NCBI RefSeq assembly: GCF_004001245.1
Contig: NZ_AP018724.1
Coordinates: forward strand, 1,542,501-1,606,500
Source: Sulfurivermis fontis
Lineage (GTDB): Bacteria; Pseudomonadota; Gammaproteobacteria; Thiohalomonadales; Thiohalomonadaceae
Direction: 5' to 3'
Length of the DNA stretch: 64,000 bases
Part shown: positions 1-64,000 of the stretch, one piece after another
Position numbering within the stretch: the first letter of the stretch is position 1
How the letters are laid out: the number at the start of each line of letters is the position of its first letter
Position numbers and translations under genes: made by a program
The notes under the pieces: model-generated
Seen by the model: only the letters and a program-made list of their open reading frames with translations
Told to the model about the DNA's origin: nothing
Database searches by the model: none

Positions 1-579
1 GGCATCCAGCCGGGTAGCGAGTACCAGTGAAAAATTCCGCACCACCTCGACCATATCCTGCTGTTCGAAAATGGCGACAGAGAAATGCGCGCCCATACCG
101 GCACGCAGGGCCTTGGGCGACCAGGCCTCGGCACAGCCCCGGGAGAGAAACACCGCATCGCAGCCGGCGGCCGCCGCCGTGCGGATGATGCTGCCGAGAT
201 TGCCCGGATCCTGGATGTTCTCCAGCAACACCGCGCAACGATGATCACCGTGAGACGGCGCAACAATGTTCAGCAACGCCAGTACACCGGTCGGTGTCTC
301 CACCGGCGCGATGGCGTCGAACAGCGCCGGTGTCAGCAGCAACTGCGCAACCTGTGGAAAGCGCGCCAGACAGGCGCCGTTCTCCGCCGCCTCCTGCGCC
401 CCCTCGCGCACCACCAGCAGTTCGGGGCTGCCGCCGGCATCGGCCAGTGCATGCAGCAGGTGCACGCCGTCGAGCAGCGTCTGCCCGGCCTTGCGCCGCG
501 CGCGCGCGCTCGTCGCCAGTTTCTTCAGTTGCTTGAACTGCGGATTGTCGGCCGAAGTGATGTGCTTGAAGGCACTCAT
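1..579 (-). CDS. SpoU/TrmH-family RNA 2'-O-ribose methyltransferase (3' part cut by window edge)
   Basis: The reverse strand is open from the ATG at 579 to the left edge, giving 193 residues without a stop, so the C-terminus is missing. The N-terminus (MSAFKHITSADNPQFKQL) and a following LLDGVHLL stretch look like the substrate-binding domain of SpoU-type enzymes. The motif LLENIQDPGNLGSIIRTA at about residues 131-148 is the hallmark start of the SAM-binding trefoil-knot domain, which uses SAM to methylate a ribose 2'-OH in rRNA or tRNA. The target nucleotide cannot be told. The ATG overlaps the stop of the upstream FAD gene by four bases (ATGA), so the two are probably co-transcribed. Confidence 0.85.
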   Translation of the reverse strand, partial: MSAFKHITSADNPQFKQLKKLATSARARRKAGQTLLDGVHLLHALADAGGSPELLVVREGAQEAAENGACLARFPQVAQLLLTPALFDAIAPVETPTGVLALLNIVAPSHGDHRCAVLLENIQDPGNLGSIIRTAAAAGCDAVFLSRGCAEAWSPKALRAGMGAHFSVAIFEQQDMVEVVRNFSLVLATRLDA

Positions 580-2192
580 CGCGCCGCCTGCGCCACCATG
601 TCCAGGGCCAGCGCCTCCGCCACCTTGATGCCGTCCACCGCAGCCGACAGGATGCCGCCGGCATAACCGGCACCCTCGCCGGCCGGATACAGCCCACGCA
701 CATTGAGACTCTGCAAGGTGACATCGTCGCGCCGGATACGGATCGGTGAGGAGGTGCGCGTCTCCACGCCGGTGAGCACGGCATCGGCGCGGGCAAAACC
801 GCGGATCTGTTTCTCGAAGGCCAGGAGCGCCTCGCGCAGTGCCGCGATGGCGTAGTCCGGCAGGGCGCTGCTCAGGTCGGTAAGATGCACGCCCGGCGTG
901 TAGGACGGCTGCACCTCGCCGAAGGCGGTCGACGGCCGCCCGGCGAGGAAATCGCCCACCAGTTGCCCCGGCGCCTGATAGTTGCGCCCGCCCAGCTCGA
1001 AGGCGCGCGCCTCCAGCTGTTCCTGCAGGGCGATACCGGCCAGCGGATCGCCGGGGTAGTCCCGCTCCGGCGTGATACCGACCACGACGGCGCTGTTGGC
1101 GTTGCGCTCGGCGCGCGAATACTGGCTCATGCCATTGGTCACCACATGCCCTTCTTCCGAGGTGGCGGCCACCACCTGGCCGCCGGGGCACATGCAGAAG
1201 CTGTATACCGTGCGACCATTCTTGCAATGATGTACCAGCTTGTAATCGGCGGCCCCCAGCGCCGGATGGCCGGCCTGCGGACCGAAACGGCAACGGTCGA
1301 TCATCGACTGCGGGTGCTCGATGCGAAAGCCGATGGAGAACGGTTTGGCCTCGATATACACGCCACGGCGATGCAGCATACGGAAGGTATCGCGCGCACT
1401 GTGGCCGATGGCGAGGATCACATGGTCGGCAGCAACGCGCTCGCCGGTGGACAATAGCAGCCCCTTGATCGCGCCATCGGTGATTTCCACGTCGTCGACG
1501 CGGCTGTTGAAACGGAACTCGCCACCCAGCGCCTCGATGCTGGCACGGATCTTTTCCACCATGCTCACCAGGCGGAAGGTGCCGATGTGCGGCTTGCTGA
1601 TATAGAGGATTTCCTCCGGCGCACCGGCCGCAACGAACTCGGTGAGCACCTTGCGCCCCAGATGGCGCGGATCCTTGATGCCGCTGTGCAGCTTGCCGTC
1701 GGAGAAGGTGCCCGCCCCGCCCTCGCCGAACTGCACGTTGGACTCGGGGTTGAGCTTCCCTTCGCGCCACAGCGCCCAGGTGTCCTTGGTGCGCTCGCGT
1801 ACCGGTTTGCCGCGCTCGAGGATGATGGGGCGAAACCCCATCTGCGCCAGAAGCAGGCCGGCCATGAAGCCGCACGGCCCGGTACCGACCACCACCGGGC
1901 GGGTGGCAAGGCGTGGCGGAGCCTGCGTGACGAACTGATAGGTGGTGTCAGGTGCTGGATTGACGTGGGGGTCGGCATGAAATTTCTGCAACAACGCCGC
2001 CTCATCGTCGACCGCCACATCCAGTGTGTAGATGAATACGATGTGGCCACGCTTGCGCGCATCGTAGCCGCGGCGGGCGACATGTACGCCATGCAGCGCC
2101 TGCGACGCGATGCCAAGTCGCTGCAGGACGGCGTCGCGGAGATCATCCTCGGCGTGTTCGAGCGGGAGCCGGATTTCGGTGAGTCGTAACAT
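576..2192 (-). CDS. FAD-dependent oxidoreductase, COG2509-like (uncharacterised dehydrogenase)
   Basis: A 538-residue protein. A dinucleotide-binding motif GTGPCGFMAG starts at residue 103, after a roughly 95-residue N-terminal domain, followed by ILERGKPVRERTKD. The C-terminus carries GLYPAGEGAGYAGGI, the second FAD-contact motif of this family. These features match the conserved but functionally unassigned FAD-dependent dehydrogenases found across bacteria. The substrate is unknown; a reductive role on a polycyclic or aromatic compound is only a guess from the fold. It is translationally coupled to the SpoU-type methyltransferase downstream and lies divergent from bpt, so the roughly 110-bp gap at 2193-2302 must carry both promoters. 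Confidence 0.85.
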   Translation of the reverse strand: MLRLTEIRLPLEHAEDDLRDAVLQRLGIASQALHGVHVARRGYDARKRGHIVFIYTLDVAVDDEAALLQKFHADPHVNPAPDTTYQFVTQAPPRLATRPVVVGTGPCGFMAGLLLAQMGFRPIILERGKPVRERTKDTWALWREGKLNPESNVQFGEGGAGTFSDGKLHSGIKDPRHLGRKVLTEFVAAGAPEEILYISKPHIGTFRLVSMVEKIRASIEALGGEFRFNSRVDDVEITDGAIKGLLLSTGERVAADHVILAIGHSARDTFRMLHRRGVYIEAKPFSIGFRIEHPQSMIDRCRFGPQAGHPALGAADYKLVHHCKNGRTVYSFCMCPGGQVVAATSEEGHVVTNGMSQYSRAERNANSAVVVGITPERDYPGDPLAGIALQEQLEARAFELGGRNYQAPGQLVGDFLAGRPSTAFGEVQPSYTPGVHLTDLSSALPDYAIAALREALLAFEKQIRGFARADAVLTGVETRTSSPIRIRRDDVTLQSLNVRGLYPAGEGAGYAGGILSAAVDGIKVAEALALDMVAQAAR

Positions 2193-2302
2193 GCCCTGTG
2201 TTGCCTGACCAAAAAATAGTGCTACATGTTAGCCTGTTTCCTCCGGCAAACCCACACAACGCGCGTGGAGGCGGCGCGTGATTCCTGTGTTATGTTTTCT
2301 CC

Positions 2303-3040
2303 ATGACCAGTCCCCACGCCTTTTCCGCTCTGCCGGCCGATCTGGTGTTCTACGCCAGCCCGCCGCACGAATGCAGCTACCTGCCCGAACGCGAGGCCGT
2401 GACCCTGTTCGCCGATCCGCATTCACCGATGAGCCCGTCGCTGTACAGCGTGCTGGCCGAGCTGGGTTTTCGCCGCAGCGGCAACTATGTCTACCGGCCG
2501 CGTTGTCCCACCTGCGACGCCTGCCGCCCGGCGCGCATCCCCGCCGCGGAATTCACTCCGGACCGCAGCCAGCGCCGTACCTGGCAGCGCAACCGTGACC
2601 TCGCCGTTTCGGTCCTGCCCGCGGAATACCATGAAGAGCACTATCAGCTCTACCGCAAGTACATCCACAGCCGCCATGCCGACGGCGGTATGGACGTCGA
2701 CGACCCGGCACGTTACCTGGATTTTCTCGGCAGCCGCTGGATGGACACCCGCTTCGTGGAGTTCCGCCTCCAGGGGCGTCTGCTGATGGTGGCAGTCATC
2801 GACCTGATGCGTGACGGCCTCTCCGCCGTCTATACCTTTTTCGACCCGGACGCGGCCAGCCGCAGCCTGGGCACCCATGCGGTGCTGTGGCAGGTGGAAG
2901 AGGCGCGCTGGCGCAACCTGCCCTATGTCTATCTGGGCTACTGGATCAATGAGTCGCCGCGCATGGCCTACAAGAAACGTTTCCGCCCTCTGGAGATATA
3001 CAGAAGTGGCGGCTGGCAAAAGCTCGCATTGGAACGCTGA
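2303..3040 (+). CDS. bpt: Aspartate/glutamate leucyltransferase (bacterial protein transferase)
   Basis: Bpt moves leucine from Leu-tRNA onto proteins with N-terminal Asp or Glu, making them substrates of the ClpS/ClpAP N-end rule pathway in the cytoplasm. The 245-residue length is normal for the family. The N-terminus has the HECSYLPER and CPTCDACRPARIP cysteine motifs, and the C-terminal half has the ATE-type acyltransferase stretch YVYLGYWINESPRMAYKKRF. clpS and clpA lie 3 kb away, so adaptor, unfoldase and tagging enzyme are neighbours. The aat gene for the Leu/Phe transferase, often found upstream of bpt, is absent here. Confidence 0.95.
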   Translation: MTSPHAFSALPADLVFYASPPHECSYLPEREAVTLFADPHSPMSPSLYSVLAELGFRRSGNYVYRPRCPTCDACRPARIPAAEFTPDRSQRRTWQRNRDLAVSVLPAEYHEEHYQLYRKYIHSRHADGGMDVDDPARYLDFLGSRWMDTRFVEFRLQGRLLMVAVIDLMRDGLSAVYTFFDPDAASRSLGTHAVLWQVEEARWRNLPYVYLGYWINESPRMAYKKRFRPLEIYRSGGWQKLALER

Positions 3041-3093
3041 CCGCCTACACTTACAGGCAGCATGGTCACTCAACACCATGCAGAGGAGGCAGC

Positions 3094-3327
3094 ATGCTTA
3101 GCTTCGTCTATCGGCTGGCCCATACCTTCGAGCGGGAACATGGCTACCGTCCCAACCTGCTCTACCTCAACCACCGTCACTACCGGGCCCTGGAGGCCGA
3201 TCTCCCTGCCGATGCCGCCCGTGGCACCCTGCGGGAACGCCTGGGCATGGAGATCGTGCTGACCGAAGAGGTCGTGCATCCCCATGTGGCCTGGACACGG
3301 CTGATCTGGCAGCGGGCCGCCGGCTGA
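3094..3327 (+). CDS. Small uncharacterised protein between bpt and infA
   Basis: A 77-residue product beginning MLSFVYRLAHTFEREHGYRPN. The ATG at 3094 is preceded at good distance by AGGAGG (3080-3085). It starts 53 bp after bpt in the same direction. Composition and third-position GC are like the neighbours, and the protein has regular amphipathic stretches with no signal peptide or membrane segment. I do not recognise the family. The strong ribosome binding site and position support a real gene. The conserved-looking middle (LLYLNHRHYRALEADL) could be a small RNA- or protein-binding fold, but no function is claimed. Confidence 0.75.
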   Translation: MLSFVYRLAHTFEREHGYRPNLLYLNHRHYRALEADLPADAARGTLRERLGMEIVLTEEVVHPHVAWTRLIWQRAAG

Positions 3328-3510
3328 GCGCCATGGCGGTTACGGCGGCCGGCCCCATGGCCGGTAGGTTACCCCTTTCCCCTCGAACGGGATAAATCTT
3401 TGCCTTGTAACGCAAAATAAGGCACACTAGCGGGCTAATTAGTGGCCTGTGGTCCCCAAGTCCACCACACGCCCGGCATCCCCTTTCGAGCGAGGCGCAA
3501 GCAACACCGT

Positions 3511-3729
3511 ATGGCGAAGGAAGAAGGCATTGAAATGGAAGGCACGGTCATCGAGACCCTGCCCAACACCATGTTCCGCGTGGAGCTGGAGAACGGTCAC
3601 ATCATCACCGCCCACATCTCCGGCAAGATGCGCAAGCACTACATCCGCATCCTCACCGGCGACAAGGTCACCGTACAGGTCACCCCCTATGACCTGACCA
3701 AGGGCCGCATCACCTTCCGCGCACGCTAG
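3511..3729 (+). CDS. infA: Translation initiation factor IF-1
   Basis: IF-1 binds the ribosomal A site with IF-2 and IF-3 during initiation. The 72-residue product is exactly the normal length and is a single OB-fold (S1-like) domain: [19 protein letters not shown], then [21 protein letters not shown] and a C-terminal GRITFR. The ATG at 3511 is chosen because it gives the universally conserved MAKE start; an in-frame ATG at 3442 would add an unrelated 23-residue extension. A bidirectional terminator follows, facing clpA. The bpt-infA-clpA/clpS neighbourhood is common in proteobacteria. Confidence 0.97.
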
Positions 3730-3813
3730 GAATACAGGTACGGGTTGCGAAGGGCGAGGCACGAACGCCCGCACCGCGCATCGAACGGATATTCGGCTGG
3801 CGTCACAGCAAAC

Positions 3814-3847
3814 AAAAACGCCCGGTGGTCCTCCAGCGGGCGTTTTT
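3814..3847. terminator. Bidirectional intrinsic terminator between infA and clpA
   Basis: AAAAACGCCCG at 3814-3824 and CGGGCGTTTTT at 3837-3847 form a perfect 11-bp inverted repeat around a 12-nt loop, with U-tracts on both strands. It lies between two convergent genes and can end both transcripts. Confidence 0.9.
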
Positions 3848-3869
3848 GCTTATCGGGTCAACGGGCGCC

Positions 3870-6134
<2,265 letters not shown>

Positions 6135-6153
6135 GGTAGCCTCTCTTTAAGAC

Positions 6154-6477
6154 CTATTCGGCCTCCATGGCACACATCAAAGGATGCTGGTGCTTGCGGG
6201 AGTAGCTGTTGACCTGTTGCACCTTGGTCTCGGCCACGTCTCGGCTATAGACACCGGCAACGCCCTTCCCCTCAGTATGGACCGCCAACATGATTCGTGT
6301 CGCGGTCGGGCGATCTTTGTTGAAAAAAAATTCCAGTATGTGTACGACGAACTCCATCGGCGTGTAGTCGTCGTTCAGCAGCACCACCTTGTACATGGGC
6401 GGGTGCTTGAGTTGCGGGCGATCTTCTTCTACCGCCAGATCGCGGTGGTCACCGTACTGATGATCGCTCTCTGCCAT
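6154..6477 (-). CDS. clpS: ClpS adaptor of the N-end rule pathway
   Basis: A 107-residue adaptor that binds N-terminal Leu, Phe, Tyr or Trp and delivers the protein to ClpA. The N-terminus is flexible and acidic. The core has [20 protein letters not shown], which forms the N-degron pocket, and a later [10 protein letters not shown] with the conserved His. It pairs functionally with Bpt, whose leucine tag ClpS reads. A sigma-70 promoter lies just upstream. Confidence 0.97.
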
Positions 6478-6505
6478 GATTCCTTACCTGTCGCTCACGA
6501 TTACT

Positions 6506-6534
6506 AACATAAAGACTTGAAACGGTGTTTCCAA
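6506..6534 (-). promoter_or_regulatory. Probable sigma-70 promoter of clpS-clpA
   Basis: On the reverse strand, TTGGAA (plus 6529-6534) and TATGTT (plus 6506-6511) are separated by exactly 17 bases, about 30 bases upstream of the clpS ATG. Each hexamer matches consensus at four of six positions. The call rests on spacing and position only. Confidence 0.5.
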
Positions 6535-6695
6535 GTGGCGACATTGTAGCAATGTCAGGCCCGGCCCACGGTTAGAACACGTCGAAAAGCAATAATTCCA
6601 CGTCCGGCACAGGGACAAGGAGCGGAAAATGGAAAAGGGAAAGCGATAAATCCGCCCCACGGCTGCCGTGTGACGTTACCTCGTGATGGGCTTCC

Positions 6696-7691
6696 TCAAA
6701 TGGTGTCCGAGGAAAAACCCTGTGCTTCCATGATCTTGCGCAAACGTTTCAGGGCCTCGATCTGAATCTGGCGCACCCGCTCACGGGTGACGCCGATCTG
6801 CTGGCCGACATCTTCCAGCGTGGTGACATCGTGGCCATTGAGGCCGAAGCGTCGCTCCACCACCTCACGCTGCTTGTCGGTCAGCTCATCCAGCCACTGC
6901 TCGATCTTGGCGCGCATGTCGTCATCCTGCAGCAGTTCCACCGGATCGAGATTGTTCTCATCCGGAATGGAATCGAGCAGGGAACGATCGGCATCCCGCC
7001 CCACCGGCACATCCACCGAGGTCACGCGCTCGTTCAGTCCGAGCATGCGCTTTACCTCCTCCACCGGCTTGTCCAGCATTTCGGCGATCTCTTCCGGGCT
7101 GGGCTCATGGTCGAGAGTCTGGGTCAGGTGTCGTGCCGCACGCAGATAGACGTTGATTTCCTTGACCACATGGATGGGCAGGCGGATGGTACGGGTCTGA
7201 TTCATGATGGCCCGCTCGATGGTCTGACGAATCCACCAGGTGGCGTAGGTCGAGAAACGGAAACCACGCTCCGGGTCGAACTTCTCCACTGCGCGGATCA
7301 GACCGAGGTTGCCCTCTTCGATGAGATCGAGCAAAGGCAGGCCCCGGTGCAGATAGCGGCGCGCGATCTTCACCACCAGACGCAGATTGCTTTCAATCAT
7401 GCGCTTACGACCAGCCTCGACACCTTTCTGCGCGAGCCGGGCGTAATACACCTCTTCCTCAGCAGTCAGTAGCGGTGAAAAACCGATCTCGCCCAGATAG
7501 AGTCGGGTGGCATCCAGCTCCAACTCCGGTACCGCCATGGGGGTGTAGTCATCGAGGGGATTGTCCTCCTCCACGCCATCGTCCACCGCAGCGTCAACCG
7601 TTCCGCTTTCTTCGGTTTCCAGCAGATATTCAGTCTCCTGCTCGAAACCGAATTCTTCCTCGCTGTCTGTGTTGGTGTTGTGCTTGCCCAT
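6696..7691 (-). CDS. rpoS: RNA polymerase sigma factor RpoS (sigma-S)
   Basis: The stationary-phase and general stress sigma factor, 331 residues from the ATG at 7691. That start is preferred over the one at 7706 because AAGGA sits seven bases before it. Region 1.2/2 is nearly identical to known RpoS ([17 protein letters not shown], then [19 protein letters not shown]), region 3 follows, and region 4 has [20 protein letters not shown]. The acidic N-terminus ([18 protein letters not shown]) is characteristic. It follows nlpD, the classical arrangement in which rpoS is also read from promoters inside nlpD. Confidence 0.97.
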
Positions 7692-7702
7692 ACCCTCGTC
7701 CT

Positions 7703-8473
7703 TCATCTGTTCTGTTTCGGCAGATACCGCAAGGGGTCCACCGGTTTGCCTTCCTGGCGAATTTCGAAGTGCAGCAGCGCACCATCCTTGGCGGTCTCCC
7801 CCATCTCTGCAATCATTTGCCCGGGTTTGACCTTTTGTCCTTCCTTTACCAGCAACCTGCGGTTATGGCCGTAGGCGCTCAGAAACGTATCATCATGCTT
7901 GATGATGAGCAGATTGCCATAACCTACCAAACCGCTTCCACTGTATACCACATCACCGCCGGAGGCGGCATAGACCGGTTGGCCGAGCCGACCGGCGATG
8001 GTAATCCCCTTTTTACTGGCAGAATTATTGAAGCCCCGCTTGACGCTGCCGGCGGTGGGCCACTGCCAGCGGATAGGAGACTGATGCGGGCGTGACACCG
8101 GCTTTTCAACGGTCCTGTCAGGTGTGGTTTTTGCCGTTGCAGGAGGGGGGCGTGATGCAGACGGGGATGGCGCTGCAGAACGAGCGGCGGCGGAACGCTC
8201 CTCCACCACCGCGCCACGGGGCGTCGGAACCACCAGCAACCGTTGGCCGGGATAGATGCGGTAGGGCCAACCGATACGATTCCAGGAGGCCACCTCGCGG
8301 TAGTCGTAACCATAACCCCAGGCGATGGAATACAGCGTTTCGCCGGGGCGTACCGTGTGGTAGACGGCATAGTTTTTCCGTGGTGGAGGCCCCAGTTCGC
8401 CACAACCGGCCAGTGCCAGCAGAAGCGCCAGCAATAAAACGGCTGTATGGCGGATGGGCACGGTTTCAACCAT
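7703..8473 (-). CDS. nlpD: NlpD-type lipoprotein with LysM and LytM (M23) domains
   Basis: An outer-membrane lipoprotein that in relatives activates the cell-separation amidase AmiC. The signal sequence ends in a lipobox LALAGC with Cys24. A LysM domain (about 38-82, [18 protein letters not shown]) binds peptidoglycan, a Pro/Ser-rich linker follows, and residues 145-250 are an M23/LytM domain. Its metal-ligand motifs are degenerate: the usual HKGIDI reads KKGITI, and the last motif reads LLHFEIRQ. This fits an activator rather than an endopeptidase. The start overlaps the end of the upstream membrane-protein gene by eight bases. Confidence 0.93.
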
Positions 8474-9047
8474 TGCTGACGATGATATACCCGGCCACGG
8501 CGGCCAGGATGACCACCCAGCCGATGCGATCGATATACAGGCGCAGACTGCGCTCCATGGGTTCGCCGCCCCATACCATCAGCCCTGCCACCAGGAAAAA
8601 GCGGGCCCCGCGGCCGATGAGCGAGGCCAGCATGAACAACGGGACATTCATGGCGATCACCCCGGCGGAGATAGTGAACAGCTTGTAGGGAATGGGGGAA
8701 AATCCGGCCAGAAACACCGCCCAGAAACCCCACGCATCGAACCACTCCCGGGCAAGTTCGTAGCGCTCCCAGTAGCCTGCCTCACGAATCAGCGGCTCGA
8801 CCAGCTCGAAGGCGAAATAACCGATGAGGTAGCCCGCGGCCCCACCCACCACCGAGGCCAGGGTGGTCAGCAGGGCGTAGTACCAGGCGCGGTCACGCCT
8901 TGCCAGCGCCATGGGTGCCAGCATCACGTCGGGGGGGATGGGAAAGAACGAGGACTCGGCAAAACTGAGCGTAGCCAGATAGCGCGGGGCATGGGGGTGC
9001 GCAGCCCAGCGCATCACCCGGGCATACAGGGCGGAAAACAGCTTCAT
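8466..9047 (-). CDS. YqaA/DedA-like inner-membrane protein
   Basis: A 193-residue hydrophobic protein with the SNARE-associated (VTT/DedA) pattern: FAESSFFPIPPDVMLAPMALA near the N-terminus, then a GGAAGYLIGYFAFE helix, GFSPIPYKLFTISAGVIAMN in the middle, and about five membrane segments. The FPIPPD and GFSPIPYK re-entrant motifs are typical of the YqaA branch. Members are implicated in membrane homeostasis, and some DedA proteins recycle lipid carriers; the exact role is unknown. It lies between pcm and nlpD as in many gammaproteobacteria and shares their operon. Confidence 0.88.
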   Translation of the reverse strand: MKLFSALYARVMRWAAHPHAPRYLATLSFAESSFFPIPPDVMLAPMALARRDRAWYYALLTTLASVVGGAAGYLIGYFAFELVEPLIREAGYWERYELAREWFDAWGFWAVFLAGFSPIPYKLFTISAGVIAMNVPLFMLASLIGRGARFFLVAGLMVWGGEPMERSLRLYIDRIGWVVILAAVAGYIIVSNG

Positions 9048-9054
9048 CGCAACC

Positions 9055-9726
9055 TCATTGACTGGCTCCCGGTACCATCGGCACGAATGAGACCATTTCC
9101 AGAACTTCCTGTTTCAACTCGCCGTTGCTGCGGCTGACCAGCAGCAACTGCTGGCTACCGCGATTGCCCACCGGCACGATCAGGCGCCCCCCATCGGCCA
9201 GCTGTTCCAGCAGCGCCGCCGGCACCTGGGTCGGCGCCGCCGCGACCAGAATGCCGTCATAGGGGCCGTGCTCAGCCCAGCCGGCATAGCCGTCGCCATG
9301 ACGCAGGCGCACGTTGCGGATCTGCAGGCGCTGCAACCGTTCGCGCGTGCGGCGCACCAGGTCGCCGATGCGCTCCACGCTGAACACCTCGTCCACCAGC
9401 GCCGCCAGCACCGCGCTCTGGTAACCGCATCCGGTTCCCACCTCCAGCACCTTGCGCGGCCGCCCGCCATTGAGCAGGGCCTCGGTCATGCGCGCCACGG
9501 CATAGGGCTGGGAGATGGTCTGGCCGCTGCCGATGGGCAGGGCGGTATCCTCGTAGGCGCGGGTGGCCAGGGCTTCGTCCACGAACAGATGGCGCGGCAG
9601 GGTGCGCATCACCTCCAGCACGCGCAGGTCGCGTATGCCCTGCTCCATCAGCCGGGTCACCATGCGTTCGCGGGTGCGCTGCGAGGTCATGCCGATACCG
9701 GCGCTCTCGCGCATCACAGCGGGCAA
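9055..9726 (-). CDS. pcm: Protein-L-isoaspartate O-methyltransferase
   Basis: Repairs aged proteins by methylating L-isoaspartyl residues with SAM. It has the family block [19 protein letters not shown] followed by [15 protein letters not shown], then the SAM-binding [16 protein letters not shown] and the HGDGYAGW motif. The frame opens at 9726 (223 residues). Starts at 9714 or 9690 would also fit, and the last gives a protein closer to the usual 208-residue length. Any of the first two starts overlaps the end of surE, so the genes are translationally coupled. Confidence 0.95.
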
Positions 9727-10466
9727 CTCCGCAGCCAGTCGGCCACCTTGCCGATGGCGTTGTGGCGGGTCAGGTCCACCTGGATGGGTGTGACCGATAC
9801 CCGGTTGTGGCGCACGGCGTGGAAATCGGTACCGGGTCCAGCATCCTGCTCGGCACCGGCGGGACCGACCCAGTAGATGGGGCGGCCGCGCGGATCCTGG
9901 GCGCGGATCACCGGTTCGGACTTGTGGCGCTGGCCCAGGCGCGTTGCCTCCAGGCCCTGTAACTCATCCCAGGGCACATCGGGGACATTGACGTTGAGGA
10001 TGGTGTCCTTGGGCAGCGGGTTGGCCAGCAACTGACGTACCAGGCAGACGGCGACACGGCCGGCGGTGGCGAAGTGCTGCGGCTTGTGGCTGACCATGGA
10101 GATGGCGATGGCCGGCAGGCCGAGGAAACGCCCCTCCATGGCTGCCGCCACGGTCCCGGAATAGATGACGTCATCCCCCATGTTGGAACCGGCGTTGATA
10201 CCCGAAACCACCATGTCCGGCTCGGCATCGAGCAGGCCGGTGATGGCCAGATGCACGCAGTCGGTGGGGGTGCCGTCGACACGGATCACGCCGTCGTCCA
10301 TGACCACGGCGCGGATGGGGTTTTCCAGGGTGAGGGAATTGCTCGCCCCGCTGCGGTCGCGTTCCGGCGCCACCACGGTGATGTCGGCGATGGTACGCAG
10401 GTGTTCGGCCAGACAACGGATACCGGGGGCCTGGTAACCGTCGTCGTTGCTGATGAGTATCTTCAT
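9714..10466 (-). CDS. surE: 5'/3'-nucleotidase SurE
   Basis: A stationary-phase survival nucleotidase that dephosphorylates nucleoside monophosphates. The 250-residue protein starts [16 protein letters not shown], with the metal-binding DD pair at residues 8-9, and contains [28 protein letters not shown] and [15 protein letters not shown]. The reading frame is open far upstream, to 11165, but the ATG at 10466 gives the conserved N-terminus. It is the first gene of surE-pcm-yqaA-nlpD-rpoS and diverges from smr. Confidence 0.96.
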
Positions 10467-10560
10467 TGTTTTGGAATGGGGGGCGGTCGAGTCGGGCCTG
10501 CCTACTATACCCCAAGCCGCTGCCGGGACGGCAGGCCCGTCTGGTAGACTGGACGGTATC

Positions 10561-11112
10561 ATGCGCAAGAAACCCGCACCGCTCAGCGACGAGGAAAGCG
10601 AGCTGTTCCGCTCCGCCGTGGCCGACGTGCGCCCGCTGGACTCCGATCGCCTGCCGGTCATGGCCCCGCCGCCACCCCCGCAGCCGCAGAAACGGCAGGA
10701 GGACGAGCGCCGGGTGTTGCAGGACATGCTGTCCGATCCGGAATACCCGGAGCTGCTGGAAACCGGGGAGGAACTGCTGTTCGCCCGCAGCGGCCTGCAA
10801 CACAACGTGCTGCGCAAGCTGCGCCGCGGCCAGTACGCCATCGGCGCCGAACTGGACCTGCACGGCCTTACCGCCGCCGAGGCACGCGAACAGCTGGCGG
10901 CCTTCCTCGTCGCCGCACGCCGGCGTGACGTTCGCTGCGTGCGCATCATCCACGGCAAGGGCAACGGCTCGCTGCAGCGCCGTCCGGTGCTCAAGGGCAA
11001 GGTCAACCACTGGCTGCAGCAGCGCGACGAGGTGCTGGCCTTCTGCTCGGCCCGGCCGATGGACGGCGGCACCGGTGCGGTGTACGTGTTGCTGAAGCGC
11101 GCCCAGATGTAG
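10561..11112 (+). CDS. Smr-domain protein (putative nuclease)
   Basis: A 183-residue protein. Residues 1-90 form a charged, Pro-rich leader. From about residue 97 there is an Smr domain, with [19 protein letters not shown], then [11 protein letters not shown] and a C-terminal [10 protein letters not shown]. Smr domains in bacteria have nicking or RNA-cleaving endonuclease activity, some acting on collided ribosomes. Whether this SmrA/YdaL-like protein does so is inference. The ATG at 10561 is used because earlier in-frame starts would overlap the surE promoter region. The TAG stop lies inside the GTAG head of a REP-like element. Confidence 0.88.
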
Positions 11113-11180
11113 GAGCCGAGTCCTCTCGGCGAAAGGGTGCCAGATTCAGCGTCAGGTTCGCCCACGGAGTGGGCTCCTAC
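11109..11180. repeat. Inverted pair of REP-like elements filling the smr-truD gap
   Basis: The left element begins GTAGGAGCC at 11109, with a GCCGAG/CTCGGC hairpin (11115-11129). The right one, on the reverse strand, begins GTAGGAGCC at 11180, with a GCCCAC/GTGGGC hairpin (11160-11174). A GTAG head followed by a short hairpin, in inverted pairs, is the architecture of REP elements mobilised by RAYT transposases. The two heads carry the TAG stops of smr (11110-11112) and truD (11177-11179). No RAYT gene is in the window. Confidence 0.8.
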
Positions 11181-12232
11181 GCTTCGGTGTTCGCCACCAC
11201 CTCGCGCAACACCGTGGTGGCGTAGGCCCCGGCCGGCAGATGGAAGGTCAGTGTCAACCTCCCATGCATCTCATCCAGCGCCCACTCCAGCGCCTGCGGC
11301 CGCAGGCACAGGCCGCGGCGCTCCTGCTGCAATCCCGCCGCCTCCAGGCCACGGCACCAGAGCGCATATTCGGCCAGCGCCGCCTGCTCCAGCTCCCGCA
11401 CCGCACCTGCGCTGAGACTCTGGCCGCGGCCCCACAGCGGGCCGGTGAGTTGCAACTCGCCGCGCGCGATACGCGCGACGATCGCCGGCGTGGGCGCATC
11501 ACAGGTGACCAGGCTTTGTGTCTCCCCCACCTGCACCACCTCGCCCGCCAGCGGCGTCTGCCAGTTGCCCGCCGCCACCCGCGCCGACAGCACGGTATTG
11601 AACAGCAGCGAACGCGCCGCCGAGAGATACAGCCCACGCCGGTGCCGATCCGGCTCCCGACGCTCGCCGGCGAACATCGCCGCGGCCGCCGCCAGATTGC
11701 CACCGCCGATACCGAAGCGCTGCTCGCCAAAATAATTGGGGACACCCTGCGCCTGCACCCGTTGCAACCGCGCCGCGAGTCCCGCGACATCGCCATCCAG
11801 TTGCCGCACCACCAGACGGAAACGATTGCCGCGCAGCTCGCCGCGGCGCAGCTTGCGGCGGTGGCGCTGCACATCCAGTATTTCCACGCCTGCACAGTCG
11901 AACCGGCCCCAGTCCGGCTCCGTGCCGGGCAGGTGCAGGCTGAACCACTGCGTGGTCACCGCATGACGATCCTTCAGGCCGGCAAATCCCACATCCGCCA
12001 CCCCGATGCCGGCGAATGCCGCCAGCTCGCGCGCCAGCCACTCGGTGTTGGTGTCCCGTTTGCGCACGTGTAGCAGGATGTGATCGCCACGCCCGTCCGG
12101 CGCCTGGCCGAGGTCCTCGTCGACGACGAAATCATCCACTGTGCTGCGCAGCACGCCGCGCACCGTCGGCGTGCCATGGGCGCAGGCCCAGTGCGGCAGA
12201 CCGGGGCCGTGTTCGGGGCGGGGGAAGGTCAT
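11177..12232 (-). CDS. truD: tRNA pseudouridine(13) synthase TruD
   Basis: Isomerises U13 of tRNA-Glu and others. It is 351 residues, the family length. The catalytic Asp is D88 in [30 protein letters not shown] and [13 protein letters not shown] are further TruD signatures. It lies just downstream of ispF in the same direction. In related genomes ispD-ispF-truD-surE run together; here smr intervenes on the other strand. The last codon is followed by TAG belonging to a REP-like element, so the natural C-terminus may have been set by that insertion. Confidence 0.95.
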
Positions 12233-12272
12233 AAACGTTGGTTACGCAGCAACGTCGTGCGCCGGCTCCGAT

Positions 12273-12752
12273 CTACAGCGCTTCCAGCAGCACCACCGCA
12301 TGGGCGGCGATGCCCTCCTCGCGCCCGGCAAAGCCGAGGTGTTCCGTGGTGGTGGCCTTGACGTTGACCTGGCCAGGGGGAATCTCGAGGTCCTGTGCCA
12401 GATTGGCGCGCATCGCTTCGATGTGCGGCGCCATCTTCGGGGCCTGGGCGATGATGGTGCCGTCGACATTGCCGACACGCCAGCCGTGCTCCCTCAGCAG
12501 TATCACCACGTGCCGCAGCAGCTTGCGGCTGTCGACACCCTGGAACTGCACGTCACTGTCGGGGAAATGACGGCCGATGTCGCCCAGCGCCGCGGCGCCG
12601 AGCAGCGCATCGCACAGCGCGTGGATCAGCACATCGCCATCGGAATGGGCCTTGAAGGCCTGGCGGTGGGGAATACGGACGCCGCCGAGCACGAGGTGAT
12701 CGCCGGCGGTGAAGGCATGTACGTCATAGCCGTGGCCGATGCGCAGGGTCAT
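12273..12752 (-). CDS. ispF: 2-C-methyl-D-erythritol 2,4-cyclodiphosphate synthase
   Basis: The fifth MEP-pathway step to isoprenoids, cyclising CDP-methylerythritol 2-phosphate with release of CMP. The 159-residue protein begins [14 protein letters not shown], whose Asp and His are Zn ligands. It has [20 protein letters not shown] and GDIGRHFPD, and ends with [20 protein letters not shown]. ispD is nearby but separated by rhlE on the opposite strand, whereas the two genes usually touch. Confidence 0.97.
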
Positions 12753-12837
12753 GGTGGGAACTCATGTGGCACAGGGAAGGGCATTGTAGCGCGCCCGGCC
12801 CGGCACCGAAAATTTACCGGCACCGCCGGCCATGTTC

Positions 12838-12846
12838 TGTTAGACT
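12838..12846 (+). promoter_or_regulatory. Possible extended -10 promoter upstream of rhlE
   Basis: TGTTAGACT resembles an extended -10 element (TG-N-TAGACT). No good -35 is visible. If used, it would give rhlE a leader of about 115 nt, such as is seen in cold-induced helicase genes. Weak evidence. Confidence 0.25.
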
Positions 12847-12970
12847 GCGCGCCTGCGGTGCTTTTCCCAGTCTGCACACCGCGGCCTTCCCGGCTTTCCC
12901 TAATCCGTCCGCCTATGACTGGCGCCCCTGCCCGGTGGCGACAGGCCGATGTTTACCCTTTGGAGTTGTT

Positions 12971-14287
12971 ATGTCCTTTTCCACCCTCGGTCTGTCCGAA
13001 GCGATCGTCCGCGCCGTCACCGAGCGCGGCTATAGCGAGCCCACCCCGATCCAGAAGCAGGCGATCCCCGCCGTGCTGTCCGGCGGCGACCTGCTGGCCG
13101 GCGCCCAGACCGGCACCGGCAAGACCGCCGGCTTCGTGCTGCCGATCCTGCAGCGCCTCACGGACAGCCCACCCAAGAGCCAGCCGCGCGGCTTCCCGCC
13201 GGTGCGCGCCCTGATCCTCACCCCCACCCGCGAACTGGCGGCCCAGGTGGAGGAAAGCGTGCGCCACTACGGCAAGTACCAGAAGCTCACCTCGATGGTG
13301 ATGTTCGGCGGCGTCGGCATCAATCCGCAGATCGACAAGCTGAAGAAACGCGTCGACATTCTGGTCGCCACCCCGGGCCGCCTGCTCGACCACGTGCAGC
13401 AGCGCACCGTCGACCTGTCGCACATCGAGATCCTGGTGCTGGACGAGGCCGACCGCATGCTCGACATGGGCTTCATCCGCGACATCAGGAAGATCCTCGC
13501 CCTGCTGCCCAAGCAGCGCCAGAACCTGCTGTTCTCCGCCACCTTCTCCGACGAGATCAAGTCCCTGGCCGACGGCCTGCTGGACAAGCCCGCCCTGATC
13601 GAAGTGGCGCGCCGCAACGCCACCGCCGACACCGTCGCGCAGAAGGTTTATCTGGTGGATCGCGAGAAGAAGCGCGAGCTGCTGGCACACCTGATCAGCG
13701 AACACAACTGGCACCAGGTGCTGGTGTTCACCCGCACCAAGCACGGCGCCAACCGCCTGTCCGAACAGCTGAGCAAGGGCGGCATCCCGGCCCTCGCCAT
13801 CCACGGCAACAAGAGCCAGTCGGCACGCACCCATGCCCTGGCCGAATTCAAGAAAGGCAGCCTGCAGGTGCTGGTCGCCACCGATATCGCCGCCCGCGGC
13901 ATCGACATCAGCGAACTGCCCCACGTGGTCAACTTCGAACTGCCCAACGTGGCGGAAGACTACGTGCACCGCATCGGCCGCACCGGCCGCGCCGGCGCCG
14001 AGGGCGAGGCGGTGTCGCTGGTATGCGTGGACGAGCATCAGCTGCTCAGGGGTATCGAACGCCTGATCAAGCGCGAACTGCCCAAGGAGATCGTGCCCGG
14101 CTTCGAGCCTGATCTGAACGCCAAGCCGGAACCGATCCAGAATGGCCGCGGTTCGCGTCCCGGCGGCGGCGGTCGCGGTGGTCAGCGTCCGGGCGGCAAC
14201 CGTCCGGCGCAGAAGCCGGCGGGCCGCAGTGGTGGTCAGGGCGGCAACAAGCAGCCGCCGCACCGTTCGAGTGGGCGGCATCAGTAA
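12971..14287 (+). CDS. rhlE: DEAD-box ATP-dependent RNA helicase, RhlE type
   Basis: A 438-residue RNA helicase. It has the Q motif ([14 protein letters not shown]), motif [17 protein letters not shown], motif [15 protein letters not shown], motif III SAT, and motif [13 protein letters not shown] basic tail rich in Gly and Arg (about 390-438, RGG-like repeats) fits the RhlE group, which remodels rRNA and mRNA and aids cold growth. The ATG at 12971 is used because the open frame upstream (from 12764) encodes no helicase sequence. It sits in opposite orientation between ispF and ispD, splitting a normally contiguous pair, which suggests insertion. Confidence 0.93.
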
Positions 14288-14340
14288 GTGACATTCGATA
14301 TTTCCGCTCCCGCCTACCTTGTGTAGCGGAAGCTCCGCCA

Positions 14341-15033
14341 TCAGCGGCCAAGAAAAAACTCCGCCAGGGCCAGATCCTCCGGCCGCGTCACCTTGATGTT
14401 GTCGGCGCGCCCTTCTACCAGCTTCGGCCGCAACCCGGCATGTTCCACTGCCGAGGCCTCGTCGGTGACGACGAAGCCGTCGGCCAGGGCCTGTTCCAGT
14501 GCCTGCGTCAGCAGGCCGAGGCGAAACATCTGCGGCGTCAGGGCATGCCACAGCGTGGTGCGATCTTCGGTGGCGCTGATGCGCCCTTCCCCGTCGGCGC
14601 GTTTCATGGTGTCGCGCACCGGCACGGCAAGAATGCCGCCGACCTCGTCGTGTTCCAGTTCGGCACAGAGCTGGTCGATATCGCTACGGGCGAGACAGGG
14701 CCGCGCGGCATCGTGCACCAGCACCCAGTCGTTGGCATCGGCGTGCTGCGCCAGCAGACGCAGTGCATTGAGCACCGAGTGGCAGCGCTCCTGGCCACCG
14801 GCGGCAACGTGCAGCGGTATGGCGGAATCGATGTGCAGTTCAGGCCAGTAGGGATCGCCCGGCGACAGTGCGACGACGATGCCGCTGATGGCGGGGTGAT
14901 GAGTGAAGCAGGCCAGGGTGTGTTCGATGACGGTCCTGCCGCGCAGCGGCAGGTATTGCTTGGGGCGATCGGCCTTCATGCGCGCGCCGACGCCGGCGGC
15001 GGGGATCACGACCCAGTGGCGCGGCGGCTTCAT
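14341..15033 (-). CDS. ispD: 2-C-methyl-D-erythritol 4-phosphate cytidylyltransferase
   Basis: Makes CDP-methylerythritol from CTP and MEP, the third MEP-pathway step. It is 230 residues. The nucleotide-binding loop is PAAGVGARMKADRPKQYLPL, and VLVHDAARPC and VTDEASAVE are further signatures. The ATG overlaps the ftsB stop (ATGA), so it is coupled to ftsB. A frame open beyond that ATG is only read-through into ftsB in another frame. Downstream is a short convergent gap with a weak GTAG-headed hairpin (14323-14339). Confidence 0.96.
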   Translation of the reverse strand: MKPPRHWVVIPAAGVGARMKADRPKQYLPLRGRTVIEHTLACFTHHPAISGIVVALSPGDPYWPELHIDSAIPLHVAAGGQERCHSVLNALRLLAQHADANDWVLVHDAARPCLARSDIDQLCAELEHDEVGGILAVPVRDTMKRADGEGRISATEDRTTLWHALTPQMFRLGLLTQALEQALADGFVVTDEASAVEHAGLRPKLVEGRADNIKVTRPEDLALAEFFLGR

Positions 15034-15329
15034 TGACCGGCCTCGGCAGTCTTCGGTTCGTCGATGATCTGAAAGAAGGTTTCGTCCTTCTTCACCATGC
15101 CCAGCTCGGTGCGGGCGCGTTCCTCGATGGCCTGCAGGCCCTGCTTCAGATCGATGACTTCCGCTTCCAGGGCGCGGTTGCGCTCCAGCAGACGGGCGTT
15201 TTCCTGTTTCTGCACCTCCAGCGCCTCGGACAGCTGCCACATCTTGACCAGGCCGCCGTCACTGAACCAGAGACGGTACTGCAATACCAGCAGGAGGATG
15301 ACGAGGATGGCGACAAGGAGCCGCTTCAT
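15030..15329 (-). CDS. ftsB: Cell division protein FtsB
   Basis: A small bitopic divisome protein that forms a complex with FtsL and FtsQ. It is 99 residues: one N-terminal membrane segment (about 3-21, LLVAILVILLLVLQYRLWF), then GGLVKMWQLSEALE and a periplasmic coiled coil (about 32-72) ending with ARTELGMVKKDETFFQII, the FtsB signature. The position between eno and ispD is the standard gammaproteobacterial one. It starts 51 bp after eno. Confidence 0.95.
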   Translation of the reverse strand: MKRLLVAILVILLLVLQYRLWFSDGGLVKMWQLSEALEVQKQENARLLERNRALEAEVIDLKQGLQAIEERARTELGMVKKDETFFQIIDEPKTAEAGQ

Positions 15330-15380
15330 GATGGGGACCGGACTGTCCCGGCCGTCAGGCCGGGACAGTGACGGTGGATG

Positions 15381-20625
<5,245 letters not shown>

Positions 20626-20645
20626 GTCGGTCAGGCGGGCAGACA

Positions 20646-20767
20646 GGTACGAGGGACAAGGTACGGGAGATGAGGGAAGTGGGCGCGGCGCGCGCGGGTG
20701 TTTTGATCCAGACAGCACGAGCGCGGCGCGTTCATCCCCTCGTACCTTGTCCCTCGTATCGCGTACC
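20646..20767. repeat. Inverted phrase repeat, TACGAGGGACAAGGTACG family
   Basis: TACGAGGGACAAGGTACG at 20648-20665 is matched perfectly by its reverse complement at 20741-20758, across a GC-rich core. Flanking bases continue the same phrase degenerately (GGTAC, GAGATGAGG; TATCGCGTACCC). It lies upstream of tilS and could fold as a long hairpin if transcribed. Confidence 0.85.
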
Positions 20768-20825
20768 CATTGCCTGATGGATGCGCCGCATCAATCCACC
20801 CTGCAAACTACCGTCGAACGGTGGT

Positions 20826-21785
20826 TCAGCCTTCCATGAAGTTGCCGAACCCCATCAGGCGCTCGTAGCGCTGGTCCAGCAACTTGGGCAGAGAAATCTT
20901 GCACAGTCCACCCAGGCTCTCCAGCAGGGCAGCCTTGATGTTGGCGGCGGCGGCATCGATATCACGGTGGGCGCCGCCCAGCGGCTCGTCGATGATCTTG
21001 TCGATGAGGCCCAGCTCCTTCAGGCGGCTGGAGGTGATGCCGAGGGCCTCGGCGGCCTCCGGGGCCTTCTCGGCGCTCTTCCACAGAATGGAGGCGCAGC
21101 CCTCGGGGGAAATGACGGAATAGGTGCTGTACTGCAGCATCATAACGCGGTCACCGACACCGATGGCCAGTGCGCCGCCGGAGCCGCCCTCACCGATGAC
21201 AGTGCAGACGATCGGGGTCTTGAGACGTGCCATCACATACAGGTTGCGGGCAATGGCCTCGCTCTGGCCGCGTTCCTCGGCACCGACGCCGGGATAGGCG
21301 CCGGGGGTGTCGATGAAGGTGAGCACCGGCAACTTGAACTTCTCCGCCATCTCCATCAGGCGCAGCGCCTTGCGATAACCTTCCGGACGCGGCATGCCGA
21401 AATTGCGGCGCACCTTCTCCTTGGTGTCATGGCCCTTCTGATGGCCGATGACCATTACCGGCTTGCCGTCGAGGCGCGCCACGCCACCGACGATGGCCGG
21501 GTCGTCGGCATAGGCCCGGTCGCCGTGCAGTTCCTCGAACTCGGTGAAGATACGCTCGATGTAATCCAGGGTGTAGGGGCGCTGCGGATGGCGCGCCAGC
21601 TGGGAGATCTGCCAGGGAGTGAGATTGGAGAAGATGGACTTGGTGAGGGACTTGCTCTTGCTCTGCAGACGGGCGATTTCGTCGCTGATGTTGATCTCGT
21701 TGTCGTCACCGACGAAACGCAGCTCCTCGATCTTGGCCTCGAGTTCGGCGATGGGCTGTTCGAAATCCAGGAAGTTCAGGTTCAT
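20826..21785 (-). CDS. accA: Acetyl-CoA carboxylase carboxyltransferase subunit alpha
   Basis: With AccD it transfers the carboxyl group from biotin to acetyl-CoA, the first step of fatty-acid synthesis. It is 319 residues, starting [52 protein letters not shown] and [11 protein letters not shown] are carboxyltransferase signatures. It lies downstream of dnaE, a classical pairing, with a REP-like hairpin between them. Confidence 0.98.
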
Positions 21786-21873
21786 GGGAAATTCGGTGCG
21801 GAATTGTCGTTATCTGAATTGGTCGCGCTAGTTTAGCCGTTTCCGTCCGGGGCGTATACGGACCTCCTTGGCA

Positions 21874-21893
21874 GGTCGGACGTCAGTCCGACC
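21874..21893. repeat. REP-like hairpin between dnaE and accA
   Basis: GGTCGGAC (21874-21881) and GTCCGACC (21886-21893) form a perfect 8-bp stem around GTCA, five bases downstream of the dnaE stop. On the dnaE strand it is preceded by GTG rather than GTAG. There is no U-tract, so it is a repeat or mRNA-end stabiliser rather than a terminator. Confidence 0.6.
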
Positions 21894-21898
21894 ACAAC

Positions 21899-24800
21899 TC
21901 AATACTCCAGCCGTACCGCCTCGGGGCCGGCCAGTTGCACCAGCCGGTGCAAAAGTTCCTCGCTGGGGCGCACGCGCCACTGCTCCCCCAGGGTCATGCG
22001 GGCGCGGGCCCGGCCATTGACATAGTCCAGCTGCACCGGGCAGCGTCCCTCGCAGTAGGGTCCGAGCACCCGTTCCAGGGCATCGGTAAAGCCGTTGCCG
22101 GCCTTGTCGGCGTCAACACTGACCACCAGGCGCTTGGCGTAGTGGTTGCGCGCCAGTTCCAGGTCGAACACCTCCTCGGCACGCAGCACCAGACCGCCGG
22201 AATAATCGTCGTGGCGCACCTCGCCCTGCACCACGATCACCTTGTCCTGGCTGATGAGGTGCTGGAAACGGGCGTAGCTGTCGCCGAACAGGGTCACTTC
22301 CAGGCGGCCGCTGCGGTCGTCCAGGGTGACGAACCCCATACGGTCGCCGCGCTTGGTGGGGCGGGTGCGCAGGGCCACCACCAGCCCGGCCACGGTAACC
22401 GCGCGTGGCCGGTCGGCGGAAAGCTCGGCCAAGCGGCAACTGGTGAAACGGGCCAGCTCGGGCAGGAAACGGTCGATGGGATGGCCGGTCAGGTACAGGC
22501 CCAGGGTTTCCTTCTCGCCGTTCAAGCGGATTTCGTCGTTCCACTCCGGCACCTCCTCGTACACGGCGGGACCAGAATCGGCCTCCCCCGCCGGGGCGAA
22601 GCCGAACAGGTCGTCCACACCGGCCTGGTGGTTCTGCAGGTGCTGCTCGGCCACCTGCAGGGCCTGCGGCAGCGCCGCCATCAGGGTGGCACGGTTCGGG
22701 CCGAGACCATCCAGGGCGCCGGCACGGATCAGGGCCTCCAGCACACGGCGGTTGGCCTTTTTCAGGTCGATGCGCTTGCAGAAGTCGAACAGGTCGGCAT
22801 AGGGGCCATGGGCCTCGCGTTCGCTGACGATGCCCTCGATGGCGCCCTCGCCCACCCCCTTGATGGCGCCGAGGCCGTAGACCACGGCATTGTCGGCGCG
22901 CACGGTGAACTTGTACTGGCTGGTGTTCACCGCCGGCGGCACCACCTTGAGCCCCATGTTGCGGCACTCGTCGATGAGGGTCACCACCTTGTCGGTGTTG
23001 TCCATATCCGCCGACAATACCGCCGCCATGAAGGCCGCCGGATAGTGCGCCTTGAGCCACATGGTCTGGTAAGACACCAGGGCGTAGGCGGCAGAGTGCG
23101 ATTTATTGAAGCCGTAACCGGCGAACTTCTCCATCAAATCAAAGAGATCGCCAGCCTTCTTCAAGTCGAATCCGAGCTTCGCGGCACCGGCCAGGAATAT
23201 CTCGCGCTGCTTGGCCATCTCCTCCGGCTTCTTCTTGCCCATGGCGCGGCGCAGCAGGTCGGCGCCGCCCAGGGTGTAGCCGCCGATCACCTGGGAGATT
23301 TGCATCACCTGTTCCTGGTAGACGATGACGCCGTAGGTCGGCTTGAGGATCGGCTCGGTCTCCGGGAACGGGTATTCGACCTTGGCACGGCCATGCTTGC
23401 GGTTGATGAAGTCGTCCACCATGCCCGACTCCAGCGGGCCGGGGCGGAACAGGGCCACCAGGGCGATGATGTCCTCGAAGGTATCCGGCTGCAGGCGCTT
23501 GATCAGGTCCTTCATGCCGCGCGATTCGAGCTGGAATACGGCGGTGGTCTGGCAGGCCTTGAGCAGATCGAAGGACGGCTTGTCATTGAGCGGGATGGCG
23601 GTGATGTCGATGGTCTCGCCGGTCTGCTGCCGGATGTTGCCCAGAGCCCAGTCGATGATGGTCAGGGTGCGCAGACCGAGGAAGTCGAACTTCACTAGCC
23701 CCACCGCCTCCACGTCGTCCTTGTCGAACTGGGTCACCACGCCCTGGGCGCCCTGTTCGCAGTACAGCGGGGCAAAGTCGGTCAGCGCGGTCGGGGCGAT
23801 GACCACACCGCCGGCGTGCTTGCCAGCGTTGCGGGTGATGCCCTCCAACTGGCGCGCCATGTCGATGAGATTGCGCACCTCCTCATCGCGCTCGTAGCGA
23901 TCCTTGAGGGCCGGCTCCTTCTCCAGGGCGTCATCCAGGGTAATGCCCAGCTCGAAGGGGATCAGCTTGGCGATCTGGTCCACGAACCCATAGGGATGGC
24001 CCATGACCCGGCCTACGTCGCGCACCACCGCCTTGGCCGCCATGGAGCCGTAGGTGATGATCTGGGAGACCTTCTCGCGGCCGTAATGCTCGGCGACGTA
24101 CTCGATGACGCGGTCGCGGCCCTCCATGCAGAAATCGACGTCGAAGTCGGGCATGGAGACGCGTTCCGGGTTGAGAAAACGCTCGAAGAGAAGGTCGTAA
24201 GCCAATGGATCCAAATCAGTTATTGTCAGCGCATAGGCCACCAGCGAGCCGGCGCCCGAGCCGCGTCCCGGTCCCACAGGAATACCGTTGCGCTTGGCCC
24301 ACTGAATGAAGTCGGCCACGATGAGGAAGTAGCCGGGAAAACCCATCTTGATGATGACGTCCAGTTCGATCTCCAGCCGCTCGCGGTAGGGTCGGCACTT
24401 TTCCTCATAATCAGGGGACTGCGGGTCGAACAGCCGGAGCAGGCGCAACTCCAGCCCCTTACGCGACTCGTCGCGGAAAAATTCATCCATGGTCATGCCC
24501 GCCGGGACCGGGAAGTCCGGCAGGAAATACTTGCCCAGGGTCAGGGTCAGGTTGCAGCGGCGGGCGATTTCCACCGAGTTTTCCAGCGCCTCGGGGATGT
24601 CGGCAAACAGCTCGGCCATCTCCTCCGGGGTCTTCAAGTACTGCTGCTCGGAGTAGCGCTTGGGCCGGCGCGGGTCGTCCAGGGTGCGGCTGTCGTGGAT
24701 ACAGACGCGGGCCTCGTGGGCCTCGAAATCGGTGGGCTTGAGGAAACGCACGTCGTTGGTCGCCACCACCGGAACGTTCATCATCCCGGCCAAGGCCACG

Positions 24801-25351
24801 GCGGCATGCAGATAGCCCTCCTCACCCTCGCGGCCGGTGCGGGTCAACTCCAGGTAGTAGTTGTCGCCGAACAGGCGCAGCCAGTCGGTGATGAGTTGGG
24901 CGGCAAGGTCGCGGTTATCGCCCAGCAAGGCCTGCCCCACATCGCCCTCGCGCCCGCCGGACAGGGCGATCAGCCCCTTGAGGTGGCCGGACAGCCAGCC
25001 GCGCTCGATGACCGGCACGCCGCGGTGCTGGCCCTCGATGTAGCTGCGGGAAATGAGTTCGGACAGGTTGCGGTAACCCTCCGCGTCCTTGCACAGCAGG
25101 GTCAGACGCGTCGGCGGGGCGCCGTCCTGCGCACCGGCGATCCACAGGTCGGCGCCGACGATGGGCTTCACGCCCTCCCCCTGAGCCGCCTTGTAGAACT
25201 TCACCATGGCGAACAGGTTGCTCTGGTCGGTCACCGCCACCGCCGGCATGCCGGCGGCGGCCACCGCCTTCACCAGCGGCTTGACCCGCACCAGACCGTC
25301 CACCAGGGAGTATTCGGTGTGGACGCGGAGGTGGATAAAGGACGGTTGCAT
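21899..25351 (-). CDS. dnaE: DNA polymerase III subunit alpha
   Basis: The replicative polymerase subunit, about 1150 residues. An N-terminal PHP domain starts [20 protein letters not shown]. The polymerase core has the catalytic aspartates in [19 protein letters not shown], preceded by [16 protein letters not shown], and contains [21 protein letters not shown]. The C-terminus has an OB-fold (about 1000, [18 protein letters not shown]) and the tau-binding tail. The ATG at 25351 (MQPSFIHLR) is preferred to the in-frame one at 25360. Confidence 0.98.
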
Positions 25352-25439
25352 GGGCGGCAAGTGTCGGGAGTTGGGCCGGGAGATGCAAGTCTTGACAGGT
25401 GAGTGTCGAACGGCAGGGGCCGTTTTCGGCCGGCAAAAC

Positions 25440-25481
25440 GCTGGCGGTACCGAGGCGCCAGCGGGTTGAAACCCGCCCTAC
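25440..25481 (-). repeat. REP-like element at the 3' end of rnhB
   Basis: Reading the reverse strand from 25481: GTAG, then GCGGGT-TTCA-ACCCGC (stem 25461-25476), then a second stem GCTGGCG/CGCCAGC (25440-25446 with 25456-25462). A GTAG head plus hairpin is the REP architecture. The head contains the TAG stop codon of rnhB. Confidence 0.75.
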
Positions 25482-26074
25482 AGCAGCTTTTTCACCGGCC
25501 CGAAGGAACGGCGGTGGATGGGAGTCGGCCCCAGACGCTCCAGCGCCTCGATATGGGCCTTGCAGGGGTAGCCCTTATGACCGGCGAGACCGTAACCCGG
25601 GTAGAGCGCGTCCATCTCGACCATTTCGCGGTCGCGCGTCACCTTGGCCAGGATCGAGGCGGCGCTGATGACCGGCACCTTGCCGTCGCCCTGGATGATG
25701 GCCTCGGCCGTGCACGGCAGTTTGGGACAGCGGTTGCCGTCGATGAGGGCGTGCTGCGGCGCCGGATCCAGGGACGCCACCGCCCGCTGCATCGCCAGCA
25801 GGGTGGCCTGCAGGATGTTGAGACGGTCGATTTCCTCCACCTCGGCACGGCCGATGGCCCAGGCCAGCGCCCGTTCCTTGATCAGCTCGGCCAGCGCCTC
25901 GCGCCTCTTCTCGCTCAACTTCTTGGAGTCGGCCAGCCCGTCGATGGGCCGCGCCGGATCGAGGATCACCGCTGCCGTCACCACCGGGCCGGCCAGGGGG
26001 CCGCGGCCCACCTCGTCCACCCCCGCCACCAGCAGCGCCGTGCTGCCGAACTCCAGACCGTATTGCTGTTCCAT
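25478..26074 (-). CDS. rnhB: Ribonuclease HII
   Basis: Removes ribonucleotides from DNA and RNA from RNA/DNA hybrids. It is 198 residues from the ATG at 26074, which has an AGGTGG-like site before it; in-frame starts at 26107 and 26221 would give long non-conserved leaders. Catalytic acidic residues are in [16 protein letters not shown] (the D-E pair), with others in [12 protein letters not shown] and KVTRDREM. It normally follows lpxB; here the lpxB block is inverted, so rnhB faces away from gnnA. The TAG stop is provided by a REP-like element. Confidence 0.95.
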
Positions 26075-26220
26075 AACCACCTGCAGAATCTGTGAAGCGG
26101 CTAGCATACCGGGCGCCTGGCATGCCGTCATGTCGCAGCGCCGTTCATTGCTTTGGCGGGCGGTAAATGCGACCATTTGCCGCTTCATTTCAGGGGCTCT
26201 TTCGCCCGGACGGAAACGCA

Positions 26221-27168
26221 ATGGACAAGATCAAGACCGCCGTGGTCGGCGTCGGTTACCTGGGCCGCTTCCACGCCCAGAAATACGCCGCACTCCCCAA
26301 TTCCGAACTGCTGGCCGTGGTGGACGCCAACGCCGAAACCGCCGCCCGTGTCGCCGGCGAATGCAAGACCACCGCCCTCACCGATTACCGGGAACTGGCC
26401 GGCAAGGTGCAGGCGGTGAGCATCGTGGTGCCGACCCAGCGTCACTACGAAGTGGCGAAGTTCTTCCTCGAAAGCGGGATCCACGTGTTGCTGGAAAAGC
26501 CGATGACCGTCACCGTCGCCGAGGCCGACGAGCTCATCGCCATCGCCGCGCGCAACAAGCTGGTATTGCAGGTCGGCCACCTGGAGCGCTTCAACTCCGC
26601 AGTGCTCGCCCTCGACGGCGTGCTTTCCGAACCGCGCTTCATCGAGTCGCACCGCCTGGCGCCGTTCAACCCGCGTGGTGCCGACGTCAACGTGGTGCTC
26701 GACCTGATGATCCACGACATCGACATCATCCAGAGCCTGGTACGTTCGCCGATCAAACACATCGACGCCGACGGCGTGTCGGTGTTGACCAAGGAGGTCG
26801 ATATCGCCAACGCCCGCATCAAGTTCGAGAACGGCTGCGTGGCCAACGTCACCGCCAGCCGCGTGAGCATGAAGCCGCAGCGCAAGATGCGCATCTTCCA
26901 GAGCGACGCCTATATCTCGGTGGACTTCCAGGACAAGATCCTCAGCGTGCACCGCAAGGGCGAAAAGGAAATGTTCCCCGGCATCCCGGAGATCAAGTCC
27001 GAAGAAAGCATCTTCGAGAACTCCGATGCCATCAAGGCCGAGATCATCGCCTTCCTCGAAGCCATCAGCAGCGGCGGCAAGCCCCCGGTCACCGGCGAGG
27101 ACGGCCGCGCCGCCCTTGCCACGGCGATCCACATCAGCGAATTGTTCCAGCAACAGACCGGCGCCTGA
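26221..27168 (+). CDS. gnnA: Gfo/Idh/MocA-family dehydrogenase, probable GnnA (UDP-GlcNAc 3-oxidation)
   Basis: A 315-residue NAD(P)-dependent oxidoreductase. The Rossmann motif [16 protein letters not shown] starts at residue 8, and the family [14 protein letters not shown] lies near residue 98. The partner gene 21 bp downstream is a DegT-type transaminase, and lpxB follows. In Acidithiobacillus, GnnA oxidises the 3-position of UDP-GlcNAc and GnnB aminates it, giving UDP-GlcNAc3N for lipid A with four amide-linked acyl chains; gnnA and gnnB lie between lpxA and lpxB there. Family membership is clear from the sequence. The substrate is inferred from the lpx context. A WbpB/WlbA-like role in surface-sugar synthesis is the main alternative. 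Confidence 0.75.
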
Positions 27169-27189
27169 GGCCCGGCGGAGAAATTACGA

Positions 27190-28287
27190 ATGATCCCAAT
27201 GGTTGATCTGAAGGGCCAGTACCAGACCCTCAAGGCGGAAATCGACAGCGGCATCCGGCAGGCACTGGAAGCCACCCAGTTCATCCTCGGCCCCAACGTG
27301 CAGGCCTTCGAAAAAGAGGCCGCCGAATATCTGGGGGTCGAGCACGCCATCAGCTGCGCCAACGGCACCGATGCGCTGCACCTCGCCGTACGTGCGGCAG
27401 GCATCGAGGAAGGCGACGAGGTGATCACCACCCCGTTTACCTTCATCGCCACCGCCGAGGCGATCCGTTATGTCGGCGCCATCCCGGTTTTTGTCGACAT
27501 CGACCCACACACCTTCAACATCGACGTCAGCAAGATCGAGGCGGCCATCACCCCGCGCACCAAGGCGATCATCCCAGTGCACCTGTTCGGCCAACCCGCC
27601 GACATGAACGCCATCATGGCCATCGCCGAGCAGCACAAGCTGCAGGTGATCGAGGACTGCGCCCAGTCCTTCGGCGCCGCCTATGGCGACAAGATGACCG
27701 GCAGTATCGGCCTGGCCGGCTGCCACAGCTTCTTCCCCAGCAAGAACCTGGGCTGCTACGGCGACGGCGGCATGGTCACGACCAACGACGCTGCGATGGC
27801 CGAGACCCTGCGCATGCTGCGCAACCACGGCAGCAAGGTGCGCTATCACCACGACATCATCGGCTACAACAGCCGCCTGGATGAATTGCAGGCGGTGATC
27901 CTGCGCGTGAAACTGAAGCGCATCGAGCAGTTCAACGCAGGCCGCCGTCGCGCCGCCCATCGCTACAGCGCTGCCCTGGCGCAGATGCCCGACGTGATCC
28001 CGCCGTTCGAGGACGGCAAGGGCCGTCACGTGTACCATCAGTACACCCTGCTGTCGCCCAAGCGCGATACCATCCAGAAGGCGCTCAACGAGGCGCAAAT
28101 CGCCAACGCCATCTACTATCCGATCCCGCTGCACCAGCAGCAGGCCTTCGCCGACACCTGCCGCGGCATCAAGCTGCCGGTGAGTGAGCAGGTGGCAGCG
28201 CAGTGCCTGTCGCTGCCGATCTTCCCGGAGCTGACCGACGCCCAGGTGGACCAGGTGCTCGACGTCATCCGCGGCGTGGTGAGTTAA
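27190..28287 (+). CDS. gnnB: DegT/DnrJ/EryC1-type aminotransferase, probable GnnB
   Basis: A 365-residue PLP-dependent sugar transaminase. CANGTDALHLA binds the cofactor phosphate, D156 in VIEDCAQSFG contacts the pyridine ring, and K185 in FFPSKNLGCYGDGG is the Schiff-base lysine. The C-terminal VYHQYTLL and YYPIPLHQQ motifs are typical of the WbpE/GnnB group. It would transfer an amino group from glutamate to the 3-keto sugar made by GnnA. Together with neighbouring lpxB and a nearby lpxA, this predicts a 2,3-diamino-2,3-dideoxyglucose lipid A backbone. Exact specificity is inference. Confidence 0.78.
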   Translation: MIPMVDLKGQYQTLKAEIDSGIRQALEATQFILGPNVQAFEKEAAEYLGVEHAISCANGTDALHLAVRAAGIEEGDEVITTPFTFIATAEAIRYVGAIPVFVDIDPHTFNIDVSKIEAAITPRTKAIIPVHLFGQPADMNAIMAIAEQHKLQVIEDCAQSFGAAYGDKMTGSIGLAGCHSFFPSKNLGCYGDGGMVTTNDAAMAETLRMLRNHGSKVRYHHDIIGYNSRLDELQAVILRVKLKRIEQFNAGRRRAAHRYSAALAQMPDVIPPFEDGKGRHVYHQYTLLSPKRDTIQKALNEAQIANAIYYPIPLHQQQAFADTCRGIKLPVSEQVAAQCLSLPIFPELTDAQVDQVLDVIRGVVS

Positions 28288-28310
28288 CGCTGGAAAAGGC
28301 AAAAGCATTC

Positions 28311-28430
28311 AACGCAAGACGCAAAGGACGCAGAGGGCCGCAAAGAAATGCTGAGACTGCGCTTTTCGCTACCCTTACCTAATCCATTGCATCCTTTGCG
28401 TTCTTTGCGCCCTTCGCGTCTTTGCGTTTG
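28311..28430. repeat. Inverted phrase repeat, ACGCAAAGACGC family, between gnnB and lpxB
   Basis: The left arm (28311-28345) is built of degenerate tandem phrases such as AACGCAAGACGCAAAGGACG. The right arm (28393-28430) holds the reverse complement of the same phrases, such as CCTTTGCGTTCTTTGCGC. The core between them is unrelated. It fills the gnnB-lpxB gap and lies in the probable transcript. Confidence 0.85.
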
Positions 28431-28439
28431 ACGGCCTTT

Positions 28440-29588
28440 ATGCACAGAAAAGTCATGATCATCGCCGGGGAGGCGTCGGGCGATGCCCGTGCCGCCGGTC
28501 TGGTACGGGCGGTGAAGCGACAGCGGCCGGACATTCGCTTCTTCGGCATCGGCGGCGATCAACTGCGCGCCGAGGGCGTGGATACGCTGGTGGATTCACG
28601 CGTCATGGCGGTGGTCGGCCTGTTCGAGGTGCTGGCCCACTTCCCCACCATCTACGGTGCATTGCAATTGATGCGGCGCAAACTGCGCGAGGAACGTCCC
28701 GACCTGCTGATCCTGGTAGACTATCCCGACTTCAACCTGCGCCTGGCCAAGACGGCGAAAGAGCTGGGCATCAAAGTGCTGTATTACATCAGTCCGCAGA
28801 TCTGGGCCTGGCGTCAGGAACGCGTGCACCGCATCCGCGAGCTGGTGGACCACATGGCGGTGGTGTTTCCCTTCGAGGAGCCGTTCTATCGCAATGCCGG
28901 CGTACCGGTGACCTTCGTCGGCCATCCGCTGGTGGAGGAGGTGCACAGCAGCTTCGACCATATTGGTGCCTGCCGCGCATTCGGCCTCGACCCCGCGCGC
29001 AAGGTGCTCGGCCTGTTTCCCGGCAGCCGCCGCAGCGAAATCAAGCGCCTGCTGCCGGTCCTGCTCGATGCCGCGGCGCAATTGCACACAAAGCACCCGG
29101 ACCTGCAATTCATACTGCCGCGCGCCTCGACGCTGAGCGAGGCCGATCTCGCACCCCACTTCGCCGGGCGCAACGTGCCGGTCACCGTAGTCCCCGGACG
29201 TGCCTACGACGTGATGGCCGCCTGCGACGCCATCGTCAGCGCCTCCGGCACCGCCACCCTGGAGATTGCTCTGATGCGCACTCCGCTGGTGGTAATCTAT
29301 AAAATCGCTCCACTCAGCTACCGCATCATGAGCCGCATGGTAAAAGTGAATCACATCGCCCTATGCAATATCGTCGCCGGTGCACGCATTGCACCGGAAC
29401 TGATCCAGCATGACGCCAAGGCAGACAGGATAGCGGACGAGGCAGAGAGCCTCCTGTACGACACGATGCGCAACGCACAAATGCGCGAAAGACTGAGTCT
29501 GGTGCGGGAAAAGCTGGGGGCGGCCGGCGCTTCGGACAACGTAGCACGCGTAGTACTACAGATGCTTGATATACCCACGCCCCGATAA
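28440..29588 (+). CDS. lpxB: Lipid-A-disaccharide synthase
   Basis: Joins UDP-diacylglucosamine and lipid X to the lipid A disaccharide at the inner membrane. It is 382 residues starting MHRKVMIIAGEASGDARAAG. The motif LVDYPDFNLRLAK includes the catalytic Asp. YYISPQIWAWRQ, GHPLVEE, LFPGSRRSEIKRLLP and the C-terminal SGTATLEIAL are LpxB signatures. It is on the opposite strand from lpxA-fabZ-lpxD and rnhB, unlike the usual lpxA-lpxB-rnhB order, and seems to form an operon with gnnA and gnnB. Confidence 0.97.
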   Translation: MHRKVMIIAGEASGDARAAGLVRAVKRQRPDIRFFGIGGDQLRAEGVDTLVDSRVMAVVGLFEVLAHFPTIYGALQLMRRKLREERPDLLILVDYPDFNLRLAKTAKELGIKVLYYISPQIWAWRQERVHRIRELVDHMAVVFPFEEPFYRNAGVPVTFVGHPLVEEVHSSFDHIGACRAFGLDPARKVLGLFPGSRRSEIKRLLPVLLDAAAQLHTKHPDLQFILPRASTLSEADLAPHFAGRNVPVTVVPGRAYDVMAACDAIVSASGTATLEIALMRTPLVVIYKIAPLSYRIMSRMVKVNHIALCNIVAGARIAPELIQHDAKADRIADEAESLLYDTMRNAQMRERLSLVREKLGAAGASDNVARVVLQMLDIPTPR

Positions 29589-29621
29589 CACGAACGCCCA
29601 GGCAACAGCACCCAAGGTAAG

Positions 29622-29774
29622 GGAAGCTCTGAATAAGTTCAGAGCTTCCGCGGCACAGGAATGTGCCGCCATTTTTCAACGACGATAAGTCGTTGAAAAA
29701 TGAAGCCAAGCGAAAATCACACTTTTCGCTTGGCGTGGTCTGAGAACTCCAGGATGGACTTATTCAGACCTTCC
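29622..29774. mobile_element. Miniature IS5-end-like element (MITE) made of four hairpins, copy 1
   Basis: The ends are GGAAGCTCTGAATAAGTT (29622-29639) and, inverted, GGAAGGTCTGAATAAGTC (29774-29757), which agree at 16 of 18 positions and resemble IS5-family terminal repeats. The flanks are identical TAAG tetranucleotides (29618-29621 and 29775-29778), a likely target duplication. Inside are four consecutive perfect stems: 12 bp (622-633 with 638-649), 8 bp (650-657 with 662-669), 13 bp (671-683 with 689-701) and 12 bp (705-716 with 723-734), offset 29000. It has no coding capacity, so it would depend on a transposase elsewhere. Confidence 0.85.
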
Positions 29775-29778
29775 TAAG

Positions 29779-29860
29779 GTAAGCTCCGAACAGGTTCAGA
29801 GCTTCCGCTGCTCAGGGATGCGCCGCGATCTGCGCAGTCCGGGATGGACTCATGCAGACC
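29779..29860. mobile_element. Degenerate second copy of the miniature element
   Basis: It begins right after copy 1. AAGCTCCGAA at 29781 with TTCAGAGCTT at 29795 repeats the first hairpin imperfectly; GCTGCTCAGGGATGCGCCGC resembles the second; GGGATGGACTCATGCAGACC at 29841 matches the right end. The central two hairpins are missing. An older, internally deleted copy. Confidence 0.65.
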
Positions 29861-29938
29861 TGAAAGCCATAAGCGCCAGGGGTCACTGCTCGCCCGTCTG
29901 GACTTCAAACTCCGGCCGGTTCAACTCAAAAGCAATGG

Positions 29939-30066
29939 AGTCCGCGAATGAACGCAAATACTCCGCTTGTTACAACGGTGGCTGGCCCACCCGGCGGCTG
30001 AAGGGGGCTGCCACAGGCGTCGATCCTGAAATCTTATTTGCGTCCATTCACGTTTATTGGCGGACT
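29939..30066. repeat. Inverted phrase repeat, TCCGCAAATGAACGC family, copy 1
   Basis: The left arm AGTCCGCGAATGAACGCAAA (from 29939) and the right arm (30034-30066) are degenerate reverse complements, with a GC-rich core of about 70 bases. Better-preserved copies flank the aguB gene. Confidence 0.75.
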
Positions 30067-30153
30067 GATTGAGCTTTTCAGGTTCAACAGGGCGAGCAGC
30101 TATCGCCAGGGACTGAAATAATCTTGGCGCGTTTTTATCCAGGCATCCCGCTA

Positions 30154-30927
30154 TTAACGGATGATGCTGCGCTTGGAGTTGGCGATGAAGTCGACGAAGA
30201 TCTTCAGTTCCGGACAGGTCTGCGCCATTTCCTTCAGGCGCGCCGTCGCCTCATCCAGCGACAGGCCGGTGCGATACAGCACTTTGTAGGCCTGACGCAG
30301 GGTCTGGATCGACTGCGGACTGAAGCCACGACGCTTGAGTCCTTCCTTGTTGATGCCGTGCGGTTCCGCCGGATTGCCCGCCACCATCAGATAGGGCGGC
30401 ACGTCCTTGGAGATGGCGCTGCCCATGCCGGTAAAGGCATGATCACCGATGGAACAGAATTGATGCACCAGCGTAAAGCCGGACAGTATTACCTGGTTGC
30501 CCACATGCACGTGGCCAGCCAGGGAGGCATTGTTGGAGAAGATGACCTTGTCGCCGATATGGCAGTCGTGGGCAACATGGATATAGGCCATGAACAGGCC
30601 GTCGCTGCCGATACGCGTGACACCGCCGCCCCCCGGAGTACCGCGGTTCATAGTGACACACTCGCGGATGACGTTGCGATCACCGATCTCCAGACGGGTC
30701 GGTTCGCCGTTGTATTTCTTGTCCTGCGGCGCCTCACCAAGGGACGCGAACTGGTAGATCCTGTTGTCACGGCCGATGCGAGTCGGGCCGTTGATCACCA
30801 CATGCGGACCAATCCAGGTATTGTCACCGATCTCGACATCGGCACCGATGATGGAATAGGCACCAATGCTCACCCCGGTGCCGATCTTTGCCTGCGGATC
30901 GACGATGGCGGTGTGATGAATGCTCAT
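30154..30927 (-). CDS. lpxA: UDP-GlcNAc(3N) acyltransferase LpxA
   Basis: First lipid A step: transfers a 3-hydroxyacyl group from acyl-ACP to position 3 of the UDP-amino sugar. The 257-residue protein begins [16 protein letters not shown] at 30927, overlapping the fabZ stop; hexapeptide repeats form the left-handed beta-helix. The catalytic base is H120 in AYIHVAHDC. The residue aligned with the E. coli acyl-chain ruler Gly173 is Met168 (HAFTGMGSA); Met there selects shorter chains, about C10, in characterised enzymes. E. coli His99 is replaced by Asn94 (TMNRGT). With gnnA/gnnB nearby the substrate may be UDP-GlcNAc3N, giving an amide. Confidence 0.95.
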
Positions 30928-31370
30928 GCCATCACCTGCTCCGCGCACATCAACTCGGCACTGGCCACAACCTTGCCGTCAACCTTGGCTTCAGCACTGA
31001 ACTTCCAGATATTGCGCTTGGTAGTAAGAAGTTTGACTTCGAGAAACATCTGATCGCCCGGCTGCACCGGCTGTTTGAAGCGACAGTTGTCGATGGCAGC
31101 GAAATAATACAGCGAGCTTCCATCCGGCTTTTTATCCTGGGACTTGAACGCCAGCAGACCGGTCGCCTGCGCCAGCGCCTCCATGATCAGCACGCCGGGG
31201 AACACTGGGCGCTGCGGAAAATGCCCCGGGAAGAACGGTTCGTTTACCGATACGTTCTTGACGCCGATGAGATACTCACCCGGCTTGTAGTCGACAACCT
31301 TGTCCACCAGCAGGAACGGATAGCGATGCGGCAGGTATTCGAGAATTTCGTGTATATCCATCGTATTCAA
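30924..31370 (-). CDS. fabZ: 3-hydroxyacyl-[acyl-carrier-protein] dehydratase
   Basis: Dehydrates 3-hydroxyacyl-ACP in fatty-acid elongation and competes with LpxA and LpxD for the same acyl-ACP. It is 148 residues. [13 protein letters not shown] and the active-site block [21 protein letters not shown] hold the catalytic His and Glu of the hot-dog fold. It is sandwiched between lpxD (4-bp gap) and lpxA (4-bp overlap), so the ratio of membrane lipid to lipid A synthesis is set in one transcript. Confidence 0.97.
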
Positions 31371-31374
31371 GGCA

Positions 31375-32403
31375 CTACCCTTTCTTCAGTTCTTGCAGTT
31401 CTTTTTCCAGATGTTTCAAACGCCGAGCCATATCATCCAGTTGTCTGAACCGCACAGCGTTCTTGTGCCATAGTTCACTGCTTTCCAGTGGCGTACCGGA
31501 CGAATAGACCCCCGGCTCCTTGAGTGACTTGGTTACCATGGACATCCCGGTCACTGTCACGCCATCCGCTATCTCTAAATGGCCAACGACACCGACACCA
31601 CCTGCAAAGGTGCAATTTTTGCCTATTACTGTACTGCCAGCCACTCCCACACAAGCAGCCATGATGGTATTCGCACCAATGCGCACATTGTGCGCCACCT
31701 GGATCTGGTTATCCAGCTTGACACCATGTTCGAGTACCGTATTCTCGATTGCACCACGATCGATTGTGGTATTCGCGCCGATTTCCACATCGTCACCGAT
31801 TTCCACGGCGCCCAACTGCGGAACCTTCACCCAGCTACCGCGATCATTGGCAAAGCCAAAGCCGTCCGAACCGATGACTGCACCAGCATGAATCAGACAA
31901 CGGTCGCCGATACGGCAACCGTAGTAGACGGTGACATTGGCAACAAGACGGGTTCCGGCGCCGATGCTGACACCATGCTCCAACACACAACCTGGCCCGA
32001 TAACGGCACCGGATCCAATGGTGCAATCGGCGCCGACGACGCAGTGCGGCCCGATGCTGGCACTGGCGTCGATACGGGCCGAGCCGGCAACGACCGCCGT
32101 AGGATGAATGCCGGGTATGGCATCCAAAGCGGGAACGAAAAGTGCGGCAGTTCGCGCATAGGCCACATGCGGATTGGCAACCACGAGTGCATTCGTCGGA
32201 CAAAACTCGAGGTCGTCTTCTCTAAGAATGACAGCAGTGGCCTGTGTCGCCTGGAGATGTTTGCGATAGCGGGGGTTGGTAAGAAATGTAACAGTACCGG
32301 CAGTAGCGCCAACCAAGGTGGCTACGCCATCGATGATGCGCTGCCCGTCTCCGACCAGCCGCGCCCCCAGGCGCTGGGCGAGTTCCGCGAGAGTGATGCT
32401 CAC
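31375..32403 (-). CDS. lpxD: UDP-3-O-acyl-glucosamine N-acyltransferase
   Basis: Adds the second (N-linked) 3-hydroxyacyl chain to the lipid A precursor. It is 342 residues: an N-terminal uridine-binding domain ([20 protein letters not shown]), a long hexapeptide beta-helix, the catalytic His in [13 protein letters not shown], and a C-terminal coiled coil ([20 protein letters not shown]). It is translationally coupled to skp by ATGA. Confidence 0.97.
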
Positions 32404-32933
32404 TTGGTGTTTTTCTTGTTCTGGGCTTCAAACTGCTGACGCAACAGGCCCAGCACCCGCTCGGTCAGATCGACACGCTCACTGGCGTAGACCACACCGG
32501 TTTCGAAAATCAGGTCATACCCATCCTGCTTGGCGATGGCAACGATAGCATCTCCCACCTCCCTCTGCAGACGTGCAAATTCCTCATTGCGGCGTAAGTT
32601 GAGATCCTCAGTAAACGCCTCGCGGGAACGTTTCAGATCACGTTCCTGCATACGGACGTCGATTTCGAGCTTGCGGCGCTCCTCAAGGGTCATGAGGGCA
32701 CCATCACGCGCCAGCTTTTCTTCCTGCGCCTTGAGGTTCTTCTGAGCGGTAGCCAGTTCGCTGTCGCGGGGAGCGAATTCCTGCTCCAGGCGCTCGCGCG
32801 CAAGTTTGGCCTGTGGAGCCAACTCAAGAATACGGGGGGTATTGACGAATCCAACCCGTGCTTCGGCGGCCAGAACAGAAGCGGTTCCCAGCAGCAGAAA
32901 TATACCTAGCGCAGTCTGGAAGAATCTGTTCAA
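32400..32933 (-). CDS. skp: OmpH/Skp-family periplasmic chaperone
   Basis: Holds unfolded outer-membrane proteins in the periplasm for BamA. It is 177 residues with a signal peptide (MNRFFQTALGIFLLLGTASVLA) and a mature start ARVGFVNTPRIL. The middle is a long charged alpha-helical hairpin (about 50-130, rich in E, R, K and L), as in the tentacles of Skp. The C-terminus returns to the body domain. It sits directly downstream of bamA, its functional partner. Confidence 0.94.
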   Translation of the reverse strand: MNRFFQTALGIFLLLGTASVLAAEARVGFVNTPRILELAPQAKLARERLEQEFAPRDSELATAQKNLKAQEEKLARDGALMTLEERRKLEIDVRMQERDLKRSREAFTEDLNLRRNEEFARLQREVGDAIVAIAKQDGYDLIFETGVVYASERVDLTERVLGLLRQQFEAQNKKNTK

Positions 32934-32944
32934 CGTATCGCTCC

Positions 32945-35257
32945 TTAATAGAGGGTGCCCAGATTGAACTGGAAGCTTTCGGTCTGATCTTCCGGCTTGG
33001 CATTAAGGGCCTTGGCCACCGTAAAGGTCATGGCCCCCACCGGGGTCATCCAGTAAAGAGTCAGACCGGAAGCATAGCGCAGCTCGCCCAAATCCACACT
33101 TTCCTTGCCGGTATCGTACACATTGCCGGCATCCAGGAACACACCCACCCGGGTCGCGTTGCTATTCTCCCCAAAGGGTCCGGGCAAAATCAACTCCAGA
33201 TTGCCCAGCACCCGGGCATTGCCGCCGACAGGATCGCCGTAGCTGTCCTTGGTGGCCGCCGAACCCAGGCTGCTGGACTTGTAGCCGCGCACGGTACGTG
33301 CACCACCGGCGTAGTAACGCTCGAAGGGCGGCAGAGTACCTACCGTATCACCATAGCTGTTGCCATAGGCCAATTCTCCACCGGCCGAGAAGGTCACCGA
33401 CTGGCTCAGCGGCACATACAGCTTGTGGCGATAGCTCAGCTTGTAGAAATTGAGACTGCCCGCCGGCAGGGCCAGCTCCGTGCCCAGACTGATCTGCTGC
33501 CCGGACGAGGGGAAGAGATAACGATTGCGGGTATCGCGCGTCCAGCCCAGTTCGAGTTTGTACGCTTCATGGGTATCGCCATTATCGGCCACGAAGTCCT
33601 GAATACGCTGCGAGGACTGCGCCACATTCTTGAGATAGGTGTGCTCATAAGCACCCCCCACACGCACCGTGGTGAACTCGGCCACGGGGATACCAAACGC
33701 AACACCGGCACCATAGGTATCGGTCCAGTAATCGGCCACACTCGCTTCGCCGGCATCAGTTGTGCGGTAGAAGAAGTTCAGGCTGCGGCTGATACCGTCC
33801 ATGGTGTAATACGGGTCCACCACATTCAGGGCATAGACCGTGGATGCCTTGCTATTATTGATGTCAACGGAAAAGCGCTGTCCTGTGCCGAGGAAATTAT
33901 CCTGTGACACGCTGGCGTTGAACAACACCCCCTGGGCATCACCGTAGCCGACGCCAAAGCTCAGACTACCGAAGGCATCGCGTTCGTGGATAGTGTAGTT
34001 AACGTCCACCTGATCGGCCGTTCCAGGGACTGCCGGGGTTTCCACGCTGACCCCCTCGATATAACTGAGTCGTTCCAGGCGCATACGTGAGCGTTTGACA
34101 CGTTCGGTAGATATCCAACCACTCTCCATCTGGCGCAACTCGCGCCGTATAACCTCATCTCGTGTTTTGGCATTACCCAGGACATTGACTCTGCGAACAT
34201 AGACGCGCTTACCGGGATCGACAAAAAACGTCAGCGAGACCTCTTTCTTCTCCTCGTCCAACTCGGGCATGGCATTGATATTGGCAAAGGCATAACCTTC
34301 ATTACCCAGGCGCTCACTGATGCGTGTTGTGCTTTCCGTGATCTGCTTACGTGAAAAGGTATCACCCGGCTGGATGCTGATCAGTTCGCGCAGAACCTCG
34401 TGCGGTACAATGCTCTCGCCCGCCATTTTTACTTCGCGCACAGTGTAGCGCTCGCCCTCGCTGACATTGACGGTGACGTAGATATGTTCATAGTCGGGTG
34501 TGATGGAAACCTGGGTAGAGTCGATCTTGAAGTTGATGTAGCCACGGTCCAGGTACCAGGAGCGCAGGGTTTCCAGATCGCCAGCCAATTTCTGCTTGGA
34601 ATATTTATCTTTGTCGCTGAACAGTGAAAATGGCGGGCGCGAACCGAGCTGAAACTGGCGCAACAATTCTTCGCTGGAGAAGGCCTTGTTACCGACAATA
34701 TTGATACGATAAATTGTGGCAACATCACCTTCCGCGACAGCGATATGTATAGCGACACGATTGCGCTCTTCGGGCGTAATGGTGGACTTCAACCCCATGC
34801 CGTATTTACCCATGGCCAGGTACTGGCGTTTCAATTCCTGCTCCACCTTATCCAGCATGGAACGATCGAATACGCGCCCCTCGGCAAAACCGATGCGTTT
34901 GAGACTTTCCAGCAACTGCTCGGTGGGAATGCTCTTGTTACCTTCGATGCTGATGCTGGAAATGGCGGGACGTTCGGCGACAAATATCACCAGGGTGTCG
35001 CCCTCCCGCTCCAGCACTACATCCTTGAAGAAACCCGTGCGATACAGCGCCTGAATCGCCTCCACGCTTACCTTGTCATCGAACTGGTCGCCACGCTTGA
35101 GCGGCAGATAATTGAATACGGTGCCGATGGAAATACGTTGCAGACCCTCAACGCGAATATCATCGATGACAAAGGGATCCAAGGCCCAGGCAGGCAGTGG
35201 CAAGGTAGCACAAGCCAGCGCTATCACGCGCGCCAGGTGCGGGCTTCTATTCTTCAT
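32945..35257 (-). CDS. bamA: Outer membrane protein assembly factor BamA
   Basis: The central Omp85 insertase of outer-membrane beta-barrels. It is 770 residues: a signal peptide (about 1-25, ending LPLPAWA), five POTRA domains (about 26-420) starting [20 protein letters not shown], then a 16-strand barrel with the conserved [15 protein letters not shown] loop motif (VRGY in loop 6) and a C-terminal strand ending FNLGTLY with a terminal aromatic. It is coupled to rseP by a 4-bp overlap, the standard order. Confidence 0.98.
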
Positions 35258-36621
35258 TCTCCCCCCATCAGGCGTGCCAGATCGTTATACATGGCCAGGG
35301 TCATCAGCATCACAATAAGGGCAATACCTATGCGGGCAGCCATTGCCTCGGTCTGTTCCGATACCGGGCTGCCCTTGATCCCCTCAATCAGATAAAACAG
35401 CAGGTGACCACCATCAAGAATCGGTACTGGCAACAGGTTCAATACCCCCAGGCTGATGCTGACCACCGCCAGGAAAGCAAGGAATTGTGCGAAGCCGGCC
35501 AAGGCCGAACTCCTGGCATAAACTGCGATGGTGATCGGTCCGCTGATATTTTCCGTCGACACCCGTCCGACGACCATTTCGCCCAGCATACGCACGGTCA
35601 GGGCGGACATGTCCCAGGTTTTGTGTAGTGCGGCACCGATAGCGGCCACAGGTCCGAGACGCCACTCGCTGCGTAGATGCTCGGCCAGTTGTGGATTGAT
35701 GCGCACGCCCGCACCGATACGTCCTACCATACCAGCCGCTGTCTCATGTGCAACCGGCCGCACCTGCACCTCGAATTCCTCACTGCCACGCCGCACCCGG
35801 AACTGCAAGTCGGTCTCTGGATTTTCACGCACCTTGAGGACCATGTCCTCCCAATCGGCAATAGCGATACCGTCGATGGCAACGATTTCATCGCCCGCCT
35901 GCAACCCTGCCCGGGCCGCCGCAGAATCGGGCGTTATCTCATCGAGCACCGGAGCAATATGTGGTCGATAGGGCTGCAGGCCAATCACCTTGCTGAAGGT
36001 ATTGGCATCTACTTCTCCCTGCAATTGATCGAGAGGCAGCTGATAGCGGTATTCGACGCCGCCGTCATTCACCGTGACGGTTACTGCTTCCTTGCGCAAG
36101 GCATAAGGCAGCAGCGACTCCAGCACTGCACCCCAGGTCGGCGTGGCGCGGCCGTCCACTGCCAGCACCTCCTGTTCGCTGCGCAAGCCGGCCTGATATG
36201 CCAGACTCGTCGGCGCCATATCCCCCAGCAAAGGACGCATGCCTGGAGTGCCGGTGACATACATCAACCAGTAGGCCAGTACGGCAAACAGCAGATTGAA
36301 CAACGGCCCGGCAGCCACAATGGCAGTACGCTTGCGCAAGGGTTGCCGGTTGAAGGCCCGGTCCAGTTCATGTGCGGCCACATCGCCTTCGCGTTCATCC
36401 AGCATCTTGACATAGCCACCGAGCGGAATGGCTGCGATGACATATTCGGTTTGATCAGGTCCACTGCGACGCAGCCACAATGGTTTACCAAAACCGATGG
36501 AGTAACGTAATACTTTGACCCCCATGCGCCGTGCTACCCAATAGTGGCCGAATTCATGTACTGCAATCAGCACACTGATGGCGAAAACGAACAGCAGTGG
36601 TGTCAGGAGAAAATCAAGCAT
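35254..36621 (-). CDS. rseP: RIP zinc metalloprotease RseP
   Basis: A site-2 intramembrane protease that releases sigma-E by cleaving RseA and also trims signal peptides. It is 455 residues, with four membrane segments. The zinc motif is HEFGH in [17 protein letters not shown], and the third ligand is in [13 protein letters not shown]. Two PDZ domains lie between (about 125-300, including [17 protein letters not shown]). It overlaps dxr by one base (TGATG). Confidence 0.97.
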
Positions 36622-37808
36622 CAGTGCCTCAGACCCCGCATCGCCACCTGACGTTCCGCTGCCATGCGCGCAGCGGCGTCATCGGCAAGAATTTGCTCCA
36701 TGCTGTCGGCGTCATGGGCAGTGACTTCCATCAGCACCGCCTCGATCACCTGCGGGATGGCGGTATAGGCGATACGGCGCTGCAGGAAAGACTCTACCGC
36801 TATCTCGTTGGCGGCATTGAGGATGGCCGAGCTGGTTCCACCGGACTCCATCGCCTCCACGGCGAGGCGCAGGCAGGGAAAACGGTTCAGATCGGGGGCA
36901 CTGAAATCCAGCCGCGCCACACTGAAGATATCCAGGCTACCGACACCGGACTCCATGCGCTCCGGCCAGGCCAGGGCGTGTGCAATGGGTGTACGCATGT
37001 CCGGATTACCGAGTTGCGCCAATACCGAACCATCGACATATTCGACCATCGAGTGGATTACGCTCTGCGGATGCAACACCACCTGCACCTGTGCCGGTGT
37101 GGTGTTGAACAACCAGCAGGCCTCGATCACCTCCAGACCCTTGTTCATCATGGTGGCGGAATCCACCGATATCTTGCGCCCCATGCTCCAGTTGGGATGA
37201 GCCACCGCCTGCTCCGGAGTAACGGCAGCCAACTGCTCGAGCGGTGTGGTGCGGAAGGGACCACCTGAAGCGGTGAGCAGGATGCGGCGCACACCGACAT
37301 GCTCGAAGCCAGTGGAAAAACCCGAGGGCATGCACTGGAAGATGGCGTTGTGCTCACTGTCGATGGGCAGCAGCACGGCATTGTTCTGCTGTATCGCCTC
37401 CATGAACAGGCGGCCCGACATCACCAGTGCCTCTTTGTTGGCAAGCAGCACATGCTTGCCGGCGCGCGCCGCGGCGAGTGTCGGCAGCAGGCCGGCCGCG
37501 CCTACAATAGCCGCCATGACATACTCGACTTCTGGCAGTGCAGCGACCTGCTCCAAACCGGAAGTTCCCGCCAACACAATAATGTCCGGCGCGCTGTCAC
37601 GCAGGCGGGCCGCCAGACGCTCGGCAGCCGTGGCATCACCCATCACGGCATAGGCAGGACGAAACTCCAGACACTGTTCATACAGCTTGTCCACCTGACT
37701 GTTGGCGGTGAGGGCTACCACACGATAACGGTCACGGTGCCGCCCCAACACATCCAGCGTGCTGCGCCCAATCGAACCGGTCGCGCCGAGTACGGTCACA
37801 CCGATCAT
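36621..37808 (-). CDS. dxr: 1-deoxy-D-xylulose-5-phosphate reductoisomerase
   Basis: Converts DXP to MEP with NADPH, the committed isoprenoid step. It is 395 residues. The NADPH motif is [41 protein letters not shown] and LTASGGPFR are active-site motifs, followed by [18 protein letters not shown]. It belongs to the same run as uppS and cdsA, linking isoprenoid precursor and lipid carrier synthesis. Confidence 0.98.
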
Positions 37809-38626
37809 GACAACGCGTGCCAGAGGAAGAAACCAAACACGAACACCGGCGCCGCCGCGGTAAGGCTGTCGATACGGTCGAGCACACCGCCATGTCCGGG
37901 CAACAGACCACCGCTATCCTTCACCGCAGCGAGCCGCTTGAACATGCTCTCGGTCAGATCACCGACAATCGATGCAGCCACTACAAGCAGGGTTAGGGGC
38001 AACATCCAGGAAAGCGCCGTCAGTGGTAAACCAAGCAGCGGCGTGCCAAGCAGAGTGATGAGCAGGGTCGCGGCCATCGCACCGCCGACACCAGCCCAGG
38101 TCTTGCCGGGACTGACCTGCGGCGCCAGCTTGCGCCGACCGTAGGCATGGCCGGCGAAATAGGCGCCGATATCCGCGCCCCAGACGAGCAGTATGACAAA
38201 CAAGGCATGGCGCGGCCCGGTGTGCCACTGCAGGCCGGCCAGACTGACCCAGCCAGGCAACAGGGTCAGCATGCCGGCGAAGCTCACCAGGCTGGGATAC
38301 CGCTTCCACAGTGCGCCGCCGTGCGGAAAACGCAGCACGAAAACCAGCGCTACACACCACCACAGCACGCCGGCGGCGGCAACGAAAAACAGCAGATAGC
38401 CGATCGTGTCGCGATTGAGCAGTGCAATCATGACACCGACGAAGATCGCGACATAAAAGTGGCGCAGGACCACGTGTTGCAGGCCCGCCAGGCGTGACCA
38501 CTCCCAAGCGCCCAAAACGAAAATGACGCCGAGTATGGCCGCAAACCAAGGTCCAGGCAGCGCCAGCGTAGCCCAAATGGCCAGAGGAGCCAGAATCAGC
38601 GCCGTGATTACACGTAGCTTAAGCAT
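37805..38626 (-). CDS. cdsA: Phosphatidate cytidylyltransferase
   Basis: Makes CDP-diacylglycerol for phospholipids in the inner membrane. It is 273 residues from the ATG at 38626, eight bases inside the end of uppS; the frame extends further up but without membrane-protein character. About seven to eight membrane segments are present. The C-terminal signature is [20 protein letters not shown] followed by [15 protein letters not shown]. Confidence 0.96.
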
Positions 38627-39371
38627 CGAGCAATTGCTCCACCTGCTCGCCGGTGCGACCAAAGCGCCGCTGCCGACTGGCGAAGGATTCCAGTGCTGCA
38701 GCGAAGGCCTGCTCGTCGAATTCAGGCCACAGCAGCGGGGTGAAATAGAGTTCGGTATAGGCCAATTGCCAGAGCAGAAAATTACTGATGCGCTGCTCGC
38801 CGCCGGTACGGATGAACAGATCCGGCTCCGGCAATCCCGCCAAGGAGAGGTGCGTTTCGATGACTGCCGGAGTGATGGCATCGGCCGCCAGCTCACCGCG
38901 CGCTACTTGTTCAGCCACGAAGCGACAGGCTTGGGTGATATCCCAGCGCCCACCGTAATTGGCGGCGATAATCAGATTAAGAGCCGTATTGCCGGACGTG
39001 AGTTCCTCGGCAGCAGCGATGCGCTTTTGCAGCTCAGGGGCAAAGGCACTGCAATCGCCGATGATGCGCAGCCGCACACCGTGCTTGTGCAGCTTTTTGA
39101 CCTCCATGTCGAGGGCGGTCATGAACAGATTCATCAGCAGCCCTACTTCTTCCGCCGGACGGCGCCAGTTTTCGCTGCTGAAGGCAAACAGGGTCAGATA
39201 TTCGATACCCCGTTCAAGGCATCCCTTGACCATGGCCCGCACGCTGTCCATGCCGGCCTTGTGACCGGCAAAGCGCGGCAGTCCGCGCTTGCGTGCCCAG
39301 CGCCCGTTGCCATCCATGATGATGGCCACATGGCGCGGGAGTTTGCGGGCATACAGTTCGGAGTCGGACAT
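38619..39371 (-). CDS. uppS: Undecaprenyl diphosphate synthase
   Basis: Cis-prenyltransferase that makes the C55 carrier for peptidoglycan and O-antigen. It is 250 residues. HVAIIMDGNGRWARKRGL holds the catalytic Asp; GHKAGMDSVR, LTLFAFSSENWRRP and the C-terminal DLFIRTGGEQRISNFLLWQ and AYTELYF motifs are all present. It lies downstream of frr, separated by a phrase repeat. Confidence 0.98.
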   Translation of the reverse strand: MSDSELYARKLPRHVAIIMDGNGRWARKRGLPRFAGHKAGMDSVRAMVKGCLERGIEYLTLFAFSSENWRRPAEEVGLLMNLFMTALDMEVKKLHKHGVRLRIIGDCSAFAPELQKRIAAAEELTSGNTALNLIIAANYGGRWDITQACRFVAEQVARGELAADAITPAVIETHLSLAGLPEPDLFIRTGGEQRISNFLLWQLAYTELYFTPLLWPEFDEQAFAAALESFASRQRRFGRTGEQVEQLLDA

Positions 39372-39379
39372 GGAACGCT

Positions 39380-39487
39380 AGTTACAAGTTTCAAGTTGCA
39401 AGTTGCAAAAAGAAAATCCCCGTTAGTTAAACACCCGCCAGTGACTTTCCCTCTCGTCACTTGCCACTTGTAACTTGGAACTCAAAT
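39380..39487. repeat. Inverted phrase repeat, AAGTTGCAAGTTGCAA family, between frr and uppS
   Basis: The left arm (39380-39410) is degenerate AAGTTGCAAGTT-like phrases. The right arm (39454-39487) has the reverse-complement form, CACTTGCCACTTGTAACTTG. The right arm runs into the frr stop codon (TGA, 39482-39484). The same phrases recur on both sides of relA. Confidence 0.8.
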
Positions 39488-40039
39488 TTCCATCAGGTCC
39501 TTTTCCTTCGTTTCCAGGACCTTGTCGACTTCGACAATGTAACGGTCCGTGAGTTTCTGGATTTCATCCTGGCCACGGCGCTCGTCGTCCTCGCTGATCT
39601 CCTTGGCCTTGAGCAGCTCTTTCAGATCATTGTTGGCATCGCGGCGGATGTTGCGGATGGCCACCTTGGCACCTTCTCCTTCGTGACGCACCACCTTGAT
39701 CAACTCGCGGCGGCGTTCCTCGGTGAGCGGCGGCATGGGGATACGTATCACGGTGCCGGCGGAACTGGGATTGAGTCCCAAGTCGGAGGTAAGGATGGCC
39801 TTTTCCACCGCTTGGATCATATTGCGCTCCCACAGGGTGATGGTGAGGGTACGGGCATCCTCCACACCGATATTACCCACCTGGCTCAGCGGCACCATCG
39901 AACCATAATACTCCACGGTGATGTGCTCCAGCAGGCTGGGATGGGCGCGGCCGGTGCGCAATTTGGTCAGTTCACCCTTCAGCGCGTCCACGCTCTTCTT
40001 CATGCGCGTTTCGGCGTCTTTCTTGATGTCGTTGAGCAT
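39482..40039 (-). CDS. frr: Ribosome recycling factor
   Basis: Splits post-termination ribosomes with EF-G. It is 185 residues, the exact family length. [20 protein letters not shown], then [20 protein letters not shown] and [20 protein letters not shown], mark the two-domain tRNA-mimic. It follows pyrH with 14 bases between. Its stop codon abuts a phrase repeat. Confidence 0.98.
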
Positions 40040-40053
40040 GTTTCCTCCAAAGC

Positions 40054-40779
40054 CTAGGCTTCGACCTGGGTGCCCTCGTCCCGTCCCAGCATGATGTTCA
40101 TCAGGGCGCCCGGCTTGTTCATATTGAACACACGCAGCGGCATGCGGTGATCACGGCACAGCACGATGGCGGTGGCATCCATCACCTCCAGCTTGCGCTC
40201 CAGTACCTCGTCATAGGTCAGCCGACCGTAGCGGGTGGCGCTCGGATCTTTCACTGGATCGGCGCTGTAGACACCATCTACCTTGGTAGCCTTGAGTACC
40301 AGGTCAGCATTGATCTCGATGCCGCGCAGACTGGCGGCCGAGTCGGTGGTGAAGAAGGGGTTGCCGGTTCCGGCAGCGAAGATCACCAGCCGCCCCTTTT
40401 CCAGGTGACGGATGGCCTTGCTGCGCACGAAATCTTCGCACACGGCGGGGATCGGCAGGGCCGACATCACCCGCACTTGCAGCCCTTCCTTTTCCAACGC
40501 CCCTTGCATGTTGAGAGAGTTGATCACCGTGGCCAACATGCCGATCTGATCGGCTGCCGCCCGGTCCATGCCGGACGACGCCAGACTGACACCACGGAAG
40601 ATATTGCCGCCGCCGATCACCACGCCGACCTGCACCCCCGCCCTGACCACCGCGGCAATCTCCCGGGCGATGCGTTGAGCGACTTCCGGGTCGATACCGA
40701 ACCCCTGCTTGCCCATTAGGGCCTCACCGCTCAGCTTGAGCAGGACGCGGTGGTAAACCGGTTTGGCGGCGTCTCCCAT
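40054..40779 (-). CDS. pyrH: UMP kinase
   Basis: Phosphorylates UMP to UDP, and in enterobacteria also helps regulate carAB. It is 241 residues of the amino-acid-kinase fold: [53 protein letters not shown] and [16 protein letters not shown]. It comes three bases after tsf in the rpsB-tsf-pyrH-frr cluster. Confidence 0.98.
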
Positions 40780-40782
40780 GAC

Positions 40783-41670
40783 TTACTTGCTCGTGGCGGC
40801 GGCCTGGGCGGCCACTTCCTCGGCGAAATTGACGGTCTTCTTCTCGATGCCCTCGCCTACCTCGAAGCGGGTGAAACCGATCACCTTGGCGCCGGCGTCC
40901 TTCACCAGCTTCTCCACGCTGATGTCCGGGTTCTTGACGAAGGGCTGGCCCAGCAGGGTGACTTCCTTGAGGAACTTCTTGATGCGGCCGTCCACCATCT
41001 TGGCGATGATGTCGGCGGGCTTGCCGCTGTCGGCGGACTGCGCGGTATAGATCTCGCGCTCCTTCTCGATCAGCTCGGCCGGTACCTGATCCTCGGACAC
41101 ACACTGCGGACGGCTGGCGGCCACATGCATGGCGATGTCGCGGGCCAGTTCGGCAGTGCCGCCCTGCAACTCGACCACCACGCCGATGCGGGTGCCGTGC
41201 AGATAGTTCACCAGGATGTTATCGCTGTTGTAGGCCACCATGCGGCGCACGGCGGAGTTCTCGCCGATCTTGGCGATCAGAGCCTTGGTAGCGTCGGCCA
41301 CGGTCATACCGTCGGGCATCTTGGCGGCCAGCAGGGCGTCGATGTCGTTGGCGCCGGAGTTCAGGGCCACCTCGCCCACGGCGTTGGCGAAGTTGCGGAA
41401 ATCGTCGCCCTTGGTGACGAAGTCGGTTTCGCAGTTCACTTCCACCATCACCAGGCGCTTGCCGTCGGCGGCGGCCTTGACGATGATCAGGCCCTCGGCA
41501 GCGGTGCGGCCGGCCTTCTTGTCGGCCTTGGCCATGCCGGCCTTACGCATGTGCTCGATGGCGGCCTCGATGTCGCCGTTGGTTTCCGTCAGGGCCTTCT
41601 TGCACTCCATCATGCCGGCGCCGGTGCGCTCACGCAGGTCCTTGACCAGGGCAGCGGTAATTTCAGCCAT
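40783..41670 (-). CDS. tsf: Elongation factor Ts
   Basis: Guanine-nucleotide exchange factor for EF-Tu. It is 295 residues from the ATG at 41670 ([21 protein letters not shown]). The conserved [12 protein letters not shown] and [10 protein letters not shown] motifs, a TDFV loop that contacts EF-Tu, and a two-subdomain core are present. A terminator-like hairpin lies between it and rpsB, so its expression may be set below that of S2 or depend on read-through. Confidence 0.98.
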
Positions 41671-41738
41671 CTTGTAATCCTCGCTAGAAAATCGGAAATC
41701 TGTCGGCGGCCTGCGGCCGCCGGTTCGGCAATACATTC

Positions 41739-41766
41739 AAAAAAGGGGGCCTGGCCCCCTTTTTTG
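41739..41766. terminator. Terminator or attenuator hairpin between rpsB and tsf
   Basis: AAAAAAGGGGGC and GCCCCCTTTTTT form a near-perfect stem with a CTG loop and U-tracts on both strands, inside the rpsB-tsf gap. An internal attenuator would let S2 exceed EF-Ts. Whether it stops all transcripts is unknown. Confidence 0.8.
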
Positions 41767-41786
41767 TCTTCAGGTCGCCATCCGGC

Positions 41787-42521
41787 TTAACGGGCGGTTT
41801 CTTCGACCTCGACGAACTCGTCCACCGCACCGGCGCCGGACGCGCTGCGGCCGGCCAGGATGCTGTCCGCCGCTGCCTGCACGTACAGGGTGATGGCGCG
41901 GATGGCGTCGTCGTTGCCGGGGATGACGTAGTCGACACCGTCCGGGCTGTTGTTGGTATCGACCACGCCGATCACCGGGATACCCAGGGTCTTGGCCTCG
42001 GCGATGGCGTTCTTCTCATGGCCGACGTCGATGATGAACAGGGCGTCCGGCAGGCTGGCCATGTCCTTGATACCACCGATGGAGCGCTGCAGTTTGTCGA
42101 TCTCGCGGCGCATCAGCAGCGCTTCCTTCTTGGAGACGCGGTTCATGCTGCCGTCCTGCTCCATGCTCTCCAGATCCTTCAGCCGCTTGATGGACTGCTT
42201 GACGGTCTTGAAGTTGGTCAGCATGCCGCCCAGCCAGCGGTGGTTGACGTAGGGCATACCGCAGCGCTGTGCCTCGGCGGCGATGATGTCGCGGGCCTGG
42301 CGCTTGGTGCCGACGAACAGGATGGTGCCGCGCTTGGATGCCATGGAACCCAGGAAATTCATCGCCTCGTTGAACAGCGGGACGGTCTTTTCCAGGTTGA
42401 CGATGTGGACTTTGTTGCGGGCGCCGAAGATGTAGGGCGCCATCTTCGGGTTCCAGTAACGGGTCTGGTGGCCGAAATGAACACCGGCCTCCAGCATCTG
42501 ACGCATGGTCACGTTTGCCAT
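41787..42521 (-). CDS. rpsB: 30S ribosomal protein S2
   Basis: Binds the 30S subunit through S1 and is needed for initiation. It is 244 residues. The ATG at 42521 ([19 protein letters not shown]) is chosen because AGAGGA lies nine bases before it; the ATG at 42530 directly abuts that site. [17 protein letters not shown] and the ending EFVEVEE are typical. It is the first gene of a long translation and envelope run and has a structured leader. Confidence 0.98.
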
Positions 42522-42553
42522 TTGAAACATTCCTCTTTCAGGGTTGGGCCTCC

Positions 42554-42620
42554 ACGTACCCCGCTGGCCGACCCCCGGGTGATAGACCCTGAAGGCACCC
42601 CGGCCAGTGTGACGGTACGT
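42554..42620 (-). promoter_or_regulatory. Structured rpsB leader hairpin, probable S2 autoregulatory element
   Basis: On the rpsB mRNA, ACGTACC (plus 42614-42620) pairs with GGTACGT (plus 42554-42560), and CTGGCC with GGCCAG inside, around a Gly/Cys-poor loop region with GGGTCTATCACCC. Gammaproteobacterial rpsB leaders carry a conserved structure by which S2 represses rpsB-tsf. The assignment here is by position and shape, not alignment. Confidence 0.55.
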
Positions 42621-42678
42621 GTGCGGATTTGAAAAACTAAAAACTCAATAAACGCGGGTTTGCCTATTGAAGCCGCGC

Positions 42679-42707
42679 TTTATACCATAATCACCGTTCC
42701 GCAACAA
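42679..42707 (-). promoter_or_regulatory. Sigma-70 promoter of rpsB
   Basis: On the reverse strand, TTGTTG (plus 42702-42707) and TATAAA (plus 42679-42684) are spaced by exactly 17 bases. A GC-rich discriminator (GCGCGGC) follows, as at stringently controlled ribosomal promoters. It implies a leader of about 150 nt. Confidence 0.7.
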
Positions 42708-42764
42708 CGGCATACCCGCCCCGATGCGGCCGTCCGACAGCCGCCAACCCCCAGGAATCGCTGC

Positions 42765-43532
42765 ATGAGCGTCACCATCAAGACCCCGGAAGAACAGGAA
42801 AAAATGCGCGTGGCCGGCCGCCTGGCCGCCGAGGTGCTGGAGATGATCGCACCCCATGTGCAGCCCGGGGTGACCACCGACACGCTGGACCGGCTGTGCC
42901 ACGACCATATCGTCAACGTCCAGCAGGCCATCCCGGCACCGCTCAACTACCACGGCTACCCCAAGTCCATCTGCACCTCCATCAACCATCAGGTCTGCCA
43001 CGGCATCCCCAATGACCGTGAGCTGAAGGACGGCGACATCGTCAATCTGGACATCACAGTGATCAAGGATGGCTACCACGGCGACACCAGCATGATGTTC
43101 CTGGTGGGCAAACCATCCATCAAGGCCGAACGCCTGTGCCGCGTCGCCCATGAATGCCTGTTGGTCGGCATCCGCCTGGTGCGGCCGGGGGTACGCCTGG
43201 GGGACATCGGCCACGCCATCCAGCACCATGCCGAGGCCAACGGCTACTCCATCGTGCGCGAATACTGCGGCCACGGCATCGGCAAGGACTTCCATGAGGA
43301 GCCCCAGGTGCTGCACTACGGCACCCCCGGCACCGGCCTGGAACTGACCCCGGGCATGACCTTCACCATCGAGCCCATGGTCAACGCCGGCAAGCGCCAC
43401 ATCAAGCTGCTGCCCGACGGCTGGACCGTGGTGACCAAGGACCGCAGCCTGTCGGCCCAGTGGGAACATACCATCCTGGTCACCGACGACGGCTGCGAGG
43501 TGCTCACCCGCCGCTCCGGCGAGGTCATATAA
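42765..43532 (+). CDS. map: Type I methionine aminopeptidase
   Basis: Removes the initiator Met from new proteins. It is 255 residues from the ATG at 42765 (MSVTIKTPEEQEKMRVAGRL); an upstream in-frame start at 42660 would overlap the rpsB promoter. Metal ligands lie in NLDITVIKDGYHGDTS, in CGHGIGKDFHEEP, in TIEPM and in QWEHTILVT. It is divergent from rpsB and seven bases before glnD, a standard arrangement. Confidence 0.98.
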   Translation: MSVTIKTPEEQEKMRVAGRLAAEVLEMIAPHVQPGVTTDTLDRLCHDHIVNVQQAIPAPLNYHGYPKSICTSINHQVCHGIPNDRELKDGDIVNLDITVIKDGYHGDTSMMFLVGKPSIKAERLCRVAHECLLVGIRLVRPGVRLGDIGHAIQHHAEANGYSIVREYCGHGIGKDFHEEPQVLHYGTPGTGLELTPGMTFTIEPMVNAGKRHIKLLPDGWTVVTKDRSLSAQWEHTILVTDDGCEVLTRRSGEVI

Positions 43533-43539
43533 CCTTCTG

Positions 43540-46185
43540 ATGGAAAAGGATGTCCTCTTCGACGGCGCGGCCTTCGACGACGCCCTCGCCGCGGGCGCCG
43601 CGCCCCTGCCCCTGTTCCGCGACGCCCTGCGCCAGGCCCATGCCGTGCTGGCACGGCGCTTCGAGCGCGGCGCCCCCATCGTCCAGTTGGTGCGCGGCCG
43701 CGCCTGGGTGGTGGACCAGCTGCTGGCCCGGGCCTGGCAACACCTCATGGCTGGGAGCCAACATCAGGCGGCCCTGGTCGCCGTGGGCGGCTACGGCCGT
43801 GGCGAACTGCATCCCTATTCCGACATCGACCTGATGGTTCTGCTGCCGGTGGGCGAACTGCCCGCCCTGCATCAGGCCCTGGAAGGGTTTCTGCTGTTCC
43901 TGTGGGACATGGGGCTGGAGGTGGGCCACAGTGTGCGCTCGGTGGCCGACTGCGAGCGCGAGGGCCGGGCCGACATCACTGTCGCCACCAATCTGATGGA
44001 GTCGCGCCTGCTGGGTGGCGACGCCGGCCTGTACTACGCCATGCGCCAGGTAGTCGGCCCGGACCACATCTGGCCGGTACGCGAGTTCTTCGCCGCCAAG
44101 TGGCAGGAACAGATCGCCCGTCACCGCAAGTTTCACGACACTGCCTACAACCTGGAACCCAACGTCAAGGAAGGCCCCGGCGGCCTGCGCGACATCCAGA
44201 TGATCGGCTGGGTGGCCAAGCGCCACTTCGGCGGCCAGACCCTGGACGACCTGGTCGGCCACGGCTTCCTGACCCCCGGGGAATACCGCACCCTCATCGA
44301 CGGCCAGAACTTCCTCTGGCGCGTACGCTTCGGCCTGCACCTGCTGGCCCGCCGCCGCGAAGACCGCCTGCTGTTCGACCACCAGCGCGCCCTCGCCCGC
44401 CAGTTCGGTTACCAGGATGAAGATGCCACCCTGGCGGTGGAGCAGTTCATGAAGCGCTACTACCGCACGGTGATGGAACTGGGCCAGCTCAACGAAATGC
44501 TGCTGCAACTGTTCCAGGAAAAGATCCTGCTCGTCGACGAGCCGGCGCAGATTGTCCCCCTCAACCGCCGCTTCCAGACACGCAACGGTTTTCTCGAGGT
44601 CAGCAACGACCTGGTATTCCGCCGTCAGCCCTTCGCCCTGCTGGAGCTGTTCCTCCTACTGGCGCAGCACGAACACCTCAAGGGCATACGCGCCGAGACC
44701 ATCCGTCTGATCCGCAGCCACCTGCATCTCATCGACGACGAATTCCGCGCCGACCTGCGCTGCCGCAGCCTGTTCATGGAACTGCTGCGCCAACCGCGCG
44801 GCGTACACACTGCCTTGCGCCACATGAACCGCTTCGGCCTGCTCGGCGCCTACCTGCCGGCCTTCGGCCGCATCGTCGGCCAGATGCAACACGACCTGTT
44901 CCACGTCTATACCGTGGACGAACACACCCTGTTCGTGCTGCGCAACGTGCGCCGCTACGCCTATACGCAATACAAGGCCGAGTTCCCGCTATGCAGCGAG
45001 CTGATGGACCAGATCCCCAAGCGCGAAGTGCTGTACGTCGCCGCCCTGTTTCACGACATCGCCAAGGGCCGCGGCGGCGATCACTCGGTGCTGGGGGCCG
45101 AAGAGGTAACGGAATTCTGCCGCAACCACCAGCTGTCCGACTACGACACCCGCCTCGCCGCCTGGCTGGTACGCAACCATCTGCTGATGTCGGCCACCGC
45201 CCAGCGCCAGGACATCAACGACCCGGACGTAGTGAACGCCTTTGCTGCCGCCGTGGGCGACCGCGTACATCTGGACTATCTCTATCTGCTCACCATCGCC
45301 GACATCCGCGCCACCAGCCCCACACTGTGGAACTCCTGGAAGGGCACCCTGCTCAACACGCTGTACAACAGCACACGCAACGCCCTGCGCCGCGGCCTCA
45401 CCAACCCCATCGATGCCGACGAACTGATCGCCGAGACCAAGGAAGAGGCGCGCAAACGGGTGCGCGACCGTGCCGTTTCAGCGCAGGCCATCGACGCCCT
45501 CTGGTCGCGCCTGGACGACGACTACTTCCTGCGCTACACCATCGACGCCATTGCGTGGCATACCGAGTCGATCATTGCGGCGCAGGACAGCCCGCCGCCG
45601 CTAATTCTGATCCGCCAGCAGACCCAGCATGGCGGCACCGAGGTATTCATCTACACCCCACGCCACGACAACCTGTTCGCCCTTACCACCAGCACCCTGG
45701 ATCAGATGGGGCTCACCATCACCGATGCCCGTATCATGACCTCGCGCGACGGCTACACCCTGGATACCTATATCGTGCTGGAGGAAGACGGCGCCCCGGT
45801 GAGCGATGCCTGGCGCATCCAGGAACTGGAAACCACGCTGCACGATGTGCTGGCCTATCCCGATGCACCTCCGCAAAAAGTCGAACGCCGCCTGCCGCGC
45901 CAACTGAAACACTTCACCATTCCGACCCAGGTTATCTTCCAACCCGATCCCTACAATGACCGCACGGTGATGGAGGTGATCAGTTCGGACCGCCCCGGGC
46001 TGCTGTCACAAATCGGCAAGGCATTGATGGAGTGCAACGTGCGCCTGCAGAATGCCAAAATCGCAACCCTGGGCGCCCGCGTGGAGGACATTTTCTTCAT
46101 CACCGACGCGGCCAACCAGCCGCTGCACGATACACAGCAGATGGAGCAGTTGCGCCAGCGCATTGCGGCGTTGCTGGCGCCATAG
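43540..46185 (+). CDS. glnD: [Protein-PII] uridylyltransferase / uridylyl-removing enzyme
   Basis: The nitrogen sensor that adds or removes UMP on PII according to glutamine level. It is 881 residues. The nucleotidyltransferase domain has GGYGRGELHPYSDIDLMVL (about 83-101), and NVKEGPGGLRDIQ is a GlnD hallmark. The HD hydrolase domain has LFHDIAKGRGGDHS near residue 505. Two C-terminal ACT domains bind glutamine (about 705-790 and 810-881, the second starting VMEVISSDRPGLL). It is probably co-transcribed with map. Confidence 0.98.
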   Translation: MEKDVLFDGAAFDDALAAGAAPLPLFRDALRQAHAVLARRFERGAPIVQLVRGRAWVVDQLLARAWQHLMAGSQHQAALVAVGGYGRGELHPYSDIDLMVLLPVGELPALHQALEGFLLFLWDMGLEVGHSVRSVADCEREGRADITVATNLMESRLLGGDAGLYYAMRQVVGPDHIWPVREFFAAKWQEQIARHRKFHDTAYNLEPNVKEGPGGLRDIQMIGWVAKRHFGGQTLDDLVGHGFLTPGEYRTLIDGQNFLWRVRFGLHLLARRREDRLLFDHQRALARQFGYQDEDATLAVEQFMKRYYRTVMELGQLNEMLLQLFQEKILLVDEPAQIVPLNRRFQTRNGFLEVSNDLVFRRQPFALLELFLLLAQHEHLKGIRAETIRLIRSHLHLIDDEFRADLRCRSLFMELLRQPRGVHTALRHMNRFGLLGAYLPAFGRIVGQMQHDLFHVYTVDEHTLFVLRNVRRYAYTQYKAEFPLCSELMDQIPKREVLYVAALFHDIAKGRGGDHSVLGAEEVTEFCRNHQLSDYDTRLAAWLVRNHLLMSATAQRQDINDPDVVNAFAAAVGDRVHLDYLYLLTIADIRATSPTLWNSWKGTLLNTLYNSTRNALRRGLTNPIDADELIAETKEEARKRVRDRAVSAQAIDALWSRLDDDYFLRYTIDAIAWHTESIIAAQDSPPPLILIRQQTQHGGTEVFIYTPRHDNLFALTTSTLDQMGLTITDARIMTSRDGYTLDTYIVLEEDGAPVSDAWRIQELETTLHDVLAYPDAPPQKVERRLPRQLKHFTIPTQVIFQPDPYNDRTVMEVISSDRPGLLSQIGKALMECNVRLQNAKIATLGARVEDIFFITDAANQPLHDTQQMEQLRQRIAALLAP

Positions 46186-46211
46186 GCGCGGGAGAGAACG
46201 CCTGACCTGCC

Positions 46212-47063
46212 ATGCACAAAGTCAAGGCCGTAAACCTCGCCTGTCCGCTCGATGGCCTGCCGCTGACGCAGGGTGAGCGGCAGCTATGCTGTCCCGCAGG
46301 CCACAGTTTCGATATCGCGCGCCATGGCTATGTCAACCTGCTGCCGGTACAGAACAAGAAGTCCCGGGAACCTGGTGACAGCACTGAAATGGTCGAGGCT
46401 CGGCGTCGCTTCCTCAACGCCGGCTTCTATCGACCCATCGCCGACCAGCTCACGGCACTCATGCTGCAATCTTTGCCTGACACTGAACCTTGCATCGTGG
46501 ATGCCGGCTGCGGTGAAGGTTATTACCTCGATCAGGTGAACCGGGTGCTGGCGGCAAACGGCCGCGATGCCACCCTCATCGGCCTCGATATCGCCAAACC
46601 CGCCGTTATCGCTGCCTGCCGGCGCAACAGGCAGCTCACCTGGCTGGTAGCCTCCAACAACAATCCGGCCATAATGCCGAAAACGGTGGACCTGATCCTG
46701 TGCCTGTTCGGTTTCCCGGTCTATCCCGCCTTCGCGCGCATGCTCAAACCGGGCGGCAGGCTACTGCTGGTGGATGCCGGCCCCGACCATCTGCTGGAGC
46801 TGCGCGAAGTCATTTATCCGGAAGTGCGCAAATCACCCCCGCCAGCCATCGATAAGGCGCAGCAGGCCGGATTCAAGCTCGTCGACAGCCGAACGCTGCG
46901 CTATCACACCGCCGCTCTCAACCATGAGCAGATCGCCGATCTGCTGCGGATGACGCCGCATCTCTACCGTGCCAGCTCCGTCGGCAAAGAGGCCGCAGCA
47001 CGACTGAGCAGCCTCCGCCTGACAGTGGACGTGGTATTCCGCATCTTGGGAAGGTCCGAATAA
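46212..47063 (+). CDS. rlmA: 23S rRNA (guanine-N1)-methyltransferase RlmA
   Basis: Methylates N1 of a guanine in helix 35 of 23S rRNA. It is 283 residues. The N-terminal zinc-finger-like region reads CPLDG...CCPAGHSFD: E. coli has CPLC, so one Cys ligand is Asp14 here. GYVNLLPVQNKKSREPGDSTEM is the family signature, and the SAM motif is VDAGCGEGYYLD. The last codons, GGA AGG TCC GAA TAA, coincide with the terminal repeat of an IS5-like miniature element, so the C-terminus and stop codon come from the insertion. Confidence 0.93.
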   Translation: MHKVKAVNLACPLDGLPLTQGERQLCCPAGHSFDIARHGYVNLLPVQNKKSREPGDSTEMVEARRRFLNAGFYRPIADQLTALMLQSLPDTEPCIVDAGCGEGYYLDQVNRVLAANGRDATLIGLDIAKPAVIAACRRNRQLTWLVASNNNPAIMPKTVDLILCLFGFPVYPAFARMLKPGGRLLLVDAGPDHLLELREVIYPEVRKSPPPAIDKAQQAGFKLVDSRTLRYHTAALNHEQIADLLRMTPHLYRASSVGKEAAARLSSLRLTVDVVFRILGRSE

Positions 47064-47168
47064 GTCCATCTGAAGTTCTCAGGTCGCTCCCGCCCCTCCC
47101 TGGGCTGCGCGACATCAGTTCATCCGTGGACAAAACCACGCCAAGCGAAAAGTACGATTGTCGCTTGG
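47049..47168. mobile_element. Miniature IS5-end-like element, copy 3, overlapping the rlmA 3' end
   Basis: It starts GGAAGGTCCGAATAAGTCCA at 47049, matching the inverted right end of the copy near 29774, and continues with a shared GTTCTCAGG. After about 50 unrelated bases it resumes with CCACGCCAAGCGAAAAGT and a hairpin CCAAGCGA/TCGCTTGG (47141-47148 with 47161-47168). Module order is the same as in copy 1 read from its right end. No second terminal repeat is clear. Degenerate. Confidence 0.7.
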
Positions 47169-47196
47169 GGGCCGTTGTACGCGCGCAAAGACGGCC

Positions 47197-48597
47197 TTAC
47201 AGCTTCTGCAGGACAAACAGCCAACCCGGCACATCGACGCCCAGGTTCTGCCGCAATACGGCCGCCTCCTCCGCCAGTACCACGAAACCATGCTGTCTGG
47301 CCAGGGCGCGCACATAGCCCGCACCATGAGCATAACGTCCCGCCTCACACAGGACAAAGGTGTCCACGGCCCCCCGCTCCACCGAAAACAACAACCGCCC
47401 ATCGCGCCTCAAGGCACGTCGTGCAGCAGCGAAGACCGGCGCCAGATCACCGAGATAAACGAACACATCGGCAGCCAGCAGCAAGTCGTATGGTGATGCC
47501 AGCGCCCGCAGCGTGGCCACTGCCTCGCCCACCTCGAGCACGTCATAGATGGCGCGCTCACGTGCCTTGTCCAACATGCGAGGAGACAGATCGACACCGG
47601 CGAGGTGTGCCGCGACATCACGAAATGCCATACCGGCGAGGCCGGTGCCGCACCCCAGGTCCAACACCTGCAAATCCCTGCCGCCACCGCAACGTTCGAA
47701 CAGTTCGCGCAGCAGTGTCGGCGTGCGATAACCCAGCATGCCGGCCAGATGCTCATCGAAGTCATCGGCGTACTGGTCGAATAGCGCAGCGACGTATTCA
47801 CCCGGCGCCGCCGCAGGCGGCGTGGCGCCACGCAATGCCGCCATCATGTAGGCGACTTCGGAGTAATCCGGCTTGAGGCGCAGGGCCTCACAGTAATGAT
47901 GCAGCGCACCGTCCCGCTCTCCCGCCGCCGCCAGCAACCCGCCATAATTGCGATGTGCCTCCGCCAAGGCGGGATCGGCCTGCAAGGCCGCCTGATAACA
48001 GCGCATTGCACCATCGAAATCATCGGCCGCCTGCATCAGCGTCCCCAGGTTGTTGAGTGCCAGCGCATGCTGCGGCTGCAATTGCAACACCCGACCGTAG
48101 GCAGTCACTGCCTCGCTACCTCGGCCCTGCTGCTGCAAGGCCAGCGCAAGATTCAGCCAGGGTATTGCATCCTGCGGCGCCAGCTCCACCGCCTTCTGGT
48201 AGCAACTTATCGCCGCCGCCAGATTTCCTGCCTCCTCGCAGGCCTGACCGAGGTTGTTGTGATAGTCCGCTTCCTCGGGCTGCAGGTCCACCGCCTGCCG
48301 GTAACTGGTAATCGCCTGCTCCAGTGCGCCGGCATCACGCAGGACGTTACCCAGATTGAAGTGAAACACCGCCGTGTGCGGCGCGGCCGCCACAGCCGCG
48401 CGGATCTGTTGTGCGGCAGCGGCGAGGTCGCCGCGGGCATAGTGCACCAATCCGAGCAGATGCAGCGCCTCACCATGGTTCGGCTGCGCGGCAAGAATCT
48501 GTCGATATAAAAACTCCGCAGCGGCGAAATCACCGGCCTGGTGCCGTTGCACGCCCTGTCGCAGCCAGTCGTCCATCGCTGACGGCAAGGTACTCAT
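47197..48597 (-). CDS. TPR-repeat protein fused to a SAM-dependent methyltransferase
   Basis: A 466-residue two-part protein starting MSTLPSAMDDWLRQGVQRHQ at 48597 (the frame extends to 48687 but overlaps wbuC). Residues 12-245 are about seven tetratricopeptide repeats (for example FHFNLGNVLRDAGALEQAIT, with regular 34-residue spacing). From about residue 265 there is a methyltransferase domain with VLDLGCGTGLAG at 311-322 and VDLSPRMLDKAR. This matches the predicted TPR-methyltransferase group COG4976. The substrate is unknown; TPRs suggest a protein partner. It is coupled by ATGA to wbuC upstream. Confidence 0.85.
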   Translation of the reverse strand: MSTLPSAMDDWLRQGVQRHQAGDFAAAEFLYRQILAAQPNHGEALHLLGLVHYARGDLAAAAQQIRAAVAAAPHTAVFHFNLGNVLRDAGALEQAITSYRQAVDLQPEEADYHNNLGQACEEAGNLAAAISCYQKAVELAPQDAIPWLNLALALQQQGRGSEAVTAYGRVLQLQPQHALALNNLGTLMQAADDFDGAMRCYQAALQADPALAEAHRNYGGLLAAAGERDGALHHYCEALRLKPDYSEVAYMMAALRGATPPAAAPGEYVAALFDQYADDFDEHLAGMLGYRTPTLLRELFERCGGGRDLQVLDLGCGTGLAGMAFRDVAAHLAGVDLSPRMLDKARERAIYDVLEVGEAVATLRALASPYDLLLAADVFVYLGDLAPVFAAARRALRRDGRLLFSVERGAVDTFVLCEAGRYAHGAGYVRALARQHGFVVLAEEAAVLRQNLGVDVPGWLFVLQKL

Positions 48598-49085
48598 CGG
48601 TAGTCTGCCAATCGGCTTCCAGGCATGGCGGCAAGAAAACGCCTCACCCAGTGCGGACACATCGGATCGCCCTCCGTCGGTGCCCACGCCGCGAAATCCT
48701 TGTCCGACAGCGGGGCATACGGGCCTTCCTTGAACTCGAACAGCACAGTGCCAGGAGCACGGGCAACGACGGTATGCCAGACGCCGGCGGGGATCTCCGC
48801 AGCGCGCACTGCGCCGCCGGTATCCAGCTCGACACGCTCGTCCACCACCCCGTCATCGTCCAGCAGCAAAATCACCGCGGCACCATGCCGCACCACGAAC
48901 AGTTCCCAGCGTGGAGGATTGCCATGTCGGTGCGGACGGACATAACTGCCGGGTTCGATGGCATTGAGGAAACGCTGTACCGGATCCGACAGCTGTGGGT
49001 GCAGATTGAAATTGCTGCGGCCACGGACGCTTACCACCGCCCGGTGCGACAACTCGTGCATGAGTGAGGTAGTGATCGGTTTCAT
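48594..49085 (-). CDS. wbuC: WbuC-family cupin-fold metalloprotein
   Basis: A 163-residue protein of the WbuC family, found in O-antigen loci and elsewhere. The cupin core has PGSYVRPHRHGNPPRWELFVV, with His ligands and a Glu, followed by GVWHTVVARAPGTVLFEFKEGPY. The C-terminus has CPHWVRRF. The catalytic role is not established. Here it is not in a sugar cluster but in a short operon with a TPR-methyltransferase, and 28 bases after sfsA. Confidence 0.85.
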   Translation of the reverse strand: MKPITTSLMHELSHRAVVSVRGRSNFNLHPQLSDPVQRFLNAIEPGSYVRPHRHGNPPRWELFVVRHGAAVILLLDDDGVVDERVELDTGGAVRAAEIPAGVWHTVVARAPGTVLFEFKEGPYAPLSDKDFAAWAPTEGDPMCPHWVRRFLAAMPGSRLADYR

Positions 49086-49113
49086 GCATTCTCCATGGCG
49101 GGCTGCGCGCTCC

Positions 49114-49821
49114 TCAGAGTCGTATCGGCAGTGCGGTATCCAGCACCACTCCGTGCGGTGTCACCGTGGCACGGTATGCCAACGCCTCCACCCCGGCCGC
49201 TACGGCCTCACGCAGGGTCTGGCCATAGCGGGGATCGATTTCATCGGCGGGGCGCACGGCACGGGCATCGGCCCGTTGCACACAAAAACAGAGTACGGCA
49301 CGCCTCCCTTGCGCCACCACCTGGATCAGCTCGCGCAGATGTTTACTGCCGCGTGCACTCACCGCATCGGGAAAAAAGGCCGTGCCGGCGGCGTCGACCG
49401 CGGTGACATTCTTGATTTCCACATAACAGGGCGGGCGTCCATTCCCCTCCAGCAACAGGTCGATGCGGCTGTTCTCGCTGCCGTACCGCACCTCCTGGCG
49501 CAGCGTGGCGTAACCCTGCAACTCCCTGATAACGCCGCCGCTGATGGCCTCGCGCACCAGATGATTCACCACGCCGGTATTGATACCGATCAATACCCCG
49601 GCAGCGTTCTCCACCAGTTCCCAGGCATGCGGATACTTGCGCTGCGGATTGTCCACTGCCCGCAACCAGACCCGGCTGCCCGGCTCGGCACAGCCCAGCA
49701 TGCTGCCGGTATTGGGGGTGTGCGCCGTAATGACGCTGCCATCGGCCAGACGCACGTCGGCCAGAAAACGCTTGTAGCGTTGCAGAAGAGTACCTACCAG
49801 GAGAGAAGTTTCGAATTCCAC
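49114..49821 (-). CDS. sfsA: SfsA family protein (sugar fermentation stimulation homologue)
   Basis: A 235-residue protein with the SfsA pattern: LLQRYKRFLADVRLADG, VITAHTPNTGSMLGCAEPGS, the nuclease-like core RIDLLLEGNGRPPCYVEIKNVT, and AVSARGSKHLREL with a C-terminal ADEIDPRYG. SfsA proteins have an OB-like N-terminal domain and a PD-(D/E)XK-type fold and bind DNA. Their function is unsettled, despite the name from maltose metabolism. Confidence 0.93.
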   Translation of the reverse strand: MEFETSLLVGTLLQRYKRFLADVRLADGSVITAHTPNTGSMLGCAEPGSRVWLRAVDNPQRKYPHAWELVENAAGVLIGINTGVVNHLVREAISGGVIRELQGYATLRQEVRYGSENSRIDLLLEGNGRPPCYVEIKNVTAVDAAGTAFFPDAVSARGSKHLRELIQVVAQGRRAVLCFCVQRADARAVRPADEIDPRYGQTLREAVAAGVEALAYRATVTPHGVVLDTALPIRL

Positions 49822-49830
49822 CGTCGGTGT

Positions 49831-49856
49831 TTACTTGTATCTTGCAACTTGTAACC
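49831..49856. repeat. Phrase repeat arm (TTGCAACTTGTAAC family) downstream of relA
   Basis: TTACTTGTATCTTGCAACTT and following bases belong to the family seen between frr and uppS. It lies just beyond the relA stop, and a matching arm in opposite orientation lies just upstream of relA at 52100-52118. Confidence 0.6.
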
Positions 49857-49861
49857 GATTT

Positions 49862-52087
49862 TCAATGTATCCGCCGTCGCGCCTCGGTGACATTGGGTAA
49901 CTGACCGATGCGGCCCAGCACCCGCGACAGCTCGTCGATGTTGGCGATCTCCAGGGTCAGCTGCATGCGCACGCTATAGTCCTGCTTGTTGGTCTGGGTA
50001 TTGACCGACAATACGTTGATCTTTTCGTTGGACAGGATCGAGGTGATGTCGCGCAACAGACCTTGACGGTCGAAGGCCAGGATCTCGATATCCACCGGAT
50101 AGGTCTGGCGCTGCTTGCTGCTCCACTCCACCTCGATGAGACGCACCCGCTTCTCCGGGGCGATGTTGAGAATATTACGGCAATCACGGCGGTGGATGGT
50201 GACACCGCGTCCTTGAGTTATGTAACCCACCACCGCATCCCCCGGTGCCGGTTTGCAGCAGCGCGCCATGGAGGTGAGCAAATTGCCGACACCACGGATA
50301 TATATCCCGCCGTCGCTGCCGCCTTTGCCCGTCGCGGCGGGCGCGGTGATCGGCAGAGCTTCTTCCTCCGTCGATTCCGACGGCGGCACCACCTGCTTTT
50401 GCAGGGCGCGCACGATCTGGCTGGTGTTGATGTCGCCGCGGCCGATGGCCAGCAGGAAGGGATCGAGCTGATCGTAGCCGAACTGTGCCGCCAGTTGCTC
50501 CAGCGGCAGGTCGGAGACACTGAAGCGGCGCAGTTCCTTTTCCAGCACCGCGCGGCCCTCGGCCAGGTTGCGTTCCAACGCCTGCTGGGTGAACCAGTGG
50601 CGCACCTTGGCGCGGGCACGCGAAGTCTTCAGATAACCGAGATGGGGATTGAGCCAGTCGCGGCTCGGCTCGCCGTGGCGTGTGGTCAGAATCTCTACCT
50701 GTTCGCCGCTCTTCAGTTCGTAGGTGATCGGCACCATGCGTCCGTCGACACGTGCGCCACGCGCACGGTTGCCCACCTCGGTGTGGATGTAATAGGCGAA
50801 GTCCAGCGGCGTGGCGCCCTGCGGCATGTCCACCACCTCCCCCTGCGGCGTCAGCACGTAGACCCGGTCCTGGAATACCTCGGACTTGAAGCGATCGATG
50901 AAGTCGCCGGCGCTGTTTTCCTCGTCCTTCCATTCCAGCAGCTGGCGCAGCCAGGCCACCTTCTGCTCGAAGTCGCGGTTGCTCTTACCACCTTCCTTGT
51001 AGCGCCAGTGCGCCGCCACGCCCAGTTCCGACTCCTTGTCCATTTCGTAGGTACGGATCTGCACCTCCACGGTCTTGCCCTCGGGGCCGACCACCGCAGT
51101 ATGTATGGAGCGATAGCGGTTCTCCTTCGGCGTGGCGATGTAGTCGTCGAACTCCTTGGGGATGTGCGGCCACAGCATGTGCACCACCCCTAGAGCGTGG
51201 TAGCAGTCGGGGATGGTATCCACCAGAATGCGCACGGCACGCACGTCGTACAGTTCGTGAAAGCTCAGCCCCTTGCGTTGCATCTTCTTCCAAATGGAAT
51301 AGATGTGTTTGGGACGGCCCTTGACGTCGGCCTTGACGCCGGCGCGCTCCAGCTCCTGGCGCAGTATTGCCAGCACCTTGTCGATGTAGCGCTGACGGTC
51401 GATACGACGTTCGTCGAGGGCTCTGGCGATCTCCTTGTAGGCCTGCGGTTCCAGATAGCGGAAGGCCAGGTCTTCCAGCTCCCACTTCACTTGCCAGATG
51501 CCGAGGCGATTGGCCAGCGGTGCATAGATGTCCAGCGTCTCGCGGGCGATGCGCTGCTGTTTGTGCGGCGGCAGGTGTTGCAGGGTGCGCATGTTGTGCA
51601 GGCGATCGGCCAGTTTGATCAACACCACGCGCACGTCCTCGGCCATGGCCAGCAGCAGCTTGCGCAGACTCTCAGCCTTGACCTGCTCCTTCTTGTTGCC
51701 CTGCTCCGCCGCCTGGTATTCGCCAATCACCTTCATCTTGGTGAGACCGTCCACCAGATGCGCCACTGCCGCACCGCAGGCCTGTTCGATGTCGGTCAAG
51801 GATATCTCGGTATCTTCTACCACGTCGTGCAGAATGGCCGCCGCCAGGGTTTCGTGGTCCATGCGCAGCCCGGCGAGGATATCGGCCACTGCGGTGGCGT
51901 GGGCCAGATAGGGCTCGCCGGAGGCACGGGTCTGCGCACGGTGGGCGCGCTCCGCCAGATCGAGGGCGCGGCGGATGAGCGCGATCTCCTCGGGCTTGCG
52001 ATCCGCAGCCAGCCCCTGCAGCCAGGCGTCACGGGCCGCCTCCTCATGCAGGGAGCCGTCGCCGAATTTGGATTCCACGTAGACCAT
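49862..52087 (-). CDS. relA: RelA-type (p)ppGpp synthetase with intact HD hydrolase motif
   Basis: Stringent-response enzyme. From the ATG at 52087 (MVYVESKFG, like the RelA N-terminus) it has 741 residues, the RelA length; a start at 52156 would overlap the LysR gene end. The N-terminal HD domain is intact (YLAHATAVA, ILHDVVEDT, KLADRLHNMRT), unlike enterobacterial RelA. The synthetase has GRPKHIYSIWKKMQRKGL and YRSIHTAVVGPEGKTVEVQI. TGS (DRVYVLTPQGEVVDMPQGAT), zinc-finger (ARCCKPAPGD) and ACT domains follow. The C-terminal half is RelA-like, so a bifunctional synthetase/hydrolase is probable. Confidence 0.93.
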   Translation of the reverse strand: MVYVESKFGDGSLHEEAARDAWLQGLAADRKPEEIALIRRALDLAERAHRAQTRASGEPYLAHATAVADILAGLRMDHETLAAAILHDVVEDTEISLTDIEQACGAAVAHLVDGLTKMKVIGEYQAAEQGNKKEQVKAESLRKLLLAMAEDVRVVLIKLADRLHNMRTLQHLPPHKQQRIARETLDIYAPLANRLGIWQVKWELEDLAFRYLEPQAYKEIARALDERRIDRQRYIDKVLAILRQELERAGVKADVKGRPKHIYSIWKKMQRKGLSFHELYDVRAVRILVDTIPDCYHALGVVHMLWPHIPKEFDDYIATPKENRYRSIHTAVVGPEGKTVEVQIRTYEMDKESELGVAAHWRYKEGGKSNRDFEQKVAWLRQLLEWKDEENSAGDFIDRFKSEVFQDRVYVLTPQGEVVDMPQGATPLDFAYYIHTEVGNRARGARVDGRMVPITYELKSGEQVEILTTRHGEPSRDWLNPHLGYLKTSRARAKVRHWFTQQALERNLAEGRAVLEKELRRFSVSDLPLEQLAAQFGYDQLDPFLLAIGRGDINTSQIVRALQKQVVPPSESTEEEALPITAPAATGKGGSDGGIYIRGVGNLLTSMARCCKPAPGDAVVGYITQGRGVTIHRRDCRNILNIAPEKRVRLIEVEWSSKQRQTYPVDIEILAFDRQGLLRDITSILSNEKINVLSVNTQTNKQDYSVRMQLTLEIANIDELSRVLGRIGQLPNVTEARRRIH

Positions 52088-52099
52088 GCTGTCGTTGTC

Positions 52100-52118
52100 G
52101 AATAAGTTGCAGGTTTTA
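52100..52118. repeat. Phrase repeat arm upstream of relA, containing the LysR stop
   Basis: On the reverse strand ACTTAAAACCTGCAACTTATT reads as a degenerate copy of the AACTTGCAACTT phrase. The LysR gene stop TAA (52116-52118) lies inside it. Short and degenerate, so moderate confidence. Confidence 0.4.
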
Positions 52119-53069
52119 AGTATTGCTGCCGCGGGCGCATTGTGCGAGCCCGCCATGCTGCGCCAGGCATTGCTGCAACGCCTCGGCCGACTGGCGTATC
52201 AGGCCGCGCAGCCATTGGTGGGCACCGTCCTGCTCGTTGCGCCGGTGCCAGCTCATGTGTACCTCCAGGGCCGGCACCGGGAATGGCGGCGGTGCCCAGG
52301 CCAGGCCGCGCATCAGACTACGGTCCAGCATGGAGGGGGCAATGGCCAGCAGGGCCGTACCGCGCATGAAACTGGGGATGCTGGCCACATTGTCCACCAC
52401 CACGGCCACCGTGCGGTGGATGCCGCGGGCGCGGAAGCGGTTTTCAAAGTCGGCCCGTTCCGAGTCGTCGAAACGCAGACCGATGTGGCGCGCCGCCAGG
52501 TACTGCTCCATGTCGGCCGGCGGTTGGCTGTGGGCCGGGTCGTAATAACAGACCAGCTGATCGGTCACCAGATGCTCGCTCACCACATCACTGCCCATGG
52601 GGGGTTCCGGGGAAATGATCAGGTCGCAATAGCCCTCGCGCAGCTGCTCGACCGTGGGGATCCCCGCCGGCACGATGCGCATGCGGACGCCGGGGGCATG
52701 GGTGCACATGGTTTGCAGCACCGGGGGCAGCAACAGGTCGCGCTGGTAATCGTTGGCGGCGATGGTGAACTCGCGCCGGCTGCTGGCGGGGTCGAATCGC
52801 GGCCCCAGCGCCAGCGAGCGCATACCGTCGAGCAGGGCCCGCACCGGCTCCGCCATGGCCTGGGCATGGGCAGTGGCGGCAATGCCGCGCCCCGCCTTCA
52901 CGAACAGGGGATCACCGGTAATTCCCCTGAGTTTTTCGAGGGTATGGCTCACCGCCGATTGGGTGGTACCCAGATATTCCGCCGCCGCCGTAACCGAGCC
53001 CGTCTCCAGAACGGTGAGAAACACCCGCAGGGCGCGGCCATCCAATCCCAAATAATCGAATTCATTCAT
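52116..53069 (-). CDS. LysR-family transcriptional regulator
   Basis: A 317-residue regulator. The winged helix-turn-helix is at the N-terminus (LRVFLTVLETGSVTAAAEYLGTTQSAVSHTLEKLR), and the effector-binding domain (about 95-300) starts REFTIAANDYQRDLLLPPVL. It is divergent from the RND adaptor gene, with 127 bases between and a cluster of ATAAAC/GTTTAT half-sites, so it probably controls the pump and itself. The inducer is unknown. The gene ends in a phrase repeat next to relA. Confidence 0.92.
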   Translation of the reverse strand: MNEFDYLGLDGRALRVFLTVLETGSVTAAAEYLGTTQSAVSHTLEKLRGITGDPLFVKAGRGIAATAHAQAMAEPVRALLDGMRSLALGPRFDPASSRREFTIAANDYQRDLLLPPVLQTMCTHAPGVRMRIVPAGIPTVEQLREGYCDLIISPEPPMGSDVVSEHLVTDQLVCYYDPAHSQPPADMEQYLAARHIGLRFDDSERADFENRFRARGIHRTVAVVVDNVASIPSFMRGTALLAIAPSMLDRSLMRGLAWAPPPFPVPALEVHMSWHRRNEQDGAHQWLRGLIRQSAEALQQCLAQHGGLAQCARGSNT

Positions 53070-53079
53070 GGATTACATC

Positions 53080-53106
53080 ATAAACACCCTGTTTATCTTT
53101 ATAAAC
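53080..53106. promoter_or_regulatory. Probable LysR operator: three ATAAAC half-sites
   Basis: ATAAAC (53080-53085), GTTTAT (53091-53096) and ATAAAC (53101-53106) make two overlapping inverted repeats (ATAAAC-N5-GTTTAT and GTTTAT-N4-ATAAAC) starting ten bases upstream of the LysR ATG, in the divergent gap. TTGACT at 53109 could be a -35 for the pump genes, but no good -10 is seen. Confidence 0.6.
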
Positions 53107-53196
53107 AATTGACTCACTATCGTCCGCTTGTTTCGGCCAGCCTCCGGGCGGCCCCGGCTAAACTCAACTCGTAACTCCAACGACGGATCGGACAAG

Positions 53197-54300
53197 ATGA
53201 TCAAGCGTATCGTGATCGTGCTACTGGCCCTGGCCGTGATCCTGGGCGGCATCTTCGGGATAAAGGCCTACCAGTTCCGCATGATGCAGGCGCAATTTGC
53301 CCAGCCCATGCCCCCTGCGGTCATCAGCGCCACCGAGGCACGCGAGGAACAGTGGCAACCACGCCTGCAGGCTGCCGGCAGTCTCGTGGCACTGAACGGC
53401 ACCGATGTCACCACCGAAATCGGCGGCATCGTCAGCGCGATCCGCTTCGAATCCGGCCAGGCCGTCAAGGCCGGTGATGTGCTGCTGCAACTGGAAGCGA
53501 CCGTGGACAAGGCCGCCCTGGAAGGCGCGCGCGCCGAGCGTCGCCTGGCCGAGGTTCAGCTCGAACGCGCCAAGGACCTGATCAAGCGCAACGCCATCTC
53601 CTCCTCGGACTACGATGCCGCCAAGGCCTCCTTCGATGCCGCCGAGGCGCGCATGGCCGAAAAGGCCGCCAAGCTGGCGCAGAAGACCATCCGTGCCCCG
53701 TTCGACGGCCTGCTCGGCATCCGCGGCGTCAATCTGGGCGAGTACCTCTCGCCCGGCACCCGCATCGTCAGCCTGCAGGCCCTCGATCCCATCTATGTGG
53801 ACTACGCCCTGCCGGAGCGCCATCTGCGTGAACTGGCGCCCGGGCAGGCGGTGGAGGTGCGTGTCGCCGCCTACCCCGAGCAGGTGTTCCGCGGCAGTCT
53901 CCAGGCGGTGGAATCCGGTGTCGATCGCCGCACCCGCTCCATCGCCCTGCGCGCCATCCTCGACAACAGCGCGGGCCTGCTGCGTCCCGGCATGTTCGCC
54001 GATGTCGCCACCGTGCTGCCCACGGTCGACACGGTAATCACGGTGCCGCAGACCGCCATCAGCTTCAACACCTACGGCAATTTCCTCTATGTCATCGAGA
54101 AGGCTGAAGGCGGCAAGCTGCTCGCCAAACGCCGCCAGGTGGAAACCGGGCGCAGCCATGAGGGACGCATCGTAGTCAGCAAGGGCCTGAAGGCCGGCGA
54201 GCAGGTGGTCCGTGCCGGCCTGGTGAAGCTGCGTGACGGCATGCCGGTGGCCATCGACAACCAGGTCGAACTCAACGACGGCGAGGTCCGGCAAGAATGA
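53197..54300 (+). CDS. RND efflux pump periplasmic adaptor subunit
   Basis: A membrane-fusion protein that links an RND pump to an outer-membrane channel. It is 367 residues. The N-terminal anchor is MIKRIVIVLLALAVILGGIFGI. The biotinyl-lipoyl-like halves (GTDVTTEIGGIVSAIRFESG and RAPFDGLLGIRGVNLGEYLS) flank an alpha-helical hairpin (about 105-160), followed by a beta-barrel domain. It lacks a lipobox, so it is anchored by an uncleaved helix, as in MdtA/AcrE-like subgroups. The stop overlaps the pump start by ATGA. Confidence 0.93.
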   Translation: MIKRIVIVLLALAVILGGIFGIKAYQFRMMQAQFAQPMPPAVISATEAREEQWQPRLQAAGSLVALNGTDVTTEIGGIVSAIRFESGQAVKAGDVLLQLEATVDKAALEGARAERRLAEVQLERAKDLIKRNAISSSDYDAAKASFDAAEARMAEKAAKLAQKTIRAPFDGLLGIRGVNLGEYLSPGTRIVSLQALDPIYVDYALPERHLRELAPGQAVEVRVAAYPEQVFRGSLQAVESGVDRRTRSIALRAILDNSAGLLRPGMFADVATVLPTVDTVITVPQTAISFNTYGNFLYVIEKAEGGKLLAKRRQVETGRSHEGRIVVSKGLKAGEQVVRAGLVKLRDGMPVAIDNQVELNDGEVRQE

Positions 54301-57300
54301 ACTTCACCGACATCTTCGTCCGTCGTCCGGTCCTGGCGACGGTGATCAGCCTGCTGATCCTGATCGTTGGCCTGCGCTCCCTGCAGGAGATGGAGGTACG
54401 CCAATATCCGGAGATGCGCAACACCGTTGTGACGGTGACCACGGCCTATCCGGGTGCCAGCTCCGAACTGGTCAAGGGTTTCATCACCACTCCGCTGCAG
54501 CAGGCCATCGCCGAGGCCAACGGCATCGACTTCATCTCCGCCACCAGCACCCAGGGACTGTCCAAGATCGAGGTCACCATGGAGCTGAACTACGATGCCA
54601 ATGCGGCGGTGGCGGAGATCCAGGCCAAGGTGGCCAGCAAGCGCAACCAGTTGCCCGCCGACGCGCAGGACCCGGTAATCGATTCCACCACCGGCGACTC
54701 CACCGCGTTGATGTATATCGCCATCTTCAGTGAGACCATCCCGCGGCCGCAGGTGGCCGACTACGTGCTGCGCGTGGTGCAACCGCAGCTGCAGGCCCTG
54801 CCCGGCGTGGCCAAGGCGCGCATGTTCGGCCAGCAGTACGCCATGCGCATCTGGCTCGACCCGCAGCGCATGGCGGCGCTCAACGTCACCGCCAGCGATG
54901 TCGCCAACGTGCTCACACGCAACAATTACCTCGCTGCCGTGGGCGCCACCAAGGGCAAGTATGTCAGCATCAACCTGACCGCCAGCACCGATGTCAGCAC
55001 CGTGGAGGACTTCGAGAATCTGGTGGTACGCAATGAGGGTGGCGCCTTGGTGCGCCTGCGTGACGTGGCTTCCACTGAACTGGGCTCCGAGGACTACGAT
55101 TCCACCGCCTGGTACCGCGGCAAACCCACGGTGTTCATGGCAATGGAGCAGGCCCCCGGCGCCAACCCCCTTACCGTGGCCCAGGCCATCAATGCCGAGG
55201 TGCCGAAGATCCGTGCCCAATTGCCGGAAGGCATGGAGGTGATGGTGCCCTATGACGCCAGCCGCTTCATCGAGGACTCCATCAACGAAGTATACAAGAC
55301 TCTGGGCGAGGCGGTGCTCATTGTATTGCTGGTCATCTTTCTCACCCTGGGCTCGCTGCGTGCCGCACTGATCCCGGCGGTGGCGGTGCCGCTGTCGCTC
55401 ATCGGTGGCGCCTTTGTGATGCTGCTGCTCGGCTATTCGCTCAACCTGCTCACCCTGCTCGCCATGGTGCTGGCCATCGGCCTGGTGGTGGACGATGCCA
55501 TCATCATCGTCGAGAACGTTCACCGCCACATCGAACAAGGCGAAAGCAAGTTCCAGGCGGCGATCCACGGTGCGCGCGAGATGGCCATGCCGATCTTCGC
55601 CATGACCATCACCGTGTTCGCGGTATTCGTGCCCATCGGCTTCCAGGGCGGCCTGGTCGGCACCCTGTTCTCCGAGTTCGCCTTCACCCTCACCGGCGCG
55701 GTATTCATCTCCGGCGTGGTCGCGCTGACCCTGTCGCCGATGCTGGCTTCCAAGGTACTCAAGGCACATGGCAACCAGGGTCGTTTCGAGCAATGGGTAG
55801 AGCATGCCTTCGACTGGCTAGCGCACGCCTACCGCCGCGGCCTGCACGTTGCCATGGAGTCGGTACCGGCGACACTGATCTTCACCGCGGTGCTGCTGGT
55901 CGCCATCGTGCTGATGTTCATCACCAGCCGCAGCGAGCTGGCCCCCACTGAGGATCAGGGTATCCTGTTCTTCCAGGCCTCCGCGCCGCGCACGGCGACG
56001 CTGGACTATCACCAAACCTTTGCCGCGGAGATTCAGCGCCGCTTCGAGAGCGTGCCCGAGTACAACGACAGCTTCATGATCCTCGGCATGACGCCGGAGA
56101 CCACCTTCGGCGGCTTCAAGATGAAGACCTTCACCCAGCGCGAGCGCAGCCAGATGGATGTACAACCGCAGGTGCAAGGCCTGCTTGCCGGCGTGGCGGG
56201 TTACCAGACTGCCGTTTTTCCGCGCCCCAGCCTGCCGGGCGGCGGCCGCGGTTTCCCCATCGAAATGGTGCTCACCTCCGATCGCAGCTATGAGGAACTG
56301 GCCGGCTTCGCCGATCAGATCGTCGGCACCGCCATGGGCAGCGGCCAGTTCATGTTCCTGCGCAAGTCGGTGGATATCGACCTGCCGGTCATCAATGTGC
56401 TCATCGATCGCGATCGCGCCGGCGACCTCGGCATCAGCATGGCGGACATTGGCCGCAACCTCGGCACCATGCTGGGCGGCGGTTACGTCAACCGCTTCAA
56501 TCTGGAAGGCCGCAGCTACAAGGTGGTGCCGCAAGTGGGCCGTGAGTCGCGCCTGAGCGCCGAGATGCTGAACGACTACTACATCCGAACCGGCAGTGGT
56601 GAACTGGTGCCACTGTCCGCGGTGGCGCGGCTGGAGCAGTCGGTGGAGCCGTCCAGCCGCACCCAGTTCCAGCAGCTCAACGCCATCACTGTCGAAGGTG
56701 TGATGATGCCGGGCGTGGACCAGGGCACGGCGCTGGAATACCTGGGACGGATCGCCCGCGATATCCTGCCCAAGGGCTATGATGTCGATTACAAGGGCAT
56801 CTCGCGCCAGTACATGCAGGAAGGCAGCGCCACGCTGATCACCTTCGCCCTGTCGTTGGTGTTCATCTATCTGACGCTGGCGGCGCTGTATGAAAGCTGG
56901 CGCGACCCGGCCATCATCCTGGTGACCGTGCCGCTGTCGGTATTCGGCGCGATGATCTTCATCACCCTCGGCTTCTCTTCGGTCAATATCTATACCAAGG
57001 TCGGCCTCATCACACTCATTGGCGTGGTGGCCAAGAACGGCATCCTCATCGTGGAGTTCGCCAACAAACTGCAGATCAGCCAGGGGCTATCCAAGCGCGA
57101 GGCGGTGGAACGGGCGGCGGAGATCCGTCTGCGGCCGATCCTGATGACAGCCTCGGCGATGGTATTTGCCATGCTGCCGCTGCTCACCGCCGCCGGCCCC
57201 GGCGCGGTCAGCCGCTTCGATATCGGCCTGACCATCACTGCCGGTCTCGCCATCGGTACGCTGTTCACGCTGTTCGTGCTGCCGGCCTTCTACGTGGTAC

Positions 57301-57359
57301 TGGCACGCGATCACGCCAAGGCGGAACAACAACTGCACGCGGCAGAACAGGGGCTGTAG
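54297..57359 (+). CDS. RND (HAE-1 type) multidrug efflux permease
   Basis: A proton-driven inner-membrane transporter of the AcrB/MdtB/MexW kind. It is 1020 residues with twelve membrane segments in two halves. It begins MNFTDIFVRRPVLATVISLL. The proton-relay Asp pair is in GLVVDDAIIIVENVHRH (about residue 400). GVVAKNGILIVEFANKL marks the second half. No outer-membrane factor gene lies next to it, so a TolC elsewhere must serve. Regulation is probably by the divergent LysR protein. Substrates cannot be told. Confidence 0.95.
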   Translation: MNFTDIFVRRPVLATVISLLILIVGLRSLQEMEVRQYPEMRNTVVTVTTAYPGASSELVKGFITTPLQQAIAEANGIDFISATSTQGLSKIEVTMELNYDANAAVAEIQAKVASKRNQLPADAQDPVIDSTTGDSTALMYIAIFSETIPRPQVADYVLRVVQPQLQALPGVAKARMFGQQYAMRIWLDPQRMAALNVTASDVANVLTRNNYLAAVGATKGKYVSINLTASTDVSTVEDFENLVVRNEGGALVRLRDVASTELGSEDYDSTAWYRGKPTVFMAMEQAPGANPLTVAQAINAEVPKIRAQLPEGMEVMVPYDASRFIEDSINEVYKTLGEAVLIVLLVIFLTLGSLRAALIPAVAVPLSLIGGAFVMLLLGYSLNLLTLLAMVLAIGLVVDDAIIIVENVHRHIEQGESKFQAAIHGAREMAMPIFAMTITVFAVFVPIGFQGGLVGTLFSEFAFTLTGAVFISGVVALTLSPMLASKVLKAHGNQGRFEQWVEHAFDWLAHAYRRGLHVAMESVPATLIFTAVLLVAIVLMFITSRSELAPTEDQGILFFQASAPRTATLDYHQTFAAEIQRRFESVPEYNDSFMILGMTPETTFGGFKMKTFTQRERSQMDVQPQVQGLLAGVAGYQTAVFPRPSLPGGGRGFPIEMVLTSDRSYEELAGFADQIVGTAMGSGQFMFLRKSVDIDLPVINVLIDRDRAGDLGISMADIGRNLGTMLGGGYVNRFNLEGRSYKVVPQVGRESRLSAEMLNDYYIRTGSGELVPLSAVARLEQSVEPSSRTQFQQLNAITVEGVMMPGVDQGTALEYLGRIARDILPKGYDVDYKGISRQYMQEGSATLITFALSLVFIYLTLAALYESWRDPAIILVTVPLSVFGAMIFITLGFSSVNIYTKVGLITLIGVVAKNGILIVEFANKLQISQGLSKREAVERAAEIRLRPILMTASAMVFAMLPLLTAAGPGAVSRFDIGLTITAGLAIGTLFTLFVLPAFYVVLARDHAKAEQQLHAAEQGL

Positions 57360-57391
57360 TAAAGAGCGCACCGCCGGTCGGCGGTGCGGGC

Positions 57392-59500
<2,109 letters not shown>

Positions 59501-59598
59501 AATGTGGAGTATCGAATGAGGTTTTACTCTGGTGGAGCCAGTGCAGTATATTGGGTCACCAGGACCATAACCGAAGACGACGATCAAGGAGCCGAATC

Positions 59599-59904
59599 AT
59601 GCGTCCCAGCCATATCCACCTCATTGCCGTCCTGCTGGCCGCCGGCAGCGCTGCCGCCCACGGCGATGTGGTACAGATGCCGCCCGCTGTGCTGGAAGAC
59701 AGCGCCACCGCGCCGACGGCCCCGGCCCCCGTGGAACTTCCGGTTCGCGGCATGAGCATGCAGCAGGTGGAGACCCGCTTTGGCGCGCCGCAGGAAAAAC
59801 TGCCTGCCGTGGGCAAGCCGCCCATCACGCGCTGGGTGTACCCGGATTATATCGTCTATTTCGAGCACCAGTATGTAATTCACAGTGTGCTCAAGCGCAA
59901 ATAA
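59599..59904 (+). CDS. Small periplasmic protein, BamE/SmpA-like C-terminus
   Basis: A 101-residue product with a cleavable signal peptide (MRPSHIHLIAVLLAAGSAAAHG) and AAGGAG eight bases before the ATG. After an Ala/Pro-rich linker, the stretch RGMSMQQVETRFGAPQEKL resembles the helix-turn of the SmpA/OmlA fold, and the rest (ITRWVYPDYIVYFEHQYVI) gives short beta-strands. There is no lipobox Cys, so it should be soluble in the periplasm. The role is unknown; homology to BamE is weak and based on pattern only. Confidence 0.75.
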   Translation: MRPSHIHLIAVLLAAGSAAAHGDVVQMPPAVLEDSATAPTAPAPVELPVRGMSMQQVETRFGAPQEKLPAVGKPPITRWVYPDYIVYFEHQYVIHSVLKRK

Positions 59905-59957
59905 CACCCCGCCAACCGCTGTGGCTGCCGGTGTGCAAGCACGGCTCTTATGATTCC

Positions 59958-60986
59958 ATGCAGATACTGCCCGCAGAATGGTCACCGCAATGCGCGGTGC
60001 TGCTCACCTGGCCCCACCGGTACGGCCCGCTGGGGCGCATCCTGCAACAGGCGGAACAGGTATTCATACAGATTGCCAGGGCGGTCACTGCTCATGAGCG
60101 GCTGATTGTTTCCTGTCTGGACGAGGAACATCGCACCCATATCCAGACTCAGCTGGCCGTCGCCCGCGTCGACCTCGGTCAGGTACTTCTGGCCATTGCC
60201 CCGTCAAATGATGTCTGGGCGCGTGATCACGGCCCTATCACCGTATTGCGCGACGGCAAGCCTCTGTTGCTCGACTTCGCCTTCAACGGCTGGGGCCGCA
60301 AATACCCCTACGAACTGGACAATGCCCTCACCCGCACCCTGCACCGCCAGGGCGTGTTCGGCACCACACCGCTGGAGATCGTCGATCTGATTCTGGAAGG
60401 CGGTAGCATCGAGAGCGATGGCCGGGGCACCCTGCTCACCACCCGCCATTGCCTGCTCAACCCGCAACGCAATCCCGAATACGACTGCGTCGGCCTGGAA
60501 GGCATCTTCGCCCAGGTGTTCGGCAGCCGGCGCGTGCTGTGGCTCGACCACGGCGAACTGGAGGGCGATGACACCGACGGCCATATCGACACGCTGGCCC
60601 GCTTCTGCGACGAACACACCATCGCCTACGTGCGCTGCGACAACCCGCACGACAGTCATTACGCCGCCTTGCTGGAAATGGAGCGTGAACTCAAGGCCTT
60701 CCGCGACAATGAAGGCCGGCCCTACCGTCTGGTGCCGCTACCACTGCCCTCCCCCAAACGCAACGAACACGGCCAGCGCCTGCCCGCCACCTATGCCAAT
60801 TTCCTCATCATCAACGGTGCCGTGCTGGTGCCGGTCTATGACGATGTGCAGGATGCGGTGGCGCTGGAGCGACTGGCCCCCTGTTTCCCCGGCCGCGAAC
60901 TCATCGCCATCAACTGCCTGCCCCTGATCCAACAATACGGCAGCCTGCATTGCGTCACCATGCAGTTGCCGGCAGGGGTGGTATGA
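59958..60986 (+). CDS. aguA: Agmatine deiminase
   Basis: Hydrolyses agmatine to N-carbamoylputrescine and ammonia, the first step from arginine-derived agmatine to putrescine. The 342-residue protein begins MQILPAEWSPQCAVLLTWPH. Active-site features are SNDVWARDHGPI, LEGGSIESDGRGTLLTT, DDTDGHIDTLARF, and the nucleophilic Cys in YGSLHCVTMQLP. The start at 59958 gives the conserved N-terminus; a frame from 59931 is less likely. aguB lies 116 bp downstream, with a phrase repeat between. Confidence 0.95.
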   Translation: MQILPAEWSPQCAVLLTWPHRYGPLGRILQQAEQVFIQIARAVTAHERLIVSCLDEEHRTHIQTQLAVARVDLGQVLLAIAPSNDVWARDHGPITVLRDGKPLLLDFAFNGWGRKYPYELDNALTRTLHRQGVFGTTPLEIVDLILEGGSIESDGRGTLLTTRHCLLNPQRNPEYDCVGLEGIFAQVFGSRRVLWLDHGELEGDDTDGHIDTLARFCDEHTIAYVRCDNPHDSHYAALLEMERELKAFRDNEGRPYRLVPLPLPSPKRNEHGQRLPATYANFLIINGAVLVPVYDDVQDAVALERLAPCFPGRELIAINCLPLIQQYGSLHCVTMQLPAGVV

Positions 60987-60994
60987 AAAATCGG

Positions 60995-61082
60995 GTCCGC
61001 AAATGAACGCGAATGCAGGCCAATGAAAGCTATTCTTTCCCGGCAAAGTTGTATTCGCGTTAATTCGCGTTCATTTGCGGAC
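60995..61082. repeat. Inverted phrase repeat, TCCGCAAATGAACGC family, copy 2
   Basis: GTCCGCAAATGAACGCGAAT at 60995-61014 is matched perfectly, inverted, at 61063-61082. The right side carries one further phrase copy (GTATTCGCGTTA). It lies between aguA and aguB, in their probable joint transcript, where it could form a 20-bp stem. Confidence 0.9.
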
Positions 61083-61102
61083 TCGTCCTTGTGGAGGATG
61101 TG

Positions 61103-61993
61103 ATGAAATCACGAACCCTGCGTGTCGGCCTGGTCCAGCAGCCTTGCAGCGAGGATCGGGAAACCAATCTTTACTACAGCGCATTGAACATCCGCGAGGC
61201 GGCCGCCGACGGCGCCGAACTGGTGCTGCTGCAGGAACTGCACAGCGGTGTGTACTTCTGCCAGTCGGAAGACCCGGCACGCTTCGATCAGGCCGAGCCC
61301 ATCCCCGGCCCCACCACCCAAGCCCTGTCCGAACTGGCGCAGGAACTGGGGATCGTCATCGTCGGCTCGGTATTCGAGCGGCGCGCCTCCGGTCTGTACC
61401 ACAACACCGCCGTGGTACTGGAAAAGGACGGCAGCCTCGCCGGCATCTACCGCAAGATGCATATCCCGGACGACCCCGGCTATTACGAAAAGTACTATTT
61501 CACCCCCGGCGATCTGGGCTTCACCCCCATCGACACCTCGGTAGGCCGCCTCGGCGTGCTGGTGTGCTGGGACCAGTGGTATCCGGAAGCGGCGCGCCTG
61601 ATGGCCATGGCCGGTGCAGAGATACTACTCTATCCCACCGCCATCGGCTGGGACGAGCGCGCAGAACCGGACGAACAATTGCGCCAACGCGATGCCTGGG
61701 TCACCATCCAGCGCAGCCATGCCATCGCCAACGGCGTCCCGGTGGTCGCCTGCAACCGCGTCGGCCATGAGCCGGACCCGACCGGCCAGACACCCGGCAT
61801 CAACTTCTGGGGCTACAGCTTCATCTGCGGCCAGCAGGGCGAGATCCTCGCCCAGGCACCGGAAGACGATCCCACCTTCCTGGTGGCGGAAGTCGATCTC
61901 GGCCGCAACGAACAGGTGCGCCGCGCCTGGCCCTATCTGCGCGACCGCCGCATCGATGCCTACGCCGACCTGCTGCGCCGCTACCGCGACTAG
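61103..61993 (+). CDS. aguB: N-carbamoylputrescine amidase
   Basis: Hydrolyses N-carbamoylputrescine to putrescine, CO2 and ammonia, completing the pathway begun by AguA. A 296-residue nitrilase-fold protein starting MKSRTLRVGLVQQPCS at 61103, with GGAGG five bases before; a GTG at 61091 overlaps that site. The catalytic triad is Glu in LLQELHSGVYF, Lys in YRKMHIPDDPGYYEK, and Cys in VLVCWDQWYPEAAR. The YYEKYYFTPGD stretch is specific to this amidase group. Phrase repeats flank the gene on both sides. Confidence 0.95.
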   Translation: MKSRTLRVGLVQQPCSEDRETNLYYSALNIREAAADGAELVLLQELHSGVYFCQSEDPARFDQAEPIPGPTTQALSELAQELGIVIVGSVFERRASGLYHNTAVVLEKDGSLAGIYRKMHIPDDPGYYEKYYFTPGDLGFTPIDTSVGRLGVLVCWDQWYPEAARLMAMAGAEILLYPTAIGWDERAEPDEQLRQRDAWVTIQRSHAIANGVPVVACNRVGHEPDPTGQTPGINFWGYSFICGQQGEILAQAPEDDPTFLVAEVDLGRNEQVRRAWPYLRDRRIDAYADLLRRYRD

Positions 61994-62004
61994 AAACCTC
62001 ACAC

Positions 62005-62168
62005 AGTCCGCAAATGAACGCAAATCAACGCGAATGTAGTCAGCGCGGGAGCATACAATGAATGCCGCACAGCTCATCGATACCCATGGTCGAGCCTGTA
62101 CGTTCTGGCGAGAGAATCACTAATTTCCTGGCATAATAATTTGCGTTTATTCGCGTTCATTTGCGACT
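62005..62168. repeat. Inverted phrase repeat, TCCGCAAATGAACGC family, copy 3
   Basis: The left arm AGTCCGCAAATGAACGCAAA (from 62005) continues with one more phrase; the right arm (62138-62168) has inverted phrases GCGTTTATTCGCGTTCATTT. The core is about 100 bases. It fills the gap between aguB and the DAHP synthase gene and ends 18 bases before the latter. Confidence 0.85.
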
Positions 62169-62186
62169 CATAGAGGTGAACCCACA

Positions 62187-63302
62187 ATGATCATCATCCT
62201 GCAACCGCATGTCACCACGCAGAGTCCGGAATTCGAAAACCTGCGCACCTACATCGCCAACCTGCCGCGGGTGCAGATGCGCGTGCACGAGGAGCGCGGC
62301 AGCCAGCAGACACTGACCGAGATCTATCTCATCGGCGACACCGCCGCCCTGGACAAGGATGACATCGCCAGCCTGCCCGGTGTCGAACGCGTGGTGCGCG
62401 TATCACGCGAATACCGCGTGCTCGGCCGTCACCATGACGACCAGCGCCCGAGTTATTTCGAGTACAACGGCGTGCGCTTCGGCCAGGACAACCTCAACGT
62501 CTTCGCCGGCCTGTGTGCGGTGGACACGCCGGAACACGTGGAGAGCATGATGCGCACCCTGCGCGATCACGGCCAGGTGTGCACACGCATGGGCGCCTAC
62601 AAGCCACGCACCAATCCCTATGCCTTCCAGGGCCACGGCAAGACCTGCCTGCCCTATGTATTCGAGCTGGCGGGAAAGTATGGCATCAAGGTCATCGCCA
62701 TGGAGGTCACCCACGACAGCCATGTGCACGAGATTCACGAGGCACTGCATGCCGCGGGCAATCCCACCGGCGTGATGCTACAGATCGGCACGCGCAACAC
62801 GCAAAACTTCGAACTGCTGAAGATCGTCGGTCGCCAGCGCGAGTTTCCGGTGCTGCTCAAGCGCGGCTTCGGCATCACTCTGGAGGAGTCGCTCAACGCC
62901 GCCGAATACCTGGCCTCGGAAGGGAACCGCAACGTGGTGTTCGGCCTGCGCGGCATGAAGACCAACATGGGCGACCCGCACCGCAACCTGGTGGACTTCG
63001 CCCATGTGCCGGTGGTGAAGCGCCTGACGCGCATGCCGGTGTGCATCGATCCGTCCCATTCGGTGGGTTCCCGCGAGCGCAGCCCGGACGGCCTGCTCGA
63101 CGTTTTTCACGTCACCGCCCAGGGCATCATCGCCGGCGCCAACATGGTACTGGTGGATTTCCATCCCCAGCCGCCCAAGGCGCTGGTGGACGGCCCGCAG
63201 GCGCTGCTGCTGCCGGAGCTGCCACACTTCCTGGAGGATGTGGCCATCGCCCGCGAGACCTATGAAAAACGTGTGGCGGCGGCCGCCCGGTATGCGGGCT
63301 GA
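62187..63302 (+). CDS. 3-deoxy-7-phosphoheptulonate (DAHP) synthase, type I-beta
   Basis: The first step of aromatic amino-acid synthesis, condensing PEP and erythrose 4-phosphate. It is 371 residues. An N-terminal ferredoxin-like regulatory domain (about 1-85, MIIILQPHVTTQSPEFENL) precedes the TIM barrel with MGAYKPRTNPYAFQG, IQIGTRNTQNF-type motif (LQIGTRNTQNFELLK), GLRGMKTNMGDPHRN and CIDPSHSVGS. The N-terminal extension marks the Thermotoga-like I-beta group, in which it mediates Tyr or Phe inhibition. AroG/F/H-type enzymes are different in the N-terminus. Confidence 0.93.
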   Translation: MIIILQPHVTTQSPEFENLRTYIANLPRVQMRVHEERGSQQTLTEIYLIGDTAALDKDDIASLPGVERVVRVSREYRVLGRHHDDQRPSYFEYNGVRFGQDNLNVFAGLCAVDTPEHVESMMRTLRDHGQVCTRMGAYKPRTNPYAFQGHGKTCLPYVFELAGKYGIKVIAMEVTHDSHVHEIHEALHAAGNPTGVMLQIGTRNTQNFELLKIVGRQREFPVLLKRGFGITLEESLNAAEYLASEGNRNVVFGLRGMKTNMGDPHRNLVDFAHVPVVKRLTRMPVCIDPSHSVGSRERSPDGLLDVFHVTAQGIIAGANMVLVDFHPQPPKALVDGPQALLLPELPHFLEDVAIARETYEKRVAAAARYAG

Positions 63303-63325
63303 CACAGGTGTCGCACACGCCAGAC

Positions 63326-63354
63326 CTGACAGTTGACAGTCAATGACATGTCAG
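63326..63354 (+). promoter_or_regulatory. Possible upstream activator site: clustered TGACA/TGTCA half-sites
   Basis: Within 29 bases there are TGACA at 63327, TGACA at 63334 (inside the perfect palindrome TTGACAGTCAA, 63333-63343) and the perfect palindrome TGACATGTCA (63344-63353). The cluster lies about 80-105 bases before the expected start from the sigma-54 promoter, the usual place for an enhancer-binding protein site. Confidence 0.55.
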
Positions 63355-63384
63355 CAGCCGCACGGGAGAACTGTTAACACACTG

Positions 63385-63399
63385 ATAATCAATGATTAT
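63385..63399. promoter_or_regulatory. 15-bp palindrome just upstream of the sigma-54 promoter
   Basis: ATAATCA-A-TGATTAT is a perfect 7-1-7 palindrome, AT-rich, ending six bases before the -24 element. It could be a repressor site (it resembles part of a Fur box) or a bend/IHF site. Only the symmetry is certain. Confidence 0.45.
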
Positions 63400-63404
63400 T
63401 CATA

Positions 63405-63420
63405 TGGCACGCATATTGCC
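63405..63420 (+). promoter_or_regulatory. Near-consensus sigma-54 (-24/-12) promoter
   Basis: TGGCACGCATATTGCC has the invariant GG (63406-63407) and GC (63418-63419) exactly ten bases apart and matches TGGCACG-N4-TTGC fully. The expected transcription start is about 63431. It points rightward into a short transcript ending at an intrinsic terminator, with no gene between. Confidence 0.85.
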
Positions 63421-63430
63421 ACATGAATTG

Positions 63431-63529
63431 TGTGGAGCAATTCCACCGGCTCTGCGGAGTCGGTGGTGGATTCCCCTCCTTCCACACTGTGGTGTTTTCA
63501 GCCGCGCCCGAAATGGCGCGGCTTTTTTA
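63431..63529 (+). ncRNA. Candidate sigma-54-dependent small RNA (about 99 nt)
   Basis: Delimited by a near-consensus sigma-54 promoter and an intrinsic terminator. Predicted folding: a 10-bp stem with a TGCG loop (CCACCGGCTC 63443-63452 with GAGTCGGTGG 63457-63466); then GTGGA (63466-63470) with TCCAC (63481-63485) closing a ten-base pyrimidine loop TTCCCCTCCT; then the terminator stem. The loop CCCCUCCU is complementary to Shine-Dalgarno sequences, as in known anti-SD-loop sRNAs. No convincing peptide is encoded. Its 3' end faces the 3' end of a sigma-54 activator gene; compare CrcZ (downstream of cbrB) and GlmY/GlmZ, which are sigma-54 sRNAs, though neither is clearly homologous. Confidence 0.7.
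63500..63528 (+). terminator. Intrinsic terminator of the candidate sRNA
   Basis: AGCCGCGCC (63500-63508) and GGCGCGGCT (63515-63523) form a perfect 9-bp stem with a six-base loop, followed by TTTTTT. There is no U-tract on the other strand, so it serves rightward transcripts only. Confidence 0.9.
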
Positions 63530-63555
63530 TTTCCACCACCCGGCTGCCGGCCCCA

Positions 63556-64000
63556 TCAATTGCCGCGCATGCGTTCCACATAACGGTACAGGGTGCGCTC
63601 GCTGACGCCGAGACGCTGTGCCGCACGGGCACGGTGGCCGTCACAGGTCTCCAGGGCGTGCATCACCTCATCGTCGGTGAGACGGCCATGACGCCGCTGC
63701 AGCAGTTTGCGGCTGCTGCCCTCCAGCGCCCCCCGTTCGCCCCCTGGCTGTTGCACATCCTCGCGCCGCGGGCCCTCGAACACCAGATGTTCCGGCCGGA
63801 TGATGTCCTCACCATAGGCCAGAATCGCGGCACGTTCGATGATGTTGCGCAACTCGCGCACATTACCCGGGTAATCGTAGGTCATCAGGGTTTCGATTAC
63901 CTCGGGCGACAGCGGTACGAAACGATCGCCGTCATCGCTGCTGGACAGGAAATACTCGGCCAATGCGGCGATATCGTCGGGGCGGTCGCGCAGCGGCGGG
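63556..64000 (-). CDS. Sigma-54-dependent transcriptional activator (5' part beyond window edge)
   Basis: The reverse-strand frame is open through the right edge (before the internal Met at 63963 it reads PPLRDRPDDIAALAEYFL), so only about the last 147 residues are here. YDYPGNVRELRNIIERAAILA is the C-terminal end of the AAA+ sigma-54 interaction domain. A linker follows, then a Fis-type helix-turn-helix HRARAAQRLGVSERTLYRYV. The sensory N-terminus is not visible, so it may be a response regulator or a ligand-responsive activator. It is convergent with, and 26 bases from, the candidate sigma-54 sRNA. Confidence 0.9.
   Translation of the reverse strand, partial: PPLRDRPDDIAALAEYFLSSSDDGDRFVPLSPEVIETLMTYDYPGNVRELRNIIERAAILAYGEDIIRPEHLVFEGPRREDVQQPGGERGALEGSSRKLLQRRHGRLTDDEVMHALETCDGHRARAAQRLGVSERTLYRYVERMRGN

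Follow-up and report, generated by a model that had tools for sequence, protein, structure and literature searches.

Comparative sequence analysis of a 64,000-nucleotide stretch of the Sulfurivermis fontis genome (hereafter the window) identifies, close to its end, a predicted small RNA (sRNA) that, on sequence evidence, is genuine, conserved and linked to a sulfide regulon. The locus is flanked by a DAHP synthase gene, which is its neighbor in all five members of the genus, and by a convergent gene for a FisR-like sigma-54 activator that runs past the window end (Table 1). In the reading preferred here, with a probability of roughly 0.7, this activator switches on both sulfide-oxidation genes and the sRNA, whose role is to repress mRNAs at their Shine-Dalgarno (SD) sites. 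A sigma-54 promoter, an upstream activator site, the linkage to the activator, the sulfide context and a conserved CUCC are supported by computation. On the same comparisons, the sRNA is a new family whose parts are known and whose setting is new. The first-pass annotation of the locus had recognized the sRNA and overlooked the regulator and the sulfide context.

Table 1. Features of the sRNA locus in window coordinates
Feature	Position	Strand	Remarks
DAHP synthase gene upstream of sRNA	62187..63302	+	Pfam/NCBIfam; neighbor, outside the proposed circuit
Candidate upstream activator site TGACATGTCA (palindrome TGWCATGWCA)	63344..63353		Center ~56 nt before the -24 element
Sigma-54 (-24/-12) promoter TGGCACGCATATTGC	63405..63419	+	Sequence; TGGCAY-N7-GC in 12/12 homologues
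P1 closing stem, 5' strand GUGUGGAG	63430..63437	+	Pairs with 63480-63487; minimum-energy fold
sRNA, ~98 nt	63431..63528	+	Ends placed by the -12 position (5') and the terminator (3')
Hairpin P2, CCACCGGCUC-UGCG-GAGUCGGUGG	63443..63466	+	Sequence varies among relatives
Anti-SD-like stretch CCCCUCCUU	63473..63481	+	Sequence comparison
Conserved core UUCCACACUGUGGUGUUUU	63480..63498	+	P1 3' strand, alternative P3, U-rich stretch before the terminator
Intrinsic terminator, stem 63500-63523 and T tract	63500..63528	+	GC-rich terminator here in all homologues
FisR-like PAS/AAA+/Fis-HTH sigma-54 activator gene, C-terminal part	63556..64000	-	Pfam PAS_4, Sigma54_activat, HTH_8

Elsewhere in the window, inspection of translations shows agmatine deiminase-like and N-carbamoylputrescine amidase-like genes in tandem at 59931-61993, ahead of the DAHP synthase gene. 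On the minus strand, 42543-42643 holds a t44 RNA (RF00127; 77 bits), which belongs to a familiar RNA family.

Promoter, activator site and RNA fold

As claimed at first pass, the sRNA is preceded by a near-consensus -24/-12 promoter, in which exactly 10 nt separate the GG and GC elements, with the predicted start of transcription at ~63431. The chance of the strict pattern is ~2e-4 per 40-nt stretch (~16x higher for looser variants) and the 3.25-Mb genome (6.5 Mb on both strands) contains 37 occurrences against 12 of the reversed pattern, so a single match would be weak evidence. The promoter gains its weight from its presence in all homologues: TGGCA(C/T)-N7-GC is properly placed at all 12 sRNA loci, and the promoter had been excluded from both covariance models (R1 and R2) by which homologues were found. 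Combined with the conserved upstream activator site, this strongly supports the earlier proposal that the sRNA is sigma-54-driven.

That site, TGWCATGWCA, is found ahead of the -24 element within one mismatch at 11 of the 12 sRNA loci and exactly at seven, against a random-window background of 2.0 and 0.9%, respectively (binomial 2.5e-18 and 3.6e-12, for related genomes that are not fully independent). It also precedes the activator gene at 12/13 loci of the same family and 16/24 loci of other families, compared with 3.9 and 1.0% of windows. Exact copies are not over-represented genome-wide (nine, with ~12 expected from base frequencies). The palindrome is best read as the binding site of the activator itself. 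Sites of the TGTCATGACA type precede the FisR-like activator gene in many gammaproteobacterial families (loci L128-L154 and L098-L110). In the S. fontis genome, a multihaem c-type cytochrome gene (L065 1-1560; genome 2400476-2400556) is preceded by a pair of exact TGTCATGACA sites standing just before a -24/-12 promoter, and is probably a further member of the regulon.

The transcript, first given as ~99 nt, spans ~98 nt and ends as proposed at a terminator, here a 9-bp GC-rich stem followed by T residues. The predicted folding energy is below that of all 200 shuffles (z = -4.5; z = -3.7 with the terminator removed). The three hairpins of the first-pass description are better replaced by a closing stem between the 5' and 3' parts of the RNA around a variable hairpin. 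In most members this stem, P1, joins the 5' end (GUGUGG or GUGGAG) to UUCCACAC in the core. It encloses the variable hairpin P2 and a C/U-rich stretch that separates P2 from the P1 3' strand. The outermost P1 pair requires a transcript start at 63430, and an alternative hairpin, P3 (CCAC-ACU-GUGG, 63482-63485 with 63489-63492), competes with P1. The middle hairpin thought to display UUCCCCUCCU was not confirmed in that form: the predicted one is a 3-bp GGA/UCC stem that is not conserved, and in most relatives the C/U-rich stretch falls in the junction.

Compensating changes, sought as support for the stems, were found in P2. Between two members of the genus (G000 and G001) three of its pairs differ on both sides while all 10 pairs are kept; two-row shuffles reach the same 3/10 in 70 of 500 cases, so this covariation is supportive and suggestive, and a slid register gives none. 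Other relatives carry a hairpin of unrelated sequence at this position. Covariation is not claimed for P1, since its pairs are mostly invariant or changed on one side. A 5' GUAG partner considered in one relative (L014) was rejected, being located upstream of the expected start.

Distribution of the sRNA and its activator

A blastn search recovered the sRNA in four congeneric species and in one other genus; covariance model R1 (the transcript alone) added five further genomes and the core model R2 one more (G018), all from the same family. The 11 relatives and the window sRNA thus represent 12 genomes in six genera, all of the host's own family of sulfur oxidizers, the Thiohalomonadaceae. The covariance search suggested at first pass has yielded family-wide homologues in which promoter, RNA core and terminator are kept. 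An exact search for the core in 84,980 genomes returned five contigs only, apparently those of the five relatives already found; they come from MAGs, one of them labeled Thiohalomonas denitrificans. No strong match outside the family was found in a class-wide sample of 369 genomes, nor did the R2 class search find the sRNA beside activator orthologues of other families. Many class-level matches of R1 near E 0.01 were left out of the count, being tRNAs, common terminators or anti-SD sRNAs of another type.

Rfam scans with gathering and with permissive cut-offs gave no family above threshold at the sRNA locus. The best sub-threshold match is RF02278 (Betaproteobacteria_toxic_sRNA), at 25.7 bits against a gathering threshold of 50. 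Alpha-r14 (RF02344 ar14) scores 16.4 bits against 58.8, and the sRNA has one motif compared with three CCUCCUCCC hairpins, placing it outside that family. No Qrr model matched, either at its gathering threshold or at E<=5. By score, the sRNA belongs to none of these three families.

A second type of anti-SD sRNA consists of CUCCUCCAUCCUCCUUUGGUGGUUUU and a GC terminator behind a TTGAC/TATATTAG-like sigma-70 promoter, and occurs in several gammaproteobacterial families (L041, L169, L170, L176, and L030; matches near 1501-1600). These RNAs score 39-44 bits against RF02278, a little short of the 50 bits required; the reach of that Rfam family may thus include gammaproteobacteria.

Among genomes with a close activator orthologue, 12 of 13 carry the sRNA, compared with none of the seven that lack one (Fisher p = 1e-4, which overstates independence as the genomes are related). 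The lone activator-positive genome without it is an 82%-complete assembly in which the gene lies at a contig end.

A FisR-like activator in a sulfide-oxidation context

The activator gene starts beyond the window end, and its full 449-residue product, taken from the genome, has the PAS, sigma-54 AAA+ and Fis-HTH architecture of FisR-type proteins. The motif CYEVSHHVDAPCSQHGEHC in its PAS-type sensor domain has the form C-x10-C-x6-C, and this spacing is kept in orthologues from its own family and from many other gammaproteobacterial families. The orthologues often adjoin a gene for sulfide:quinone oxidoreductase (SQR), for a secreted rhodanese-domain protein, or for both. Two features of a FisR-type regulator, FisR-like spacing of the sensor cysteines and linkage to sqr, are present. 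Secreted rhodanese-domain proteins adjoin the activator or the sRNA at L049 8392-9758, L051 8554-9919 and L053 5083-5868, and those of L049 and L051 are tandem pairs with a CPPFC motif. The SQR beside the activator matches the solved sulfide-quinone reductase 3kpk (E 3.6e-171). Its gene has its own -24/-12 element, TGGCATAAATATTGC, and the promoter lacks an exact copy of TGWCATGWCA.

A homologue from Cupriavidus metallidurans is 45% identical over 436 aligned residues and has the same cysteine spacing. In Cupriavidus FisR, C53 and C64 are linked by a tetrasulfide (PMC8614764), and their spacing equals the C-x10-C of the activator described here. FisR of Acinetobacter activates sqr/pdo with sigma-54 (PMC7315123). 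The FisR regulons of both genera, in the sections of these reports that describe them, likewise couple a sigma-54 activator to sqr; they differ in that the target is the sqr/pdo operon, an sRNA going unmentioned in those sections (PMC8614764, PMC7315123). FisR of A. baumannii, which lacks these cysteines, still responds to sulfide (PMC7315123); the motif therefore does not prove the ligand of the present activator, which we infer with some reserve.

The anti-Shine-Dalgarno motif and what the sRNA may do

If the sRNA is expressed with sulfur genes, what is its role? CUCC is kept in 12/12 family members and CCUCC in 11/12, and CCUCC is the same core as that of the 16S rRNA 3' tail. The longer stretch CCCCUCCUU is unchanged only among the five genus members, and CCCCUCCU in full is fixed only inside the genus. 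The conserved motif of the first-pass annotation therefore stands in shortened form, its invariant CCCCUCCU loop fails family-wide, and its accessibility is moderate: in predicted folds, CCUCC has a mean unpaired probability of ~0.5 in the S. fontis sequence, and values among the predicted folds range from 0.15 to 0.73. G018 carries CUCCUCACUAUGGAG, and its CUCC falls within a stem. The CCUCC motif suggests that the sRNA turns down the translation of chosen messages under reduced sulfur.

A crude duplex ranking of 45 gene starts, some of them probably mis-chosen, singled out no target. The activator leader UUGGAGGGGUAAAUG ranked 10th of 45 in this list of partly doubtful starts; feedback on the activator's own mRNA is therefore a possibility, indistinct from background. 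SQR mRNA, 39th of 45 in the same crude ranking, is not favored as a target.

From these features, we infer transcription of the sRNA, its inducer, Hfq binding, repression and targets as follows. Reduced sulfur, probably persulfide or polysulfide, would modify the sensor cysteines of the activator, which would then bind TGWCATGWCA sites and, with sigma-54 RNA polymerase, transcribe the sRNA, probably alongside SQR and other sulfur genes. Ending at its own terminator, the sRNA would be stand-alone and trans-acting. Its U-rich 3' part probably binds Hfq, which is encoded in the host genome, and its CCUCC stretch would block ribosome binding on selected mRNAs.

Other readings share parts of this evidence. 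A sigma-54 sRNA of the same regulon might act by titrating a protein (CsrA/RsmA or Hfq) instead of by anti-SD pairing; GGA occurs in the hairpin region of four relatives (G009, G011, G013, and G017 (CUGGA)), GUGGAG stands at the 5' end of genus members, and most of the conserved GUGGUGUUUU is predicted to be unpaired. However, the loop of the window genus is UGCG and lacks GGA, yet CUCC is kept in 12/12, and the conserved, repeated AnGGA loops of RsmY/RsmZ are absent, leaving titration improbable. An origin as a diverged, promoter-swapped relative of RF02278-type anti-SD sRNAs is unlikely, if slightly less so. RF02278 is the best sub-threshold match, and the same bacterial family holds RNAs that clearly resemble RF02278 (39-44 bits) and have sigma-70-like promoters (L041, L169, and L170), so a possible donor is at hand. 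Against this, the score is half the gathering threshold and derives largely from C/U-rich sequence and the terminator, the core CACUGUGGUG differs from CCUCCUUUGGUGG, and both kinds of sRNA occupy separate loci in two genomes (G004 and G010).

There is a slim chance that another sigma-54 activator, NtrC-like for example, controls the sRNA and that the sulfide context is incidental. Paralogous activators exist, and sRNA and activator gene are on different contigs in four genomes (G005, G009, G013, and G018), but the sRNA shares its upstream site with the activator gene of many families, and presence of the sRNA tracks the FisR-like activator. Hardly credible is a non-functional locus, produced by a chance promoter and terminator or by a small-protein gene. 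Short ORFs do overlap it, but frames inside the RNA are not conserved among relatives, because the hairpin region differs in length; this rules out the small-protein gene and bears out the earlier statement that the RNA holds no credible ORF. RNA core, promoter and terminator are moreover kept across six genera, with the suggestive compensatory changes in P2.

The preferred reading, a FisR-like activator driving an anti-SD sRNA, has relatives among known systems. CrcZ/CrcY are sigma-54-dependent sRNAs under the enhancer-binding protein CbrB and so resemble it in their control; CrcZ is longer, and its A-rich Hfq-sequestering motifs are absent here. The qrr1 gene adjoins luxO, on which the Qrr RNAs feed back. 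Vibrio Qrr sRNAs have sigma-54 promoters, are driven by the enhancer-binding protein LuxO and act on mRNAs (PMC10162802, PMC2680268). That likeness is one of control; LuxO is a response regulator answering a quorum-sensing signal, and the present sRNA shows no sequence similarity to Qrr (no Rfam match). Campylobacter CJnc230/FlmE is RpoN-dependent, ~98 nt long, carries a putative anti-SD stretch in a single-stranded region and binds the ribosome binding sites of the mRNAs that it represses (PMC11187230). The combination called unrecognized at first pass therefore has partial precedent, and the sigma-54 sRNAs listed there omitted both Qrr and CJnc230/FlmE. CJnc230 differs in being mainly processed from flgE mRNA, in its flagellar regulon, in its anti-SD CCUU and in its unrelated sequence (PMC11187230). 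A C/U-rich anti-SD constant element is shared with alpha-r14/NfeR1 (PMC10746234), RF02278 (PMC4603805) and the Neisseria sibling sRNAs (PMC5362039, PMC9973317), and alpha-r14 stems likewise vary in sequence (PMC10746234). In contrast, alpha-r14 has three motif copies compared with one here, the NfeR1 promoter lacks a sigma-54 signature and NtrC represses NfeR1 (PMC10746234), while RF02278-like RNAs have sigma-70-like promoters.

Bacterial sensing of sulfide and persulfide is presented as the work of transcription factors governing oxidation enzymes, and searches of the open-licence literature found no sRNA within a sulfide or persulfide regulon. It could equally prove right or wrong that this sRNA is the RNA arm of such a regulon, reprogramming translation while co-induced with the sulfide-oxidation enzymes and possibly feeding back on the activator mRNA. 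The presence of TGWCATGWCA before the activator gene in many gammaproteobacterial families makes the regulon mappable computationally. If the preferred reading is correct, control of a conserved sRNA by this same activator would carry the sulfide response into translation, and would be another case, like Qrr and CJnc230, of sigma-54 regulons recruiting RNAs that act at ribosome binding sites.
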